Below are positions 1-64,000 of a DNA stretch of 64,000 bases, in pieces. This stretch comes from Nostoc linckia FACHB-104 (GTDB lineage: Bacteria > Cyanobacteriota > Cyanobacteriia > Cyanobacteriales > Nostocaceae): NCBI RefSeq assembly GCF_014696615.1, contig NZ_JACJQJ010000029.1:1-64000 (forward strand), in the 5' to 3' direction. The notes beneath the pieces are model-generated. The model was not told where the DNA came from. It searched no databases and was given only the letters and a program-made list of their open reading frames with translations. Position numbers and translations under genes: made by a program. Each line of letters begins with the position of its first letter. The stretch's first letter is position 1.

Positions 1-137
1 ATTCAATCATTTAATTGCGGCAATGAATCAATTTAAACCCTGTTATGCTTCTGGATGATTTAGCTTTTTTACTATTTGCTTACTCCGGAGAGTGACAGAA
101 GAGGGATAATTTCTCTTAATTCATTTACTTTGCCATT

Positions 138-162
138 AAAAAAGGCGGGCAAGATGCCCACC
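138..162 (-). terminator. Rho-independent terminator of tkt
   Basis: Read on the minus strand, an 8-bp GC-rich stem (GGTGGGCA / TGCCCGCC, one G-U pair, 3-nt loop) is followed by six to seven T. It lies about 35 bases after the tkt stop codon, which suits an intrinsic terminator. Confidence 0.75.
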
Positions 163-196
163 CTACAAGAGAATTCAAAGAATTATGCTGTTGCTA

Positions 197-2209
197 TTAA
201 CCCAACAATTCTTTTGCTTTAGCTAATACATTATCAACACTAAAGCCAAACTTCTCTAGGACAACATTACCAGGCGCGGAAGCACCAAATGTATCAATAC
301 TAACGGTAGCGCCTTCACTACCAACATACTTGTGCCAGCCGAAGCTAGAAGCTGCTTCTACAGACAAACGCTTGGTAACTGCTTTTGGTAATACAGATTC
401 TCTATAAGCTGCATCCTGTGCGTCAAACAAATCCCATGCAGGTAAGGAAACAACGCGAACTTTCTTACCTTCGGCTGTCAGTTTTTCAGCAGCGGTAACA
501 GCCAGGCTCAATTCTGAACCAGTACCAATCAGAATGATATCTGGTGTACCTTCGCTATCTACCACAATATATCCACCCTTAGCTACACCTTCAATCGAGG
601 TACCTGCTAAGTTAGGAACATTTTGACGGGTTAATGCTAACAGAGTAGGAGCATTTGCCTTTGCTCTTTCAATTGCTATTTTGTAAGCACCAGAGGTTTC
701 TGTACCGTCTGCGGGGCGAAGCACTGTCAGCTTTGGAATAGCACGCAGGGAAGCTAGGGTTTCGATGGGTTGGTGGGTGGGGCCGTCTTCACCTTGACCT
801 ATGGAGTCGTGAGTCATTACCCAAATACCACCGGCTTGGGACAAAGCAGACAAGCGGATCGGTGCCCGCATGTAGTCTGTGAAGATCAGGAAGGTAGCGC
901 CGTAGGGAATTAAGCCGGAACCGTGCAACGCAATACCATTAACAATTGCACCCATACCATGTTCCCGTACACCATAGTGGATGTTGGGGTTTTGGTATTG
1001 TCCTTTTTGGAAATCGCCCTTACCTTTGAGTTCGGTTAAGTTGGAGTGGGTTAAGTCAGCGGAACCACCGATTAACTCTGGTAAAACTGCCGCGATTTTG
1101 TTGAGGCAAGTTTCGGAATGTTTCCGGGTGGGTAGTCCTTTGTCTTCGGGGGTGTAGGTGGGTAGTACTTTATCCCAACCATCAGGCAATTTGCCGCTTA
1201 AATAACGTTCAAATTCAGCTGCTTCTTGAGGATACTTAGCTTTGTACTCAGCAAAAGCTTTGTTCCATTCAGATTCGTAGCCAGCACCACGCTCAACTGC
1301 TTTGCGGGTGTGGTTGAGAGCATCTTGAGGAACTACGAAAGGCTCATATTCCCAACCCAAGTTTTTCCGGGTTAATGCAACTTCATCTGTACCCAAAGCA
1401 GCACCGTGAACACCAGCGGTGTTGGCTTTGTTGGGGGAACCGTAACCGATTGTGGTTGTGACCTTAATGAAAGAAGGCTTATCGGTAACAGCTTTAGCAG
1501 CTTCAATTGCTTTAGCGATCGCTTCTAGGTCGGTGTTACCATTCTCGACGTGTTGAACGTGCCAGCCGTAAGCTTCAAATCGCTTAGAAACATCTTCGGT
1601 GAAGGCTACATCTGTAGAACCATCAATGGAGATGTGGTTATCATCGTACAGAGCAATCAGTTTGCCTAATCCCAAGTGTCCTGCGAAAGAACAAGCTTCA
1701 CCGGAAACACCTTCCATGTTGCAACCATCACCCAAAATTACGTAGGTGTAGTGGTCAACAATATTGGCATCGGGTTTGTTGAATTTAGCAGCTAGGTGGG
1801 CTTCTGCGATGGCGAAACCAACTCCATTGGCAATCCCTTGACCCAGAGGCCCGGTAGTAACTTCTACACCAGGAGTCATGAAGTTTTCTGGGTGTCCGGG
1901 GGTTTTGGATTCCCACTGACGGAATAGCTTGATGTCCTCAATGGTGACGCTGTCGTAACCAAAAAGGTACAGCAGGGCATACTGCAACATTGAGCCATGA
2001 CCGGCAGACAGGATAAAGCGATCGCGGTTAAACCATTTGGGATTTTTGGGGTTAAACCGCATAAAGCGATCCCAAAGTACAAAAGCCATTGGAGCAGCGC
2101 CCATCGGCAGCCCTGGGTGCCCCGATTTTGCTTTTTCTACGGCATCAATAGCCAAGAAGCGAATCGAGTTAATAGATAGTTCTTCGAGGGATTGGGTTGC
2201 AACAGCCAT
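197..2209 (-). CDS. tkt: Transketolase
   Basis: Thiamine-diphosphate enzyme that moves two-carbon ketol units between sugar phosphates in the Calvin cycle and the pentose phosphate pathway; cytosolic. At 670 residues it has the usual length for the family. Visible motifs are the N-terminal [12 protein letters not shown] segment, [17 protein letters not shown], the ThDP/metal motif GDGCNMEG near residue 160, and the pyrimidine-domain block [11 protein letters not shown]. The ATG start gives the typical N-terminus. It is the last of three minus-strand genes in the order acpP, fabF, tkt, an arrangement I recall from other cyanobacteria. The 640-base gap upstream suggests that tkt has its own promoter. 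Confidence 0.97.
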
Positions 2210-2768
2210 AAATAAGATTGTTTTTAACGACGGGTTAGCACTCTTGGTAGCTCACACAGTTACCGGGGAGGCAAACAGGGTGTGGATTTTTTTCCACTGG
2301 ATTGCCTTATTGTTTTTACATTCCCCCTATCCATATCATCCCACTCCCAATTGTTGATGGACAAGCGGGATATTTGATAATGACTGTGATAAATCCAGCT
2401 AATAATTGGGTTGTTTTGAACCGTTGATTTAGTTGGAAATGAAATCGATGATACTTTTGCCACCAACTTGCGGCAGAGCGACCAGCAGATAAATTGGTGA
2501 TTTTCTAAGAAATTCCAGCAATTCAATTATCCAATTTTGAGAGCCAAGATCATAGGCAAAATTTGCTGTCTCTAACTTGAAAAAGGGCATGGGGCATGGG
2601 GGAGGCAGTGCGTTGCGCGGGTTAAGAGCGTTGTAGCAACTGCCATCATAGGAGAGAAAGATTTTCATGCTTGCTTGTGCCAAAACTTGGCGTGAATAGC
2701 TAACTTGAAAGTGCTGAGTAAAAATCCCCGCCTCGACTTTCATACATGGCGATGAAAATTTTTTCATT
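2210..2768. other. Intergenic region upstream of tkt
   Basis: About 560 bases without a convincing gene. It should contain the tkt promoter, although I cannot assign -35/-10 boxes with confidence. Reading frames here are low in complexity and cross repeat-like stretches rich in GCATGGGG and GCGTTGCGCGGG words, so they were not called. Confidence 0.5.
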
Positions 2769-2850
2769 GGGACTACCTCCTCTGCTTCCTCTGCCTCCTC
2801 TGCTTCCTCTGCTCACAAAGCGCAGGGATAATTTATTTACTAGGAATCCC
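2769..2850. repeat. MITE-like element, GGGACTNCC family, at the 3' end of fabF
   Basis: The element begins GGGACTACC and ends GGAATCCC, with a (TCTGCTTCC)-type pyrimidine repeat inside. Its right half (GGGATAATTTATT then a GGAATCCCT end) matches the reverse complement of the left end of the element at 32589-32716. It stops exactly at the fabF stop codon, so fabF may have lost its original 3' flank or terminator. No transposase is present. Confidence 0.55.
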
Positions 2851-4098
2851 TTAGACGTATTTCTTAAAGGCTAGCGTCACATTGTGGCCGCCAAACCCAA
2901 AAGAATTAGATAATGCCACGTTTATTTCTTGAGCGCGGCTGGTGTGAGGAATATAATCCAAGTCACACTCTGGATCAGGATTTTGGAGATTGATTGTTGG
3001 TGGAACTTGATCGTTGGCGACGGCCAGTACTGTTGCTACGGCTTCAATACCTCCAGAACCACCTAAAAGATGACCTGTCATCGATTTGGTAGAGCTGATT
3101 GCCACCTTATAGGCAGAATCACCCAGGGCCTTTTTCATCGCAGCTGTTTCCGTGGAATCATTAGCTGGAGTACTTGTGCCATGAGCATTGATATAGTTCA
3201 CCATCTCTGGGGTTAGCTCCCCATCTTTCAGTGCTATTTCTATGGCTCTGGCTGCTCCTAATCCACCGGGAACTGGGGAGGTCATGTGATATGCATCACA
3301 AGTCATCCCGTAACCGACAATTTCTGCGTAAATGCGAGCGCCTCGACTCAAAGCATGTTCGAGTTCTTCTAGCACCAAAATTCCCGCACCTTCACCCATG
3401 ACAAATCCATCGCGATCGCAGTCAAATGGACGGCAGGCATTAGCTGGGTCATTGAGGGTCGAAAGTGCCCGGGCTGCGGCGAATCCAGCTACACCCAATG
3501 GTGTAATTGCTGCTTCACAGCCGCCGCAAATCATGGCTTTAGCATAACCCCATTGAATTTGGCGAAAGGCATCGCCGATGGCATTGGAACCAGCTGCACA
3601 AGCAGTTACAGAGCAAGAATTCGGCCCTTTAGCTCCGGTATGAATGGCTGTTAATCCAGCCGCCATATTAGCGATCATCATCGGAATCATGAACGGACTA
3701 CAGCGATCGGGGCCGCGGTTTAGGTAGACTGTTTGCTGGTCTTCTAAAACCTTCAAACCGCCAATACCGGAACCAATAATTACACCGACCTGTTCTGCAT
3801 TCAGTTCATTAATCTCTAAACGCGCGTCAGATATAGCTTGTTTTGCCGCCGAAACCCCAAATTGGGAAAACCGATCCATGCGCTTGGCTTCTTTGCGCTC
3901 TAAATAAATATGTGGATCGAAGTTTTTGACTTCACCAGCAATGCGGCAATCATGGCGAGATGCATCAAAAGCTGTGATGAAATCAATGCCATTACGACCA
4001 CTTAACAATCCTTCCCAATACTCAGCTGGTGTATTGCCAATTGGTGTAATCGCGCCAACACCAGTTACCACAACGCGTTTACGTTTATAATCTGTCAT
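2851..4098 (-). CDS. fabF: 3-oxoacyl-[acyl-carrier-protein] synthase II
   Basis: Condensing enzyme (KAS II) that extends acyl-ACP with malonyl-ACP in type II fatty acid synthesis. At 415 residues it has the expected length. The thiolase-fold catalytic triad is visible: the Cys in TACAAGSNAIGDA around residue 167, and the two His in NAHGTSTPAND and in MTGHLLGGSGG. The C-terminal NSFGFGGHN motif is intact. The start MTDYKRKRVVVTGVG is typical. It lies 177 bases downstream of acpP on the same strand, so the two are likely co-transcribed and encode partner proteins. The spacer between them is filled by G-rich tandem repeats. Confidence 0.97.
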   Translation of the reverse strand: MTDYKRKRVVVTGVGAITPIGNTPAEYWEGLLSGRNGIDFITAFDASRHDCRIAGEVKNFDPHIYLERKEAKRMDRFSQFGVSAAKQAISDARLEINELNAEQVGVIIGSGIGGLKVLEDQQTVYLNRGPDRCSPFMIPMMIANMAAGLTAIHTGAKGPNSCSVTACAAGSNAIGDAFRQIQWGYAKAMICGGCEAAITPLGVAGFAAARALSTLNDPANACRPFDCDRDGFVMGEGAGILVLEELEHALSRGARIYAEIVGYGMTCDAYHMTSPVPGGLGAARAIEIALKDGELTPEMVNYINAHGTSTPANDSTETAAMKKALGDSAYKVAISSTKSMTGHLLGGSGGIEAVATVLAVANDQVPPTINLQNPDPECDLDYIPHTSRAQEINVALSNSFGFGGHNVTLAFKKYV

Positions 4099-4137
4099 GA
4101 CTCAGTTAAAGGTGGCGAGAAAGCAGCAAAAAGGTGA

Positions 4138-4262
4138 CTAGGAATTAGGGACTGGGGGTTGGAGACTGGGGGTTGGGGACTGGGAATTGGGAAAAAGATT
4201 TAAGCTAAATTTTTCCTGATCCCCGATTCCTAATGTCCGATCCCTCATCACCAATTCCCAAT
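4138..4262. repeat. Short tandem repeats between acpP and fabF
   Basis: Degenerate GGGACTGGGGGTTGG-type heptamer repeats are followed by their pyrimidine-rich counterpart (CCCCGATTCC, CCAATTCCC). The two halves could fold on each other. Repeats of this class are scattered in spacers throughout the window and are typical of Nostocales. Confidence 0.7.
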
Positions 4263-4275
4263 CCCCAAATACTTT

Positions 4276-4527
4276 TCAGGCAGATGCAGCAGCTTTGCTG
4301 TTGATATAGTCAACTGCATCTTGAACCGATAAAATCTTTTCAGCAGATTCATCGGGAATTTCAATATCAAATTCTTCTTCAAAAGCCATTACTAACTCCA
4401 CGATATCTAAGGAGTCAGCTCCTAAATCATCAATAAATGTAGATTGTGGTTTGATAGTATCGGCCTCAACACCTAGTTGATCGACGACGACTTTCTTAAC
4501 TCTTTCAAAAGTTTCCGTTTGGCTCAT
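4276..4527 (-). CDS. acpP: Acyl carrier protein
   Basis: Small acidic protein of 83 residues that carries growing acyl chains on a 4'-phosphopantetheine arm. The attachment Ser39 lies in the canonical [13 protein letters not shown] motif, and helices II and III are well conserved ([17 protein letters not shown]). It is the first gene of the minus-strand acpP-fabF pair. A purine-rich stretch precedes the ATG. The C-terminal SKAAASA tail is slightly longer than in E. coli ACP, as in other cyanobacterial ACPs. Confidence 0.97.
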
Positions 4528-4982
4528 AGATAAAAGTCCTTAACCAGTTGCTATGATCTTTTCTTTGTGGGCGACATTGTTTTGAGCATATACATCTTAT
4601 CGGAAAGCGCGATCGCCCGTATACTGCCACAGAGTTTTCCCAAAACAAAACCTGGCCAGGTGTAATTGCGGCATAAAATAACTCTTAATGAGCATTTAGG
4701 CACCAATCCACATTAGATAATGCTGGGAATGTTACTGAGGCGTTTTCTGGGTGAAAATCGCTCAACCCGCTCCTGGGGAGCAAGCTAGGGCAAAAGAATC
4801 CACCAGGCGATGTCTCCGACGGACTATGCCTACGCATACGCTCTAAGCATTTGTCTGTTTTGCAATTCTTACTGATTTTTTTTACAATGTCCAAATCCCG
4901 ATACATAGCCTTGCAATGTACACTGGCAAGGGAATCAAAAATTTATTGTTGAGGGCAATTGTTCTCAACCTGCTATATTTCT
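4528..4982. other. Divergent spacer acpP / HdrB-like gene
   Basis: A 455-base region between divergent genes. It should hold both promoters. It contains a HIP1-like site, GGCGATGTCTCCGACGG/GCCTACGC-type dispersed repeat words (about 4806-4845), and no credible coding sequence. Confidence 0.5.
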
Positions 4983-5888
4983 ATGCTATCTCAAAGTCTA
5001 AAATACGCTTACTTTCCTGGTTGTGTTGCTCAAGGTGCTTGTCGGGAACTGTACCAATCAACTCAAGCTTTAACCAAGGCTTTAGGTATTGAATTAATTG
5101 AACTGAAAAAAGCCGCTTGCTGTGGTTCGGGTACTTTTAAAGAAGATTCCCAACTGTTAGAAGATACAGTTAATGCGCGCAATATTGCTTTAGCTGAAGA
5201 ATTAAATTTACCTTTATTGACTCATTGCAGCACTTGCCAAGGTGTCATCGGTCATGTTGATGAACGGCTAAAAGAATGTCAGACCAAAAACCCAGCATAT
5301 ATTGAGCAAGTGAATGGATTATTGGCAAAAGAAAGCTGTTCACCGTATCGCGGTAGTACAGAAGTTAAACATCTGCTTTATGCTCTAGTTACAGATTACG
5401 GTTTAGAAGAAATTACCAAACGCGTCACCCGCAAGTTGAGTGGATTAAAATGCGCGGCGTTTTACGGTTGCTATCTTCTGCGCGCCCAAAAATCCATGCC
5501 TTATGATGACCCCTTCAACCCAGAAGCGATGGAAAATGTTTTTCGGGCTGTCGGTGCAGAACCAGTTTATTATCGAGGTCGCACACAATGTTGTGGTTGG
5601 CCTTTATCTAGTTACGCCACTACACAATCTTTCCAAATGGCGGGGACGCATATTCAAGATGCTTTGGTGGCTGGTGCTGATTGTATGGTTACCCCTTGTC
5701 CTTTGTGTCACCTAAATTTAGATTCTCGTCAGCCAGAAGTAGAAAAGGTAATTGAGAAAAAGCTGGGTTTGCCAGTGTTACATTTACCGCAGTTAATTGC
5801 TTTGGCGTTAGGCGTTAGTCCCAAAGAATTGGGTTTAGATAAACATATTGTTTCGACAAAGCTAGTTTTGGAGAAATTGGGGTTTTAG
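4983..5888 (+). CDS. HdrB-like CCG-domain protein (heterodisulfide reductase subunit B family)
   Basis: Contains two cysteine-rich CCG domains. The first has YFPGCVAQG, then AACCGSGTF, then CSTCQG; the second has FYGCYLL, then QCCGWPL, then CPLCHLNL. In HdrB these ligate non-cubane iron-sulfur clusters. Cyanobacteria do not make coenzymes M or B, so the real redox partner here is unknown. The family also occurs as an electron-transfer subunit of succinate dehydrogenase-like and lactate-utilisation enzymes. I chose the ATG at 4983 over an upstream TTG at 4959 because the family begins a few residues before YFPGC. No neighbouring gene explains its role. Confidence 0.85.
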   Translation: MLSQSLKYAYFPGCVAQGACRELYQSTQALTKALGIELIELKKAACCGSGTFKEDSQLLEDTVNARNIALAEELNLPLLTHCSTCQGVIGHVDERLKECQTKNPAYIEQVNGLLAKESCSPYRGSTEVKHLLYALVTDYGLEEITKRVTRKLSGLKCAAFYGCYLLRAQKSMPYDDPFNPEAMENVFRAVGAEPVYYRGRTQCCGWPLSSYATTQSFQMAGTHIQDALVAGADCMVTPCPLCHLNLDSRQPEVEKVIEKKLGLPVLHLPQLIALALGVSPKELGLDKHIVSTKLVLEKLGF

Positions 5889-6208
5889 GAATGGGTAATT
5901 GGTAATTGGTAATTGGTAATTGGGTGTTTGTGATTTCTCCCTCATCCCCCTGATCTCCCAAATACGGCTAGGTTAAGAATTTTTAACTCGGAATTTGGTT
6001 TCGGGAAAAGGTGTACCCCTGCGGGGAAGCAAGCTACGCGTAGCGTCTTTGCAGGAGAAAGGGTAAGGGTTAAAGGTTTTTTCTTGCCCCTTTTCCCCTT
6101 CCTCTTTTGCCCTTAACCGACAAGTATTGCCTCTGCTACCCTAGCTATAGGATATTTTTTTAGTTGGAAGTCCCTAACACCTCCTCACAAGTTCCTCACA
6201 TTTTATGT
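5889..6208. other. Spacer with TAATTGG heptamers and a MITE remnant
   Basis: Starts with four TAATTGG-type tandem heptamers (5892-5926), followed by a REP-like stretch (GCTACGCGTAGCG near 6030). Near 6150-6178 is one end of the GGGACTTCC element family (TTTTTTTAGTTGGAAGTCCCT-type sequence), apparently a solo end. No gene is seen. Confidence 0.55.
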
Positions 6209-6223
6209 TGAGAATAATTTTCA
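6209..6223 (+). promoter_or_regulatory. Fur-box-like palindrome upstream of feoB
   Basis: TGAGAATAATTTTCA matches the 7-1-7 Fur inverted repeat TGATAATnATTATCA at 12 of 14 defined positions and lies 31 bases before the start codon. Iron-dependent repression of feo by Fur is well known in bacteria. That this particular site is bound is inference. Confidence 0.5.
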
Positions 6224-6253
6224 GCAAGTTCAACAAGCTCAACAAAAAATACT

Positions 6254-6874
6254 ATGGACTGTCACCAATGTAAATCTAAAAGCCAATCCTGTGGAACTCA
6301 AGCATGGAAATTGCCATTCTTTCGCAATAGTCAACTATCATTCTCTAGGGAAGCTCCTGCAAGTCCGCCAATTGCCCTGGTAGGAATGCCTAATGTTGGT
6401 AAGAGTGTGCTGTTCAATGCATTGACTGGCATTTATGTAACTGTTTCTAATTACCCTGGTACAACCGTAGAAGTGAGTCGTGGTTTGATGCAAATTAATA
6501 GCCAAACCATGACAGTGGTTGATACACCAGGGATGTATTCACTGATGCCGATCACTGAAGAGGAAAAAGTTGCGCGAGATTTACTACTCATAGAACCTGT
6601 GACAGCCGTAATTCATGTGGTAGATGCGAAAAACTTGGGGCGGATGCTCCCCCTAACATTTCAACTCATCGAAGCTGGACTACCTGTTGTACTTGCCGTC
6701 AACATGATGGATGAAGCGCATCGTTGGGGGCTGGATGTGCAACAAGATGCGTTGGAGAAAGAGTTAGGAATTCCAGTAGTGTGCATGGCGGCGGCTTTAA
6801 AACAGGGTATTGATGAATTAAAACAAAGAATTATGCCATTTCTACCGATTCAGCCTGCCATGATTCCAGCATGA
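6254..6874 (+). CDS. feoB: FeoB GTPase-domain protein (N-terminal part of a split FeoB)
   Basis: The cytosolic G domain of the ferrous iron transporter FeoB as a free-standing 206-residue protein. The G motifs are complete: G1 GMPNVGKS (44-51), switch I YPGTT (67-71), G3 DTPG (90-93) and G4 NMMD (150-153), so it should bind and hydrolyse GTP. It ends just after the G domain. The N-terminus carries a short Cys motif (CHQC and a further Cys within 13 residues) that is unusual for FeoB and could bind metal. The membrane part follows as a separate frame after 129 bases, in the same reading phase but interrupted by stops at 6872, 6887 and about 6971. It is either a genuine two-protein FeoB or a gene broken by mutation; both halves look intact. 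Confidence 0.9.
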   Translation: MDCHQCKSKSQSCGTQAWKLPFFRNSQLSFSREAPASPPIALVGMPNVGKSVLFNALTGIYVTVSNYPGTTVEVSRGLMQINSQTMTVVDTPGMYSLMPITEEEKVARDLLLIEPVTAVIHVVDAKNLGRMLPLTFQLIEAGLPVVLAVNMMDEAHRWGLDVQQDALEKELGIPVVCMAAALKQGIDELKQRIMPFLPIQPAMIPA

Positions 6875-7003
6875 AAAGTGCTGAGTTAAAAGACCGTCCA
6901 CCAGGGGCGGAGCATTAACCGTAGTAACAAAGTATTTAAGTCATGCAAAACACTCAGTACTAAATACTGAGATGGTAAATATTTTGAGTCAGGAAAAAAT
7001 GGC
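6875..7003 (+). other. Linker between the two feoB frames
   Basis: 129 bases, a multiple of three, in the same phase as both feoB parts but with at least three in-phase stops. The stop of the first part overlaps an ATG (ATGA, 6871-6874) that opens a 15-codon frame ending at 6918. A modest AGGA precedes the ATG at 7004. The insert has no obvious repeat character. Confidence 0.5.
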
Positions 7004-8467
7004 ATGATCGGTCAAGTTAGCTATCCAGAACCCATAGAAGCCGCGATCGCACAATTAGAATCTTGGTGGAAAAGTTTAGGTGAGCGCTATTTATTTAGTA
7101 ATTATTCACTTTCACCCCGCAGCCTAGCGCTATTACTCTTACAAAAAGATCCGGCGCTGTGGCAAACCTTGGAACAAGATCCAGAACAGTGTCGCCATTT
7201 GGAAGTGTTGATTACTGTTACCCAAAATCAACTAAAACAGTCGATTGGATTAGCGATCGCCCACACTCGCCAAAACCAAGCACAGGCGATAGAACGAGCA
7301 GTTCTGCTTGAAACCAAACCAGCGCGATCGTCACTTGCAGAGAAACTCCATCGGCTGACAGTCAACCCCATCACTGGATTTCCCATCCTTGTGGTCATCC
7401 TTTACTACGGGGTGTACAAATTTGTGGGAGAATTTGGAGCAGGGGAACTCGTAGATCGCATCGAAACGGTTTTTGAGGAACAAATCAACCCAGTGGTGAA
7501 TCACATCACTGCTCAAGTAGTTCCCTGGCAACCAATCCAAGACTTGATTGGTAATGACTATGGCATTATTACTTTGGGGATTCGCTATGCTACAGCCATT
7601 GTCTTACCTGTAGTCGCTACTTACTTCTTGATGTTTTCGTTACTGGAAGATAGCGGCTATCTCCCACGTCTATCTTTGATGCTTGATCGCTTATTTAAAT
7701 CCGTTGGCTTATCAGGCCGGGCAGTGATTCCCATCGTGTTGGGCTTTGGATGCGACACAATGGCAACGATTGTTACCCGCACCCTAGAAACCAAACGCGA
7801 ACGATTAATTGCCACGTTTTTACTATCCTTAGCTATTCCCTGTGCAGCACAGTGGGGGGTAATTTTGGGGCTACTAGCACAAAAACCCGCAGCTTTGATG
7901 TTTTGGGGAGGCTTTATTAGTGCCATTTTCTTGGTAGTTGGCTATCTTACAGCTAAGTTTTTACCTGGTAGTTCCGGTAAATTTTACATGGAACTTCCTC
8001 CCTTAAGATTGCCCAACTTGCGGAACGTGGTTGTGAAAACTTGGGTGCGGATGAAGTGGTATTTCCTAGAAATCTTACCCTTGTTTATTTGGGCATCAGT
8101 TTTGATTTGGGTAGGGCGATTAACTGGATTATTTGACCTAATTATTCGGGCAATTGAACCTCTGACATTTGCCTTGGGAATGCCCAAACAAGCAGCACCG
8201 ATATTCCTTTATGGCTTCTTCCGGCGTGATTATGGTGCCGCAGGGCTGTTTGATTTACAGCAACAAGGAAGCCTCACAGGTAATCAGCTTGTAGTTGCTG
8301 CCATTGTCTTGACATTGTTCTTACCCTGTGTTGCCCAATTGCAAATGTTGATCAAGGAACGGGGAGCTAAAACTACTTGGCTAATAGTACTGTTTATTTT
8401 CCCCTTCGCCTTCCTGATGGGATATCTCGTCAATCTGGGCTTAACGTTCTTCGGAGTTAACTTTTAA
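7004..8467 (+). CDS. feoB: FeoB membrane-domain protein (C-terminal part of a split FeoB)
   Basis: The 487-residue permease part of FeoB. It opens with a helical guanine-dissociation-inhibitor-like segment (IEAAIAQLESWWKSLGERY), continues through a soluble linker, and then has two Gate-type membrane domains beginning at NPITGFPILVVILYYGVYKF. The conserved FeoB sequences GFGCDTMATIVTRTLETKRERL and AIPCAAQWGVILG are present, each with the pore-region cysteine. It lacks any G domain, so it must cooperate with the upstream GTPase protein to function as Feo. The feoA start follows one base after the stop, which indicates translational coupling. Confidence 0.92.
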   Translation: MIGQVSYPEPIEAAIAQLESWWKSLGERYLFSNYSLSPRSLALLLLQKDPALWQTLEQDPEQCRHLEVLITVTQNQLKQSIGLAIAHTRQNQAQAIERAVLLETKPARSSLAEKLHRLTVNPITGFPILVVILYYGVYKFVGEFGAGELVDRIETVFEEQINPVVNHITAQVVPWQPIQDLIGNDYGIITLGIRYATAIVLPVVATYFLMFSLLEDSGYLPRLSLMLDRLFKSVGLSGRAVIPIVLGFGCDTMATIVTRTLETKRERLIATFLLSLAIPCAAQWGVILGLLAQKPAALMFWGGFISAIFLVVGYLTAKFLPGSSGKFYMELPPLRLPNLRNVVVKTWVRMKWYFLEILPLFIWASVLIWVGRLTGLFDLIIRAIEPLTFALGMPKQAAPIFLYGFFRRDYGAAGLFDLQQQGSLTGNQLVVAAIVLTLFLPCVAQLQMLIKERGAKTTWLIVLFIFPFAFLMGYLVNLGLTFFGVNF

Positions 8468-8468
8468 A

Positions 8469-8690
8469 ATGAACGCCTTACCAACAGTTAAAATTGGTCA
8501 ACCGCAAAGGGTAGTATGTTTGCAAACTCAAGATGATGCCGTATTACACAAGCTGATGGCGTTCGGTATTCTGCCAGGAAGCAAATTAGTGCTAGAGCAA
8601 CGCTTCCCTTCCTATATCATCGCAGTCGGCAGAACCCGCACCGCCCTAGATAAGGAAACAGCACAAACTATTTTTGTGGAATCTTGTTAG
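8469..8690 (+). CDS. feoA: FeoA family protein
   Basis: Small SH3-like protein of 73 residues that accompanies FeoB and is needed for full ferrous iron uptake in other bacteria. The typical pattern is seen: a hydrophobic start, KLMAFGILPGSKLVLEQRFP in the middle and a final strand after DKETAQTIFVE. It is the last gene of a tightly packed feoB(G)-feoB(TM)-feoA operon, with one base separating it from the membrane part. Most FeoA proteins precede FeoB; here the gene follows. Confidence 0.9.
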   Translation: MNALPTVKIGQPQRVVCLQTQDDAVLHKLMAFGILPGSKLVLEQRFPSYIIAVGRTRTALDKETAQTIFVESC

Positions 8691-8705
8691 GTGTTGGGTA
8701 ATGGG

Positions 8706-8803
8706 TAATACCAATTCAAAATTCAAAATTCAAAATTAAGAAAACCATATGTAGCAAGGGTTTTTGAGTTTGGATCTGTTGATGAATTTTGGAGAATTGG
8801 TAT
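8706..8803. repeat. MITE-like inverted-repeat element (ATACCAATTC ends)
   Basis: Starts ATACCAATTCAAAATTC and ends GAGAATTGGTAT, giving 10-bp perfect terminal inverted repeats around about 80 AT-rich bases. The left end carries three AAAATTC repeats. It sits just behind feoA. Solo ends of the same type occur near 43090, 52750 and 58625. Confidence 0.6.
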
Positions 8804-8840
8804 AACGGGTAATAAAAATTTCTCCCTGTCCCCTTGTCCC

Positions 8841-8885
8841 CTCATCTCCCTCATCCCCCTCATCCCCCTCATCCCCCTCATCCCC
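8841..8885 (+). repeat. Tandem nonamer repeat before ferritin
   Basis: Five head-to-tail copies of CTCATCCCC (the first with one change), followed by C-rich CCAATCCC words. It occupies the region where a ferritin promoter would be expected, about 40 bases before the start codon. Confidence 0.8.
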
Positions 8886-8925
8886 CCAATCCCCAATCCC
8901 CTGAAATTCAGAAGGAGCAGAAATT

Positions 8926-9462
8926 ATGCTATCGCAAGCTATGACTGATCGGTTGAACGAACAAATCAACCTAGAAATGTATTCTTCCCATCTTTATTTG
9001 CAAATGAGTTCTTGGTGTGCTTATAAAGCTTTGGATGGATGTGCGACATTTCTCAGTCAACACGCGGATGAAGAGATGATGCATATGCGCCGCCTAGTTA
9101 ATTACTTACATGAAACAGGGGCGCTAGTAGTCTTAGGTGGAATGCAAGCTCCGCCAATTCATTTTGCTTCCCTTACAGAATTGTTTGAACAAATCTACGC
9201 ACATGAACAGAGCATTACTCGTAAAATTAATGAGTTGGTACATTTAGCCAATACAGAACCAGATTATTCTACGCTGCAGTTTCTTCAATGGTATGTTGCA
9301 GAACAACATCAAGAAGAGTTTCTGTTTAAAGGGATTCTCGATAAAATTCACCTAATTGGTACGGAAGGACAGGGGATATTCTTCATTGATCGAGAAATTG
9401 CTAACCTAGCAGCCACAAAAGGTAAAGAAGCAACTGCAATGACTGCTACCCCAGCAGCTTAA
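8926..9462 (+). CDS. Ferritin (non-haem)
   Basis: Iron-storage protein that oxidises Fe(II) at a ferroxidase site and stores it as a mineral in a 24-subunit shell. The 178 residues follow bacterial ferritin: NEQINLEMYSSHLYLQMSSW (first helix, with the ligand Glu), HADEEMMHMRRLVNYL (Glu-Glu-x-x-His ferroxidase motif) and FLQWYVAEQHQEE in the fourth helix. There is no haem-ligand Met pattern of bacterioferritin that I can recognise. An AAGGAG ribosome site lies 9 bases before the ATG. Its position behind the feo operon suggests coordinated iron uptake and storage, although a repeat-filled spacer separates them. Confidence 0.94.
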   Translation: MLSQAMTDRLNEQINLEMYSSHLYLQMSSWCAYKALDGCATFLSQHADEEMMHMRRLVNYLHETGALVVLGGMQAPPIHFASLTELFEQIYAHEQSITRKINELVHLANTEPDYSTLQFLQWYVAEQHQEEFLFKGILDKIHLIGTEGQGIFFIDREIANLAATKGKEATAMTATPAA

Positions 9463-9511
9463 GTCAAATTTAGCGGTAGTGCGCTGGTTCAATCAGGGTG
9501 TTAGGTTTTGT

Positions 9512-9544
9512 GACTAAAGTCATGGTGCATTCATGACTTTAGTC
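9512..9544. promoter_or_regulatory. Perfect 13-bp hairpin made of two inverted GACTAAAGTCAT boxes
   Basis: GACTAAAGTCATG (9512-9524), a 7-base spacer, then CATGACTTTAGTC (9532-9544). Each arm is itself nearly a palindrome and equals the 14-bp palindrome found between the CpxP-like gene and the two-component genes at 48906. It lies 50 bases behind ferritin, so it might act as an mRNA 3' hairpin or as a double operator. No T-run follows it directly. Confidence 0.6.
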
Positions 9545-9742
9545 GGTATGATTTTTAGGGCAAAAACGCTTTAATAACCAATAGGGACTGGAAGCAGTTA
9601 CTACTTGATAATGGGTCAGGTCATTAAAGAGTATTAGCTGTAAATTCCCTGGTAAAAGCTAGTTTACTCCTCAATGCAAATATAGTTGCCATAGTCACAC
9701 CTATGTTTGCAGAATCAACAATCATTTCTCATTGATGATCAC

Positions 9743-9780
9743 AAAGAAGCTACCAGCAAGTAGCTTCTTTTTATATTTGT
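9743..9780 (+). terminator. Strong intrinsic terminator downstream of ferritin
   Basis: An 11-bp perfect stem (AAAGAAGCTAC / GTAGCTTCTTT) with a 6-base loop, followed by a T-rich stretch on the plus strand. It lies 280 bases after the ferritin stop. Either ferritin has a long 3' UTR including the hairpin at 9512, or a small RNA lies between. Confidence 0.75.
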
Positions 9781-9789
9781 ATAATCAGC

Positions 9790-9999
9790 TTACCTTCCAG
9801 AAGCAAACCAACCAATTGACTTAATAATTAAAAAAACCAATCCTATAGAAAAGAAATTAAAAGGAGATATATTTGAAGTTGCTACAGCAATACATGAAGC
9901 TGTTAGAAATATAATATTAGATACGAGAACAAATCCTGACCTTACAGTAGAGTTTAAATCTTTAATAGCCCTAATTAACTCCTCATTATCATCAGGCAT
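9790..9999 (-). CDS. Small two-helix membrane protein, function unknown
   Basis: 69 residues from the ATG at 9999 (a GTG three codons upstream is possible). It starts with a polar stretch (MPDDNEELIRAIKDLNSTV) followed by two hydrophobic segments, about residues 20-40 and 45-63, which look like transmembrane helices. A purine-rich AAGGG lies 8-12 bases upstream of the ATG. I do not recognise the family. Codon use and the clean amphipathic-then-membrane pattern argue for a real gene. It is isolated between ferritin and the sensory block. Confidence 0.5.
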   Translation of the reverse strand: MPDDNEELIRAIKDLNSTVRSGFVLVSNIIFLTASCIAVATSNISPFNFFSIGLVFLIIKSIGWFASGR

Positions 10000-10500
10000 G
10001 AAGAACACCCTTTAATTGTTAAATAAGTACTTTACAATGAAGAGAACCTTTAAAATAGCTACTGTTGGGCTACTTTATACACTGTCTACTCATGAATCCA
10101 GCATTCATAGCTGCTTTATTTCTCAACAAGAATATTACACTTTGGATAAGTAACTGTGCATAAAAGCGTTGAAACACGTTAACTATAACAGTGTAAAAAT
10201 AATTATATTTTCAGCGTGCATAAATGCAATATAACCAAGTTAAGCGTTTCAAAATAGCATGAATCTGCCAATTTGAACTATCAGTCCCAGCAGTAAGGTT
10301 AATGTAAGTGAAATTTAATTGGAAAATAACAATAAATATTACAATGTTATCCTAATAAACTGATTCATCAGTTAAATAAGTAGAAAGGCTAGAGAATTAC
10401 AGAATCCCTATACACAAGGCTTGCCCGAAAAGAGGCTGGCAATGTCCGCTTTACAGACTGAATGTTGAAGTGGTAATTTTCTTGGCAATAAATTTGGTTT
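10000..10500. other. Spacer before the ethylene-receptor-type kinase
   Basis: About 500 AT-rich bases. No convincing gene or repeat was seen. Two GTGCATAAA words (about 10157 and 10218) recur. A promoter for the downstream kinase is expected here but cannot be assigned. Confidence 0.4.
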
Positions 10501-12452
10501 ATGGAATTGCTAAATAGTTTTTTTTTCCTCAGCAATATATCCCTCATGGGCATTGCTATCTTTGGCAACCTCAATTAGTTGGGTTGCATATAGTCTCTGA
10601 TTTGCTCATTGGACTAGCTTATTATTCGATTCCAGTAATTTTGGTTTATTTTGTCCACAAGCGAGAAGATTTACCTTTTAATTGGATTTTTCTATTGTTT
10701 AGCACATTCATTATTGCTTGTGGCACAACCCACATCATAGAAGTGTGGACACTTTGGCATCCTATCTATTGGGTATCCGGCTTGATTAAAGCTATCACTG
10801 CTATTGTTTCTGTATACACAGCCATAGAATTGGTACCATTAGTTCCAAAGGCGTTGGCTTTACCTAGCCCTGCCAAACTAGAAGCTGCAAATGCTCAATT
10901 AGCTAAAGAAATTGCCGAACGCAAACGCACTGAAGCGGTATTAAGAGAAAGTGAACAACGTTGGCAATTAGCTTTACGTGGCAATAATGATGGGATTTGG
11001 GATTGGAATTTGACTACTAACGAAGTATTCTTCTCACCTCGCTGGAAAGAAATGCTTGGTTATCAAGAAGATGAGATTTCTCATAATTTAGATGAAATTA
11101 TTAACCGCATACATCCAAATGATGTTAGCAGGGTGAAAAAAGCAGTTAAAAGTCACTTTGCTAAATTCACACCGTTTTACATGAATGAGTATCGTGTATT
11201 ATGCAAAGATGGAATTTATAAATGGATTTTAGACCGTGGTCAAGCTTTGTGGGATGAAAATGGTAAAGTAGTGCGAATGGTAGGTTCGCAAACTGACATT
11301 ACTGAGCGTAAAAAAGCAGAAGAAAATCTTAATCAACTACTCGACAGGTTAGAAAATATAGTTGCAGAACGCACAGCAGAGTTAACCAGAATCAACACCT
11401 CACTACAGGCGGAAATTGCTGAACGCCAGCGCATAGAGGAAGCATTACGAGAAAGCGAACAGCAATTTCGGGCAACATTTCAACAAGCAGCTGTTGGTAT
11501 TGCTCATGTAGGAATAGATGGACGATGGTTATTAGTAAATCAGAGATTTTGTGATATTGTCGGGTATACATTTGAAGAACTACAATTACTAACTTTTCAA
11601 GATATTACTTACCCAGATGATTTGGAAGCTGACCTCAACTATATTGAGCAAATATTAGTTGGTGATATTCACACTTACACTTTAGAAAAGCGCTATTGTC
11701 GCAAAAACCATTCTCTCGTCTGGATTAATCTTACTGTCTCTTTAGTCCGCGATAGTTTTGGTAATCCCAAGTATTTTATTTCTGTGATTGAAGATATTAG
11801 CGATCGCCAGCGCTCTCAAGAACAGATTCGAGCATCATTGCGAGAAAAAGAAGTTCTATTAAAAGAAATTTACCATCGAGTTAAGAACAATTTTCAGGTA
11901 ATTTCTAGCCTACTCAGTTTGCAATCAGAATATATTAAAGATAAGGATGATATGCAAATATTCCAACAAAGCCAGCAGCGCATAGCATCTATGGCTTTGG
12001 TTCATGAAAAAATGTATCAATCAGGAGATTTATCCAGAATTAATTTTCGTGAATATGTTCAAGAATTAGTAGCGAGTTTATGTACATCATACAAAGTATA
12101 TGATGGTGCAATTACCTTACACATTAATATTGATGAGCATATTTTACTTGGCTTAGATACAGCAATTCCCTGTGGGTTGATTATTCATGAACTTGTTTCT
12201 AATTCTTTAAAATATGCTTTTCCTGAAGGTAGAAATGGTGAAATAAATATTGCCATCCGAGAAATGGCACATAATAGAATTGCGCTAACCGTTAGTGATA
12301 ACGGTATTGGGTTACCTCCAAACTTCAATTTTACAGAGACAGCATCATTGGGTTGGCAGTTAGTAGAAGCTTTGTCCTCTCAGCTTACAGGAGATATCAC
12401 AATTAAAAGCGATATCGGGGTAGAGTTTTTGATAACATTTTTTCTAGCGTAA
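10501..12452 (+). CDS. Ethylene-receptor-type sensor histidine kinase, N-terminus out of frame across a T9 run
   Basis: The intact frame can start only at a TTG (10584) and gives 622 residues: a three-helix ethylene-binding domain (1-95) with [13 protein letters not shown] in helix 1 and [10 protein letters not shown] in helix 2, where Cys46 and His50 match the copper ligands of plant ETR1. Then follow PAS (about 120-245), coiled coil, PAS (about 285-410), a HisKA_2 dimerisation helix with [14 protein letters not shown], and an HATPase domain. The same frame upstream of the TTG still encodes [10 protein letters not shown], which I know as the conserved start of cyanobacterial members, but it has no start codon. 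An ATG at 10501 opens MELLNSFF and runs into nine T (10518-10526). A -1 slip there would give a 650-residue full protein. The HisKA_2 output suggests phosphotransfer to a separate receiver, perhaps the next gene product. Confidence 0.85.
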
Positions 12453-12469
12453 ATATATAGGTTTATTAA

Positions 12470-14011
12470 ATGACTAACGCCAACATTTTAATAGTAGAAG
12501 ATGAAGCAATTGTTGCTAAAGATTTACGTAATCGCCTAACAAGATTTGGTTACACTGTTCCAGGGGTAGCTTCTTCAGGACAAGAAGCTATTAATAAAGC
12601 ACTAGAGCTATCTCCAGATTTAGTACTGATGGATATCAAATTAAAAGGTCAAATGGATGGTATCCAAGCGGCTGACGAAATTCATAAGCATTTAGATATA
12701 CCAATTATTTATCTGACTGCTTATGCAGACGATAATACTTTAGAAAGGGCAAAAATCACAGATCCATTTGGCTATTTACTCAAACCTTTTAAAGAAAGAG
12801 AGCTACAAACTAATATTGAAATAGCTCTCACTAAGCATCAGCTAGAAAAGCAATTAAAAAATAGCCAAAAATGGTTATCAACATTGCTAAAAAGTATCAG
12901 CGATGGAGTGATTGCTAGCGATATGCAAGAAATAGTAAATTTTATGAACCCTGTCGCAGAAAACTTGACAGGCTGGCAAGAATCAGAAGCTATGGGCAGA
13001 AATTCATCAGAAATATTAAATATTGCTCATGCAGAAACTCGTCAGCCCATAGAAAATCCAATAAAAAAAGTTCTGCAAGATGGTATAGTTGCGAAATTAC
13101 CAGAAAATATTATTTTAATAGGAAAAAATGGTCAAGAAACCCCCATAGATGATAGTACTGCACTTATTAAAGATGAGAAAAATAATATTATGGGTGCAGT
13201 GTTAGTATTTCGGGATATCACGGATCTGAAAAAAGCTATAGAAATTCGTAAAAAGCAAGCAGAACAAGCAGAGATATTAGCGCAATTGCAAGCAGTTAAT
13301 CAAATAAAAAATGATTTTTTAAACTTAGTTACCCATGAATTACGCTCACCTCTGAGTAATATGAAAGGCATGATTCAATTACTAGAGGTTTCTTCCCTAT
13401 CTGAGGAATTTCAGCGTTATCTTGAGATTATCAAAGCAGAGTGCGATCGCGAGATGGAATTGATCAATGATTTGTTAGATTTACAACGACTCGAAACTTC
13501 ATCGTATTTGCCTCTCGCCCCTGATGTTTTAGTATTAGAGCAGTGGTTACCTTTAGTGATCGAGCCGTTTCAAGCCCGTGTTCAGGAACATCAGCAAACT
13601 CTACAGTTAAATCTGCCGCCAAATGAAGTAACAGTAATATCAGACCGTACCAGCTTGGAACGGATTTTAATAGAATTGCTCAATAATGCCTGTAAATACA
13701 CTCCTACTGGTGGTGAAATTATCATCAACCTGTCTCAAAACACTTCCTTAACAGCCTCACAAACAATTATTACTGTCAGCAATACAGTAGAAATTCCTGC
13801 TTCCGAGTTACCGCATATTTTTGAAAAATTCTACCGCATCCCTAATGCTGATCTCTGGAATCAAGGCGGTACAGGCTTAGGACTCGCTATAGTGCAAAAG
13901 TTAGTCGAACAACTGCAAGGTAGCATTCAAGTAGAAAGCGGTAATGGAAGAACAAGATTTATCCTCTCTCTTAGTGATTTAGCACCTACCAGCACAACAC
14001 AGCAAAAGTAG
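12470..14011 (+). CDS. Response regulator-hybrid histidine kinase (REC-PAS-HisKA-HATPase)
   Basis: 513 residues beginning 17 bases after the ethylene-receptor-type kinase, so probably in the same operon. Domains: receiver 1-118 with acidic pair ED(10-11), phospho-Asp55 in LVLMDIK, and Lys in LLKPF; PAS about 135-255; HisKA about 275-345 with the phospho-His in NLVTHELRSP; HATPase about 385-500 with NNACKYTPTGG, an HIFEKFYRIP segment and GGTGLGLAIV. The N-terminal receiver could accept phosphate from the upstream HisKA_2 kinase and control this kinase, giving a two-protein relay. It has no membrane segment, so it should be cytosolic. The real output is not encoded next to it. Confidence 0.9.
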   Translation: MTNANILIVEDEAIVAKDLRNRLTRFGYTVPGVASSGQEAINKALELSPDLVLMDIKLKGQMDGIQAADEIHKHLDIPIIYLTAYADDNTLERAKITDPFGYLLKPFKERELQTNIEIALTKHQLEKQLKNSQKWLSTLLKSISDGVIASDMQEIVNFMNPVAENLTGWQESEAMGRNSSEILNIAHAETRQPIENPIKKVLQDGIVAKLPENIILIGKNGQETPIDDSTALIKDEKNNIMGAVLVFRDITDLKKAIEIRKKQAEQAEILAQLQAVNQIKNDFLNLVTHELRSPLSNMKGMIQLLEVSSLSEEFQRYLEIIKAECDREMELINDLLDLQRLETSSYLPLAPDVLVLEQWLPLVIEPFQARVQEHQQTLQLNLPPNEVTVISDRTSLERILIELLNNACKYTPTGGEIIINLSQNTSLTASQTIITVSNTVEIPASELPHIFEKFYRIPNADLWNQGGTGLGLAIVQKLVEQLQGSIQVESGNGRTRFILSLSDLAPTSTTQQK

Positions 14012-14151
14012 AGAAGGAAAGCCAAAGATAAATAGAAAATATGTAATGAATTTTGTCTAGGTATGGAAAAAATTTATTCGGTGGATGACGTTTTTATATA
14101 TTTTGAATCCTCATACTAAATAATATAATATTTGTCAACTCCAAATAGAAA
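14012..14151. other. Spacer after the REC-PAS kinase
   Basis: AT-rich region between the kinase stop and the first small-RNA-like unit. No terminator was identified with confidence. Confidence 0.35.
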
Positions 14152-14240
14152 GATGATATATCAGTCTAGTATGTCTAAATTAGCTATATATGGTAAACAC
14201 CTGGTATATCTGGAGGCTTGGTTTTAACCGAGCCTTTTTC
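14152..14240 (+). ncRNA. Candidate small RNA unit 1 of 3
   Basis: Begins with GATGAT, then an AGTCTAGTATGTCTAAATTA block at 14163-14182 (TAAATT could be a -10 box), then CTGGTATAT. It ends in a terminator stem AGGCTTGGT / ACCGAGCCT (14214-14235, 4-base loop) followed by five T. The layout is shared with units at 14364 and 14514. A transcript of about 55-60 nt is predicted. There is no reading frame of note. Confidence 0.45.
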
Positions 14241-14363
14241 ATAGCTTTTTTTATTGATTCATATAGGTAAATAACTATAAAAGAATGATTTTTAACAAAT
14301 TAAGTTTATTGGGCAACTCTTCTACTATCAGTTTTTGGCATATTTGGATACATCCCCAAGGAA

Positions 14364-14456
14364 GATGATCTGTAATGAGACTAGGTCTAAATTAATTTAG
14401 TACGTTGTTAAGCACAGCAATGATCGAGGTTTGGCTCGCGACCAAACCTTTTTTTT
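14364..14456 (+). ncRNA. Candidate small RNA unit 2 of 3
   Basis: GATGAT at 14364, then AGACTAGGTCTAAATTA (14378-14394). It ends in a terminator stem AGGTTTGG / CCAAACCT (14427-14449) with a 7-base loop and an eight-T run. The middle part is the most diverged of the three units. The same order of elements is kept, which argues for descent from one repeated unit. Confidence 0.45.
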
Positions 14457-14513
14457 CAAAACTTACAAGTGAATCTTTAATCTGTCTTCAGGCTTTTTGC
14501 ACACATCCTCTAG

Positions 14514-14606
14514 GATGATGAACTAGAGTCAGACTAAGTCTAAATTAAGCATGGTGTAGTAAATGCTTGGTATATACAGAGGCTTGGCTAGGCCAAGCCT
14601 CTTTCA
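14514..14606 (+). ncRNA. Candidate small RNA unit 3 of 3
   Basis: GATGAT at 14514, AGACTAAGTCTAAATTAA (14531-14548, with the palindrome AGACT-A-AGTCT), then CTTGGTATAT shared with unit 1. It ends in an 11-bp stem AGAGGCTTGGC / GCCAAGCCTCT (14578-14602) and a T-run. Heterocyst RNA NsiR1 is known to be encoded in tandem direct repeats upstream of hetF in Nostocales; whether this array is related cannot be judged from memory. Confidence 0.45.
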
Positions 14607-14666
14607 TATATGTTTGTGTCGATTAACACTTTATTTGTCCGTGGCGACACATTATTTGACAGAAAC

Positions 14667-14909
14667 TTATAAAGACAAATCATTTGTCTTGATCATCTTA
14701 CGCTTCTTTCGATTAAAAGTCACAACGTTATTACTTTCAAACCCCATATTCACAATATTTATTTGTTGAAACTCGTGAATCAAGCGGGATACTGATTTAT
14801 CTTTGCCCCAGTCTTTCACGGTTTTTGGGTTAGTACCTGTAACTTGGGCGATCGCTCCACCTAAAAGTAAAATATTCGCATACTCTTGGTAGTGATTTGA
14901 GCAAACCAA
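14667..14909 (-). CDS. Possible small protein, unrecognised, perhaps a gene remnant
   Basis: An 80-residue frame with protein-like composition. The segment AQVTGTNPKTVKDWGKDKS looks like part of a helix-turn-helix, and a basic stretch (FNRKKRKMIK) lies near the end. Its start is only 13 bases from the divergent start of the next gene, which leaves little room for two promoters. I do not recognise a family; it could equally be a decayed fragment. Confidence 0.3.
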   Translation of the reverse strand: MVCSNHYQEYANILLLGGAIAQVTGTNPKTVKDWGKDKSVSRLIHEFQQINIVNMGFESNNVVTFNRKKRKMIKTNDLSL

Positions 14910-14921
14910 GGATGCAGAAGC

Positions 14922-16796
14922 ATGAAAATTTTGCTGGTGGAGGATGACATATTACTCGCTCAGGCGGTAGTAGAGTTATTAAGTGCAAATAATTACACTA
15001 TCGACTTAGCCAACAATGGTCAAACTGGGTTAGACCTAGCACTATCAGCAGAATATGACTTAATTTTGCTGGACTGGCAAATTCCGCAGTTAGATGGGAT
15101 TAGTCTATGTCAGCAATTGCGATCGCAAGGCTATGCTAAACCAATTTTGTTACTCAGCGCCAAGAATAGCAATGTAGATGTGGTGACGGGTTTAGATGCG
15201 GGAGCAGATGATTATGTGATCAAGCCTTATCACCCGGAAGCATTGCTGGCCAGAATTCGGTCTTTGTTGCGACGCAGTGGGGAAATTGCATCATCTAAGT
15301 TAATTTGGGGAAATCTCTGTTTAGACCAAACTTCTGCTCAAGTCACTTATAAAGAACAAGTAGTTCCGCTTTCGGCAGTAGAATACAACATACTGGAATT
15401 ATTTTTACAAAATCCTAATCGCATCTTTAGCCGTCAGGTAATTCTGGATCGGCTGTGGGGATTTGATGATGCGCCAATTGAACATACAGTTACAACTCAT
15501 ATTAAAGATATCCGCAAGAAGCTTAAAGCTTCTGGTTTCACCGCAGATATCCTAGAAACGGTGTATGGAATTGGTTATAGGTTAAAACCCGCACCACAGC
15601 CTTTAGCTGCAACACCTGGGGTGATTGTAAATGAGAAGGAAAGCAACAAACCATCCCAAAGCCAAGATTCAGCCCCGATTAATAGTGTGATGGCAAAATT
15701 TCGTCATACTTTCCAGCAACGGGTGACGGTACTGGAGCAAGCTAAAACTGCACTGCTTACAAGGAATTTGCAGCAGGAGTTACAGCAGCAAGCAGTGCAG
15801 GAAGCTCATAAGTTGGCTGGGGCGCTGGGTACGTTTGGTTATCCAGAAGCTTCGAGGGTCGCAAGGCAATTAGAAGAATTACTCATACATAATCGCTACC
15901 AGACAAATGAGGAAATTACTAACTTTTCTCATTTAGTGACGGCATTGCAACAGGAATTAACTCAGCCGCCTGTAGCTGTGACTGCTAAACCAGCACCCAT
16001 GCGCCAAACTTACCGCGTGCTGCTGATTGATGATGATACTACCCTGGCTGAAGGTTTGCTAGCTCAAGCAGATGCTTGGGGATTGCAGATTAAAATTGCT
16101 ACTGATTTGGCAACTGCTCGTTCGCGCCTGGCTGTGGTAATGCCTGATGTGGTGCTGCTGGATTTAAGCTTTCCTGGCTCACAAGAAGATGGATTAACAA
16201 TACTGCGAGAATTAGGAGAAAAATCACCTCAATTACCAATTATTGTGTTCACAGGGCGGGATAGCTTAATGGATCGTTTGGCTGTGTCACACTTAGGTGC
16301 AAGGCAATTTCTACACAAACCTGCCACAACCGAGCAAATTTTGCAAGCGATCGCCCGCGTGCTACCTCAACGCCAACCCTCAGAAGCTAAGGTCTTAATT
16401 GTTGATGATGACCCTGTAATGCTGGCTGGCTTATCAGCATTGTTAACTCCTTGGGGGCTGGAAGTTACAACCCTCTCGCAACCACAGCAATTTTGGCAAG
16501 TACTGACTAAAACTTCTCCTGATTTAGTGATATTAGATTTACAAATGCCTTTAGTTAATGGATTAGATTTGTGCCAAGTCATTCGCCAAGATGCCCAGTG
16601 GGGAGATTTAGCGATTTTGGTAGTGACAGCCTATACTGATGCAGAATCTCTTCAGCAAGCTTTTGCGGCGGGAGTGGATGACTTTATTACTAAACCAGTA
16701 ATTGGGCCAGAACTGGTGACCAGAGTACTCAATCGCATTCAGCGAGTGCGATCGCGCTTACAGGCTGGGAGAGCCAGCAAAGGTAAGGAATTATGA
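14922..16796 (+). CDS. Multi-domain response regulator: REC-OmpR wHTH-Hpt-REC-REC
   Basis: 624 residues that combine four kinds of relay module. Receiver 1 (1-115, Asp51 in LILLDWQIP) is joined to an OmpR/PhoB winged helix (about 125-225, with the LWGFDDAPIEHTVTTHI and GIGYRL end motifs). A histidine phosphotransfer domain follows (about 250-345, phospho-His in EAHKLAGALGTFG). Then come receiver 2 (about 365-485, DVVLLDLSFPG) and receiver 3 (about 492-612, DLVILDLQMPLVNG). It is the only protein in the 10.5-31 kb block with a DNA-binding domain, so it is the best candidate for a transcriptional output. Its last four bases overlap the start of the next kinase (ATGA), which indicates translational coupling and a functional pair. 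Confidence 0.93.
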   Translation: MKILLVEDDILLAQAVVELLSANNYTIDLANNGQTGLDLALSAEYDLILLDWQIPQLDGISLCQQLRSQGYAKPILLLSAKNSNVDVVTGLDAGADDYVIKPYHPEALLARIRSLLRRSGEIASSKLIWGNLCLDQTSAQVTYKEQVVPLSAVEYNILELFLQNPNRIFSRQVILDRLWGFDDAPIEHTVTTHIKDIRKKLKASGFTADILETVYGIGYRLKPAPQPLAATPGVIVNEKESNKPSQSQDSAPINSVMAKFRHTFQQRVTVLEQAKTALLTRNLQQELQQQAVQEAHKLAGALGTFGYPEASRVARQLEELLIHNRYQTNEEITNFSHLVTALQQELTQPPVAVTAKPAPMRQTYRVLLIDDDTTLAEGLLAQADAWGLQIKIATDLATARSRLAVVMPDVVLLDLSFPGSQEDGLTILRELGEKSPQLPIIVFTGRDSLMDRLAVSHLGARQFLHKPATTEQILQAIARVLPQRQPSEAKVLIVDDDPVMLAGLSALLTPWGLEVTTLSQPQQFWQVLTKTSPDLVILDLQMPLVNGLDLCQVIRQDAQWGDLAILVVTAYTDAESLQQAFAAGVDDFITKPVIGPELVTRVLNRIQRVRSRLQAGRASKGKEL

Positions 16797-19700
16797 CAAG
16801 TTATCAGCGATTATTGCCTTACGGAATGGCGATTGCTTCAACTGCGATCGCTCTGTTGCTATCACTTTGGCTAGAAGATCTGCTATCTCGCACAATTGGA
16901 GCTTTTTTCTACACAGCAGTGATCGTGAGTACTTGGTATGGAGGTTTTCAACCAGGTTTTGTCACAGTTGTGCTTTCGCTACTGGCAATTGATTATTTCT
17001 TCATTCTTCCCAAATACCAACTGGGGATATCTCACCCAAAGGATGTATTGCGGCTAGCTCTTTTCCTCATAGTAGCTGTGGCTATTAACCTACTAACTAG
17101 CAATTTTCGCACAAGTAAACAGAAGGTTGAAAAACTGAGCCAGCAATTAGCGCAGGAAAATGCCGAGCAACTGCGGATGGCTTTATCGGCGGCGCAGATG
17201 GGGATGTGGGACTGGGATATGGTTACAGGCAAAATCGAATGGTCGCCAGAACATGAAATTTTATTTGGCTTAATTCCTGGTAGCTTTGATGGTAGGTATG
17301 AAACTTTTGATGCTTGCTTGTATCCTGATGATCGTCCAGCAATAAACCAAGCGCTACAACAAGCATTACAAACCCATAGTGTTTACCAGTATGAATTTCG
17401 GGTAGTTTGGCCAGATGAGAGCATACATTGGGTTCAAGGACGAGGAAAGGCATTTTATAACGCAGCAGGCCAACCTATCCGGATGACGGGAACTGTGATG
17501 GCGATAGACGATCGCAAACGCAGCGAAGCCGAACGCAAACAAGCCCAAGACGCTTTGCAGCAAAGCGAAGCCACCTTACGGTTATTTGTCCGATATGCAC
17601 CTGCAGGGATTGCGATGTTTGATCGCGATATGCGCTATGTAATGGCAAGCCAAAGATGGGTGGAATACTACGATCTCGATTCGGTGGAAGCACTAATTGG
17701 GCGATCGCACTACGAAATTTTCCCAGAAATCTCAGAGCAATGGCGACAAATTCATCAACGGTGTTTAGCTGGGGCAATTGAAAGAAGTGATGAAGATTGG
17801 TTTGTGCGCTCAGATGGGAGTCAACAGTGGATACGCTGGGAAATTCGCCCTTGGCATACTTCTACTGGTGAGATTAGCGGCATTATTATTTTTTCTGACA
17901 ATATTACATTATACAAACAGGCACAAATTGCCTTGGAACAACTGAATACTGAACTAGAGCAACGAGTAGCCGAGCGCACAGAGCAACTAAGGGAAATAAA
18001 CGCTCGCTTGCTAGAAACGCTGATAGAGCAGCAACAAACCCAACTGATTCTGTTTGAACAGGCGCAACTTTTGGATCTAGCATATGACACCATCATGACC
18101 CGCGATTTAAACGGGGTGATTAATTTCTGGAATGAGGGATCTGAACAGATGTATGGCTTTCTTAAAGCCGAAGCTTTGGGGCAAGTTTCCCATGATCTGC
18201 TGAAAACCCAATTTCCTCAACCATTACCCGAAATTGAAGCCGAATTATTAGCCACAGGTTATTGGGAAGGAGAACTACTCAATTTCAACCAGGATGCTCA
18301 ACCTGTTATTGTATCTAGCCGTTGGGTTTTACAAAAAGATAATGCTGGTAACCCGCAGAAGATCCTAGAAATTAATAATGATATTACAGCGGCAAAACAA
18401 GCAGAAAAATTGCTGGAGTTTCAAGCTGTGATCACCCGCAATATAGCGGAAGGAGTATGTTTAGTCAGGGCTAGTGATGCCGTGATTGTCTATGCCAATC
18501 CGAAATTTGAGCAGATGTTTGGCTATGACTCTGGTGAACTGAATGGTCAGCATATTTCAATTATCAACTATGCCACCGAATCAGTAACTGCTCTTGATGT
18601 CAATCAGGCCATTCTTGCTGGTGTTTTGCAAACAGGTGAAGCCACCTATGAAGTTCATAATGTCAAAAAAGATGGGACTCCATTTTGGTGTAGTGCTACA
18701 ACTTCTGTATTTAGTCATCCCGAATATGGCGATGTTCTGGTAGCGGTTCACCAAGATATTACTGATCGCAAACTGACTCAAGACGCTTTGCGCGAGAGTG
18801 AAGAAAAGTTCCGCCAGATGGCAGACAACATCCAAGCTATATTTTGGATTACAGATGGTCACTATCAGCAACTTCTCTATGTCAGCAAAGCTTATGAAAG
18901 TATCTGGCAACGCAGCCGTGAGGAACTTTACCAGAACAGATCGGCTTGGTTTGAGGCAGTTCATCCTGATGATCGCCAGCGCCTAGAAATTGACATCGAT
19001 GAACAAGCAAAAACCGGAGAAAAAGACAAAAAATATCGTATTATCCGCCCTGATGGTTCCATTCGCTGGATACGCGATCGCGCATTTCCCATTAAAAATG
19101 AACTAGGGGAAATCATTCGCATTGCAGGTATTGCAGAAGATATTACAGAGCAGCAAGAACTTGAGCAAATGAAGCAAGAGTTTATTGGTATTGTTAGTCA
19201 CGAACTCCGCACACCTTTAACCTCAATTCGCGCATCTCTAGGCTTATTAAATAGTGACCTCTACAAGCAAAAACCAGAGAAGTCCCAGCGGATGATTGCA
19301 ATTGCAGCCAGGGAAACCGATCGCTTAGTGAGGCTAGTTAACGATATTCTGGATTTGGAACGCTTAGACTCAGGTCGTGTTACCTTACAAAAAACCATCT
19401 GTACAGCCGCTGACTTATTTGAGCAAGCAGTAGCCGGAGTACAAGCGATCGCCAAACAGCAAAATATTACTTTTAATATTCAACCTACAGATACTCAAGT
19501 TTGCGTTGCGGCTGATGCCATACTGCAAACCCTAACTAATCTATTAAGTAATGCCATCAAATTTTCCCCTGCCGATTCTACAATTACTTTGAGTGTGGCA
19601 CAGCAAAGCGATCGCGTATTGTTTAGGATTAGCGATCAAGGAAGAGGGATACCCAAAGACAAGTTAGAAAAAATCTTCACCAGATTTCAGCAAGTAGATG

Positions 19701-19849
19701 CCTCCGACTCTCGCGTCAAAGGTGGCACAGGCTTAGGATTAGCAATCTGCCGTAGTATCATTGATCAGCATGGCGGTAAAATTTGGGCTGAAAGTACTTT
19801 TGGTGTTGGCAGCACATTTTTCTTTACTCTGCCATTGGTGAGGGATTAG
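16793..19849 (+). CDS. Membrane-bound multi-PAS sensor histidine kinase (DUF4118)
   Basis: 1018 residues. The N-terminal 105 residues hold a KdpD-like DUF4118 membrane region with about four helices (AIASTAIALLLSLWL, TIGAFFYTAVIVSTWYGG, VVLSLLAIDYFFI, LALFLIVAVAINLL). Five PAS units follow, at roughly 125-245, 260-380, 425-540, 545-665 and 668-790. The first carries the GMWDWDMVTG-type signature of PAS_3, and a coiled coil containing AERTEQLREINARLL separates units 2 and 3. HisKA has its phospho-His in IVSHELRTPLTSI (about 805); HATPase ends with GGTGLGLAICRSI. It overlaps the relay regulator by four bases, so that protein is the likely partner. The signal is not predictable from sequence. 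Confidence 0.93.
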   Translation: MTSYQRLLPYGMAIASTAIALLLSLWLEDLLSRTIGAFFYTAVIVSTWYGGFQPGFVTVVLSLLAIDYFFILPKYQLGISHPKDVLRLALFLIVAVAINLLTSNFRTSKQKVEKLSQQLAQENAEQLRMALSAAQMGMWDWDMVTGKIEWSPEHEILFGLIPGSFDGRYETFDACLYPDDRPAINQALQQALQTHSVYQYEFRVVWPDESIHWVQGRGKAFYNAAGQPIRMTGTVMAIDDRKRSEAERKQAQDALQQSEATLRLFVRYAPAGIAMFDRDMRYVMASQRWVEYYDLDSVEALIGRSHYEIFPEISEQWRQIHQRCLAGAIERSDEDWFVRSDGSQQWIRWEIRPWHTSTGEISGIIIFSDNITLYKQAQIALEQLNTELEQRVAERTEQLREINARLLETLIEQQQTQLILFEQAQLLDLAYDTIMTRDLNGVINFWNEGSEQMYGFLKAEALGQVSHDLLKTQFPQPLPEIEAELLATGYWEGELLNFNQDAQPVIVSSRWVLQKDNAGNPQKILEINNDITAAKQAEKLLEFQAVITRNIAEGVCLVRASDAVIVYANPKFEQMFGYDSGELNGQHISIINYATESVTALDVNQAILAGVLQTGEATYEVHNVKKDGTPFWCSATTSVFSHPEYGDVLVAVHQDITDRKLTQDALRESEEKFRQMADNIQAIFWITDGHYQQLLYVSKAYESIWQRSREELYQNRSAWFEAVHPDDRQRLEIDIDEQAKTGEKDKKYRIIRPDGSIRWIRDRAFPIKNELGEIIRIAGIAEDITEQQELEQMKQEFIGIVSHELRTPLTSIRASLGLLNSDLYKQKPEKSQRMIAIAARETDRLVRLVNDILDLERLDSGRVTLQKTICTAADLFEQAVAGVQAIAKQQNITFNIQPTDTQVCVAADAILQTLTNLLSNAIKFSPADSTITLSVAQQSDRVLFRISDQGRGIPKDKLEKIFTRFQQVDASDSRVKGGTGLGLAICRSIIDQHGGKIWAESTFGVGSTFFFTLPLVRD

Positions 19850-19863
19850 GGACTGGGGATTGG

Positions 19864-19991
19864 GGACAAGGTGAGACCAGCGCTGCGGGAGGGTTTCCCT
19901 CCGCAGGCGACTGGCGAACCCGAAGGGGGACAAGGTGAGACCAGCGCTGCAGGAGGGTTTCCCTTCGTATGCGACTGGCGAACTCGAAGAG
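19864..19991. repeat. Two tandem 64-bp repeats behind the multi-PAS kinase
   Basis: Two head-to-tail units (19864-19927 and 19928-19991) that begin GGACAAGGTGAGACCAGCGC and include GGAGGGTTTCCC and GCGACTGGCGAAC. They differ at about six positions. A third GGACAAG start follows at 19992. This looks like a dispersed cyanobacterial repeat of REP type. Confidence 0.8.
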
Positions 19992-20032
19992 GGACAAGGG
20001 GAAATAACAAACACCCATTACCCATTACCAAT

Positions 20033-20169
20033 TACCAGTGATTTTTCTGACAGCGAAAGTGCTACCAAGCGATCGCCTCCGTTTTGCTCAAATGGGAATT
20101 GCAGGAGTGATTACCAAACCCTTTGAGGCTTTCAGTATTTCTCAGGAGGTTGCTGAGATTTTCGGCTAG
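20033..20169 (+). pseudogene. Truncated copy of the single-domain response regulator at 24176
   Basis: The sequence from 20033 matches 24408 onward almost base for base: receiver strand 4 (TAKVL equivalent), GIAGVITKPFEAFSISQEV and the C-terminal helix. It lacks the first two-thirds of the gene, including the phospho-Asp. The Trp codon near the end is changed to a stop (TAG at 20167). It therefore cannot work as a receiver. Confidence 0.85.
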
Positions 20170-20296
20170 GATGAATAGATTTCTTGCAGAAGTCGGGAAA
20201 AGGAGAAGGGGGCTAGGTTTTGTATTTTCCCTTTCCCCTTTAACCTTTTCCCTTTGCCCATCTCTTGCAAAAAGCACTTTTGCAAGGCAGGTCTAA
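20170..20296. repeat. Insert that interrupts the duplicated segment
   Basis: About 120 bases present only in this copy of the duplication, between GATGAAT and AATTAATTGTT, which are contiguous at 24547-24556. It contains the inverted repeat CTTGCAAAA / TTTTGCAAG near 20264-20286 and purine/pyrimidine-rich arms (GGGAAAAGGAG, CCCTTTCCCC). This may be a small mobile repeat. Confidence 0.5.
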
Positions 20297-20450
20297 TAAT
20301 TAATTGTTAAGCTTTGTAAATTTGACTTTGTTTTTACAAGTTTTTTACTTTTGTCATTTACTTTGCTTGTGAAGCACACATCTTTAAGCTCACCAACTTG
20401 CAATCTGCTGTATATGAAAACTTGTCAGGTTGAACAGCTTGAAGGCATTA
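20297..20450. repeat. Second part of the duplicated segment (matches 24550-24700)
   Basis: Matches the region downstream of the regulator at 24176, including TGTAAATTTGACTTTG and ATGAAAACTTGTCA at 20414. In this copy the ribosome site GGAAGAG that precedes the ATG at 24659 is absent, and the similarity ends soon after. Together with 20033-20169 this forms direct repeats bracketing the cyanobacteriochrome kinase gene. Confidence 0.75.
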
Positions 20451-20821
20451 AAAAGATCAACTCATGTAAATTGATTTTTATTGTTTGTGAGAAATACGGG
20501 TTGTGTCCCCCCGTTTTCTTGATAACATTTCTTATCCCATGAACGGATACTTTAAAATATCCAGAGAATGATTTAATTAAAATGGTAAAATTTGACATAT
20601 TATTAGTTTTTGAATGCTAAATTAATGACATTTTTAATTATTTAAAACTATAGGCTTATAAATTTTAAAATTCCTCAAATCAAGAAAATATAAATATTTA
20701 ATATAATCTGACAAAATATATAATAAATTAAATATAGTTATAGCCAAATAATCAATTGGTTACTTTAGCATAAATTATATTTAATCTCATATCCGGCTAA
20801 TTATTTATGAATCCCATATCT
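20451..20821. other. AT-rich spacer, no gene seen
   Basis: Very AT-rich, with runs such as AAATATAAATATTTAATAT. No gene, repeat or regulatory site can be supported. Confidence 0.4.
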
Positions 20822-20950
20822 ACAGGACTTACGCAAGCAAAATTTGTCATTGCGACCGCAACGTATTGTAGAGAAACAATCCCACAATTTTAGGCGATTA
20901 CGCCGCTACGCTCGTAATGACGTAATTCCGTGACTTTTGCGTAATTTCTA
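20822..20950. repeat. MITE-like element with ACTTACGCAA ends
   Basis: Starts ACAGGACTTACGCAAGCAAAA and ends CTTTTGCGTAATT. The interior carries ATTGCGACCGCAACG and TTACGCCGCTACGCTCGTAATGACG inverted words. I know this type as a common non-autonomous repeat in Nostocales. It lies about 200 bases upstream of the cyanobacteriochrome kinase. Confidence 0.65.
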
Positions 20951-21146
20951 ATCTATAGAAAAAAACTAAAAACTTCTTCTCACACCAGCAAGATTTATGA
21001 TAAGTCTTTCACATAACACGATATTAAACACAGATATAATTTACTGAAGTTACCACTCATAATTATTATCGATAGACTTAATTATTGGTAGAATCATTCT
21101 GGGTATTTAAGTAGTTTTGAGCTATCTGCTAATTAATAAAATATTT

Positions 21147-24095
21147 ATGAGCCAGCAACAGCGCACTGTTTTGATTGTTGATGATATCCCAGAAGACTGT
21201 GATCTGTATCGGCGTTATTTATTACAAGATAGAGAATACCAATACAATTTTTTGGTAGCAGAATTGGGGGAAGTAGGGTTAGAACTATGGCGGGATCATC
21301 AACCAGATATTGTGTTGCTAGATTACCGACTACCAGACTTAGATGGATTGGAATTTCTCTCACAATTGCAAACAATGATGCTCCAGTCATTCTTACCTGT
21401 AATTGTAGTAACAGGGCTAGGAAATGAGGCGATCGCCGTGCAGGCGATGCAAGCGGGCGCACAAAATTATTTAGTAAAAGACAGAATTACGGCTGAGGAA
21501 CTCCGGCAAACGGTGAATGGGGCAATTGAAAAGCTGGAGTTACGTACTCAACTGCAAAAGAGTGCAGAAAAAGAGCGATTATCCAACCAAATTATCCAAC
21601 AAATTTATAAATCTTCTAGCTTCCAGGAAATTCTCCAAACCACTGTCAACGGGGTGAGGCAATTCCTACAAACGGATAGAGTAATCATTTTTCGATTACA
21701 TGCAGATGCTAACGGCGAGGTAATTGCAGAATCTGTAGGGGCACAATGGCAACCCATTCTCAATTATTCCATGACAGATCCCTGTTTGGCAGAGGATTAT
21801 ATTGAACGCTATCGTCAAGGATTACTCAACCTTGATCCGACTGCTGTAGATTCTTATATCGAACGCTATAGTCAGGGATTAGTTACCTTCAAAACAGATA
21901 TCTATGATGGTACTATTGACCAATGCCACGTAGAACTGCTGGCGCAGTTTCAAGTCCGGGCAAATTTGGTAGTGCCAATTGTGTACGACAACTACTTTTG
22001 GGGGATTTTAATTGCTCATCATTGTGCCGCACCCCGAAATTGGCAACAGTCAGAAATTGATTTGCTTCAGGAATTAACAACTCATATAAGTATTGCCATC
22101 CGCCAGTTTGAAGCTTTACAACAAGCACAACATGAACTAGCTGAACACAAACGTACTCAGTCAATTCTGCAAGAGAGTGAACAAAGACTCCAGTTAGCGC
22201 TGAAAGCTGCCCGGATGGGGACTTGGGACTGGAACATTCTTACAGGTGAAATTAAATGGTCTGATAACTTAGCGGCTTTGTTTGGGTTGCAAGTGGGAGA
22301 GTTTGATGGCTCCTTGGCGATGTTTTTCTCTAGGGTACATCCAGACGATCGCGATCGTGTACAGGAGGCAATTAATGCTGCCATCACTACAGGCGCAGAC
22401 TATAACATTGAATTTCGGGTAGTTTATCCCAATAACAATATTCGTTGGGCACTCAGTCAAGGTCAAGTTTTCTACAACCAGGCTGGGCAAGCTGTACGCA
22501 TGGCAGGTGTAGATTTAGATATTACCGATCAGAAACAGGCCGAAGAAGAACTTCGCCAAAGCGAAGCCCGTTACCGCTTCTTGACAGAAACTATTCCCCA
22601 CCTCGTCTGGACTTGCGATGCCAATGGTAATTGTGACTATGTTAACCAAAAATTAAATGAATATACGGGATTAACATTTGCGGAAGCCTTGGGATTTGGT
22701 TGGCTATCGGCAGTACATCCAGAAGATGTAGAATCAACCCAAGCTACCTGGTTATTAGCCGTTGCAAATAGTACATTTTATAAACATGAACACCGCCTGC
22801 GACGAAACTCAGATAATAGTTACCGCTGGCATTTAATTTTAGGTTTTCCATTCAAAAATGAACAAGGGCGGGTAATGAAGTGGTTTGGTACCTGTACAGA
22901 CATTCATGATCAAAAAGAATTAGAAATCGAACGCGATCGCATTTTGCAATTAGAACAAGTAGCCCGCAATGAGGCTGAAAGAGCTAACCGCATTAAGGAT
23001 GAGTTCTTAGCAATTCTCTCCCATGAGTTGCGTTCCCCCCTTAACCCCATCCTTGGTTGGACGAAGCTGCTACAAAGTCGCAGGTTGGATGAAAACAAAA
23101 CAGTGGAAGCCTTAGCCACAATTGAGCGTAATGCCAAGTTGCAAACCCAACTGATTGATGACTTACTTGATGTTGCCAAAATTTTGCGCGGTAAACTCAG
23201 CTTCAATGCTGACCCAGTTACTTTAACATTTGTGATTGAAGCTGCCATTGATACCGTCAGAACAGCTGCTGTTGCTAAATCAATTCTGATTCATCCAGAG
23301 TTACGCAATATTGGGCAGGTATCTGGTGATGCTGTGCGCCTACAGCAAGTAGTGTGGAATTTGCTTTCTAACGCTATCAAGTTTACTCCCAATGGGGGAC
23401 GGGTAGAAATCCGGTTACAACGCTTAGACAACCAAGCCCAAATTATAGTCACAGACAACGGTAAAGGTATCAACCCCGATTTTATCCCTCACATATTTGA
23501 ATCTTTCCGTCAAGAAGATGTTTCAGTTACCCGCAAATATGGCGGATTAGGGTTAGGTTTAGCAATTGTGCGGCACATAGTCGAAGCCCATGCAGGTACA
23601 ATTACTGTTGAGAGTCAAGGCGAAGGACAAGGAAGCACTTTCACCGTCAGTTTACCCTTGCTCAACATTGAACCAGAAAGCGATCGCACTGAGGAGTTGT
23701 CCGCAGATGAACTCAATCTTACAGGTATTAAAATCTTAACTATCGATGATGAAGCAGACAGCCGTGATTTTCTCACAATTATGCTAGCTTATTACGGCGC
23801 AGAAGTCATGACAGTTGCTACTAGTTCCGAATTTTTAGCAGCTATAGAATCATTCCAGCCAGATGTTATAGTCAGTGATATTGGTATGCCTGCGGTTGAT
23901 GGTTATACACTAATGAGACAAGTGCGTTCTCTCCCATCAGAACGCAGCAAACAAATTCCCGCGATCGCTCTCACAGCTTATGCGGGTGAAATCAATGAAC
24001 AACTTGCTTTAGCAGCTGGATTTCAAAAGCATTTATCCAAACCAATAGACCCAGATATCTTAGTACAGGCTGTGACCACATTAATCAGTAACTAA
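21147..24095 (+). CDS. Cyanobacteriochrome hybrid histidine kinase (REC-GAF-PAS-PAS-HisKA-HATPase-REC)
   Basis: 982 residues from the ATG at 21147; an upstream TTG at 21117 is less likely because MSQQQRTVLIVDD is a normal receiver start. Order: receiver with DIVLLDYRLP; GAF about 155-330; two PAS units (GTWDWNILTG, then FLTETIPHLVWTCD); HisKA with AILSHELRSPLNPI; HATPase with GGLGLGLAIV; C-terminal receiver with VIVSDIGMPAVDG. The GAF has cyanobacteriochrome hallmarks: the bilin-binding pair Cys260-His261 in DQCHVELLAQFQVRANLVVP and WGILIAHHCAAPR. Within it a 57-base stretch is tandemly duplicated (YIERYRQGLL, then YIERYSQGLV at residues 218 and 237), giving a 19-residue insertion next to the chromophore region. 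It is likely a light sensor in the green/blue/red cyanobacteriochrome range; the colour cannot be predicted. Confidence 0.92.
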   Translation: MSQQQRTVLIVDDIPEDCDLYRRYLLQDREYQYNFLVAELGEVGLELWRDHQPDIVLLDYRLPDLDGLEFLSQLQTMMLQSFLPVIVVTGLGNEAIAVQAMQAGAQNYLVKDRITAEELRQTVNGAIEKLELRTQLQKSAEKERLSNQIIQQIYKSSSFQEILQTTVNGVRQFLQTDRVIIFRLHADANGEVIAESVGAQWQPILNYSMTDPCLAEDYIERYRQGLLNLDPTAVDSYIERYSQGLVTFKTDIYDGTIDQCHVELLAQFQVRANLVVPIVYDNYFWGILIAHHCAAPRNWQQSEIDLLQELTTHISIAIRQFEALQQAQHELAEHKRTQSILQESEQRLQLALKAARMGTWDWNILTGEIKWSDNLAALFGLQVGEFDGSLAMFFSRVHPDDRDRVQEAINAAITTGADYNIEFRVVYPNNNIRWALSQGQVFYNQAGQAVRMAGVDLDITDQKQAEEELRQSEARYRFLTETIPHLVWTCDANGNCDYVNQKLNEYTGLTFAEALGFGWLSAVHPEDVESTQATWLLAVANSTFYKHEHRLRRNSDNSYRWHLILGFPFKNEQGRVMKWFGTCTDIHDQKELEIERDRILQLEQVARNEAERANRIKDEFLAILSHELRSPLNPILGWTKLLQSRRLDENKTVEALATIERNAKLQTQLIDDLLDVAKILRGKLSFNADPVTLTFVIEAAIDTVRTAAVAKSILIHPELRNIGQVSGDAVRLQQVVWNLLSNAIKFTPNGGRVEIRLQRLDNQAQIIVTDNGKGINPDFIPHIFESFRQEDVSVTRKYGGLGLGLAIVRHIVEAHAGTITVESQGEGQGSTFTVSLPLLNIEPESDRTEELSADELNLTGIKILTIDDEADSRDFLTIMLAYYGAEVMTVATSSEFLAAIESFQPDVIVSDIGMPAVDGYTLMRQVRSLPSERSKQIPAIALTAYAGEINEQLALAAGFQKHLSKPIDPDILVQAVTTLISN

Positions 24096-24137
24096 ACTAA
24101 TTGTCTCAAGTTATGGCAAATTTATTTAAATTTATGC

Positions 24138-24178
24138 CCAATGACCAATGACAAATGACCAATGACAAATGACCAATG
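24138..24178. repeat. Short tandem repeat overlapping the regulator start
   Basis: Alternating ATGACCA and ATGACAA heptamers run directly into the start codon of the next gene, so the ATG at 24176 is formed by the repeat itself. No ordinary ribosome site is visible. Confidence 0.75.
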
Positions 24179-24553
24179 ACAAAACAAGTATTAATTGTAG
24201 ATGACGAAGAATGTATCCTAGAACTGGTAGAAGCTTGTTTATCAGACGTGGGTGGATGGGATACGTTAACGGCTGCATCAGGCCCAGAAGCGCTGAAAAT
24301 CGCTCAGACACAAAAGGTTGATGGTATTTTACTTGATGTCTCTATGCCAGAGATGGATGGCTTTGCTGTGTATGAGCAACTTCAAGCCAATTCTATTACC
24401 CAAGCGATACCAGTGATTTTTCTGACGGCGAAAGTGCTACCAAGCGATCGCCTGCGTTTTGCTCAATTGGGAATTGCAGGAGTGATTACCAAACCCTTTG
24501 AGGCTTTCAGTATTTCTCAGGAGGTTGCTGAGATTTTCGGCTGGGATGAATAA
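24176..24553 (+). CDS. Single-domain response regulator (CheY-like)
   Basis: 125 residues forming one receiver domain: acidic residues in LIVDDEE, phospho-Asp in GILLDVSMPEMDG, Thr in IFLTAK, and Lys in GVITKPF. It has no output domain, so it probably works as a phosphate shuttle or by protein binding. It lies 80 bases after the cyanobacteriochrome kinase and could serve it or the neighbouring kinases. The start codon lies inside a heptamer tandem repeat and lacks a clear ribosome site. Paralogues are at 24986 (intact), 25635 (fragment) and 20033 (truncated copy). Confidence 0.9.
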   Translation: MTKQVLIVDDEECILELVEACLSDVGGWDTLTAASGPEALKIAQTQKVDGILLDVSMPEMDGFAVYEQLQANSITQAIPVIFLTAKVLPSDRLRFAQLGIAGVITKPFEAFSISQEVAEIFGWDE

Positions 24554-24658
24554 TTAATTGTTCAGTTTTGTAAATTTGACTTTGTTTTTACAAGTTTTTT
24601 ATTTTTGTCATTTACTTTGTTTGTGGGGCGAACATCTTTAAGCTCACAAGGAAGAGAT

Positions 24659-24838
24659 ATGAAAACTTGTCATATTGAACAGCTTGAAAGTATTAAATTA
24701 AAAAGACTACTTTATTTCCATCTCAACGACCTACTAACGGTCAAATTACGAGAATTTGTTTGGGGTTTCAACTATACACTCAAAAACTGTGAGTATTCGT
24801 ACTATCAATTTGCAGCAGCGAAAGCAAATTGTAGATAA
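24659..24838 (+). CDS. Possible small protein downstream of the regulator
   Basis: 59 residues starting MKTCHIEQLESIKLKRLLYF. A good ribosome site (AAGGAAGAG) lies about 3-9 bases before the ATG, which is the main reason to list it. The first 13 codons are conserved in the duplicated segment at 20414 (MKTCQVEQLEGIK), with synonymous and conservative changes. After that the two copies diverge. Family not recognised. Confidence 0.35.
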   Translation: MKTCHIEQLESIKLKRLLYFHLNDLLTVKLREFVWGFNYTLKNCEYSYYQFAAAKANCR

Positions 24839-24985
24839 TCTTTTAACACAGAGAGAACTTTGTGTTCTGATACTAATTTAAAAAAAGAATACGACAGATG
24901 GGTAGCTACTCTATTAGCACTGCATTCTGGCTTAGTAGATTAATACATCGCTTAAATATCACAAGTTTTTTTGGAGTAGGGTTAA

Positions 24986-25390
24986 ATGAGAACGGGCGAG
25001 GCGGAGACTATTTCTGCCAAAAGTATTTTGCTCATTGATGATGAAGTCTATGTACGAGAGATGATAGAACTTTGCCTTCAAGATGTCGCTGGTTGGAATG
25101 TGATAATTGCCGATTCTCTATTAGAAGGATTGCAGAAAGCTGGACTGAATCATCCTGATGCGATTGTTATGGATGTATCTATGTACTCTATAGATAGTTT
25201 TAAATTTCTAAGCAAACTTAAAAATCATCCAGAAACTCAAGCAATTCCTGTTGTCTTACTGAGCGCTAAATTGCGATGGTTAGATACGCAATTTCTACAA
25301 CAGTATCAAATTACAGGTGTAATTCCCAAGCCCTTCAATCCCCTGAAACTCCATATTCAGATTGCAAAAATTATAGGTTGGTACTTATAA
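24986..25390 (+). CDS. Single-domain response regulator (CheY-like), second copy
   Basis: 134 residues. Receiver residues are present: DD in LLIDDEVYV, phospho-Asp in AIVMDVSMYSIDSF (loop lacks the usual Pro), Ser in place of the conserved Thr in VLLSAK, and Lys in GVIPKPF. It is clearly related to the regulator at 24176 (shared LCLQDV-GW and TGVI-KPF-IGW patterns), so the pair arose by duplication and has diverged. The start is supported by GGAGTAGGG about 7 bases before the ATG. It is probably a phosphate carrier for one of the neighbouring hybrid kinases. Confidence 0.88.
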   Translation: MRTGEAETISAKSILLIDDEVYVREMIELCLQDVAGWNVIIADSLLEGLQKAGLNHPDAIVMDVSMYSIDSFKFLSKLKNHPETQAIPVVLLSAKLRWLDTQFLQQYQITGVIPKPFNPLKLHIQIAKIIGWYL

Positions 25391-25393
25391 AAC

Positions 25394-25530
25394 AATACGG
25401 TTAAGTTAAAGAAATTTATACGCTAGGGTAGTCAGAGGTAGCAGAGGAGAAAGAATCTGCAGGTATGAAAATGGGGTAATTGATAATTTATTTTCGTTAA
25501 CAGTTAACTGTTAACTGTTAACAGTCAAAA
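25394..25530. repeat. Decayed MITE plus TTAACAG/TTAACTG repeats
   Basis: Begins CAATACGGTTAAGTTAAAG, like the left end of the element at 53726. It continues AGCAGAGGAGAAAGAATCTGC and ATGAAAATGGGGTAA, which match the interior of the element at 32589. It is followed by palindromic GTTAACA/GTTAACTG tandem heptamers (25497-25527). It appears to be a composite or decayed copy. Confidence 0.5.
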
Positions 25531-25634
25531 CCGATATTTTTTATAACTGAAATATAATTGCTATATCTATTTGGTTTATAGAATTAGCTAATTATCTAAG
25601 ACAAAATTGTGGTGGCGTATGGCTTGGAATCAAG

Positions 25635-25817
25635 ATGAAGACTAACTCACATAAGACAAAAATCAATAATAATATTAAGATTTTGGTAGCTAATAGTAAT
25701 TTAACAAAAATTGCCTCATCTTTAGGTATTGTTTATTTTCTGCATAAACCATTTGATTTTCTAGATTTTTTGCAAACAGTTAATTCTGCTTATGAAGACC
25801 TTATACGCGATAGTTAA
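25635..25817 (+). pseudogene. Fragment of a receiver domain
   Basis: 60 residues that resemble only the ends of a receiver: a first strand (NIKILVANSN) and then the last part (GIVYFLHKPFDFLDFLQTVN), with the conserved Lys-Pro-Phe. The middle, including the phospho-Asp region, is missing. It is best read as an internally deleted relic of the tandem single-domain regulators. It could still be translated, since the frame is open from an ATG. Confidence 0.5.
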
Positions 25818-26116
25818 TAGCTTATGCATACATAAGATAATTTTGATATTCTATATAATTTAACAAAAGCTAATTTGTAACCTAAAGTAAAATATCAACT
25901 ATGTAAGGGGTTCAGGAATTTAAGCTCATAAAGCATTTATGTGCTGAAACTTAAACCTAGTAATGAGTTAAGTTATTTTCAGATTTTCTTTATGAATCAA
26001 TTCTCAGACAAAAAACAAAAGTTAAAAATCAAAATAATAACTGTCATCTGTTATCTTGCCTTCGTTTGGAATTTTAATTCTGCTTAACTACTTTTCCACA
26101 ATCAACCTGAAATAAA
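25818..26116. other. Spacer before the bacteriophytochrome gene
   Basis: About 300 AT-rich bases. No gene, repeat or terminator can be supported. It presumably contains the promoter of the phytochrome kinase. Confidence 0.4.
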
Positions 26117-29100
26117 ATGCAAGAATCAGAGTTATTTAATTATCCAGATTTTTTGACTTCAGAAGCTATAAATTTAACCAATTGCGATCGCGAACCGATT
26201 CATATTCCTGGTTTGATTCAACCGCATGGGGTGTTGCTGGTATTAAGAGAGCCAGAACTGAAGATTTTACAAGTTAGTGAAAACGTAGAGCAAATATTAG
26301 GAATAACTGCCGAAAATCTCATCGGTAAATCTCTGGGCGTACTTCTTTCTCAAGGGAAAGTTAAAGAAATAGCCCAATATCTCAGACAAGATACTTTAAA
26401 AGTATTTAACCCTTTAAATTTAAAAATTAAGCGAGTCGCCGCAGCATCAGCTAACCAAAAAGCACATTGGCAAAGCTTTAAGGTAATGATGCACCGTAGC
26501 GAGGGACTTTTATTAATGGAGTTAGAACTTAGCCGGATCAATACCTCTAAAGAAGTTCTGAAGTTTTATCATCTATTAGAAGAAGCGATCGCTCAGCTAC
26601 GCACCGCAGAAAATTTCGATGATTTATTAGCAATTATAGTCAAACAAGTGCGGTTAATTACTGGCTTTGATCGCGTCATAATCTACCAGTTTGCTAGCGA
26701 TCATAGCGGAGTTGTAGTTGCAGAAGAGAACGCCAATCATTTAAACAGCTATTTGGGGCTACATTATCCGGCTTCTGATATTCCGCAACAAGCCCGCCAA
26801 CTCTATTACAATAGCTGGCTGCGGCTAATTCCCAATGTCAACTATCAACCAGCATCGCTAATTCCAGCAAATAACCCCATAAATGGAACACCACTAAATC
26901 TCAGTCATGCGAATTTACGCAGCGTGTCGCCTCTGCATATAGAATATCTGCAAAATATGGGTGTGGCTGCTTCCATGTCGATTTCTTTAATTAATGAGAA
27001 ACGACTTTGGGGGCTGATTGCTTGTCACCATCACACACCCAAATTTGTAGATTATGAAACACGCAAAGCCTGTGAATTTTTAGGGCAGTTTGCCTCAATA
27101 GAATTAGTTTATCAACAAGAACATGAATTGAATCGCTATCGCTCCCAGGTAAAATTAATTCAAGAGCAATTGCGAACAAATTTATCTCAAGAAGTCGGCT
27201 CTATAGAAGCGGTATTCCAAAGTAACACAGAGGCTTTATTAAATTTAGTTCACGCCCAGGGAGCCGCAATTATTTTACATAACGAAGTTTCATTAATAGG
27301 TGCAACTCCATCAATGGAAGATGTGCAAGCATTAGTTACTTGGCTATTGCATGAACATTGCCAACCAATATTTGTAACTGATTCACTGCCACAACTTTAC
27401 CCCCAGGCGCAGCAATTTGCCATGATTGCTAGTGGCATTTTAGCCATTTCCATTTTGCTGCAACAAAAGTCTTATCATATTATCTGGTTTAGACCAGAGC
27501 AAATTCAAATAGTTAATTGGGCAGGGAATCCCCACAAACCTGTATCCATTTCTAGTGATGGCGAAATGCGCTTAACACCGCGTAAATCCTTTGAACTTTG
27601 GCAACAAACAGTTAAAGAAACATCTTTACCTTGGCAAAGTGCAGAGATGGAAGCAGCGTTGGAAATGCGAAATACTCTCATGCTAGCAGTACTGGAGTTT
27701 TCCCAAGTTGCTTTAGAACAAGCCGCAGAACGCGCTGCGATCGCCAATCGTGCCAAAAGTCAGTTCCTCGCCAAAATGAGTCATGAATTGCGGACTCCGA
27801 TGAACGCCATTCTCGGATTTACGCAATTAATGGTACGCGATCGCCAAACTCCCGAACAATTTCAAGAGCATCTAAGCATCATCACCCGCAGTGGCGAACA
27901 TTTACTAGGACTAATTAACGATGTTTTAGAGATGTCAAGAATTGAAGCTGGGCAATTGGTACTTAATGAAAGCTGCTTTAATTTACATCGACTGCTGCAC
28001 TCACTTAACGAGATGTTTGCCCTCAAAGCTATCGAGAAAGGCTTGTATCTGCAAATTGAGCAAGATGCAACTGTTCCCCGTTATGTTTGGGGTGATGAAG
28101 CCAAACTGCGGCAGATTTTGATTAATTTGTTAGGTAATGCGATTAAATTTACTACTAGCGGTAGTGTAACACTACGAGTACAAGCTTTACCGGCAAGCAA
28201 TCCTACTGTTACACAACCTAAACCCTCAATCATCTTGGTGCTGGAAGTTGAAGATACTGGATGTGGAATTGCGCCCTCAGATCTAGAATCGATTTTTGAA
28301 GCCTTTATGCAAACAGAAAGGGGCCGCAATGCCCAAGGTACAGGCTTAGGTTTATCTATCAGTCGCCAGTTTGCCCGGTTGATGGGCGGTAATATTACAG
28401 TTAATAGCAGCTTAAATCAGGGTTCAACCTTTACCTGTGAAGTACTTTTACATTTAGTAGATGGAGTCGATTTGGTAGAGTCCGAGACAACTCACCATGT
28501 TATAGGTTTGGAACCAGGACAACCCATTTACCGGATTTTGATAGTAGAAGATGTTTTAGAAAATCGGCAACTGCTAGTCAAATTGCTAGAGTCAGTAGGC
28601 TTTGAAGTTTGCGCTGTCGGGAATGGTGCAGAAGCGATCGCCATGTGGCAAGAATGGCATCCCCACCTAATTTGGATGGATATTCAAATGCCTATCATGG
28701 ATGGCTACACAGCTACGCAACAAATCCGCGCCACAGCAGGCGGCGAAGATGTGATTATTATTGCTCTCACCGCCTATGCTTTTGAACAAGACCGCATTGC
28801 CAGTATGCAAGCAGGTTGCAACGATCATATTGCCAAGCCCTTCACAGAAACAATGCTATTTGAGAAGATGGCACAGTATTTGCGGGTACGCTATGTATAC
28901 AGCGAAGTGATCACACCCGACAGCAATATAGTAACTTCACTTAAAAAACCTCTCACTACTCAAGATTTACAGGTAATGCCATTGGAGTGGATTAACCAAG
29001 TTCATGAAGCTGCTCTAAATCTTGATGATGCCAGAATCTACAAACTGATTGCCGAAATTCCTACAGAGGAAATAACTTTAGCTGAAAGCTTAAAATACCT

Positions 29101-29155
29101 GCTCAATAATTTTCAACTAGAAGCAATTATTAACCTGAGCGATTTGAAATTGTAG
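26117..29155 (+). CDS. Bacteriophytochrome-type hybrid histidine kinase (PAS-GAF-PHY-HisKA-HATPase-REC)
   Basis: 1012 residues. PAS_2 begins with the biliverdin-type Cys23 in LTNCDREPIHIPGLIQPHG. The GAF carries the PASDIPQQAR motif, and PHY has the PRKSFELW (PRxSF) tongue. In the GAF, the position that binds phycocyanobilin in Cph1-type phytochromes is Leu273-His274 (RSVSPLHIEYL) instead of Cys-His, so this is the BphP/CphB class expected to bind biliverdin through Cys23 and sense red/far-red light. HisKA has KMSHELRTPMNAI; HATPase has GTGLGLSISRQ; the receiver has HLIWMDIQMPIMDG. A conserved tail of about 80 residues follows. The fused receiver distinguishes it from CphB, which uses a separate RcpB. 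Confidence 0.95.
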   Translation: MQESELFNYPDFLTSEAINLTNCDREPIHIPGLIQPHGVLLVLREPELKILQVSENVEQILGITAENLIGKSLGVLLSQGKVKEIAQYLRQDTLKVFNPLNLKIKRVAAASANQKAHWQSFKVMMHRSEGLLLMELELSRINTSKEVLKFYHLLEEAIAQLRTAENFDDLLAIIVKQVRLITGFDRVIIYQFASDHSGVVVAEENANHLNSYLGLHYPASDIPQQARQLYYNSWLRLIPNVNYQPASLIPANNPINGTPLNLSHANLRSVSPLHIEYLQNMGVAASMSISLINEKRLWGLIACHHHTPKFVDYETRKACEFLGQFASIELVYQQEHELNRYRSQVKLIQEQLRTNLSQEVGSIEAVFQSNTEALLNLVHAQGAAIILHNEVSLIGATPSMEDVQALVTWLLHEHCQPIFVTDSLPQLYPQAQQFAMIASGILAISILLQQKSYHIIWFRPEQIQIVNWAGNPHKPVSISSDGEMRLTPRKSFELWQQTVKETSLPWQSAEMEAALEMRNTLMLAVLEFSQVALEQAAERAAIANRAKSQFLAKMSHELRTPMNAILGFTQLMVRDRQTPEQFQEHLSIITRSGEHLLGLINDVLEMSRIEAGQLVLNESCFNLHRLLHSLNEMFALKAIEKGLYLQIEQDATVPRYVWGDEAKLRQILINLLGNAIKFTTSGSVTLRVQALPASNPTVTQPKPSIILVLEVEDTGCGIAPSDLESIFEAFMQTERGRNAQGTGLGLSISRQFARLMGGNITVNSSLNQGSTFTCEVLLHLVDGVDLVESETTHHVIGLEPGQPIYRILIVEDVLENRQLLVKLLESVGFEVCAVGNGAEAIAMWQEWHPHLIWMDIQMPIMDGYTATQQIRATAGGEDVIIIALTAYAFEQDRIASMQAGCNDHIAKPFTETMLFEKMAQYLRVRYVYSEVITPDSNIVTSLKKPLTTQDLQVMPLEWINQVHEAALNLDDARIYKLIAEIPTEEITLAESLKYLLNNFQLEAIINLSDLKL

Positions 29156-29267
29156 GTTTTAGTAAATAAAATTGAGGAGTTTAATATCGCAAATCTAAAA
29201 TTTTATGCGGCGTTAACTTAAAATCAAAAATTTGCATTTTAATTACTCATTTTTTGTAACAAATGAT

Positions 29268-31067
29268 ATGTCTAAATTACTTAAATCAGCATCGCAAACT
29301 ACGATTCTCATCATTGATGATAATCCTGATAATATTCGGTTTTTAGCCAAAATTTTAGAGGCTCATGGTTATATTGTGCGTAAAGCTCTCAGTGGCAAAA
29401 TAGTATTACAATCTGTGCAGCGAGAGCCACCAGATCTAATTTTGCTCGATATTAATATGCCGGATCTCAACGGCTATGAGGTGTGTCTACATTTGAGAAC
29501 TTTAGCAGCCACCAAAAATACTCCTATTATTTTTATCAGTGCCCTTGATAACATCAACAATAAAGTTCTCGCCTTTGAATTGGGGGGTCAAGACTATATT
29601 GCTAAACCATTTCATGAGTTAGAAGTCTTAGCCAGAATTAAAAATCAATTACTAATTCAACAACAACAGCAACAACTCATTGAGCAAAATCAAAAATTAG
29701 AGCAGGAAATCCAACACCGCCAACTCGCTGAAGCTGAAATTCAGCGACTCAATCTTGAATTAGAACAACAAATAAAACTTCGCACTTTAGAATTACAGCA
29801 ATCATTAAACTTTGAAGCCACACTCAAACGCATTTCTGATAAAGTCCGCGATTCTCTCGACCAAAACCAAATTTTGCAAGTTGCTGTAGAAGAACTAGCT
29901 CTAGCCTTAGAGTTAAAATGCTGTGATGCCAACCTTTATACTCACGATCACCAATCCACAATTATCCGCTATCAATATGTAGCATCAGGAGAACCTTTAA
30001 CTCAGGGACAAATGCTATATATGACAGACACTCCAGAAATTTATCATCAGTTGCAACAGCACAAATCTTATCTCAGCTTTTGTCAAATTAAGCCAATCCC
30101 AATTCGTAATCACTCCGCAACTTTGGCCTGTCCCATTTTTGACGATCAAGTTGCAGAAACAGGGATTTTGGGTGACTTGTGGCTATTTAAAGACACCCAT
30201 TCTACTTTCACTGAGATGGAAATTCATTTGGTGCAACAAGTCGCCAACCAATGTGCTGTAGCCCTGCGTCAAGCTCATCTTTATCAAGCCGCCCAAGCCC
30301 AAGTAAAAGAACTCCAACGCCTTAACCAACTCAAAGACGATTTTTTATGCACCATCTCCCATGAATTGCGTACACCCGTTGCTAGTATGAAAATTGGTAT
30401 TGAGCTATTGAAAACCCTCAGCCAGCAGACAGATGAGTTAACCAAGGAAGTGCGATCGCATGGGCAAAATCGTCAAGCTATCGAATGTCTGAATGTTTTG
30501 CAACAACAGTGCGATCGGGAATTGGAATTAATTGAAGACTTATTAAGTTTGCAATATTTAGAAGCGGGAACCTACCCCCAACAACTCACTCAAATTAATC
30601 TGCATGATTGGATTCTGCACATTATTGAGCAATTTCAAATTCTCATCCAAAATCAGCAGCAAATCCTGGAAATTAATTTAGCGCCAGACTTACCCACCCT
30701 CAACCTTGATGCTTTCAGCCTCAGCCGCATTCTTACAGAACTGCTTAACAATGCCCATAAATACACTCCCGCAGGCGAGAAAATAACGCTAGCTGCTAGC
30801 GTTATTCAAGACAACACTGCAACACCAGAACCCCAACCAATACTGCAAATAATTGTGAATAACACCGGAGTAGAAATTCCTAGCGAAGAAATCCCCCGCA
30901 TCTTTGATAAGTTCTACCGCATTCCCAATCACGACCCCTGGAAATATAGCGGTACTGGCTTAGGGCTAGCATTAGTGAAAAAACTAGTTGCACAAATAAA
31001 TGGGACGATAATTGCTGAAAGTAGTAACAATCAAACTCAGTTCCTTGTGCAATTTCCCATTCTCTAG
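29268..31067 (+). CDS. Response regulator-hybrid histidine kinase (REC-GAF-HisKA-HATPase)
   Basis: 599 residues from the ATG at 29268 (an upstream TTG at 29232 is weaker). The receiver has ILIIDDNPDN, phospho-Asp in LILLDINMPDLNG and Lys in YIAKPF. A long Gln/Glu-rich coiled coil follows (LLIQQQQQQLIEQNQKLEQE), then a GAF without a bilin Cys motif, HisKA with TISHELRTPVASM, and HATPase with NNAHKYTPAGE and GTGLGLALVKK. It is similar in layout and detail (EKFYRIPN / DKFYRIPN segment) to the kinase at 12470, so the two are probably paralogues. It follows the bacteriophytochrome by 112 bases and could be its target. Confidence 0.9.
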   Translation: MSKLLKSASQTTILIIDDNPDNIRFLAKILEAHGYIVRKALSGKIVLQSVQREPPDLILLDINMPDLNGYEVCLHLRTLAATKNTPIIFISALDNINNKVLAFELGGQDYIAKPFHELEVLARIKNQLLIQQQQQQLIEQNQKLEQEIQHRQLAEAEIQRLNLELEQQIKLRTLELQQSLNFEATLKRISDKVRDSLDQNQILQVAVEELALALELKCCDANLYTHDHQSTIIRYQYVASGEPLTQGQMLYMTDTPEIYHQLQQHKSYLSFCQIKPIPIRNHSATLACPIFDDQVAETGILGDLWLFKDTHSTFTEMEIHLVQQVANQCAVALRQAHLYQAAQAQVKELQRLNQLKDDFLCTISHELRTPVASMKIGIELLKTLSQQTDELTKEVRSHGQNRQAIECLNVLQQQCDRELELIEDLLSLQYLEAGTYPQQLTQINLHDWILHIIEQFQILIQNQQQILEINLAPDLPTLNLDAFSLSRILTELLNNAHKYTPAGEKITLAASVIQDNTATPEPQPILQIIVNNTGVEIPSEEIPRIFDKFYRIPNHDPWKYSGTGLGLALVKKLVAQINGTIIAESSNNQTQFLVQFPIL

Positions 31068-31424
31068 AAGAATTATTAACAGAAACTTGCTGGCGATCGC
31101 TCTTTGGGAAGAGACTGCGATAGTATATCATAGCGATTGAGCATTTAGACTCAGACAGCTTTGCGCCCCTATACTTAATTGATATACTGCAAACATTATT
31201 TTAATTCGCAATTATACCAAACCTTGAAACCTAATTAGCCTAGCAGCGAATATTAAATACTATTCAACCGACAAATTTAAAATTTACCAAATGCTTGTCT
31301 GATATGCATTTTGACTATTTTACTTAACCAATTTACTGACGATAAAGGTCACTGTTGAGCAACCTCTGGCTGAGATACTCTAACATGGTACTAGGCACCA
31401 CACTCATTCATGGTAGAGGTATCT
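31068..31424. other. Spacer after the sensory block, nothing seen
   Basis: About 350 bases with HIP1-like GGCGATCGC but no gene, clear terminator or repeat. Confidence 0.4.
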
Positions 31425-31607
31425 ATGGAAGCTTTAGCGGAAACTCTAGATACAAAATTGCGTCAATGGAAACCCGATGTTGCTGAACAAGTAAGGCAAT
31501 ATGTGGCAGCAATTATCGAAATGGCAGACCAAGATGCACTAGACATTCTGCAATCAAAGGAAGTTACACAAGAACCGGTGGACTGGTCAGAAAAAAATGA
31601 CAACTAG
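31425..31607 (+). CDS. Small acidic protein, function unknown
   Basis: 60 residues, start MEALAETLDTKLRQWKPDVA, predicted helical and acidic. I chose the ATG at 31425 because GAGGT lies 5-9 bases upstream; an ATG at 31410 is possible. The pattern of charged and hydrophobic residues (VRQYVAAIIEMADQDALDIL) suggests a helical bundle or an antitoxin-like protein, but there is no recognisable partner toxin next to it. Confidence 0.5.
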   Translation: MEALAETLDTKLRQWKPDVAEQVRQYVAAIIEMADQDALDILQSKEVTQEPVDWSEKNDN

Positions 31608-31783
31608 TACAGACTGGCAGAAATAACTAATCAGTACAAAATTCAACTCAGCACTCAGGACTCAGGACTCAGCACTACCATCACGACTGGTTAGAAACTG
31701 TTGCCGCGATGCACTAGCATTGATACAGAAAAATTGTTGCAGGATCGGATAAGCTAACCAAAGCAGTTTTCATCCTCAAAACC

Positions 31784-32569
31784 ATGACCGCAAGTAGTCC
31801 CACAATTTTAGCCCTAGACTTTGATGGAGTGATTTGCGATGGACTAATTGAATATTTTGAGGTAGCATGGCGTACCTATTGTCAAATCTGGTCGCCTGCT
31901 GACAACACACCAGCCGATGATTTAGCTTCGAGATTTTATCGGCTAAGACCTGTGATTGAAACAGGCTGGGAAATGCCTGTTTTAATCAAAGCATTAGTAG
32001 AAGGAATTCCAGATGACACTATTCTGCAAGATTGGGTAAAAATTGCTCCGCAAATATTGTTAAACCACAAGCTTCAAGCAAGAGAAATTGCTGCTGCACT
32101 AGATAATATCCGCGATAAATGGATTGCTACTGATTTGAATGGCTGGTTAAGTCTGCATAGATTTTATCCTGGCGTAATAGACAAAATCAAAGCAACTATT
32201 GCTAGTGCGGTTAGCTTATATATTGTCACCACCAAAGAAGGGCGTTTTGTACAACAACTATTGCAACAAGAAGGAGTAGAATTATCTTCTCAAGAAATTT
32301 TTGGCAAAGAAGAAAAACGTCCTAAATATGAAATTCTCCGCGAATTAATTCAGACAGCATCCCAAAAGCCAGTAAGCCTTTGGTTTGTAGAAGATAGACT
32401 TAAGACATTGCAATTAGTAGAACAGCAATCAGACCTTGCAGATGTCAAACTTTTTTTGGCAGACTGGGGCTATAATACCCAATCAGAAAAAGAAGCTGCC
32501 CAAAATGACCAACGCATTCAGCTAATATCTCTTTCTCAGTTTGGCAATAACTTCTCAAATTGGAGTTGA
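31784..32569 (+). CDS. HAD-superfamily hydrolase
   Basis: 261 residues with the HAD motif I ALDFDGVICDG near the N-terminus (nucleophile Asp and general acid Asp), a large helical cap, motif II Thr in LYIVTTKEGR, a Lys around FGKEEKRPKYE, and motif IV in WFVEDRLKTL. It should act on a small phosphorylated metabolite. The cyanobacterial members are not functionally assigned, to my knowledge. It is monocistronic, and a MITE lies 20 bases behind the stop. Confidence 0.85.
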   Translation: MTASSPTILALDFDGVICDGLIEYFEVAWRTYCQIWSPADNTPADDLASRFYRLRPVIETGWEMPVLIKALVEGIPDDTILQDWVKIAPQILLNHKLQAREIAAALDNIRDKWIATDLNGWLSLHRFYPGVIDKIKATIASAVSLYIVTTKEGRFVQQLLQQEGVELSSQEIFGKEEKRPKYEILRELIQTASQKPVSLWFVEDRLKTLQLVEQQSDLADVKLFLADWGYNTQSEKEAAQNDQRIQLISLSQFGNNFSNWS

Positions 32570-32588
32570 ATTCTTCAGTGAAGAAATT

Positions 32589-32716
32589 AGGGACTTCCAG
32601 GAAATAAATTATCCCATTTTCATAGCGGCAGATTCTTTCTCCTCTGCTTGCTCTGCTCACAAAACGTTCGCGTAGCGTCCCGCAGGGATGGAATATTTTT
32701 TTAGTTGGAAGTCCCT
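32589..32716. repeat. MITE-like element, AGGGACTTCC family, complete copy
   Basis: Terminal inverted repeats AGGGACTTCCA and TGGAAGTCCCT bound 128 bases. The interior has ATTCTTTCTCCTCTGCTTGC and a GCGTAGCGTCCCGCAGGG REP-like word. Partial relatives are at 2769-2850, 6150-6178 and 25430-25490. No coding capacity and no obvious target-site duplication. Confidence 0.7.
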
Positions 32717-32732
32717 TGCTCACCCATGATTA

Positions 32733-32945
32733 CTACTTCTGTTCTGGCGGAGCAGCTTGTGGTAATACAGACAAGTCTTGATCGGCCGTGGATAGAGGTA
32801 CGTTTAAATGTTTCCTTGCCATCTCTTCAGCTATTGAGCGGTCTTGTTCGTTTTCAAACTGACTTTCATCTAACAAATGCTCGCTCGTAGCTGCTTGATC
32901 TCGGTTGGGCTTGCTGCCATTTTTCCATCTGTATTTGAAGTCCAT
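32733..32945 (-). CDS. Small polar protein, function unknown
   Basis: 70 residues, highly polar (MDFKYRWKNGSKPNRDQAAT start, and SQFENEQDRSIAEEMARKHL). No membrane segment or known motif. The composition fits a real protein better than the overlapping plus-strand frame, which has no family features. I do not recognise it. The ATG at 32945 has no strong ribosome site. Confidence 0.45.
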   Translation of the reverse strand: MDFKYRWKNGSKPNRDQAATSEHLLDESQFENEQDRSIAEEMARKHLNVPLSTADQDLSVLPQAAPPEQK

Positions 32946-33184
32946 AAGTTAAAAAGCAGATAGACTGCAGTTTATTGCTACGGTCTTAATAGTAGATAGG
33001 AATTAAATATTGTACTTCTACCGTAAGTTGAAAGTAAATTAATACCGTAAAGGAGAAGTCAAACTCTTTTTTAGCAATTCCATTTCTTTAGAAACAGTCG
33101 TTAAACCCTGAGCCTAATGCTTCTAGTAGAAGAGACAGTTAATCAGAAATGCATATACTGCAATTACCAAGCAATAGTTTGACG
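32946..33184. other. Spacer, possible small RNA upstream of a lone terminator
   Basis: No gene. A TATACT box at 33154 and TGCTTCTAGTAGAAG (33118-33132), complementary to the terminator stem at 33185, suggest a short transcript or an alternative fold. Confidence 0.35.
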
Positions 33185-33219
33185 AGCTTCTAGTACCAGA
33201 CCTACTAGAAGCTTTTTTT
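33185..33219 (+). terminator. Orphan intrinsic terminator, candidate small RNA end
   Basis: An 11-bp perfect stem AGCTTCTAGTA / TACTAGAAGCT with a 7-base loop and seven T on the plus strand. There is no plus-strand gene for 600 bases upstream, so it probably ends a noncoding transcript starting somewhere in 33050-33170. Confidence 0.65.
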
Positions 33220-33347
33220 AATTATGTATTACTTTGATTAAAACATCTGGCAAAAGGCATAAAAAATTTGTCATTCGTAATACCCAACAGATGTGGGGCA
33301 AATAGGTGAAAACTGCTGTAAATTGGTGTGATTTTTAAAATATACAA

Positions 33348-33371
33348 AGGGGTACAAAGCTTTGCACCCCT
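33348..33371 (-). terminator. Terminator-like palindrome behind the SpoIID-like gene
   Basis: AGGGGTACAAAG / CTTTGCACCCCT, 24 bases with one G-T mismatch, 40 bases after the stop of the minus-strand gene and followed on that strand by a T-rich stretch (TTTGTATATTTT). Similar GGGG-ACA palindromes lie at 35091 and 52789. Confidence 0.55.
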
Positions 33372-33411
33372 ACTAATTGAATCACAAATAAAGATATTGG
33401 CTTGAAGAGAA

Positions 33412-34560
33412 CTACTTCGCTTGAATCGGTGTTAGGGCCACACCTTTGTAATAATGACCCAAAATTTGTAGGTGGCTTGCTCCGCGTCGAGCCAAATTGT
33501 AAGCTCCCCATTGGCTCATCCCTAAACCATGACCAAAACCTAAACCTTGGAGAACAAAACTACCATCGGCTGCTCTACTAACACGAAAACGCGTACTTTT
33601 TAGCCTGAGTGCAGTCCGCACTTCTTCTCCCTGTAGAACTTTTGTGCCTCTGTCGCCGATAATTTTGAGAACTTTGACACTTTGGAATGGTGAGAAAGCT
33701 TCGGGAACCATATCCTTGACATTACCTATACCAGAAATGCGGGAACTAATTTCAGCAGGTGAGAAGGTTTTTACCCAGTTACACTCACTGATATTTTGAT
33801 CGTAGTCTTGAACTGCACGCAGATAAGGTTCTTTGCTCAGCCAAACATCTTCAACATTCTCAGTATGTCCGCCAGAACAAGCATGGAAAACGGAGAGAAT
33901 GATTTGGTTTTGGTAAGTTAGTACCTGTCCAGCTGTAGCATCTACTGCGGCGTAGGTAGTAGGAGATTCGCTACTAACACCTTTGTAAATTTGCCAGCGA
34001 TCGGGAGTATCACCTAAATCGTAAATGGGATTACGATTACGTTGCTTTTCACGTTCGTAAAGGGCATAGGTACGGGCGGCGATCGCTTGGGCTTTGAGTG
34101 CTTCTTGGGGCCATTGGGCATCCATTTCACCGCCAATCACACTGTAGAGATATTCTTCCATATCTACCCAGTTGACAGCACTTAAGCCTTTTTCTGTAGC
34201 AACAACTAAAGTTCTACCGCGATACCAGCGATCGCCTATGTAAACGAATCCTTTACCTGTTGGCTCAATCCAAAATAAACCAGATTGCCATTTGTCCAAA
34301 GCTACTCCCCCAGGAACAGCTTGGGCATAGAATGAATTCATCGCTGGTAATTGCCCCAAAGCCCTACCAGTACTATCTTTGATGGTTGCTGGTGTCGAAC
34401 TACCAACTTTTACCTGATTAACATCTCTTTCAATGGCGACACGTAAAATTACAGATGCTTGTGCTGGTGCAACCAAGGCTATCCACAACAGGAAAGTTAC
34501 CCACCAATGTTGTCCTTTTATCTGGGAAAGTAAAGAGCCAAGTAAAACTTTAAATTTCAT
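33412..34560 (-). CDS. SpoIID/LytB domain protein
   Basis: 382 residues with an N-terminal signal or anchor segment (WVTFLLWIALVAPAQAS) and a SpoIID domain containing MEEYLYSVIGGEM, ALKAQAIAARTYAL and the C-terminal GFGHGLGMSQWGA motif. In Bacillus, SpoIID is a lytic transglycosylase acting on denuded glycan and LytB an amidase enhancer; cyanobacteria do not sporulate, so a role in peptidoglycan remodelling in the periplasm is inferred. The active-site Glu of SpoIID corresponds to the Glu in GGEMDAQWP. The protein is intact and monocistronic. Confidence 0.9.
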   Translation of the reverse strand: MKFKVLLGSLLSQIKGQHWWVTFLLWIALVAPAQASVILRVAIERDVNQVKVGSSTPATIKDSTGRALGQLPAMNSFYAQAVPGGVALDKWQSGLFWIEPTGKGFVYIGDRWYRGRTLVVATEKGLSAVNWVDMEEYLYSVIGGEMDAQWPQEALKAQAIAARTYALYEREKQRNRNPIYDLGDTPDRWQIYKGVSSESPTTYAAVDATAGQVLTYQNQIILSVFHACSGGHTENVEDVWLSKEPYLRAVQDYDQNISECNWVKTFSPAEISSRISGIGNVKDMVPEAFSPFQSVKVLKIIGDRGTKVLQGEEVRTALRLKSTRFRVSRAADGSFVLQGLGFGHGLGMSQWGAYNLARRGASHLQILGHYYKGVALTPIQAK

Positions 34561-34898
34561 GCCTATGGTTTAATCACATTATTATCTTTTTGACGCTTTG
34601 GAGTTATCGCATCCACAACTAAAGATGAGACGCTTTACCATCGCTGGAGGTTGCTACCTTTTACTAATTATGCATATTTAATTTAAATTAATACCTCTTA
34701 ATGAAGTTACTGCTGGCAATATTAAATTGATTTAGCAAGAGAAAATTTAGGTGAGTCAAGGGTCAAAGGTCAAAAGTTGGAGAAACGCAATTAATCGAGT
34801 CTGTACTTAAAAGTCAAGCTGCAAATTTCTTCTTCCCTTTTCTCATACGCTGTAATAAGCTATTCGGCTTTTAAGTTGCACAATCCATTTTGAGGGCT
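34561..34898. other. Spacer upstream of the SpoIID-like gene
   Basis: About 340 bases. It presumably holds the promoter of the minus-strand gene. No gene was found. GGGTCAAAGGTCAAAAG is a short repeat word near 34758. Confidence 0.4.
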
Positions 34899-35018
34899 GT
34901 CAACGGTCAACAGTCAACAGTCAACAGTCAACAGTCAACAGCCAACGGTCAACAGTCAACAGTCAACAGTCAACAGTCAACAGTCAACGGTCAACAGTCA
35001 ACAGTCAACAGTCAACAG
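34899..35018. repeat. Heptamer tandem array, about 17 x GTCAACA
   Basis: About seventeen head-to-tail copies of the heptamer GTCAACA with a few GTCAACG and CCAACGG variants. It is the longest pure short tandem array in the window. The reading frame through it gives only a repeating Gln-Ser-Thr-Val-Asn pattern and is not a gene. Confidence 0.9.
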
Positions 35019-35090
35019 CCCTTATTAGTAGTTATGCAATTTAGAGGCGTATTAGCTTACTACAGTAGATTGCAAAAGGTACAGATAATT

Positions 35091-35118
35091 GTAGGGGCAC
35101 ATAATTTTGTGCCCCTAC
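35091..35118. repeat. GTAGGGGCACA palindrome
   Basis: GTAGGGGCACA / TGTGCCCCTAC with a 6-base loop, about 70 bases behind the NIL-domain gene on the minus strand. It can fold as a hairpin on either strand, but there is no strong T-run. Confidence 0.5.
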
Positions 35119-35184
35119 TCTTGTACATCATTTACCTTGAAATTGCTGTAACTGCTAAAAGTTAAGCGCTGTTTATGGAAGACC

Positions 35185-35448
35185 TTACCAATTACTTTGG
35201 TTTGTATCATCCCAGACTTGTAAAGACAATTCATCAAGATAAGACAGGGCACTTTGAATTTGTGCATCTGTTCCTTGTAGTTCTAGGTCAAACCAACCAT
35301 CCCCAACAGCATTAGCGCCCAAAATTGCCGCAGTAATATTCACAGTTACACCATATTCAGAAACAAGGCGAGAAATCACAGGTTCTTGGTGATAGTCCTT
35401 AGGAATCCTCAGTCTAATACGTTTGGTAAGTGAATTTTTATTTGTCAT
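35185..35448 (-). CDS. NIL-domain protein
   Basis: 87 residues matching the ferredoxin-like NIL domain otherwise found at the C-terminus of methionine ABC-transporter ATPases: RIRLRIPKDYHQEPVISRLV, then a hydrophobic strand around VNITAAILG and a C-terminal helix. It lies 75 bases behind cysW on the same strand, so it is probably part of the sulfate operon and may sense or bind a sulfur amino acid or help regulate transport. That role is inferred from the domain and position; free-standing NIL proteins next to sulfate permeases are familiar in cyanobacteria. Confidence 0.8.
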   Translation of the reverse strand: MTNKNSLTKRIRLRIPKDYHQEPVISRLVSEYGVTVNITAAILGANAVGDGWFDLELQGTDAQIQSALSYLDELSLQVWDDTNQSNW

Positions 35449-35522
35449 TTGGTGTCTGGTGTTTGGTGTTTGTTATTTGGGGTTTGGTGTTTGTCCCTAT
35501 TACCCAATTCCCAATCCCCAAC

Positions 35523-36398
35523 TCATTCCACATCTTTAATGCGGGTCTTGCGTTCTAGAATCTCTTTCAATACCAGGGTGACAACTGCTAGCAGTGCCAA
35601 AAGTACAGCAGCAGAGAAGGCGGCTTCAGTTTCATACTGTTTGTAAGCATCTTCTACAAATAGCGGTAAACTCTGGGTTTTATCGGCAATATTGCCAGAT
35701 ACAACCGAAACTGCACCAAATTCGCCCATTGCTCTGGCATTGGTAAGAATTAAGCCGTAAAGTAAACCCCAGCGAATACTAGGCAAGGTAACACGCCAAA
35801 ATGTTTGCCAATCATTTGCACCTAATGTTCTAGCGGCTTCTTCTTGATCGCTGCCAAACTCTTCTAAAACCGGAATTACTTCCCTAGCGACAAATGGCAT
35901 ACTGATGAATGATGTAGCCAGTACCATCCCCGGAAAGGCAAAGATAATTTGGATATCATGCGCTTGTAGCCAAGGGCCAAACCAGCCATTCCGCCCATAA
36001 AGTAGCACAATCATTAATCCTGCTACTACTGGCGATATAGAAAAGGGCAGGTCAATAATACTTAAAACTATCGCCTTACCAGGAAATTTGTGACGCGCGA
36101 TCGCCCAAGCTGCACAGAGTCCAAATACTGTGTTTACTGGTACAGATACGGCTGCTAATAACAAAGTTAGCCAAGCTGCATGGAGAAAGGCGGGTTTAGA
36201 TAAATTGGCAAAGAACGGGCCAATCCCTTTACTAAAAGCTTGAACAAAAACGTTGATTGCTGGGATATATTGCACCAACGCTAAATAGGCGATCGCAATC
36301 CCAATTAAAAGTGCTGGTACCCAACTCTTAGTTTGTTTGGGCTTGATTGTAGATTTATCAGATTGAGATGAGTGCAAACTTGGCTCATTTACCGTCAT
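35523..36398 (-). CDS. cysW: Sulfate ABC transporter permease CysW
   Basis: 291 residues, six predicted membrane helices beginning with [18 protein letters not shown]. The inner-membrane-component signature [21 protein letters not shown] (EAA loop, docking site for the ATPase) and [20 protein letters not shown] identify the CysW-type subunit. It overlaps the end of cysT by 14 bases, so the two are translationally coupled. It forms the membrane channel with CysT for sulfate or thiosulfate import. Confidence 0.95.
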
Positions 36399-37254
36399 AT
36401 CTTCTTGACCAGGCTTGTAAGAGATTAATTGCTAAAAGCAGTATCAAGGAAATTGTCAGCAAAACCATACCAATGACAGTTGCACCGGAATAGTCATACT
36501 GCTCTAGTCGCTGGAAAATTAGTACTGGTGCAATTAAATCTTGGTACGGTGTATTAGAAGAAATAATTACAGTAGAACCATATTCCCCAACTGCACGGGA
36601 GAAGCCTAAGGCAATACCAGTGAGAATTGTGGGAAATAAAGGCGGTAAAATTACTTTCCAAAAAGTCTGCCATTGAGAAGCACCTAATGACCAAGCGGCT
36701 TCTTCAATTTCATGTTCCATTTCCTGAAGTACAGGCTGCACTGTCCGGACGACAAATGGTAGTGATATAAAAATCATTGCTACCGCAACCCCTGTACGGG
36801 TAAATGATACCTTCAACCCCAGTGGTGCTAACAGTGAACCAATCCAGCCATTATCACTGTATACTGTCGCCAGTGTTAAACCTGCTACAGAAGTCGGCAG
36901 TGCAAAAGGTAAATCTACGGTAGCATCAATAATGCGTTTTAAAGGGAAGTCGTAACGCACTAATACCCAGGCAATTAAAGTCCCAAAAACCCCATTGAGC
37001 AGAGCCGCAAACAATGAGGTTACAAAGGTGACATTATAAGTAGCTAGTGCTAGAGGACTAGTAGCTATTTCCCAAAATCTAGCTGGCGGCTCCGTACTCG
37101 CTTTCAGAAACATCGCCGCGATCGGGAGAAATAACATGACTGAGAGGTAGCCGAAAGTGATTCGCCAAGTCCAGGGAATCTGACGTAACTTATTGAGCAA
37201 CTTTTTCCAGCCCGGAGTTTCGCGGTCAACTTCAAAAGGAGGAGAGATAGCCAT
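36385..37254 (-). CDS. cysT: Sulfate ABC transporter permease CysT
   Basis: 289 residues from the ATG at 37254; a TTG five codons upstream is less likely. It has about six membrane helices, the EAA loop ([20 protein letters not shown]) and [20 protein letters not shown], which is the CysT/CysU signature. With CysW it makes the heteromeric channel. The 155-base gap to sbpA is filled by G- and T-rich repeats, including an exact 49-bp direct repeat, so its own ribosome site lies right behind repetitive DNA. Confidence 0.95.
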
Positions 37255-37285
37255 AGTGAAAAGCTTCAAGGGTCAAGAGTCAAGA

Positions 37286-37399
37286 GTTAAAGGTCAAGGG
37301 TTAATGGTTAAGGGTCAATGGTCATTTTCCCATTCCCCATTCCCCCAAAGGTTAAAGGTCAAGGGTTAATGGTTAAGGGTCAATGGTCATTTTCCCATT
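37286..37399. repeat. Exact 49-bp direct repeat between sbpA and cysT
   Basis: Two identical 49-base copies (37286-37334 and 37351-37399), starting GTTAAAGGTCAAGGGTTAAT and ending TTTTCCCATT, with a 65-base period. The flanks contain CCCATTACC heptamers. A recent slippage or unequal-recombination event is likely. Confidence 0.9.
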
Positions 37400-37423
37400 A
37401 CTCATCACCCATTACCCATTCCC

Positions 37424-38569
37424 CTACCGTTTATTTTTGGCTTGAATTTGGTCAAAGATTGCGCCATCAGCAAAGAACTTCTTGTTGATTGCATCCCAAC
37501 CACCAAAGTCTTTAACTGTACCTAGAGTTTTCACCTTGGGAAACTTGTCTGCAACTTCTTTAGTATTTGCTACTGTCTCATCTACAGGTCTAAATCCTAA
37601 TTTGGCAAACTCTTGTTGCGCTTCTGGAGTGTACAAGTATTTTACAAAAGCTTCAGCGACTTCACGGTTACCATGTTTGTCAACGTTTTTATCGACTACG
37701 GCAACCGGATTATCAATAGATATGTTCACATCTGGGATAATAGAAGTGACTTTTTCACCTTTTTGTTCTGCTAGGACAATTTCGTTTTCGTAATTGATCA
37801 GAGCGTCACCTTGACCCTGTTTAAAGAAAGCATCTGTAGCTTCACGGGCATCTTTAGTTAAGATAGGCACATTTTTATAGACCTTGGTCACAAAGTCTAA
37901 AGCTTTAGCGTCATCTCCACCAGTTTTAATTACTGAATTCCATAATGCTAGGAAATTCCAACGAGCCACACCCGAGGTTTTGGGGTCGGCGGTAATTAAT
38001 TTGACACCATCTTTTGCTAGATCAGTCCAGGTTTGAATACCTTTAGGATTACCTGGACGAGTTACTAATGCTGCTACAGATTTAGAGACAATACCATCAT
38101 TAGGAACCTCTTTTTCCCATCCTGCTTGGATTAGTCCTGCCTTTTCAATCTTTTGAGTATCTGCAGCTAGCGCTAAGTGAACAACGTCTGCTTCTAAGCC
38201 ATCAATTACAGCACGAGTTTGAGAACCAGAGCCACCATAACTTTGCTTAAAGGTGACGGTTTGGTTATGTTCTTGCTTCCATTTTTCTACAAACTTAGGA
38301 ATAATAGCTTCATGGGCTGCTTTGGTGACTGCAAAAGACACAAGAGTTACTTCCACATTTTGTTTGTTGGCAGCAACATTACTAGCCGCAGGGGTTTCCG
38401 TGGCAGAATTGTTACCATTTCCACCAGAGCAGGCGGCGAGGGCCACACTCAAAATTGTCCCTACCAAAAACATCGATACAAAGCCTTTGAGCGAATTTAG
38501 CTTAAACCGAGTGATGATTCGCTCAATACTCAGTTGCGATCGCTTCCGGGGGTGCGGCCACAGACTCAT
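37424..38569 (-). CDS. sbpA: Sulfate-binding lipoprotein
   Basis: 381 residues. After an N-terminal basic segment comes a lipoprotein signal with the lipobox LAAC (Cys47), then a low-complexity linker (SGGNGNNSATETPAAS) and a type II periplasmic binding fold: SYGGSGSQTRAVIDGLEADV, with the anion-binding SGSQ loop, and ARWNFLALWNSV. It delivers sulfate to CysT/CysW. The ATPase gene cysA is not in this cluster. Transcription runs sbpA-cysT-cysW-NIL. Sulfur limitation control is expected from family knowledge; no operator could be identified. Confidence 0.95.
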   Translation of the reverse strand: MSLWPHPRKRSQLSIERIITRFKLNSLKGFVSMFLVGTILSVALAACSGGNGNNSATETPAASNVAANKQNVEVTLVSFAVTKAAHEAIIPKFVEKWKQEHNQTVTFKQSYGGSGSQTRAVIDGLEADVVHLALAADTQKIEKAGLIQAGWEKEVPNDGIVSKSVAALVTRPGNPKGIQTWTDLAKDGVKLITADPKTSGVARWNFLALWNSVIKTGGDDAKALDFVTKVYKNVPILTKDAREATDAFFKQGQGDALINYENEIVLAEQKGEKVTSIIPDVNISIDNPVAVVDKNVDKHGNREVAEAFVKYLYTPEAQQEFAKLGFRPVDETVANTKEVADKFPKVKTLGTVKDFGGWDAINKKFFADGAIFDQIQAKNKR

Positions 38570-38756
38570 TCCAGATCCTCCTCTAAAATATCTACGGTGA
38601 TTCTATGGAAATACCGTATATGCACGTGGTATATAAGATAATTGCAGGTATTGCTAGTAAAAAGCAATAGGCAAACAACCTATTTTCTATCGACAATATG
38701 GTGATTGTAACTAAATCTCTTGTAGGTTAGCCATTTTGGGCATTTTAAAATTCATA

Positions 38757-40028
38757 TTAAATATCCTTTAATGTGGCATGATAATCGAAATGCAAGTAAT
38801 GTTTGATAATCTGTTCAACGCTATTACCACAGCTATTGGCTAACAACTTAATATCAGCACCATTATTAGCTTGAATACTAATAAAAGTATGACGGGTGGA
38901 ATAGGGTTTTAAATACTCAAGTTTTTTATTTTCTGCTAACGCTTTAACTGCCCCAGGATAGTGGTAGACTTTACCTTTAGACTCAACAGTATTGCCTGCC
39001 CATATATCTGTCAGGGTATTACTTGAATATTGCTTACCAGAAATAGTTCTAAAAACTAATTCATTATCTCTTTTACCATTATCATATAGTCGGGTGAGCA
39101 AATTAATTAATCTGCTCATACCTTGCATTTTAAAGAGTCTATTAACATGATTTTTATGACTTTTAGTAATGCCAGTACTACTGTCAAAAGATTCTTTAAA
39201 GATAATCCAGCCCTCATCTAATTTGACATTCTTCCACTTCAACGCAAACACTTCACCATGCCTACAACCAGTAAGAAACAAAAATTCGATTAAATCAGCA
39301 CCATGCCTGATAGATGCTTGTTCAGAATTTCTGAAGGCTTGAATGATTAAATCTCTTTCTTGTAGAGTGTAGGCTCGATAATCTTCAATATCTGCATTTT
39401 TTTGAGGTTTGTTAGCTAGATTGTAAGTTTTTTTTATTTCTAGAAAATAATCAGTAGTTAATTGCTGATTGCTGATTGCCCGTTGGCACATACTACTCAA
39501 CAAACTAAATAGCTTTTTAATTTGTTGCTTATTACTTTGTTTAAGTGAAAGATGCTTAATTAAATTATTAGCTGTATCAAAATTTAGCTCTAAATCTAAA
39601 AAGTCTTTAATGAGGTTAGTATAAACAACAAAATTCTTTTTATAAGTAGTTTTTTGAATCTGCTTTGTTTGCAATTTCCAATCCACAAATTCATGCCATA
39701 GCTCACCAAGCTGAGGTGGTTGTATCAGATTTTGTAACTGACTAATTGTGGTTAATTGCTTAATCGTTAAATATTTAGCAAGTGTTGGATCAAAACAAGT
39801 GCCATCGGGATGATCGATGTCGGCTTGTATCCTTGCTGCTATTTGATTAGCCCATTTTTGGTTTTCTGGAGTGTCACTTCTCCCTAGCCCTTTATAAGCT
39901 TGTCGCTTGCGATAAAACTGCTGGCTAATACGAGTGCTGAATTGTAGCCTTAAATTACCTTTATCCGAACCGACACGTATATCTGCTAATTTGATAGAAT
40001 CCTTGCTACTCTTACGATTTGAGTGCAT
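38757..40028 (-). CDS. Tyrosine recombinase/phage-type integrase
   Basis: 423 residues: an arm-type DNA-binding N-terminus (about 12-75, QFYRKRQAYKGLG), a core-binding domain, and a catalytic domain with Arg256 in LTGCRHGEVFALKW, Arg379 in KPYSTRHTFIS and nucleophile Tyr411 in IIKHYLHFDY. All essential positions look intact. No excisionase, phage gene, tRNA or att-like direct repeat was found around it. It is AT-richer than its neighbours and sits between the sulfate operon and thiE, divergent from thiE, which suggests a captured gene or the remnant of a small element. Confidence 0.88.
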   Translation of the reverse strand: MHSNRKSSKDSIKLADIRVGSDKGNLRLQFSTRISQQFYRKRQAYKGLGRSDTPENQKWANQIAARIQADIDHPDGTCFDPTLAKYLTIKQLTTISQLQNLIQPPQLGELWHEFVDWKLQTKQIQKTTYKKNFVVYTNLIKDFLDLELNFDTANNLIKHLSLKQSNKQQIKKLFSLLSSMCQRAISNQQLTTDYFLEIKKTYNLANKPQKNADIEDYRAYTLQERDLIIQAFRNSEQASIRHGADLIEFLFLTGCRHGEVFALKWKNVKLDEGWIIFKESFDSSTGITKSHKNHVNRLFKMQGMSRLINLLTRLYDNGKRDNELVFRTISGKQYSSNTLTDIWAGNTVESKGKVYHYPGAVKALAENKKLEYLKPYSTRHTFISIQANNGADIKLLANSCGNSVEQIIKHYLHFDYHATLKDI

Positions 40029-40124
40029 AGTAAATTTCTAGTAAAAATAGCAATTTTATCAATGACAATTACTAGAATAGTTGATTTTCCGTCTTTTGAT
40101 GAAAGCAGGAATGGGGTTGTTGTA

Positions 40125-41180
40125 ATGGTCGAGCCACACAGCCAAACAGAGCAAATGCAGCAAGTTGTTTACCGCATTTTAGATGCCAATTTAGATCGCG
40201 CTCGTGAAGGCTTGCGAATTGTTGAGGAGTGGTGTCGCTTTGGACTGAATAATGCTCAGTTCACTGGAGAGTGTAAGCGCTTGCGGCAAGACATAGCTCA
40301 CTGGCATACGGCTGAACTGAGAGCAGCACGAGATACGCCAGGTGATGCGGGAACAGACTTAACACATCCTCACGAGGAAAAACGTACTAGCATCAAATCT
40401 GTTTTGCAAGCTAATTTTTGCCGCGTGCAAGAAGCAATGCGGGTGCTAGAAGAATATGGCAAGCTGCATGACCCTAATATGGGTAAAGCTTTTAAGCAGA
40501 TGCGGTATCAAGTTTATACCCTAGAAAGTAATTTATTGGGTTATCAACGCCATCAACTATTATGGCGATCGCGTCTGTATTTGGTAACCTCACCAGCCGA
40601 AAATTTACTATCAACGGTAGAAGCTGCTCTAAAAGGCGGATTAACTTTGATACAGTACCGTGACAAAACGGCTGATGATGGTGTTCGTCTCGAACAAGCT
40701 AAAAAGCTGCGACAACTATGCCACCTCTACGGCGCGCTGTTCATTATTAATGACCGTATAGATCTGGCCTTAGCAGTAGATGCTGACGGCGTACATCTGG
40801 GACAGCAAGATATGCCGATTGAGATTGCCAGACAATTACTCGGTTCTCATCGGATAGTTGGTCGTTCCACTACAAATGCTGAAGAAATGCAAGCAGCACT
40901 CGCGGAAGGTGCTGATTATATTGGTGTAGGGCCAGTGTATGAAACACCAACCAAAGAAGGTAAGCCAGCAGCAGGTTTACAATATGTCAGCTATGCTGCC
41001 AAAAATTGTGCTATTCCCTGGTTTGCTATTGGCGGTATAGATGCCAATAATATCAATGACGTGATTGATGCTGGCGCGCAACGCGTGGCGGTAGTGCGAT
41101 CGCTCATGCAAGCAGAACAACCCACCCTTGTGACTCAATATCTGCTCTCCCAACTCAATCGCATTAAACCAGAATCTTAA
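40125..41180 (+). CDS. thiE: Thiamine-phosphate synthase, long cyanobacterial form
   Basis: 351 residues from the ATG at 40125; upstream in-frame ATG at 40062 and 40023 are possible but the family starts near MVEPHSQTEQMQQ. The N-terminal helical domain (about 1-130, ILDANLDRAREGLRIVEEWCRF) is a cyanobacterial fusion of unknown function. The C-terminal TIM barrel joins hydroxymethylpyrimidine-PP and thiazole-P, with QYRDKTADDG, INDRIDLALAVDADGVHLGQ and GVGPVYETPTKEG. It is followed 44 bases later by thiS, so the two are co-transcribed for thiamine synthesis. Confidence 0.95.
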   Translation: MVEPHSQTEQMQQVVYRILDANLDRAREGLRIVEEWCRFGLNNAQFTGECKRLRQDIAHWHTAELRAARDTPGDAGTDLTHPHEEKRTSIKSVLQANFCRVQEAMRVLEEYGKLHDPNMGKAFKQMRYQVYTLESNLLGYQRHQLLWRSRLYLVTSPAENLLSTVEAALKGGLTLIQYRDKTADDGVRLEQAKKLRQLCHLYGALFIINDRIDLALAVDADGVHLGQQDMPIEIARQLLGSHRIVGRSTTNAEEMQAALAEGADYIGVGPVYETPTKEGKPAAGLQYVSYAAKNCAIPWFAIGGIDANNINDVIDAGAQRVAVVRSLMQAEQPTLVTQYLLSQLNRIKPES

Positions 41181-41224
41181 ATAATTCCAAAATCAAAAAA
41201 ATTTTCAAAAATTTGTGACATTTT

Positions 41225-41437
41225 ATGTCTAACGAAATCACGCTTCAGGTCAATGGGGAGAACCATAGCTGTTCATCCCAAACACCTTTACCCGAATTAC
41301 TCCAAAAACTAGGTTTCAACCCCCGCTTAGTCGCAGTAGAATACAACGGCGAAATTTTACACCGCCAATTTTGGGAGCAAACAAAAGTACAACCAGGCGA
41401 TCGCCTAGAAGTTGTCACTATTGTTGGTGGTGGATAA
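41225..41437 (+). CDS. thiS: Sulfur carrier protein ThiS
   Basis: 70 residues with the ubiquitin-like fold and the obligatory C-terminal Gly-Gly (TIVGGG). ThiF-type activation and thiocarboxylation at this end supply sulfur for the thiazole of thiamine. It is adjacent to thiE, as is common in cyanobacteria. The end of the protein overlaps a HIP1-like GGCGATCGCC codon stretch. Confidence 0.95.
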   Translation: MSNEITLQVNGENHSCSSQTPLPELLQKLGFNPRLVAVEYNGEILHRQFWEQTKVQPGDRLEVVTIVGGG

Positions 41438-41554
41438 AGAATATTTGGTGGGAGAGACGTGATGAATCGCGTCTGTACAAGAGTCAAAAAATTTTGGATT
41501 TTGGATTTTTTCTCCCCCTCATCTCCCCAGTCCCCAATCCCCAGTCCCCAACCC

Positions 41555-42748
41555 TTACTCCAACTTATACAGCGAACGGTGAAGGGTTTTGCGCTTGGCT
41601 AACTCTTTGCCTTTGCGACCTAGTTGTTCGCGTAGCTGTTGGTCTTTACACAACCGATTGAAGGCTTGAAAAACTTCATAGCCAGAATAAGGATTAACTA
41701 AGATGCCATTTTCTTCGTGGTGAATAGCATCAATCACTCCGCCTAAACGAGAAGCAATTACAGGTTTACCAAAGTAACTCGCTTCTAAGTAAACGATACC
41801 AAAACCCTCCATGCTGCTAGCTTTGTTATCGACTAAATTCAGCATGGCAAAGATATCGCAGGCTGCATAATACCCAGCTAATTCGCGATCGCTGATTTCT
41901 CCTGCAAAGTGTACTCTTTGGTCAACTCGTAAGCGATTAGCTAGGGATTTCAGTTCCGCTTCACAAGGGCCTTGACCACAAATTATATAGTGAACATCCA
42001 CGCCAACAGTTAGTAGTAGTGGTAAGTTGTCAATGACGCGATTAAAGCTTTTGTGCTTGACAAGCTGTCCGACAGAAAGAATCACTACTGCTGTTTCGGG
42101 AATATTGTACATCTGGCGGACATTTGCACGTAACTCACTCAAATTCCCTGGATTGATCACATGGCTAAATTTCTCCGCCCTCACCATTGGGTTGATCACA
42201 TGGGTAGGAGTCTCTAATCTTAACCTTGTTCTGAGATAATCCTGAGTGAAAGAACTGTTGCAAACAATACCCTCAGCGCGCTTCAATGTCAATTTAAATA
42301 GCGATCGCCACAAAGGATTACGTAAGCTACAAACAATATCATTCCCGTGGAGGTAGATAAAAAAGCGAATCGGTAGAAAATAACTTAGTAGTAATAGTGA
42401 GGGAAATTCGTACCCATGACCCCATTCAATATAGCGATAACGATAGCGAAAATAAAGTTTGATTGCTAGTGAAAATGAATATATAAGGTTGATAAAAGGA
42501 TTTAAAAAACTCCAATCCCTCAAAATTGGCCAGCGATATATAGGAAACTTTTGAGCTTGATCAAATGCTTTATCACCTGAACAACTAGCTGCTAAAACAA
42601 TTACCCGCTCTGGGTCTTGGAGACAGCGATTATATATATATTCACCAATAATTGCTTCTTTTGGTAAGAAACTGCGGGATATTACTAGAATGTCTGGTAA
42701 TGCAGTTTGTTCTCTAACATTTCCCGCCAGTTGTGAAATATGTTCCAT
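41555..42748 (-). CDS. Glycosyltransferase family 4 protein
   Basis: 397 residues with two Rossmann-like halves (GT-B). Seen are LVISRSFLP at the N-terminus, HGNDIVCSLRN, VGQLVKHKSFNRVIDNL at the domain boundary, and the C-terminal EX7E-type block EGFGIVYLEASYFGKPVIASRLGG that binds the nucleotide sugar. Acceptor and donor cannot be predicted. It is alone on the minus strand, convergent with thiS. Confidence 0.88.
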   Translation of the reverse strand: MEHISQLAGNVREQTALPDILVISRSFLPKEAIIGEYIYNRCLQDPERVIVLAASCSGDKAFDQAQKFPIYRWPILRDWSFLNPFINLIYSFSLAIKLYFRYRYRYIEWGHGYEFPSLLLLSYFLPIRFFIYLHGNDIVCSLRNPLWRSLFKLTLKRAEGIVCNSSFTQDYLRTRLRLETPTHVINPMVRAEKFSHVINPGNLSELRANVRQMYNIPETAVVILSVGQLVKHKSFNRVIDNLPLLLTVGVDVHYIICGQGPCEAELKSLANRLRVDQRVHFAGEISDRELAGYYAACDIFAMLNLVDNKASSMEGFGIVYLEASYFGKPVIASRLGGVIDAIHHEENGILVNPYSGYEVFQAFNRLCKDQQLREQLGRKGKELAKRKTLHRSLYKLE

Positions 42749-44422
42749 AAGAAATTGTGATAAGTATAGTTTAAAAAATTTTAATTTTTCATACTATCAA
42801 CTAGAGCGCAGAAATGAGTGATAATCAACTGCTATCCTTGAGCCTAAATTATCTTTATTGAAAAATTTTTTGCTTCGGTGTGAACTCAAAGATAAAGCAG
42901 AAAGCATAATTATTTATTTGACACTGTTCACATCTTAACTCGCCTCAATTCTGCAATAACAAAGCAGTGACTTTTACATTTTGGTGCATCACCTGTACGG
43001 TTACCCTCCTCCGTGGTAAGAAGTAGCGTGGGAAACTTGCCTAAGGTGCAGCCTCCACTGGACATCGAGCAAAAATTCCTTTGGGTAATACCAATAGGAA
43101 ATTTTCCTCCTCTGTATCTAATTTTCCACTGTTTTATCATTCTCGCCAACAGCTATCCTGTAACAACCTTTAATCTCTATATTTTTTTTAACATTAGATT
43201 TTTAGCATTAGTAACTAATTCCATCATGGCAAGAGTATTTACACTAATACTGATTAACTTTTAATACATTGTTGAGAAAAGCATATTTTTTCATCCTTAT
43301 TTGAGAGCTTGCAGTATACTAATGCCAGCATTTTTTTGAAAGAGTATTTGGAAATATTAGATATTTAAAATTGTTAATTTTCTTTTCAATTGTTCACCAC
43401 TTAAATCGTGTCTACTTAATTAACAAGCATTGAAATTTGGGACTACCAGCGAAATCAATTGCTCATAGACTTCTGTGGGAATTACTAAAGCTAGTTTCTA
43501 TTAATAGAATATCTTGGAACTAATTTAGATTGTGCCAAAATGCCAAAAGATTAAAGTCATTTCCATTAGTTAATCAAGCAGCTCATTAGCATCAAAAATC
43601 CTGCACCTCTAGGTTAAGAGATCCCCCAAAGGCTAGATGCAGTAAGCAAAATAATTCCTAAGTAATTAGGGTAGTTAAGGAAATTTGAAAAGTAAATACC
43701 ATAATTACTTGCCAGATAAATCAATTTTGATAATTATTAAAGCAAATTACTGTAATTTAGATAACTAATTTCAAAAAACCATCATAAATCTCAGAGAAGT
43801 TACCAATAATGCGTATAATTGCGTCTTTTCCTTACCTTAATTATGTTCTCTAATCTAATCGTCATTTAAATTGCATCATTTTCATGCTGCTAAAAGCTGT
43901 AAACCCTCTCCCTTACCCTTCTACCCTTCTCCTGACGGAGACGCTGCACGCTAAGCGTTGGCGCAGCCTCTCGTAGAGAAGCTATGCGGTAGGCTTTACG
44001 CTGCGCTCGCAATGACTGTAATTAATTTTGCGTGGTTACTTATGCTGAACAGCTGATCAAGGTGTAGTGGGTGTTTGTCAGAGGGAACAGGGTATTCTTT
44101 TGAATTGATTTGTCCCCTGATCTTCCTCATCCCCAGCCCCCAATCCCATCTCCCGAATGATTAATTGATCCCAAAATTCTGACGATCGCAAAAGAATCTG
44201 AGGTACGGTTATCTACTCAAGAAATCCCCCCTAAGCTTGCTGTCTAGGCAAGATATGACGCGGTACATTGAATATGTAGCCCAGAAAGATGAATACTACA
44301 GAGAGCTACTGCCAATCAAAAACTCGCTTGCTTGCTACGGGCTGGCGTTACTGACCAAGCAAATCTCTCCTAGCAGCGTTGGGAGAAATCATCACCAATA
44401 CCGTTTTTCAAGCAACTGTATT
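42749..44422. other. Long spacer of about 1.7 kb without a convincing gene
   Basis: Largely AT-rich. Short frames near 42928-43264 overlap each other and have no family features. Around 43087 is an ATACCAATAGG end like that of the element at 8706. At about 43920-44015 are REP-like words (GACGCTGCACGCTAAGCG, GTTGGCGCAGCCTC, TACGCTGCGCTCGC). No RNA gene was recognised. Confidence 0.45.
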
Positions 44423-45397
44423 ATGCGTAAAAAATTACAACTAGCCATCAAACCGCTATTAAAAACTGTCTTTGTCCTCAGCCTGGTGTTAACTTTAGCA
44501 CTTGGTCACGCCGATGGAGCGTTAGCCGCCCGTAGTGGTGGACGAATCGGTGGCGGTTCCTTTAGAGTACCTTCCAGCCGTACTTATACACCTCGCACCT
44601 ATGCGCCTCCTGGCGGAGGATATTACCCTGGTGGTGGTGGGTTTGGATTTCCTTTTCTAATTCCTTTTTGGGGTATTGGGGGAGGATTTGGCGGACTGTT
44701 TAGCATCTTAATCTTTATTGCGATCGCTAATTTTATACTTCAAGCCTTCCGCCGGGCTAGCAGTGGAGACACTATCACTGACGATGTAGGTTATAACAGC
44801 AATCCCGCCGTATCTGTAACTCGCTTGCAAGTTGGTTTATTAGCTCAAGCACGTGGTTTACAAGGCGAACTTGACCGCATTGCTGAAACCGCTGATACTA
44901 ACTCCCCACAAGGAAGAGCAGAAGTTCTGCAAGAAACTAGCCTAGCTTTACTCCGCCATCCAGAATACTGGGTATATGTTGGTGGTGGTACACAACAAGC
45001 TAAGTTAAATTCAGCTGAAGCTCAATTTAACCGTCTCTCACTAGCAGAACGCAGCAAATTTAGCGAAGAAACATTATCTAACGTTAACAACCAACTCCGA
45101 GCAGCACTGGCTAAAGAAGCTCTACCTGGTGCTGAAACTCCTGAAAATCCCACTGATTTAATTACCTCTGGCCCTGGGGAATATATTATCGTCACCTTGT
45201 TAGTGGCAACTCTGGGTAAGTCTGCAATTCCTCAAGTGAACAGTGCTGATGATTTGCGTCAAGCTTTGCGACAAATTGGTGGCATTCCTAGCGATCAACT
45301 CTTAGCTATAGAGGTACTTTGGACTCCTCAAGCTGAAGGCGATACTTTGACTTCTGATGATTTGTTGGCTGAGTATCCCGATTTGAAACTTGTTTAA
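44423..45397 (+). CDS. DUF1517 exported/membrane protein
   Basis: 324 residues from the ATG at 44423, chosen because a signal peptide or anchor follows at once (LKTVFVLSLVLTLALGHADGALAA). An upstream in-frame start at 44237 would bury it. Next are a Ser/Gly/Pro-rich stretch with GGGYYPGGGG, a hydrophobic segment (FGGLFSILIFIAIANFILQAF) and the conserved DUF1517 domain with a LLRHPEYWVYVGGGT motif. Function is unknown; homologues are common in cyanobacteria and plant plastids. A terminator follows at 45424. Confidence 0.85.
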   Translation: MRKKLQLAIKPLLKTVFVLSLVLTLALGHADGALAARSGGRIGGGSFRVPSSRTYTPRTYAPPGGGYYPGGGGFGFPFLIPFWGIGGGFGGLFSILIFIAIANFILQAFRRASSGDTITDDVGYNSNPAVSVTRLQVGLLAQARGLQGELDRIAETADTNSPQGRAEVLQETSLALLRHPEYWVYVGGGTQQAKLNSAEAQFNRLSLAERSKFSEETLSNVNNQLRAALAKEALPGAETPENPTDLITSGPGEYIIVTLLVATLGKSAIPQVNSADDLRQALRQIGGIPSDQLLAIEVLWTPQAEGDTLTSDDLLAEYPDLKLV

Positions 45398-45423
45398 TTC
45401 CATCAATTTGGTAAAACGCCATA

Positions 45424-45457
45424 AAACCGCTTGCTGACGGCAAGCGGTTTATTGTTT
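45424..45457 (+). terminator. Intrinsic terminator of the DUF1517 gene
   Basis: An 11-bp perfect stem AAACCGCTTGC / GCAAGCGGTTT with a 5-base loop and a following TT-rich tail, 27 bases after the stop codon. Confidence 0.85.
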
Positions 45458-45668
45458 CGGTATAAACATATTCAGTATATTTCTTCCTTATCGATTTTAT
45501 AATAGCAAATTTATCAACAACAGTCAATCTCTCCAGAGAACAGCTTTTATCAAGTCAATATATGGTTGCAAATGGCGATCGCAACATGGCGTAAATAAAC
45601 TACCCATTCTCAACGAACAAAATGCGAACGCTGTATTCATTTTGAATTTTCAATTCCGCCTAGGGGTA

Positions 45669-46175
45669 CTAGTCCCTAACTTCTAACCTCTCTCTCCTCA
45701 CCCGTCTCGGCTTACGGATAGGACGCATCGCTTCTCGTCCTAATACAAACAATCCCGCTACACCTAAGCAAACAAACCAAACATATTGATACCAATATTG
45801 TCTTATCTGCTCAACTGTGCGTAATTCTAAATGTAGAGTACTGAAATGCAGCAACAGTATAACCGTCATTAACGCCGCAAAACCCACAAAGCTTAAACCA
45901 ACACGAATCCTTGCAGGTCGTAAATCAAAGTCGCCAATTTCGTCTAAATCAATTTCTGCTAGTTCCTTTAAAGATTTATCTGCTAGAGACGAGGCTGTTT
46001 GTAATTTGCTACTCAACTTGGTAGGTAAAATCGGCGTGAGAGATTCTACAGCTGGGCGACGTAGCAAAGCCTCAGTGTCTCGCAGCAATTCCAAGGGATT
46101 AGGAGTAGTCTCTGACTGTGGCAATTCTCTGTTATCTGTAGCAGATGTAGTAGTAGCTTCGCCTTCAAAATCCAT
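45669..46175 (-). CDS. Two-helix membrane protein, function unknown
   Basis: 168 residues from the ATG at 46175; an upstream TTG is less likely. An acidic, Ser/Thr-rich N-terminus leads to a helical stretch (LPTKLSSKLQTASSLADKSL), then two hydrophobic helices (VGLSFVGFAALMTVILLLHF and WFVCLGVAGLFVLG), and a strongly basic tail (RPIRKPRRVRRERL). Positive-inside rules put both ends in the cytoplasm. I do not recognise a named family. Its ATG lies 250 bases from any other minus-strand gene. Confidence 0.65.
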   Translation of the reverse strand: MDFEGEATTTSATDNRELPQSETTPNPLELLRDTEALLRRPAVESLTPILPTKLSSKLQTASSLADKSLKELAEIDLDEIGDFDLRPARIRVGLSFVGFAALMTVILLLHFSTLHLELRTVEQIRQYWYQYVWFVCLGVAGLFVLGREAMRPIRKPRRVRRERLEVRD

Positions 46176-46584
46176 ACACAGCAAGTTTCTGAGTAACTAG
46201 AATTATCAATAGCCTAGCGAATCAGTTAGGGACTAGGCAAATAGTTGCAGCAAAAGCCTGTCTAGTTGAAGGGGGACTGGGGACTGGGGATTGGGGATTG
46301 GGGACTGGGGATTGGGGATTGGGGACTGGGGATTGAGGATTAGGTACAAGGGGGAACTCTTGACTGTTGACTCTGGATTCGTCAAAAATTAAATCGAATT
46401 GGTATATCTCCACATTAAAGCAGCACCCTCTATTATTTAGTTGCCGTAAAGTAAGAGTAAAACTCTAGAATTCCATATTTTGGCCTAAGGCTGTCAAAGG
46501 TCAAAAGATAAAAAAGGCAACAGTTATTTCCCTCATCTCCCTTATCCCCCTCATCTCCCTCATCCCCCTCATCCCTTGTCTATC
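46176..46584. repeat. Spacer dominated by GGGGATT/GGGGACT heptamers
   Basis: About ten heptamers of GGGGACT/GGGGATT type at 46267-46340, and CTCATCTCC/CTCATCCCC nonamers at 46530-46575 like those before ferritin. No gene is seen. Confidence 0.75.
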
Positions 46585-47142
46585 CTAAGAAGCCTGTGAC
46601 TGTAACTCTTCCAACCGCGCTAGTACTTCTGCGCTGTGAATATTGGGATTGACTTTAACGAAAGTCTGACGCACTATCCCATTTGGATCGATGATAAAAC
46701 TGTGGCGCATAGAAACATAACCAATCCAAGAACCATAGGCTTTACTAACTGCGCCAGTTGTATCTGCTAAAAGGGGAAATTTTAGCCCTTCTGAATCACA
46801 AAATTCCGCATGAGAATCTACATCATCAGCGCTGACTCCAATAATTTGAGTATTCTGGGCTAAATATTTGGGTAAGTCTTGCTGAAAACGCCGCGCCTCT
46901 ATGGTGCAACCAGAGGTAAAGTCTTTGGGATAAAAATAAAGAACTACCCACTTACCACGCAAGTCCGAAAGAGAAATGTTACCGTTGCCTGTGTTAGTAG
47001 GCAAGGTAAAATCTGGTGCAGGTTGATTAATAGCAGGTAGTTTTCCGCCTAGCGCATCAGCTGTTGGTGTAAAGTTCAGCCAACTAATGACAGCAACACA
47101 GCTGGCAAATAATATGCTTAAAAAATTGCGACGAGAAATCAT
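46585..47142 (-). CDS. Peroxiredoxin, PrxQ/BCP type, Tat-exported
   Basis: 185 residues. The N-terminus is a twin-arginine signal (SRRNFLSILFASCVAVISW), so the folded protein is sent to the thylakoid lumen or periplasm. The thioredoxin-like domain has the peroxidatic Cys in YPKDFTSGCTIEARRF. A second Cys in AEFCDSEG lies too far downstream to be the typical PrxQ resolving Cys (five residues on), so it may be a 1-Cys or atypical type. It reduces peroxides with a thiol donor. It is upstream of sipA on the opposite side of a short gap but on the same strand. Confidence 0.9.
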   Translation of the reverse strand: MISRRNFLSILFASCVAVISWLNFTPTADALGGKLPAINQPAPDFTLPTNTGNGNISLSDLRGKWVVLYFYPKDFTSGCTIEARRFQQDLPKYLAQNTQIIGVSADDVDSHAEFCDSEGLKFPLLADTTGAVSKAYGSWIGYVSMRHSFIIDPNGIVRQTFVKVNPNIHSAEVLARLEELQSQAS

Positions 47143-47187
47143 GGTACAGATAAGAATGATAACTTAACATAAGTTTACAATTCTTGT

Positions 47188-47442
47188 TCACTGTTCTTCT
47201 GATTCCGGCGGAGATTCGGCTGGGATATCTGTACTTTCTATGTATTGGCTGTCAAGCAGAAAAGCGCCTTTAGCAAAGCGAATACCCCAATATCCCCCAG
47301 GACGATGATCCATCACTATACCTTCTTCTCCCAGTTGAATCACATCTGGCGGGCGAAGCATGGGCATGGGTTCCGCAGTTTTGACATAAGGCGGTAGTGC
47401 TACAACACGTACTTTACTACCAATAATGAATTCTTTAGACAT
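47188..47442 (-). CDS. sipA: Regulatory protein SipA (NblS-interacting)
   Basis: 84 residues, DUF3148, with VALPPYVKTAEPMPMLRPPD and RPGGYWGIRFAKGAFLLDSQ, the hallmarks of SipA. In Synechococcus it binds the essential histidine kinase NblS and modulates high-light and nutrient stress signalling. Its own gene is 45 bases upstream of the peroxiredoxin start on the same strand, so the two may be co-transcribed, which would link NblS control with lumenal peroxide defence. An acidic C-terminal tail (SPPESEEQ) is present. Confidence 0.92.
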   Translation of the reverse strand: MSKEFIIGSKVRVVALPPYVKTAEPMPMLRPPDVIQLGEEGIVMDHRPGGYWGIRFAKGAFLLDSQYIESTDIPAESPPESEEQ

Positions 47443-47482
47443 TTTGATTCAACAAAGAGTTTTGAATTACTCATAACTCAAA

Positions 47483-47505
47483 ACCCCCAGCAAAAGCTAG
47501 GGGTT
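47483..47505 (-). terminator. Terminator behind the Coq4 homologue
   Basis: Minus-strand AACCCCTAGC / GCTGGGGGTT with a 4-base loop, followed by a short T-run, 50 bases after the coq4-like stop codon. Confidence 0.6.
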
Positions 47506-47554
47506 AAGGTAACAAGGTTAAAATCAACAGAGGCGATTAATCGCCTCTCTACGG

Positions 47555-48088
47555 CTATTTTGATGATTGATTCTGGGTTATACCAAATAAAACTTGCACC
47601 TCAGTTAAAGGTAGGTGCCAAAATAATTCTGGTTGCCAAGTATCTGGATCTAAATGGGAGTGATAACCGCATTGGTATGCTTGCCAAAGTCTATCCCAAC
47701 TAAACTGCTGTCGATGATTTTGGTGTCTGTGGATGGCGCGTAATAGTCCCAAACCCAACATAAAATTAATGGGGCTAAATTTAGTTCCTAAGAGAAAAGC
47801 CTGTACTTCTGCTTCCCCAATCAAGTCTGTACCATAGCCTGTAATCGCATGAATACCATCGTGGAGTTGTTTGCGACGAGGGCCTGTAGTGAAGGGTTTT
47901 AAGTTATTTTGCTCTAATAAATCTGCCCAAGCTCTGCCAAAAGTGCCTTGAGGAAGCAACTGCAATGTCTCGATGTATACTATTTGCGGCACCGCTAGCC
48001 CTTTGGCTTCAGCTTTACGGTCAACTAAATCTAAGAGTTGTTGCAGGCGAGGAATGGCATTTGCGGAAGCAGTAACAGGTTGCATCAT
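47555..48088 (-). CDS. Coq4-family protein
   Basis: 177 residues with the Coq4 metal motif HDxxH: QLHDGIHAITGYGTDLIGEA, where the downstream Glu is the further ligand. Eukaryotic Coq4 supports the C1 ring step of ubiquinone synthesis. Cyanobacteria make plastoquinone, not ubiquinone, so a role in quinone ring modification is possible but unproven. The gene is monocistronic with its own terminator. The MM start leaves two equivalent ATG. Confidence 0.85.
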   Translation of the reverse strand: MMQPVTASANAIPRLQQLLDLVDRKAEAKGLAVPQIVYIETLQLLPQGTFGRAWADLLEQNNLKPFTTGPRRKQLHDGIHAITGYGTDLIGEAEVQAFLLGTKFSPINFMLGLGLLRAIHRHQNHRQQFSWDRLWQAYQCGYHSHLDPDTWQPELFWHLPLTEVQVLFGITQNQSSK

Positions 48089-48113
48089 CTTCTATTTGTA
48101 GATTGTGATATGC

Positions 48114-48153
48114 AAATTCCCAACTTCTTTGCTAAAGTTGGGAATTTAGTTTT
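48114..48153 (+). terminator. Plus-strand hairpin with T-run upstream of the Coq4 gene
   Basis: AAATTCCCAACTT / AAGTTGGGAATTT (13 bp, 8-base loop), followed by AGTTTTT on the plus strand. No plus-strand gene is upstream, so it may end an antisense or small transcript. Alternatively it is a palindrome serving the minus-strand genes. Confidence 0.5.
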
Positions 48154-48258
48154 TAACCATGGTTTAGAACAAACAAACAACCAAGATAATCTTAGGAATT
48201 AACACTTATTAACTAATGCGGTAGAAAGTGGTAGTAAGCCTTTATTTTAGGATTTTAC

Positions 48259-48813
48259 TTATGGTTGTGGTGTGCCTTGGTTAGAATTACGTTGTTGCCA
48301 GCGTGCACGTGCATTCTCACGCATTTGCTGTAATTTTGTGCGTTGTTCGGGAGTCAAAACTGCTTGAATTTGTTGTTGTGAATTCTGCATAATTTGCTTG
48401 ATTTGGGTTTTTTGGGCTTCTGTTAAATTCAGAGACTCAAAACCTTTCTTGCCAAACTCACCAGGCTGTTGACCTTGGGGACGTTGTGCACCTTGGGCAC
48501 GACGCTGACCTCTTTGCGCTTGACGTTGCTCAAATTGCGCTTTTAACTGGTCTTTTTGTTCTTGGGTAAGAATTCCTTCAATTTGGGTGCGGGTATCGCG
48601 GCGAATTTGCTGAATTTGGGTTTTTTGTGCATCGGTCAACCCTAACTGTTGCCAAGCACCTTTATTTGGGCGTTCTCCACGTTGTCCATTGGTGTTTTGT
48701 GCAACTACTTGCTTATGTCCAGAAAAACCTCGTTGCGCTTGAGCTGCAAAGGGAGTTGCTGTTAAAGTTAAAGCGATCGCGCCAGCTACTAAGGATAATG
48801 TTTTAACTTTCAT
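48259..48813 (-). CDS. Spy/CpxP family periplasmic protein (LTxxQ)
   Basis: 184 residues: a signal peptide (LSLVAGAIALTLTATPFAAQAQ) and two repeats of the LTxxQ motif, LGLTDAQKTQIQQIRRDTRT and LNLTEAQKTQIKQIMQNSQQ, each followed by an LTPEQ or LTQEQ half. The linker is Arg/Gln-rich (QAQRGQRRAQGAQRPQ). CpxP and Spy act as envelope chaperones and stress-signal modulators in enterobacteria. The gene is divergent from a histidine kinase/NarL regulator pair, with a palindrome between them, so it is a plausible target of that system. Confidence 0.88.
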   Translation of the reverse strand: MKVKTLSLVAGAIALTLTATPFAAQAQRGFSGHKQVVAQNTNGQRGERPNKGAWQQLGLTDAQKTQIQQIRRDTRTQIEGILTQEQKDQLKAQFEQRQAQRGQRRAQGAQRPQGQQPGEFGKKGFESLNLTEAQKTQIKQIMQNSQQQIQAVLTPEQRTKLQQMRENARARWQQRNSNQGTPQP

Positions 48814-49173
48814 GATTGACCTCGTGTGTTGTTTCCTTTTCTGATGTCATCATCATACGAACTGATCTTCAGTCAATACATGAGGAAAAAGTCACGGATA
48901 TACCCATGACTTTAGTCATTATTCCTTCATGAGCAATCATACTAGTCATTTCAGGTAAATTAAACTAAGGTGAGAAAACTGCTGATTTAGCCGTTTATTT
49001 TCGTATTTCTATTTAAAAGGCTTGCAGTTCAATCGGTGTATGCACGTAAATAAAAATCATGTTTTGAGAAATTGCCAATAAATCAAATATTAGAAAAAAC
49101 TTGCAAGATTTAAATATATTCGCTCATATCTTGAGTAAATAATTTGATAAACAAAATATAATTAACCGTTACT
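48814..49173. other. Divergent promoter region between the CpxP-like gene and the two-component genes
   Basis: 360 bases shared by both promoters. Apart from the palindrome at 48906, it holds an AT-rich stretch next to the kinase start. No -35/-10 could be fixed with confidence. Confidence 0.4.
48906..48919. promoter_or_regulatory. Palindromic operator candidate ATGACTTTAGTCAT
   Basis: 6-bp perfect arms (ATGACT / AGTCAT) around TT, 93 bases before the CpxP-like start and 255 before the kinase start. The same box occurs twice, inverted, at 9512-9544. Palindromes of this size are typical of NarL/LuxR-type regulator sites. That the adjacent regulator binds here is inference. Confidence 0.5.
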
Positions 49174-50409
49174 TTGATGAAACCACCAATACAAATTAAC
49201 AATCATCCATTTCGATTTCTACTTTATCTAGAGTGGATACTTTTAGCACTGGCTATGCTAACTGCGATTATGCCATCACCACCACCGCCACGCTTTGCTG
49301 GTAAGTTTCACGAACCCAGCCCTGAAAATTTAATCATTGCAACTGGCTGTTTAATTATTTTTGGTTTAATGGGTTTGAGATTACCCACTGGAAACCAAAT
49401 AAGTAAAATAATTTTTACAGCTATTGAAGTTTTTTTGATTTTTACTACGGGTTTCGTAGGTGGTAGAATTTCTCGGCTTTTTCCTTTTATCTATATGATT
49501 TTAGTAACTCGTAGTTGCTTAATTTTTCAGTTACCTGGGCGTTTAATAGTTACATTTATCTCGTTTATTTTATTTTGGCTGACACTACAGCGCAGATTAC
49601 ATAATTTTCCTCCAACCCCCCAAATACAAGAGCGCGTACAATTTTTTACTCTGAGTTTATCTCTATTATTTGGCTTAAGTTTAATTTTTGTATTAATGCT
49701 CATGAATACAGTATTATCCGAACGCCAAAGTCGGGAAGAATTAGCTGTTGCTAACGAAAAACTGCGTCAATATGCTCTCCGAATTGAAAACCAAGCAACT
49801 TTAGAAGAACGTAATCGCATTGCGCGGGAAATTCATGATTCTTTAGGACATTCCTTAACAGCATTAAATCTGCAATTAGAAACAGCTTTAAAGCTTTCGC
49901 AATCTAACCCTAATAAAGCTCATGATTTTTTAAAAAGAGCGAAAGAATTAGGTTCTAAAGCCTTGCAAGATGTCAGACAATCTATTTCCACCATGCGTTC
50001 TCATCCCTTGCAAGAGCAATCCTTAGAACAAGCAATTAATCAACTATTAGAAGATTTTCATCATGCAAATGGCTTTTCACCAATTTGCATAATTAACTTA
50101 GATAATCCTTTACCCAGCGAAATTAAGATTGCCATCTATCGCATTATTCAAGAATCATTGACAAATATTTCTAAATATGCAAAAGCTACAGAAGTTAGAA
50201 TAGAAATAGATAGAAATCCTAAAGGTTTACGTTTAACGGTTCATGACAATGGTCAAGGTTTTGACTTTAAGCAAAATACTACTGGTTTTGGTTTGCAAAG
50301 TATGCGCGATCGCACTTTAGCAATTGGTGGTGTATTTAATATTATCAGTACACCTGGAGAGGGTTGTAAAATTGTAGTTGATATTCCCCTAATGAGGCTG
50401 AATAGATGA
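49174..50409 (+). CDS. Membrane sensor histidine kinase, HisKA_3 (NarX/DesK type)
   Basis: 411 residues. About five to six hydrophobic segments (residues 15-180) form an integral membrane sensor without a large extracytoplasmic loop. HisKA_3 has the phospho-His221 in [20 protein letters not shown], and HATPase has [23 protein letters not shown] and a [10 protein letters not shown] motif. It is similar in build to DesK/LiaS kinases that read membrane state. It overlaps the response-regulator start by four bases (ATGA) and is divergent from the CpxP-like gene, so an envelope-stress system is likely. Confidence 0.9.
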
Positions 50410-51068
50410 TTAAAGTATTACTAGTAGATGACCAAAATTTAATTCGTCAAGGATTAAGAGCCTTATTAGAGTTAGAGACAGATTTAGAAATTGTTGGCGA
50501 AGCAGAAAACGGAGCAATAGCACTGAATTTAATTGCCGAATTACAACCAAATGTAGTATTGATGGATATTAGAATGCCCATCATGGATGGAGTTGCAGCT
50601 ACAAGAGAAATTCAAAAGAGTTTTAGCGGTATTAAAGTTTTAGTATTAACAACTTTTGATGATGATGAATATGTCAAAGCTGCACTCCAGAATGGTGCAA
50701 TGGGTTATTTACTCAAGGATACACCTTCAGAAGAGTTAGCTTTTGCAATTCGTGCTGTTCATAAAGGTTACACTCAATTAGGGCCAGGAATAGTCAAAAA
50801 ATTATTGACGCAGTTTCCGACTTTAGAACCAACCCCACCACCAGAAATCCCGCCTAGTTTAGCAGAACTTACTCCCAGAGAAAAAGAAGTTTTACGCCTA
50901 ATTGCTCAAGGTGCTAGTAATCGAGAAATAGCCCAACAACTCTACATTTCTGAGGGAACAGTCAAAAACCATGTAACCAATATGTTGAATCGCCTAAATT
51001 TACGCGATCGCACTCAAGCGGCCATTTTTGCTAATACATTTTTAGCATATTTGAATGATGGCGATTAA
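50406..51068 (+). CDS. NarL/LuxR-family response regulator
   Basis: 220 residues: receiver with phospho-Asp54 in [14 protein letters not shown] and Lys in [12 protein letters not shown], and a LuxR-type helix-turn-helix ([28 protein letters not shown]). It is coupled to the kinase by a 4-base overlap and is the cognate partner. It probably controls itself and the CpxP-like gene through the palindrome at 48906; this is inferred from position and the regulator class. Confidence 0.93.
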
Positions 51069-51192
51069 TCATCTATTAAAATATTTACTAATAAACTAGA
51101 GTTGATTTACTTAATTTTATTCAATAGCTAAATATGGATAAGACAGTAACTTTATATCGTCCTACTGGGACTAAAGAATTAGAACTTGGCGT

Positions 51193-51618
51193 TTAATTGA
51201 ATAATGCCAAGCATTCTGGTTTTAAAACTCCTTTAATCACTTTGATATTTCTAAATGATTTAGCAATCACCTCTTCACAAGAAATATCAATTTGCGATTG
51301 ATTGATAGAAATTAAATCTTGAATTGAAGCGCCATAGATAATCTCTGAGATACCTGTCCAAACACAAGCCGTTGCACACATAGGACAAGGTTCACCAGTG
51401 GTATATATGGTATACCCTGCCAAAGAAGGATTTTGAATTTTAGCTGTTAAACTACGAATAACATTGATTTCTGCATGAGCAGATGGATCGTTATCTTGTC
51501 TTACAGTATTATGACCTACGGCAACAACTTCGTTATCTTTCACAATCACTGCGCCATAAGGTGTATCACCTTTTTTGGCTTCTGCGATCGCTAGACGCAT
51601 AAAATATTCACGATCCAT
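51193..51618 (-). CDS. Nucleoside/base deaminase (cytidine deaminase fold)
   Basis: 141 residues from the ATG at 51618; AGGT lies about 6 bases upstream on the minus strand. Zinc motifs: HAEINVI (His and catalytic Glu) and PCPMCATAC (two Cys). The length and the PCPMC-A-C arrangement fit the guanine/nucleoside deaminase group rather than tRNA-specific TadA, but TadA-like activity cannot be excluded. The final residues CLALFN are typical of the guanine deaminase branch, in my recollection. Monocistronic. Confidence 0.85.
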   Translation of the reverse strand: MDREYFMRLAIAEAKKGDTPYGAVIVKDNEVVAVGHNTVRQDNDPSAHAEINVIRSLTAKIQNPSLAGYTIYTTGEPCPMCATACVWTGISEIIYGASIQDLISINQSQIDISCEEVIAKSFRNIKVIKGVLKPECLALFN

Positions 51619-51709
51619 ATTACCTAAGGAGTTCAAAAAGATACTTGTTAACAATATCGCATTTTAAATGTTGTTTCTACAAAATACTGAAAAATAGCTA
51701 GGGTTAAAT

Positions 51710-52528
51710 ATGTTACTTAGCAGAGAAAAAGCCGAATTCTATTTAACAGACATAGAAACACCACTGGGACAAGTAATTAACTTAACTATCGCCGGATTGG
51801 TTCTTTTGTCTTCAGGAATTTTTGTAGCAGAAACTTATACTATTCCTGATTATGTCCGTTGCCAATTACAAATTATTGATACTGTTATATTTATAGTTTT
51901 TGTAGTTGAATACGCCATCCGTCTATGGAGTGCAGAAAATAAGGTTAAGTACTTTTTCAGCTTATATTCCATTATCGACTTAATTGCTATCTTGCCATTT
52001 TTTCTAGGAGCCGTAGATTTAAGCTTTATTCGTTTATTACGATGGTTTAGAATTTTAAGACTAATCAGGTTTATCGATAAAAGATTTTTCTTTGGTAGTG
52101 TTAGTACTGAAGACGGTGTAATATTTGCACGAATATTATTTACCTTATTTGCGATTATATTTGTTTACTCAGGCTTAATTTATCAAGTTGAACATCCTGT
52201 TAATCCCCAAGGTTTTGCCACTTTTTTAGATGCATTGTATTTTTCGATTGTCACTATGACAACTGTGGGTTTTGGAGATGTGACACCCGCTTCAGAATTA
52301 GGCCGCTGGTTAACAGTATTGATGATTTTGACAGGTATTGCCCTAATTCCTTGGCAAGTTGGTGATTTAATTAAGCGATTGGTAAAAACTGCAAACCAAA
52401 TAGAAACAAATTGTTCTGGATGCGGATTAGCCTACCACGATGCGGATGCTGGGTTTTGTAAAAGATGCGGAACAAAGTTATCTGTGATGAGGGCTGATAT
52501 GATCTCCGGTAAATCACCCATAATATAA
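51710..52528 (+). CDS. Voltage-gated potassium channel with C-terminal zinc ribbon
   Basis: 272 residues. Four voltage-sensor helices include S4 RLLRWFRILRLIRF (108-121) with regularly spaced Arg. The pore follows, with selectivity filter TVGFGD (185-190) and S6 WLTVLMILTGIALIPWQVGD. After a short linker is a zinc ribbon, Cys235-x2-Cys238 and Cys250-x2-Cys253. The last nine residues (MISGKSPII) are encoded by the left inverted repeat of a MITE, so the original C-terminus was probably longer or different. It could gate in response to voltage and metal or redox state. Confidence 0.9.
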   Translation: MLLSREKAEFYLTDIETPLGQVINLTIAGLVLLSSGIFVAETYTIPDYVRCQLQIIDTVIFIVFVVEYAIRLWSAENKVKYFFSLYSIIDLIAILPFFLGAVDLSFIRLLRWFRILRLIRFIDKRFFFGSVSTEDGVIFARILFTLFAIIFVYSGLIYQVEHPVNPQGFATFLDALYFSIVTMTTVGFGDVTPASELGRWLTVLMILTGIALIPWQVGDLIKRLVKTANQIETNCSGCGLAYHDADAGFCKRCGTKLSVMRADMISGKSPII

Positions 52529-52620
52529 AGAGAGGTGCATAAATCAGTGCGATCGCAAAACACAAAACCCAGAATCCGACGTAGCAGCTTAATTATGGGT
52601 AATTTGCCGGACATGATATT
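52497..52620. repeat. MITE supplying the stop codon of the potassium channel gene
   Basis: Inverted repeats of about 30 bases: ATATGATCTCCGGTAAATCA at the left and its counterpart, ending GCCGGACATGATAT, at the right. Left and right arms differ at about five positions. The left arm codes for the end of the channel. No transposase is encoded. This family, with a CCGG-AAAT-ACCCATAAT core, is familiar in Nostocales. Confidence 0.8.
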
Positions 52621-52869
52621 ATGCACAATCAAGATACCTGGCTGATTGTCCTAAAACACAATAAACAGGGACTTAATGAAAAACTCCACCCACAAGGGGA
52701 TGGCGTTTCCCGCAGACTTCCGATGAATCGTCAGATTCTTTAATCTGATACCAATTTGAAAAAATAATGCAACACATGACTTGACTTTAGGGGCGTACAT
52801 CTGTACACCCCTGATAATAATGATCTGGTCAAATTGCGTATTTTATGGCGAGAAAAAGCTTTCTAGAGA
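52621..52869. other. Spacer after the MITE, with GGGG-palindrome
   Basis: Includes AGGGGCGTACA / TGTACACCCCT (52789-52812), resembling the palindromes at 33348 and 35091 and lying behind the minus-strand reductase gene. No gene is seen. Confidence 0.45.
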
Positions 52870-53406
52870 TTAAGCATGATGTTTCCAATCATAAGTTAAT
52901 TGCAATAACCCAGATTCATAGGTTTCAACATTTTTCAATACCAGTAATGTTTCTAAACTGGCATCTTTACAGATTAGGGGAATTCCATCACCCAAAATAA
53001 TCGGGTGGATGGAGAGAATCAATTGATCAAGCAGACTGTGGCTCATAAAATAATGGATGATCTCGCCCCCGCCAACCAACCAGAGATCCCGCCCAGGTGA
53101 TTGACGCAACCTGTTAATGAAATCCTTCAAATCACCGCCGATAAATTCTACGTTGTTGTCTACTTGACCTTGGAGAGTATTGGAAAAAACAAAACCTTGC
53201 TTACCTTTGTATGGATATTCGCCAAATCCAAGCAGTTGGTGATAGGTTTTGCTACCCATAAGTACTGTGTCAATTTGGTCAAAAAACTTAGCGTAACCAT
53301 AATCTTGATCTGTAAATAGCCAATCTACTTCGCCTGATGTTCTCGCAATATATCCATCAAGGCTAGAGGCGATAAATAACCGTATTTTTCGCATATTCAC
53401 CTTCAT
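52870..53406 (-). CDS. Dihydrofolate reductase-like protein (RibD C-terminal family)
   Basis: 178 residues of the RibD-C/DHFR fold: RLFIASSLDGYIARTSGEVD at the N-terminus, VLMGSKTYHQL, LWLVGGGEIIHYFM (nucleotide-binding GG) and the ILGDGIPL motif. Members are NADPH-dependent reductases; many are stand-alone and of unknown substrate. Two starts are possible, MKVN at 53406 or MRKI four codons on. Monocistronic. Confidence 0.85.
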   Translation of the reverse strand: MKVNMRKIRLFIASSLDGYIARTSGEVDWLFTDQDYGYAKFFDQIDTVLMGSKTYHQLLGFGEYPYKGKQGFVFSNTLQGQVDNNVEFIGGDLKDFINRLRQSPGRDLWLVGGGEIIHYFMSHSLLDQLILSIHPIILGDGIPLICKDASLETLLVLKNVETYESGLLQLTYDWKHHA

Positions 53407-53717
53407 TCAGTTTTACAGATGAGGTTTCCGTTTCTCAACCGCGTAACAACTTAGCTCAGAATAATTAATTAAACTCTCAGCTTGCTTACACAACTGAAAA
53501 TTTAACCATAGCTCCCTACATATATCAAAACCGCCCTAAACTAACTCTGGGGCGGCTTTGAGAGAAGAATTGTACATGGGGCTTTATAGCTTTATTGCCC
53601 CGGTTTCTGTATAAGAGGTTCTGTATGTATGTGTATACAAGATGCTTTTGACCCATTCCGGAAAAAATTTAGAACTTGTATGTTCCCATACTAGAGTCTG
53701 GGTAATGGGGGATGAGG
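53407..53717. other. Spacer, no gene
   Basis: About 310 bases. It contains an AAACCGCC/GGGGCGGCTTT inverted word near 53530-53560, perhaps a terminator remnant. No other feature. Confidence 0.35.
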
Positions 53718-53820
53718 AATATAAACCAATACGGTTCCGTGAAGAAGATTTTCTGTTGAGGTAGGCAGAGGAAGCAGAGGGAGAGAAAAAAGGCTGAGCC
53801 GAACTGTATTGGAATATAAA
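53718..53820. mobile_element. MITE with perfect 8-bp target-site duplication
   Basis: The 87-bp element 53726-53812 has terminal repeats CCAATACGGTTCCG and CGGAACTGTATTGG-type ends (one mismatch region). It is flanked on both sides by AATATAAA (53718-53725 and 53813-53820). Such a duplication shows a genuine transposition event. The interior is AGGCAGAGGAAGCAGAGG-rich. No coding capacity. Confidence 0.85.
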
Positions 53821-54294
53821 CACCAAATACCAAATGACAATTGAAAGTTATAATTTGCGATGTTAATATTTAGAGCATTAATAATATTAATTAATCATTA
53901 TTTGAAATTACATAATTCATCGAAGAATTACATTAAATAAACTGAATAAATGAGCTTGCTCTGCCTAGAGAGTGATTTTATCGCCGGAATTCTCTAATTC
54001 ATTTTCATTCTCCAGATTGATGCGTGCTTTAATAAATCCAGATAAAAATAAATTATCGAACCTCAGATGAAGAGTTAACAACTTCAAATATCATATAACT
54101 CTTGAATAAGAATTATTATAAATTAATTTGTTATTCAAGTTATACAGAAGTTCATTTCTTCGCTAGGTTTATGAGCAAAATCAAGATGGAAGCACACCTA
54201 AAAAAAGGGAGTTTTCAATTAACCGAATTTAGGTAGATGCTTCTGTGTTGAAGTCCAAGTTATGCGTTTTTAGCGCTGTTATTGAGGAATAAAA
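53821..54294. other. Spacer upstream of the exported low-temperature-like protein
   Basis: About 470 AT-rich bases without gene or repeat. It presumably contains the promoter of the next gene. Confidence 0.4.
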
Positions 54295-54654
54295 ATGAAA
54301 ATTATTGCTTTGGTCTCATCCATCTTACGTCCAGTACGTTTTTTAGTTCTCGCTTTTACCTGCACACTGCTCTTTGTATCTAATGCATTCCCTGCTTTTG
54401 CAATTGATAGCTATCAAAGCAATCCAGAAGAAGCCACTACACAACTTTTGGAAACTCAACGCAAGACTGACGAAGTAGGCAGATCTAACCCCCTAGGATT
54501 GAAAGAAGTTCAAAAGAAATCAAATGAGGGACTGAACGAAGTTCAAGGTGATGCAGATATCGACAAAATGAAACGTCCTGAAAATTCCACTAGTTCAACC
54601 TCAGTAGAAGATAATATCGAAAACTTTTTGGAAAAAGTAACAGGCAAGAAGTAA
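54295..54654 (+). CDS. Exported protein resembling cyanobacterial low-temperature-induced proteins
   Basis: 119 residues with a clear signal peptide (FLVLAFTCTLLFVSNAFPAFA, cleavage about residue 36) and a small, charged mature part: YQSNPEEATTQLLETQRKTD, GLKEVQKKSNEGLNEVQGDA. I recall this motif from proteins annotated as low-temperature-induced in Nostoc. The mature chain is helical and hydrophilic, with no cysteines, so a lumenal or periplasmic stress role is likely. A terminator follows at 54667. Confidence 0.65.
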   Translation: MKIIALVSSILRPVRFLVLAFTCTLLFVSNAFPAFAIDSYQSNPEEATTQLLETQRKTDEVGRSNPLGLKEVQKKSNEGLNEVQGDADIDKMKRPENSTSSTSVEDNIENFLEKVTGKK

Positions 54655-54666
54655 GCCACGAATAGT

Positions 54667-54697
54667 CCTCAGAGTAATAGTCTGAGGCTATGTTTTG
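54667..54697 (+). terminator. Terminator of the exported stress protein gene
   Basis: Stem CCTCAGA / TCTGAGG with a 7-base loop and a TGTTTTGATTTT tail, 13 bases after the stop. Confidence 0.7.
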
Positions 54698-54769
54698 ATT
54701 TTCGCCTGATTCTAGGTCTAAGCTAGCATCAGGTTATCTTCCAAAATAGTTTATAATCTCTTAATGTAA

Positions 54770-54804
54770 AAGCATCTTGATAACTATAAATATTCAAGAT
54801 GCTT
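54770..54804. other. Hairpin in the spacer before dps
   Basis: AAGCATCTTGA / TCAAGATGCTT with a 13-base AT-rich loop. No T-run. It could be a second terminator or a regulatory hairpin. The rest of the spacer (54698-54985) shows no other feature. Confidence 0.4.
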
Positions 54805-54985
54805 ATTACAATTGATAAAAAATAATAGATAGTTCAAATTTTAATATTTACGCATCTGTCAATTAGCATAAAAAATAATTATTGAGTTTATGTTTAAGAC
54901 AATTAACATTATTTCTGTGGGCTGATGTAGTTTAAGGATGAAATTTGGACACTTAATAAATAAGTTCGCCAAAAGAGAGAAAGTC

Positions 54986-55525
54986 ATGCCTAAGCCAAAC
55001 ATTGGATTAACAGAACAACAGCGTCAAGGTGTAATTGATTTACTAAATAAAGATTTAGCAGATTCTTATGTGCTGTTAGTCAGAACGAAAAAGTATCACT
55101 GGGATGTTGTCGGGCCTCAGTTTCGCACCCTGCACCAACTATGGGAAGAACACTACGAGAAACTGACTGAAAATATCGATGCGATCGCAGAGCGGATTCG
55201 GACTTTGGGTGGTTACCCTGTAGGTACATTAGAGGGATTTTTACAGATTGCTACCCTGAAAGAAAAAGCTGGAAAAATTCCGACAGCTACAGGAATGGTA
55301 GCTCAACTAGTAGAAGATCATGAGCAGGTAATTCGTAACCTCAGGGAACACGTGAATAGCTCTAGCGAAGATTTCAACGATGAAGGAACTGCTGACTTTT
55401 TAACTGGATTGATGGAAGAGCATGAACAGATCGCTTGGATGCTGCGCTCCTTTATTGAAGGACAAGCATTGGAAGCAACCAGCCAACCTTCAGCGGCTGA
55501 TACTCAAACTCCTGTAGGTGTATAG
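54986..55525 (+). CDS. dps: Dps-type DNA-protection ferritin
   Basis: 179 residues from the ATG at 54986; an ATG at 54938 has its AAGG with no spacing and is less likely. Four-helix Dps fold with KKYHWDVVGPQFRTLHQLWE and HYEKLTENIDAIAERIRTLG, which hold the intersubunit ferroxidase ligands (His, Asp, Glu). Dps dodecamers oxidise iron with peroxide and can bind DNA. The C-terminal tail (ATSQPSAADTQTPVGV) is Ala/Thr-rich. Cyanobacteria usually carry several Dps paralogues. Confidence 0.92.
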   Translation: MPKPNIGLTEQQRQGVIDLLNKDLADSYVLLVRTKKYHWDVVGPQFRTLHQLWEEHYEKLTENIDAIAERIRTLGGYPVGTLEGFLQIATLKEKAGKIPTATGMVAQLVEDHEQVIRNLREHVNSSSEDFNDEGTADFLTGLMEEHEQIAWMLRSFIEGQALEATSQPSAADTQTPVGV

Positions 55526-55693
55526 GCTAATAAAGTTGGTTCAGGGTTAGGGATAAGCGCGACAAGTTTTCTTTTAATTGAAAAGGATTGAAAGGGTAAA
55601 GGTTGCAATTAATCCTTTACCCTTTTTACCCTTCCCCTTTCCCCAACCACAAACATATAAAAAATTGCAATAAAAAGATTTAAGGAGATTCCA
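55526..55693. other. Spacer dps / ChaB-domain gene
   Basis: Contains AAGGGTAAAGG and CCTTTACCC complementary words near 55588-55625 that can form a terminator-like hairpin, and a TAAGGAG ribosome site at 55681. Confidence 0.5.
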
Positions 55694-56461
55694 GTGGCAG
55701 AAACCTATATAGCAGAACGTACTATTTCATCTGTATTTAAAGAACAGAAGCAAGTTGATGATGTAATTCGGCGTTTGTTAGATCGGGGTGTACCGAGAGA
55801 TCATATTTCTGTGTTGGGCAGAAACTTTGAATCAGAAACTCGAATTGCTGGGTTTATTACCAAGAGAGATGTAATTTTGGGAGGTTTAAGAACAGGAGCA
55901 ATTTTTGGTTCCTTGTTTGGTTCCTTTCTCAGCCTGCTTACGGGTGTAGGCGTGCTGTTCATTCCTTTTGTTGGGCCAATTGTTGCCGCTGGCCCCATTA
56001 GTGCGGTGTTACTGGGGGCTGCAACAGGCGCGATCGCAGGTAGCGCTGGTGCGGGATTAGTATCAGTTCTCACGGCTTTAGGAATGCCAGAAGATAAAGC
56101 CACAATTTACCAAACCCGCTTACAAGCTGGCGAGTTTTTATTAATGGCAGAAGTCCCAAGCGATCGCACTGGCGAATTTCAATTATTATTAGAAAGTGCT
56201 GGCGGTGAAGAAATTCACAGTAATGAGAAAATCTTAGCTCGTCCTTGTCCTGGCCTTTGCAACCGCCCAGAAGACTTATCGCCAGAAGTTCGCTCTCATT
56301 TATCGAATGAAGCACAACGCACATTTATTGAACGCTATAACGTCACCCTAACGGAAACTAGCGACGAGTTCACAGCCGAACAAGCAGCTTGGGATGCAGT
56401 GCGTCAGCAATTTGATGAAGATGAAAATGGTGTTTGGTCAAAGTCTAAGATAAAAGCTTGA
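55694..56461 (+). CDS. Glycine-zipper membrane protein with C-terminal ChaB domain
   Basis: 255 residues, GTG start with a strong TAAGGAG 8 bases upstream. N-terminal part (1-55, [20 protein letters not shown]) resembles the heat-induced stress protein YflT/DUF1269 type. The middle is a glycine-rich pair of membrane hairpins ([20 protein letters not shown], then [19 protein letters not shown]). The C-terminal 60 residues match ChaB ([38 protein letters not shown]). ChaB is named from cation transport regulation in E. coli. This fusion likely serves general stress. Confidence 0.8.
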
Positions 56462-56639
56462 TTTTTGACAACTAATTATAAATCCAGATAAAAACAGATG
56501 AATGCAGATTTATCTGTTTTTATCTGCAATTTGATCAACAATAATTAAGCGTTAATACCTACTCAATAACGCTAAAAAACATATAAATGTATTTTATTTT
56601 TGCTCAGACGCGATTAATCGCGCTTCTTCAATTACAGTA
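56462..56639. other. Convergent spacer
   Basis: 178 bases between convergent genes, AT-rich, with ATCTGTTTTTATCTG-type repeats around 56485-56525 (AACAGATGAATGCAGATTTATC) that could form a hairpin. Confidence 0.4.
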
Positions 56640-57041
56640 TTAGGGCAATTTATAGCTAGCAACGCGGATAGTTAACTTACCTTTATTGGGGTCTTGGCTA
56701 AATACAAATGCCCCTTCTTCCGTTTCACCGCCAGATAAAAAGTCTATCTGTTGTTCCCCAGTTTCTGTAACTTTGCCGTTAATTTCTAACTCAGCCATGA
56801 TTTGCACTGATTCGGCTGTATCTCCACCTTTATTGATCACTTCAAAAGGGACATAAAACTGTCCATTAATTTGGCGCGTTCTTTGTTTGTTAATGATGGA
56901 TACTATGGGTGGTTGATTTTTGTCATTTAGCCAAGTGAATCCCACCATCCCGATAATTACTGTGAGGATAAATGAGGCAGCAGTAAATGTGATCCATTCA
57001 GCAAGCGATCGCTCTTCATGCTGGTTATCTTGATTATTCAT
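56640..57041 (-). CDS. TIGR02588 family protein
   Basis: 133 residues from the ATG at 57041. One membrane anchor (WITFTAASFILTVIIGMVGF) is followed by a soluble Ig-like domain (FYVPFEVINKGGDTAESVQI). It overlaps the stop of the upstream TIGR02587 gene by 4 bases, so the pair is translationally coupled and surely functions together. The function of the pair is unknown to me; it recurs as a pair in many cyanobacteria and some proteobacteria. Confidence 0.82.
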   Translation of the reverse strand: MNNQDNQHEERSLAEWITFTAASFILTVIIGMVGFTWLNDKNQPPIVSIINKQRTRQINGQFYVPFEVINKGGDTAESVQIMAELEINGKVTETGEQQIDFLSGGETEEGAFVFSQDPNKGKLTIRVASYKLP

Positions 57042-57907
57042 ATCGCTAACCTGCCAGCTGCACCACCAATGGTTGCAGGTAATCCTAACATTAAAGTGTG
57101 ATCTAACCACATTGTCCAGGGGTCACTCAAACTCAACTTTTGAAAGAACCACAGCATCAGCGCAGCGGCTAACAGTGAAACTAAATAAGACATAATGGTT
57201 TCGCTTGATGGGCGTTGAAAAATTCCTTTTTGTTGTCTGCGCTTTTGCTGGTCGGAAAAACCTGCCTGAAACACTATGCCATAGGAAATCACCAACGATG
57301 TAGCGATAATCACTAGCAACCACGGAGGTGAAACTGTGGCTGCTAGCATGGGAATTTCATCTGTGGGGGCAATGTTAAATGCAATTACGGTCGCACCAAT
57401 AAGAGTGGCACCTAAATCAGAGAGGGTGGCGTGTAAGTTACTCCGTGGTTTCTTAGTTGTTTGCCCTTCAGTATTGGTACTATCAGTATCCCCTAAAAAT
57501 TGATTAGCTAATGCTACACCAAGAGTAAATGGTACACTTTCAAAGATGATTTTGCCTAGTGCTTCTCTCAGAGAAGTTTGCGGTGTCAGTTCTTGTAACA
57601 AAAAGAGCATCAAGCTAGAGCAAGCTAGCCCGATCGCCATTGCTTCTATAGTATCTATTATATCTTCGTAAGCTCGTCTACTATGTCTGCGTTTGCGGAA
57701 GCCTTCTGCTTGGTTAACTAAGAATACGCCAATAAACATCAAGGCGATCGCTAACATCATCATGGGTGGTTTTGCTAGCGATCCAATCCACCATACTTCC
57801 ATTGTGTACAACAAGGGAATTCCAAACAAAAAGCCGCCACAGGTTCCCCTAATGATGTCATTAATCTCACTTTTCCATATATTTTTTTTACGATATTTTT
57901 TGGACAC
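57038..57907 (-). CDS. TIGR02587 family integral membrane protein (DUF2391)
   Basis: 289 residues with about seven hydrophobic segments, including GTCGGFLFGIPLLYTMEVWW, MMMLAIALMFIGVFLV, and TIGGAAGRLAI at the end. Position and length match the TIGR02587 family, partner of TIGR02588. Function not known. Confidence 0.85.
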   Translation of the reverse strand: MSKKYRKKNIWKSEINDIIRGTCGGFLFGIPLLYTMEVWWIGSLAKPPMMMLAIALMFIGVFLVNQAEGFRKRRHSRRAYEDIIDTIEAMAIGLACSSLMLFLLQELTPQTSLREALGKIIFESVPFTLGVALANQFLGDTDSTNTEGQTTKKPRSNLHATLSDLGATLIGATVIAFNIAPTDEIPMLAATVSPPWLLVIIATSLVISYGIVFQAGFSDQQKRRQQKGIFQRPSSETIMSYLVSLLAAALMLWFFQKLSLSDPWTMWLDHTLMLGLPATIGGAAGRLAI

Positions 57908-58217
57908 TACTAAATTTTCCTTTCAGTTAAAACTTACTGAGTTATTGTTAGTCTAAAATAAGTAATTAATTGGGCAGTAATCAAGAGCGATCGCTTACTC
58001 AAGCATGGGTGTAAGCTAATCCCAAATACTTACTTGATTTATGATTTAGGAAGATTTTTATTATTTATTATAGAAGCTTCTAATTTTGCATCTATCTTGG
58101 GTAGAGAAAATCAGAAAGTCATTTACTTTCTCGTGATAGATGCGAATGTTGTATTTTCTAGTCTAAATTATTTTTGTTACTAATAATTCAACTTACTAAG
58201 AGTGCAGGTAAAAACTT
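57908..58217. other. Spacer between divergent genes
   Basis: 310 AT-rich bases that should contain both promoters. AAAATCAGAAAGTCATTTAC and its neighbourhood show no clear element. Confidence 0.35.
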
Positions 58218-58400
58218 ATGAGTATTGAAAAAAGAGTAGAAGCTACCGCCAAGAATATCGAAGGTAAAGCTCAGGAAATAATGGGAGAAGTAACTGGTAA
58301 CCCAGCAGATAAAGCTGAAGGTAAAGCAAAGCAAGCTGAAGCCCAAGTTACACACACCACCGAAAACATTAAAGATGAACTCAAAAAGGCTATAGATTAG
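58218..58400 (+). CDS. CsbD family stress protein
   Basis: 60 residues, highly charged, composed almost wholly of Lys, Glu and Ala: EKRVEATAKNIEGKAQEIMG and NPADKAEGKAKQAEAQ. This is the CsbD-like domain; the family is induced by sigma-B in Bacillus and by general stress in cyanobacteria. No membrane segment. Its original terminator (58641) is now separated by an inverted-repeat insertion. Confidence 0.9.
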   Translation: MSIEKRVEATAKNIEGKAQEIMGEVTGNPADKAEGKAKQAEAQVTHTTENIKDELKKAID

Positions 58401-58482
58401 TTATCTAGGTCAGAATTTTGAGTGCAACCTTTGATAATAATTCGTAATTCGTAATTACGAAATTTTGACGGAATCTCAGCCT

Positions 58483-58596
58483 CTATAGGATTCATATTTG
58501 ATTTTTGAAATTACATGTGTATGGTGCTTTAGCAATAGCGTAATGCACATCGCGAGTCACTGAAATTCTTTCAAAAATCAAATTGTATTCCTATAG
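58483..58596. repeat. MITE-like element with CTATAGGA ends
   Basis: 114 bases. Left arm CTATAGGATTCATATTTGAT, right arm its counterpart ending TTGTATTCCTATAG; the arms agree over about 30 bases, with ATTTGATTTTTGAAA in common. It lies between the CsbD gene and the terminator at 58641. No transposase. Confidence 0.7.
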
Positions 58597-58640
58597 CTTT
58601 ATCAATGTATTAATGAATTGTAGAGAATTGGTATAAATTG

Positions 58641-58684
58641 TAGAACTCCATTTTTGTAAAGAAAGTGGAGTTCTATTCTTTTTA
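58641..58684 (+). terminator. Terminator, probably of the CsbD gene
   Basis: Stem TAGAACTCCA / TGGAGTTCTA with a 15-base loop and TTCTTTTT tail on the plus strand. Confidence 0.7.
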
Positions 58685-58731
58685 AGAAAGGTAATAAATT
58701 AACTCTAGCCATGAGCCTGATATTATGGGGC

Positions 58732-59004
58732 TTAATAACTGCTACGACCAGTTATTAAGCCCCATAAGAAAATAGCAATTATTGCGCCGATGACAGCAAT
58801 AATTAGGCTAGGAATACTGAGAGAAGCAGCAGCAAATGTTGCTCCTGGTGGACTTAAGAAAGAAACTAAAGTTCCTCCAATCAAAGCACCAATTATACCT
58901 AAAACCATTGTCGAAACAATTCCGCCACCCTGACGACCTGGGTAAATAGCTTTAGCTATAGCGCCAGCAATAATACCAAGAACAACCCAAGCAAGAAGGT
59001 TCAT
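58732..59004 (-). CDS. GlsB/YeaQ/YmgE family stress membrane protein
   Basis: 90 residues with three hydrophobic segments and glycine zippers: WVVLGIIAGAIAKAIYPG, GIIGALIGGTLVSFL, LIIAVIGAIIAIFLWGLITG. Typical of the family of small stress-induced inner membrane proteins. It is convergent with the CsbD gene, and the two often share stress induction. Confidence 0.9.
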   Translation of the reverse strand: MNLLAWVVLGIIAGAIAKAIYPGRQGGGIVSTMVLGIIGALIGGTLVSFLSPPGATFAAASLSIPSLIIAVIGAIIAIFLWGLITGRSSY

Positions 59005-59507
59005 AATATTCTATACCAAATGTAGTTACTAGGTTATTGATTACAGTCTAAAGTGACTTCTGCCATAAGAGATAAGTATAAATTGTAAAAAAAAATTGCC
59101 TGATACTGCTTAAAAAATAAATTGCGATATATACCTAGATTAAATTCTGCAAGTAACCATCCCAAAAAAAATTCTAGGCTTGGTATTTATACTATTCAAG
59201 CAACTTAGATATCCAGTTTGTTGTCGCAACTTAAAATTACTAAAAACTCGCAAAATATCACATACAATTACGGAACAAGGTGCAGGGAGCAGGTGAAAAA
59301 TTACAGCAGTTTGCAATTAAATAAAGAGAATTAAAGATAAAAATTCTTGTTCCCCCTCCTGGCTCCTGCCTTGCCATAGCGATAATTTTTAACACCGAGC
59401 TACTTACATTGCCGAAAAATATTTGGTAAAAAGAAGATGTACAAACCCTTATATTTCGCTACATGATCCTCAAGTGACCCGTACATTTATCTCTACAGTA
59501 AGTATTA
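59005..59507. other. Spacer, no gene
   Basis: About 500 bases. Contains GTTCCCCCTCCTGGCTCCTG and its near complement (GGTGCAGGGAGCAGGTG) at 59279-59370, which may form a weak inverted repeat. No gene is seen. Confidence 0.4.
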
Positions 59508-60371
59508 ATGTTTCGTGTAAATCCAGACAATCTCGATCTCATTCTGCTTGAAGAAGCAGTTTGGGTTTTGCTTGGAGAAGTCAATCTACCGAGTTACGAC
59601 TTTTCTCTTTCTCAATTCTTTGCTTGTCGTCGGCCGTGGAATCGCCCTGAGCAAATTACAGCGATTGGGAGATTTGGGGCAGTAACTAATTACGATGAGC
59701 TATATCAACAATTGGCAGCAGATGGTATATTCTTGGTTCACTCACCGGAACAACATCTTCTTGCCAGCGAGTTACCGCGTTGGTATCCTCTGCTGGAAGG
59801 ACTAACACCCAAAAGTTTTTGGTTTTCGGAACCACCTGATATTGCAATTCTAGAACAGACAATTGGACTACCGCTTTTTCTCAAAGGTAGTCGTCAAACC
59901 AGCCGTCACAAAGCCGCACTTTCAATCATTCGTTCGTCTGAGGATTACTACCGAGCAATCAAGGCTTACAAAGAAGATCCGATTTTGCATTACCAAGACC
60001 TTGTTTGCAGAGAATTTGTCCAACTACGACCTGTACCATCAGAGTTGACTGAGAAAATCCCTGCATCTTTCGAGTTCCGCTCATTTTGGTGGCGAGGGCA
60101 ATGTGTGGGAGCAGCGCAATACTGGTCAACCTCTTATGATTGGAATCAACAAGAACATAAAGCAGCTCTCTTGGTTGCTAGTGAGGCTGCAATGCGCCTC
60201 AATCTACCATTTGTGGTAATTGATGTTGCACAAAAAATCAATGGTGAGTGGGTTGTGATTGAGTGTAATGATGGACAAGAGAGTGGATATGCAGCTATTT
60301 CTCCGTTTACATTGTGGCAAAATTTGATTGCTAAGGAGAAAGAATTATTTGGTAACAAAAAATTGGGGTAA
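59508..60371 (+). CDS. ATP-grasp domain protein
   Basis: 287 residues with an ATP-grasp-like fold: FLKGSRQTSRHKAALSI (nucleotide-binding Lys), CREFVQLRPVP, EFRSFWWRGQCVGAAQYW and the Mg-binding end FVVIDVAQKINGEWVVIECN. It resembles DUF4343-type proteins. Substrate unknown; it could ligate amino acids or peptides. Monocistronic, convergent with ftsH. Confidence 0.75.
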   Translation: MFRVNPDNLDLILLEEAVWVLLGEVNLPSYDFSLSQFFACRRPWNRPEQITAIGRFGAVTNYDELYQQLAADGIFLVHSPEQHLLASELPRWYPLLEGLTPKSFWFSEPPDIAILEQTIGLPLFLKGSRQTSRHKAALSIIRSSEDYYRAIKAYKEDPILHYQDLVCREFVQLRPVPSELTEKIPASFEFRSFWWRGQCVGAAQYWSTSYDWNQQEHKAALLVASEAAMRLNLPFVVIDVAQKINGEWVVIECNDGQESGYAAISPFTLWQNLIAKEKELFGNKKLG

Positions 60372-60404
60372 CTCTGAGACTCCAGAATTACCCCAATTTT
60401 AAAT
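60359..60404. terminator. Bidirectional terminator between ATP-grasp gene and ftsH
   Basis: AAATTGGGGTAA and TTACCCCAATTTT pair around a 17-base loop, with A-run before and T-run after, so it can end transcription from both sides. The left arm includes the stop codon of the ATP-grasp gene. Confidence 0.75.
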
Positions 60405-60427
60405 TTTCAATTTATAGAAGCGATCGC

Positions 60428-62266
60428 TTATGCAAAAGCGGCAGTTTTGACATCGTTATTTGCCAAAATTTCTTGCAATTCATCGGCATCTACTGTTTCT
60501 TTGTCAACCAGCATATCCGCGATTTGATCAAGGATATGACGGTTATTCATCAATACTTCTTTAGCGCGAGTATAGGCTACATCTACCAGTTTGCGGACTT
60601 CTTCATCAATTGCCGCAGCTGTTTCTTCTGAGAAGTCACGCTCTGACATGATATCGCGACCGAGGAACATATTACCTTGCTGGCGACCAAGGGCTACGGG
60701 GCCAAGTTTATCACTCATCCCAAAGCGGGTGATCATTTGACGAGCAACACGGGCTACTTGTTGTAGGTCATTAGAAGCACCAGTGGTAACTTCTTCTTCT
60801 CCAAAGATTAATTCTTCGGCAATCCGGCCGCCTAAAGCTACTGCCATTTGGTTTTCCAAATAAGCGCGGCTGTATAAGCCAGTATCCATCCGGTCTTCGC
60901 TAGGAGTAAACCAAGTTAAACCACCAGCACGACCGCGAGGAATGATGCTAATCTTTTGTACTGGGTCATAGTCTGGCATTAACGCACCGACTAAAGCGTG
61001 ACCGGCTTCGTGATATGCAACCAAAGTCTTGCGCTTTTCGCTCATGACGCGGTCTTTCTTCTCTGGGCCAGCTAACACGCGGTCAATTGCGTCATTAATT
61101 TCATCCATCGAAATTTCCGTTAAATTCCGCCGTGCTGCTAAAATTGCGGCTTCATTTAACAAGTTGGATAAATCTGCACCAGTAAAACCAGGGGTACGGC
61201 GAGCAATTCTATCTAAGTCCACATCCTTAGCTAAGGTCTTACCACGGGCGTGAACTTTGAGGATTTCGCTACGTCCAGCATAGTCGGGACGGTCTACTAC
61301 TACCTGACGGTCAAAACGACCAGGACGCAACAGCGCTGCATCTAGTACATCAGGACGGTTGGTAGCAGCAATAATGATGATACCAGTGTTACCTTCAAAG
61401 CCATCCATTTCGGTGAGTAGCTGGTTGAGGGTTTGTTCCCGTTCATCGTTACCACCGCCTAAACCAGCACCCCGTTGACGACCTACAGCGTCAATTTCAT
61501 CGATGAAGACGATACAGGGAGCATTGGATTTGGCTTGCTCGAACAAGTCACGGACGCGGGAAGCACCCACACCCACAAACATTTCTACGAACTCAGAACC
61601 AGAGATAGAGAAGAATGGTACACCAGCTTCCCCAGCAACCGCACGAGCTAGGAGGGTTTTACCTGTCCCTGGAGGGCCAACTAGCAATACACCTTTAGGA
61701 ATTTTCGCGCCAACAGCAGTAAAGCGATCGGCGTTTTTCAAAAAGTCTACGACTTCATTTAATTCCAGCTTGGCTTGGTCAATACCAGCGACATCACCGA
61801 AAGTAACCTGGGTTTGAGGTTCCATTTGCACTCTGGCTTTAGACTTACCAAAGTTCATGGCTTGGCTACCAGGGCCACTTTGAGCGCGGCGGAGTAAGAA
61901 AAATAAGCCTACTAGAAGCAATACTGGGAAAAATAAGCTACTTAATGCCTTAAACCAAAATCCTTCGTCGGTTTGAGGCAAAACAGAAATATCAACGCCT
62001 TTGGCAGTAAGAGTATTAATTAAGTCAGGGTCATTGACTAATGTGACTACTTTTTTATTACCGTCTCTAGATGTGACCAAGGCTGTAGAACGGTCTGCAC
62101 TTAAACTGACTTTATCTATTCTGCCTTTTTCAACTTCTTGAATAAATTGGCTGTAACGTAATGGTTCTCGGCTTTGGGGTTGCTTATCAAAAAATGCTGT
62201 CCCTAAAGCAATTACAACTATAAAAAGCAGTGCGTACAGCCCCGCGTTTCTCCATCTTTTATTCAC
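60428..62266 (-). CDS. ftsH: ATP-dependent zinc metalloprotease FtsH
   Basis: 612 residues: a membrane anchor (10-26), a periplasmic/lumenal loop, a second helix (112-125), AAA+ domain with Walker A GPPGTGKT (197-204), Walker B IDEID (255-259), and zinc motif HEAGH (419-423). It degrades damaged membrane proteins; in cyanobacteria FtsH hexamers remove D1 of photosystem II. The N-terminus [20 protein letters not shown] resembles the FtsH3-type of Synechocystis, in my recollection, but paralogue assignment needs phylogeny. A strong AGGAGG lies before the start. Confidence 0.96.
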
Positions 62267-62532
62267 TGAGGTAAATCCTCCTAATATTTTTCGTGCGATC
62301 GCTTCTATTTGTCATTTGTTATTTGTCCTTTGTCATTTTTTTATGAATGACTCTGACGCAATAATTTATGACTGTGGCGAAGCAGGGGTTTCCCTGTGAG
62401 GTAACTTTACGTCCCATTCTGAGCAGAAATAGGCTGTTTCGCCACCTTTTGGTAACGTCTCTAAAAGAGAGGGTGTTTTTAAGAATTATGTTAACTTATC
62501 TTAACGTATACCAAAATGGTGACGTTGTCATG
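62267..62532. other. Spacer upstream of ftsH
   Basis: Holds the ftsH promoter region and TTGTCATTTGTTATTTG repeats at 62310-62335. A plus-strand frame across it has no family features. Confidence 0.4.
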
Positions 62533-63318
62533 CTAAAAAAAACTCCTGAGCAATTGAAAACTAGAATGGTGAGGATTATATTGTAGCGACCCAGCAAGCT
62601 GGTGGACGGTATGGATAGGGAGGATTTCCACTACACAGTTAGTGTAGGCGATCGCTTCAAATCCCTTGACTAACTCCACTGTCCAGGGTTCCTCTTTTAC
62701 CTGTTGCGGCTGGGATTGCAGCCATTTTACAAGCTGCGATCGCACAATTCCTGGCAAAATTCCCCCAGCTAAAGGCGGTGTCCACCAACAGCCATCGCGC
62801 CAACCCCAAAGGTTCCCCGTGCTGGTTTCTAGCCAATTTTCCGCTTTATCGACTAAAATCGCTTCTTGAGCAGCTGACTTTAGACTAGTATTTCTAGCTA
62901 ACCAAGGACTGAGGTAGTTACCAGTTTTATGAGAAGCCAGAGTGCGATCGTATTCTGCATTCACAATGGCGCAAACTATGCCATTTGCTTGTTTTTCGCT
63001 TAAATCCTCTGGTAATAACCTACCCGTTATCCACTCCCGTCCATCAGGAAACAGGGTAATTCTGAGAATTGGGAAATATTGCAACAGAATTTCCGCACCT
63101 TGACGTACCCGATTCCAATCTGGTTGCTGCCAACCAAAAGTTTTGAGCGAGAATAGTAAGCGATCGCAGTGTGAAGTCCAGTGAGTCAACCTGCTATCCA
63201 GTGAATTCTCATAAACCCGCATCGTAGTAAAAATTGTTGCACCATAAAGCAACCCTGGATCGTTAATGCTTAATTCTAGGGTTTGGGATTCAATTAATTG
63301 ACCGTTGTACCAGTAAAT
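62533..63318 (-). CDS. Class IV aminotransferase (aminodeoxychorismate lyase-like), probable ATT start
   Basis: About 262 residues of the PabC/branched-chain aminotransferase fold: YWYNGQLIESQTLELSINDP, GLLYGATIFTTMRVY, catalytic Lys in ASHKTGNYLSPWLAR, and the TSTGNLWGWRDGCWWTPP loop. It could make 4-aminobenzoate for folate. Homologues start near MYWYNG; here that position is ATT (63318-63316), with GAGG 6 bases upstream. The only in-frame ATG lie in a repeat about 20 codons earlier (63381), so the start is either this ATT or the longer form. Confidence 0.8.
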   Translation of the reverse strand: MYWYNGQLIESQTLELSINDPGLLYGATIFTTMRVYENSLDSRLTHWTSHCDRLLFSLKTFGWQQPDWNRVRQGAEILLQYFPILRITLFPDGREWITGRLLPEDLSEKQANGIVCAIVNAEYDRTLASHKTGNYLSPWLARNTSLKSAAQEAILVDKAENWLETSTGNLWGWRDGCWWTPPLAGGILPGIVRSQLVKWLQSQPQQVKEEPWTVELVKGFEAIAYTNCVVEILPIHTVHQLAGSLQYNPHHSSFQLLRSFF

Positions 63319-63404
63319 AATGCACCTCGGGGATAGGGGATAGGGGGACAAGGAGACAAGGTGAGAAATTCCCATTACCAATTACCCATTACCAAACCCC
63401 AAAT

Positions 63405-64000
63405 TTAATCTTTTGGTGGAAATAGAATTTGATTATTACCTTCTGGAGTCTTAACTACCTTGCCACCTAAAGCCTCGATTTCTCTAATTGCTCTTTTTTG
63501 AGTGTTTTTATCAACTCCGTTATTTAACACCATTACCCATGTAGAAATCCTAGCATGTTTGCTATTAGGATTATTGCTGAGGAAGTTAGCAGTTCTTTGA
63601 GATATTTTAGCTACATTTTTGCTTTCTTCATCATCATAAGTGCTAGCCCAATCGACAGCTTTAGTCAAAGATTTTTTAGATGCTTGAGCATCACCTAAAA
63701 ATAATAATTCGTCAATAGCTTTATAACGCCATACATAATAAGATCTCTCCGGCAGTTTAGGCGATAAAAATTGTAAACTTTGTGCCATTAATTCTATAGA
63801 ACGTTCAGGTAAACCTGCATACAGAGAAGTACTAACTGATAAGCCTAGATAAGCATCCAAGAATCTGGGATTGTGCCCAAGAATCACTTCAAAATATTGA
63901 GGGCTGGCTGTGTAACCTGTTTTATCACGCGCTTCTTCATCACCAAAGTATTGGAGAAAGCTTAAATATACCCAATCGGCTATCAAGTTTTCATAGCCAA
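63405..64000 (-). CDS. Cyanobacterial conserved protein, C-terminal part (runs off the window)
   Basis: The frame remains open to the window edge (about 198 codons visible), so the start lies outside. The visible part has helical repeats of TPR-like spacing: FLQYFGDEEARDKTGYTASP, FEVILGHNPRFLDAYLGLSV, and YYVWRYKAIDELLFLGDAQ, ending in a small domain with REIEALGGKVVKTPEGNNQI. I recall close relatives in other cyanobacteria annotated only as hypothetical. No catalytic motif is visible. Confidence 0.7.
   Translation of the reverse strand, partial: GYENLIADWVYLSFLQYFGDEEARDKTGYTASPQYFEVILGHNPRFLDAYLGLSVSTSLYAGLPERSIELMAQSLQFLSPKLPERSYYVWRYKAIDELLFLGDAQASKKSLTKAVDWASTYDDEESKNVAKISQRTANFLSNNPNSKHARISTWVMVLNNGVDKNTQKRAIREIEALGGKVVKTPEGNNQILFPPKD

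Follow-up and report, generated by a model that had tools for sequence, protein, structure and literature searches.

Does the run of three similar units between the two-component genes of this locus encode small RNAs, and if so, how do they relate to known cyanobacterial RNAs? In the window (the whole stretch of 64,000 nucleotides that was analyzed), the intergenic stretch at 14012-14921 carries three units on the + strand (approximately 14136-14606), each starting with an upstream block that contains GATGA, followed by an GTCTAAATTA element, a short body and lastly a hairpin that has a T-rich tail. The GTCTAAATTA elements lie at 14173-14182, 14385-14394 and 14538-14547, and folding placed a hairpin 3' of each (14212-14237, 14426-14450 and 14578-14602). 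An earlier note on this DNA had the order and coordinates of the three tandem units right, as judged by the sequence, alignments and folding, and its reading of them as small RNA genes in tandem, each with a promoter and a terminator of its own, is the best one and is supported by the comparisons below. Its estimate of about 55–60 nt per RNA is replaced by predicted lengths of 52–56 nt. Unit 1 has CCTGGTATAT, not CTTGGTATAT, and the GATGAT of unit 3 is 3 nt out of register.

All features of the units are on the + strand. Unit 1, which we refer to as type A, has a promoter region at 14136-14187 with a diverged upstream box (CAACTCCAAATAGAAAGATGA) and, from alignments, a -10-like TAAATT (14176-14181), followed by a predicted sRNA of ~53 nt (14188-14240, body ATATATGGTAAACACCTGGTATAT), with its 5' end placed from the position of the -10 element. 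The terminator hairpin of unit 1 (14212-14237) was identified by folding, and the same stem covaries in 46 family members. For unit 2 (type B), the upstream promoter box ACATCCCCAAGGAAGATG (14350-14367) is an exact match of ACATCCNNNAGGAWGATG, and the -10-like TAAATT, conserved in all types, is at 14388-14393. The predicted sRNA of ~56 nt (14400-14455) contains a TACGTTGTTAAGCACAGCAAT core and a sub-threshold match to RF02596 (cyano_het_sRNA, which we take to be NsiR1; 14400-14452, 24.4 bits), and its terminator hairpin with a T-run (14426-14450) was seen by both folding and a terminator scan. Unit 3 (type C) likewise has an exact match of ACATCCNNNAGGAWGATG as its upstream promoter box (ACATCCTCTAGGATGATG, 14503-14520), a -10-like TAAATT (14541-14546; alignments, conserved in all types), a predicted sRNA of ~52 nt (14553-14604, body GGTGTAGTAAATGCTTGGTATA; sub-threshold RF02596 match at 14553-14603, 26.5 bits) and a terminator hairpin by folding (14578-14602) with a weak T-run (CTTTC). 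Relative to shuffled sequences, the presumed RNAs of units 1, 2 and 3 fold with z of -3.3, -2.5 and -2.8. In a search of the whole genome with a covariance model of the family (best 150 of 5947 candidates scored), unit 1 (match at 14136-14241), unit 2 and unit 3 scored 89.3, 90.5 and 96.1 bits (E from 1e-12 to 6e-14), which is more than chance; the three units are among the 46 training rows of the model, and units from genomes outside the training set score equally high (for instance, 110.6 bits in G079). There was no match to Rfam at the gathering threshold within the window, and no match in a search of a plasmid collection.

Compensatory change in the terminator stems, as the earlier note had proposed, was confirmed by covariation in 46 family sequences that were hand-chosen to cover the types: 99.5% of cells are paired, double changes are found at 5/8 pairs, the covariation score of the stem was reached by 0/500 shuffles, and slid controls score lower. 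For further pair types, one of five covariation measures, 6/500 shuffles reached the observed value. The strong hairpin with a T-run claimed for each unit holds for the hairpins, by folding and covariation, and fails in part for the T-runs, which are imperfect in units 1 and 3. A generic terminator scan detected only unit 2; it found 2 terminators (the other elsewhere on the - strand) compared to 1.0 expected (sd 1.2), which by itself is not significant and shows no clear excess. The evidence for the stems is folding and covariation, and the generic promoter and terminator scan was set aside as uninformative.

The promoter parts conserved across units are the TAAATT and an upstream box, ACATCCnnnAGGAwGATG. 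Across seven same-genus genomes, all exact matches to the box (17/17) were within type B or C units or NsiR1 genes, and of four more distant genomes, one had a single exact match that is not within a unit (L185). Allowing one mismatch gave 32 matches in the seven genomes versus 7 for the reversed pattern, and 6 of the 8 one-mismatch matches with fetched loci fall in no unit. The previously described AGACTARGTCT palindrome is present in units 2 and 3 (4/5 and 5/5 pairs) and does not hold in unit 1 (1/5). In relatives it keeps a mean of 1.9–2.7 of 5 pairs versus ~1.4 in nearby sequence; it thus appears to be above background yet weakly conserved, and it was rejected as a key required element on these values. 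We also looked for the DIF1 motif (TCCGGA near -35), which passages of PMC6133370 give for NsiR1-class promoters: between -46 and -25 of A–D units, 7/212 had it within one mismatch, with ~5% expected by chance. As the array promoters are without DIF1, their regulation may differ from that of NsiR1; the upstream part of the promoter is common with NsiR1, which does not amount to evidence of HetR control.

A search of relatives with the 910-bp stretch matched 34/78 genomes (any part of the stretch counted), and an exact type-B 21-mer was found in 68 stretches from a collection of 84,980 species, of which 67 have titles with names that we take to be those of Nostocales and one is titled just uncultured cyanobacterium. 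Our locus set comprised 78 loci (the 68 from the exact type-B piece, the window and 9 loci from further genomes), with units below 30 bits dropped. Cultured strains with the array include Calothrix brevissima NIES-22 (L048) and Nostoc carneum NIES-2107 (L070). Alignment of the units in relatives separated types A, B and C, corresponding to units 1, 2 and 3, from A', A'', D, E and F, which are absent from the window; relatives hold up to seven units. Two or more units were present in 75/78 loci, always on one strand (75/75), and 73/75 of these kept the order D-F-A''/A'-A-B-C-E, with A' and A'' counted as one rank. The two exceptions each depend on a single poorly typed unit. The window siblings are mutually 49–59% identical and 88–99% identical to their best match elsewhere. 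For 302/303 units, the nearest unit in another locus was of the same type, although this count is partly circular, as type was defined from the body. Considering promoter sequence alone, the nearest unit was of the same type for 278/301 (16% expected), and for 254/301 (16% expected) if matches of at least 85% were passed over, so the types predate much of the divergence among these genomes. Each of the three units of the window represents a distinct old type with a body of its own, and they are not duplicates of a single gene.

The bodies are the most conserved part of the units. Mean pairwise identity for types A, B, C and D (n = 47, 72, 49 and 45) was 0.89–0.95 in the body (0.89 for A and 0.95 for C), 0.57–0.72 in the promoter and 0.30–0.39 in the far flanks; the body values overestimate the identity, since typing and anchoring of the units relied on the body, and 68 loci had been retrieved with the exact type-B piece. 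Across the 37 loci not chosen by the type-B piece (units of at least 25 bits), exact cores were found in 29/31 type-B units (the TACGTTGTTAAGCACAGCAAT core, which is also in the 68 genome stretches), 22/24 of type C, 20/25 of type A and 12/17 of type D. Each of types A, B and C has its own conserved body in register with the common promoter and terminator. In several genomes of one genus, type B has changed or degenerated, and degenerate units occur in single genomes (L154). Since many related species have this set in the same order, the units are probably real regulators, not stray repeats. There were also cases where type C is located apart from the A-B pair (contig C107 of G003, where it is ~15 kb off and on the opposite strand, and contig C1 of G005), so that, within a genus, a unit seems able to relocate on its own, as a cassette of promoter, body and terminator.

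The covariance model R1 matched 135/217 genomes of the window's family, from 31/56 genera, and gave no match in the other 82/217 (18 candidates scored per genome). In an order-wide draw, 57/388 genomes were matched (10 candidates scored), all within this family. As R1 includes NsiR1 and E-type rows, these counts describe the superfamily, not the array alone, and some R1-positive genomes have a single match each. The genes next to the array vary, with the largest related-neighbor group having 9 members over the 78 loci, so the two-component operons look incidental. Pfam agreed with the earlier note that the neighbors in the window are two-component genes: upstream are an ethylene-receptor-type kinase (PF25487) and a hybrid regulator-kinase. 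A link to two-component operons, ethylene or light is unsupported, as most other loci that were read have other neighbors, and genes at least 50% identical to the upstream kinases were found at 6/68 loci (loci span at most 8 kb, so some neighbors lie outside). The two-component operons were rejected as partners since neighbor genes differ across loci, and the array behaves as a self-contained locus. The histidine kinase at 10584-12452, which adjoins the hybrid regulator-kinase, has its ethylene-receptor-type domain at the N-terminus (PF25487, E 2e-42). No tRNA gene was found in the window, and 7/38 scanned loci hold one (36 of the 38 carry array units).

The known relative is NsiR1, an RNA of nitrogen-fixing cyanobacteria. 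It is one sRNA encoded by several tandem copies, which are in part identical and in part slightly divergent, and it steers heterocyst differentiation; its array is located upstream of, and partly antisense to, hetF. Its transcription is HetR-dependent and heterocyst-specific, and it pairs with hetF and alr3234 (hetP-like) mRNA. On the 910-bp stretch, RF02596 matched all three units in E-value mode, at 26.5, 24.4 and 16.9 bits, below the Rfam gathering score of 35.7 bits. A further two matches were to hairpins of the opposite strand (20.7 and 15.7 bits), and therefore part of each score is due to the stem alone; as sub-cut-off matches (E up to 10) occurred in 13/14 control genomes, such matches are weak on their own. 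In the same genome, one gene was above the cut-off (G000:C160:36972-37026, 74.9 bits; best 150 of 1639 candidates), and the next matches were C149:141473 (31.7 bits) and then two of the window units. The C160 gene shares upstream promoter blocks with the window units. When NsiR1 and E-type rows were left out of a profile (95 of 102 rows kept), it still found eight NsiR1 loci at 45–63 bits across promoter, body and terminator, with the eight loci typed as NsiR1 by a body motif taken from the C160 gene. The same profile found the E-type locus at 40.8 bits and gave no match in 450 block-shuffled sequences. The array units are thus paralogs of NsiR1, and the comparison drawn in the earlier note proved closer than supposed: the units are divergent homologs. 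In several tests the units do not behave as NsiR1 itself, and they appear to be members of an NsiR1-related superfamily. For instance, when the longest members of the 24 largest neighbor groups were inspected by eye for HetF beside the array elsewhere, none was HetF-like. The genome's own NsiR1 gene (L162, G000:C160:36920-37029) is single within the 14 kb examined, and by eye no listed ORF around it is HetF-like, whereas PCC 7120 has an array of 12 copies upstream of hetF. The genome also has an E-type unit elsewhere (L163, G000:C149:141422-141532, 70 bits) and a weak relative of the array that is probably decayed (L164, G000:C120:18437-18541, 44.5 bits).

Quite probably, the window has three genes from an ordered and conserved array of sibling sRNAs, which are homologs of NsiR1 and whose separate RNAs would pair in trans. 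Each gene would be transcribed from its own promoter, with the upstream box (ACATCCnnnAGGAwGATGA) centered at approximately -45 and the -10-like TAAATT, and would end at its own intrinsic terminator, giving a predicted RNA in the 52–56 nt range. Having the promoter in common, the siblings would be switched on jointly, and each would pair with its own set of mRNAs through the type-specific 5' body (~20–25 nt). From these features we infer transcription, start sites, trans pairing and regulation; control by nitrogen or heterocyst development is suggested by analogy with NsiR1. Passages of PMC9045159 describe near-identical NsiR1 copies that regulate different targets, a precedent for divergence between siblings. 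In eight genomes, sites complementary to the type-B core gave 14 non-self matches versus 11 for the reversed control, and inspection of the 14 contexts by eye found no clear start-codon site. A site common to four same-genus genomes was rejected as a type-B target, being inside apparent coding sequence.

Type C has a further association. Within it (14553-14573, +) are a PAM-like GGTG and the 17-nt sequence to which V-K CAST anchor spacers of relatives correspond, and just beyond the unit (14617-14695, no strand assigned) is a putative remnant of a V-K CAST-type transposon end, with repeats containing ATTTGTC, GCGACACATTATTTGAC and GACAAATCATTTGTC, which we take to resemble type V-K CAST ends. 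Clustered repeats of this kind were found downstream of 9/58 distinct type-C units and 0/252 other units; as the repeat list was drawn up with the type-C loci already in view, it is the comparison with other types that serves as the test. At L155 (G246), the type-C unit has a Cas12k gene (NCBIfam V_Cas12k, 977 bits) and CRISPR-type repeats next to it, and TAGTAAATGCTTGTTAT, which follows a lone repeat end (GGGTTGAAAG), is 16/17 identical to the type-C body. The same layout of lone repeat and spacer is present at L154 (G242), with 17/17 identity and no Cas12k gene identified, and L087 has a 16/17 match to type C without a recognizable repeat. The V-K CAST features are at 6787-8694 and ~6091 (- strand) in L155 and at 6737 in L154. 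At both L154 and L155, the protospacer follows a GTG, and the left end begins 58–59 nt on from where the protospacer starts. The end repeats of the window begin at ~14617, a similar distance (~60 nt) from the equivalent position. No anchor spacer was found beside the window's transposon end, which is why this end is probably a remnant. By these matches, at least one type V-K CAST, and probably more, uses the type-C gene as its attachment site. An 80-aa open frame at 14667-14909 of the window (- strand) has no Pfam or NCBIfam match; the stretch that holds it recurs in relatives (in three places in G007, for instance), and it is perhaps a remnant of a transposon-borne gene.

These results can be set against four other explanations. 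The clear homology in promoter, body and terminator, together with the tandem array known for NsiR1 itself (in passages of PMC9045159) and the degenerate units in single genomes such as L154, would fit a set of diverged or dying extra NsiR1 copies with the same function or none. Decay would, however, erase the bodies, whereas each type keeps a body of its own across genera, different from NsiR1 and from its siblings, and a separate NsiR1 gene persists in the same genome; we therefore regard this explanation as unlikely. About equally improbable is that the units are sponges or decoys for NsiR1 or for a hairpin-binding protein and do not pair with mRNA: the stem and layout common to all types speak for such a role, but it leaves unexplained why every type keeps its own body.

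Less credible still are two further explanations. Cis-acting leaders or attenuators of the downstream response-regulator gene were considered given that the array is just upstream of that gene (14922), but the array stays while neighboring genes change between loci, and a separate terminator hairpin closes every unit, with over 300 nt between the last one and the gene, making this very unlikely. A MITE- or REP-like mobile repeat that maintains itself by transposition could explain the displaced type C in G003 and G005 and the transposon ends that adjoin type C in several genomes; the few copies per genome, the fixed order and the orthologous types make it similarly hard to credit. An array of sibling sRNA genes remains our preferred reading.

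At its fullest, this reading is that part of one cyanobacterial family has up to seven sibling sRNAs as an ordered set with a nearly private promoter box, each with its own fixed seed and its own targets, and that they jointly reprogram cells in nitrogen stress or heterocyst development; type C would be constant enough for CRISPR-guided transposons to have taken it, and not a tRNA gene, as their landing site. We give this full version an even chance of being right. What is new is a conserved-order array of divergent siblings in the NsiR1-related superfamily; we found no published description of the array as a set, although Ionescu 2010 (the first NsiR1 paper) and Muro-Pastor 2014 could describe related copies. 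If true, a second, ordered array of strongly diverged paralogs would constitute an sRNA regulon with one promoter logic and several seeds, and the conserved bodies would make target finding by comparative genomics practical. With type C as a V-K CAST site, the known landing sites, mostly tRNA genes in the reviews consulted, would be joined by an sRNA gene, and we found no publication with an sRNA gene as a V-K attachment site. The transposons' use of type C would be an independent sign that its sequence is constant enough to rely on.

There are three known systems with which the array can be compared. In Nostoc sp. PCC 7120, sRNA 4547237r (51 nt) and NsiR8 (4547556r, 171 nt) are on the same strand, 319 nt apart, and have homologs only in heterocystous genomes (PMC4734099). 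The array is similar in strand, in spacing (304–531 nt from A to C in 25 loci), in the size of one of the two RNAs and in its heterocystous-only distribution, whereas NsiR8 is much longer than an array unit. The fit is suggestive, and 4547237r, for which Northern and primer-extension data are published, may be a member of the array, a guess from spacing, size and distribution. The array resembles NsiR1, as described in passages of PMC9045159, in its homologous promoter blocks, body layout and terminator, in its predicted RNAs of 50–60 nt, in its occurrence in heterocystous cyanobacteria and in its tandem genes that each have a promoter and terminator (for the array, by sequence only). It differs in that its units are below the RF02596 cut-off, are not beside hetF and are without the DIF1 motif, and in that the window siblings are as diverged as given above, while 7/12 NsiR1 copies of PCC 7120 are identical (same passages). 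Finally, passages of PMC9938897 describe the V-K unit as a truncated repeat, a 17-nt anchor spacer and a GTN PAM, with 46–82 nt from PAM to left end and usually a tRNA gene as the site. The type-C loci agree in the 17-nt anchor spacer after a truncated repeat, the GTN PAM and the left end 58–59 nt on; they differ in the attachment gene, which here is a predicted sRNA gene and elsewhere, according to parts of PMC9938897 and PMC11406308, is mostly a tRNA gene.
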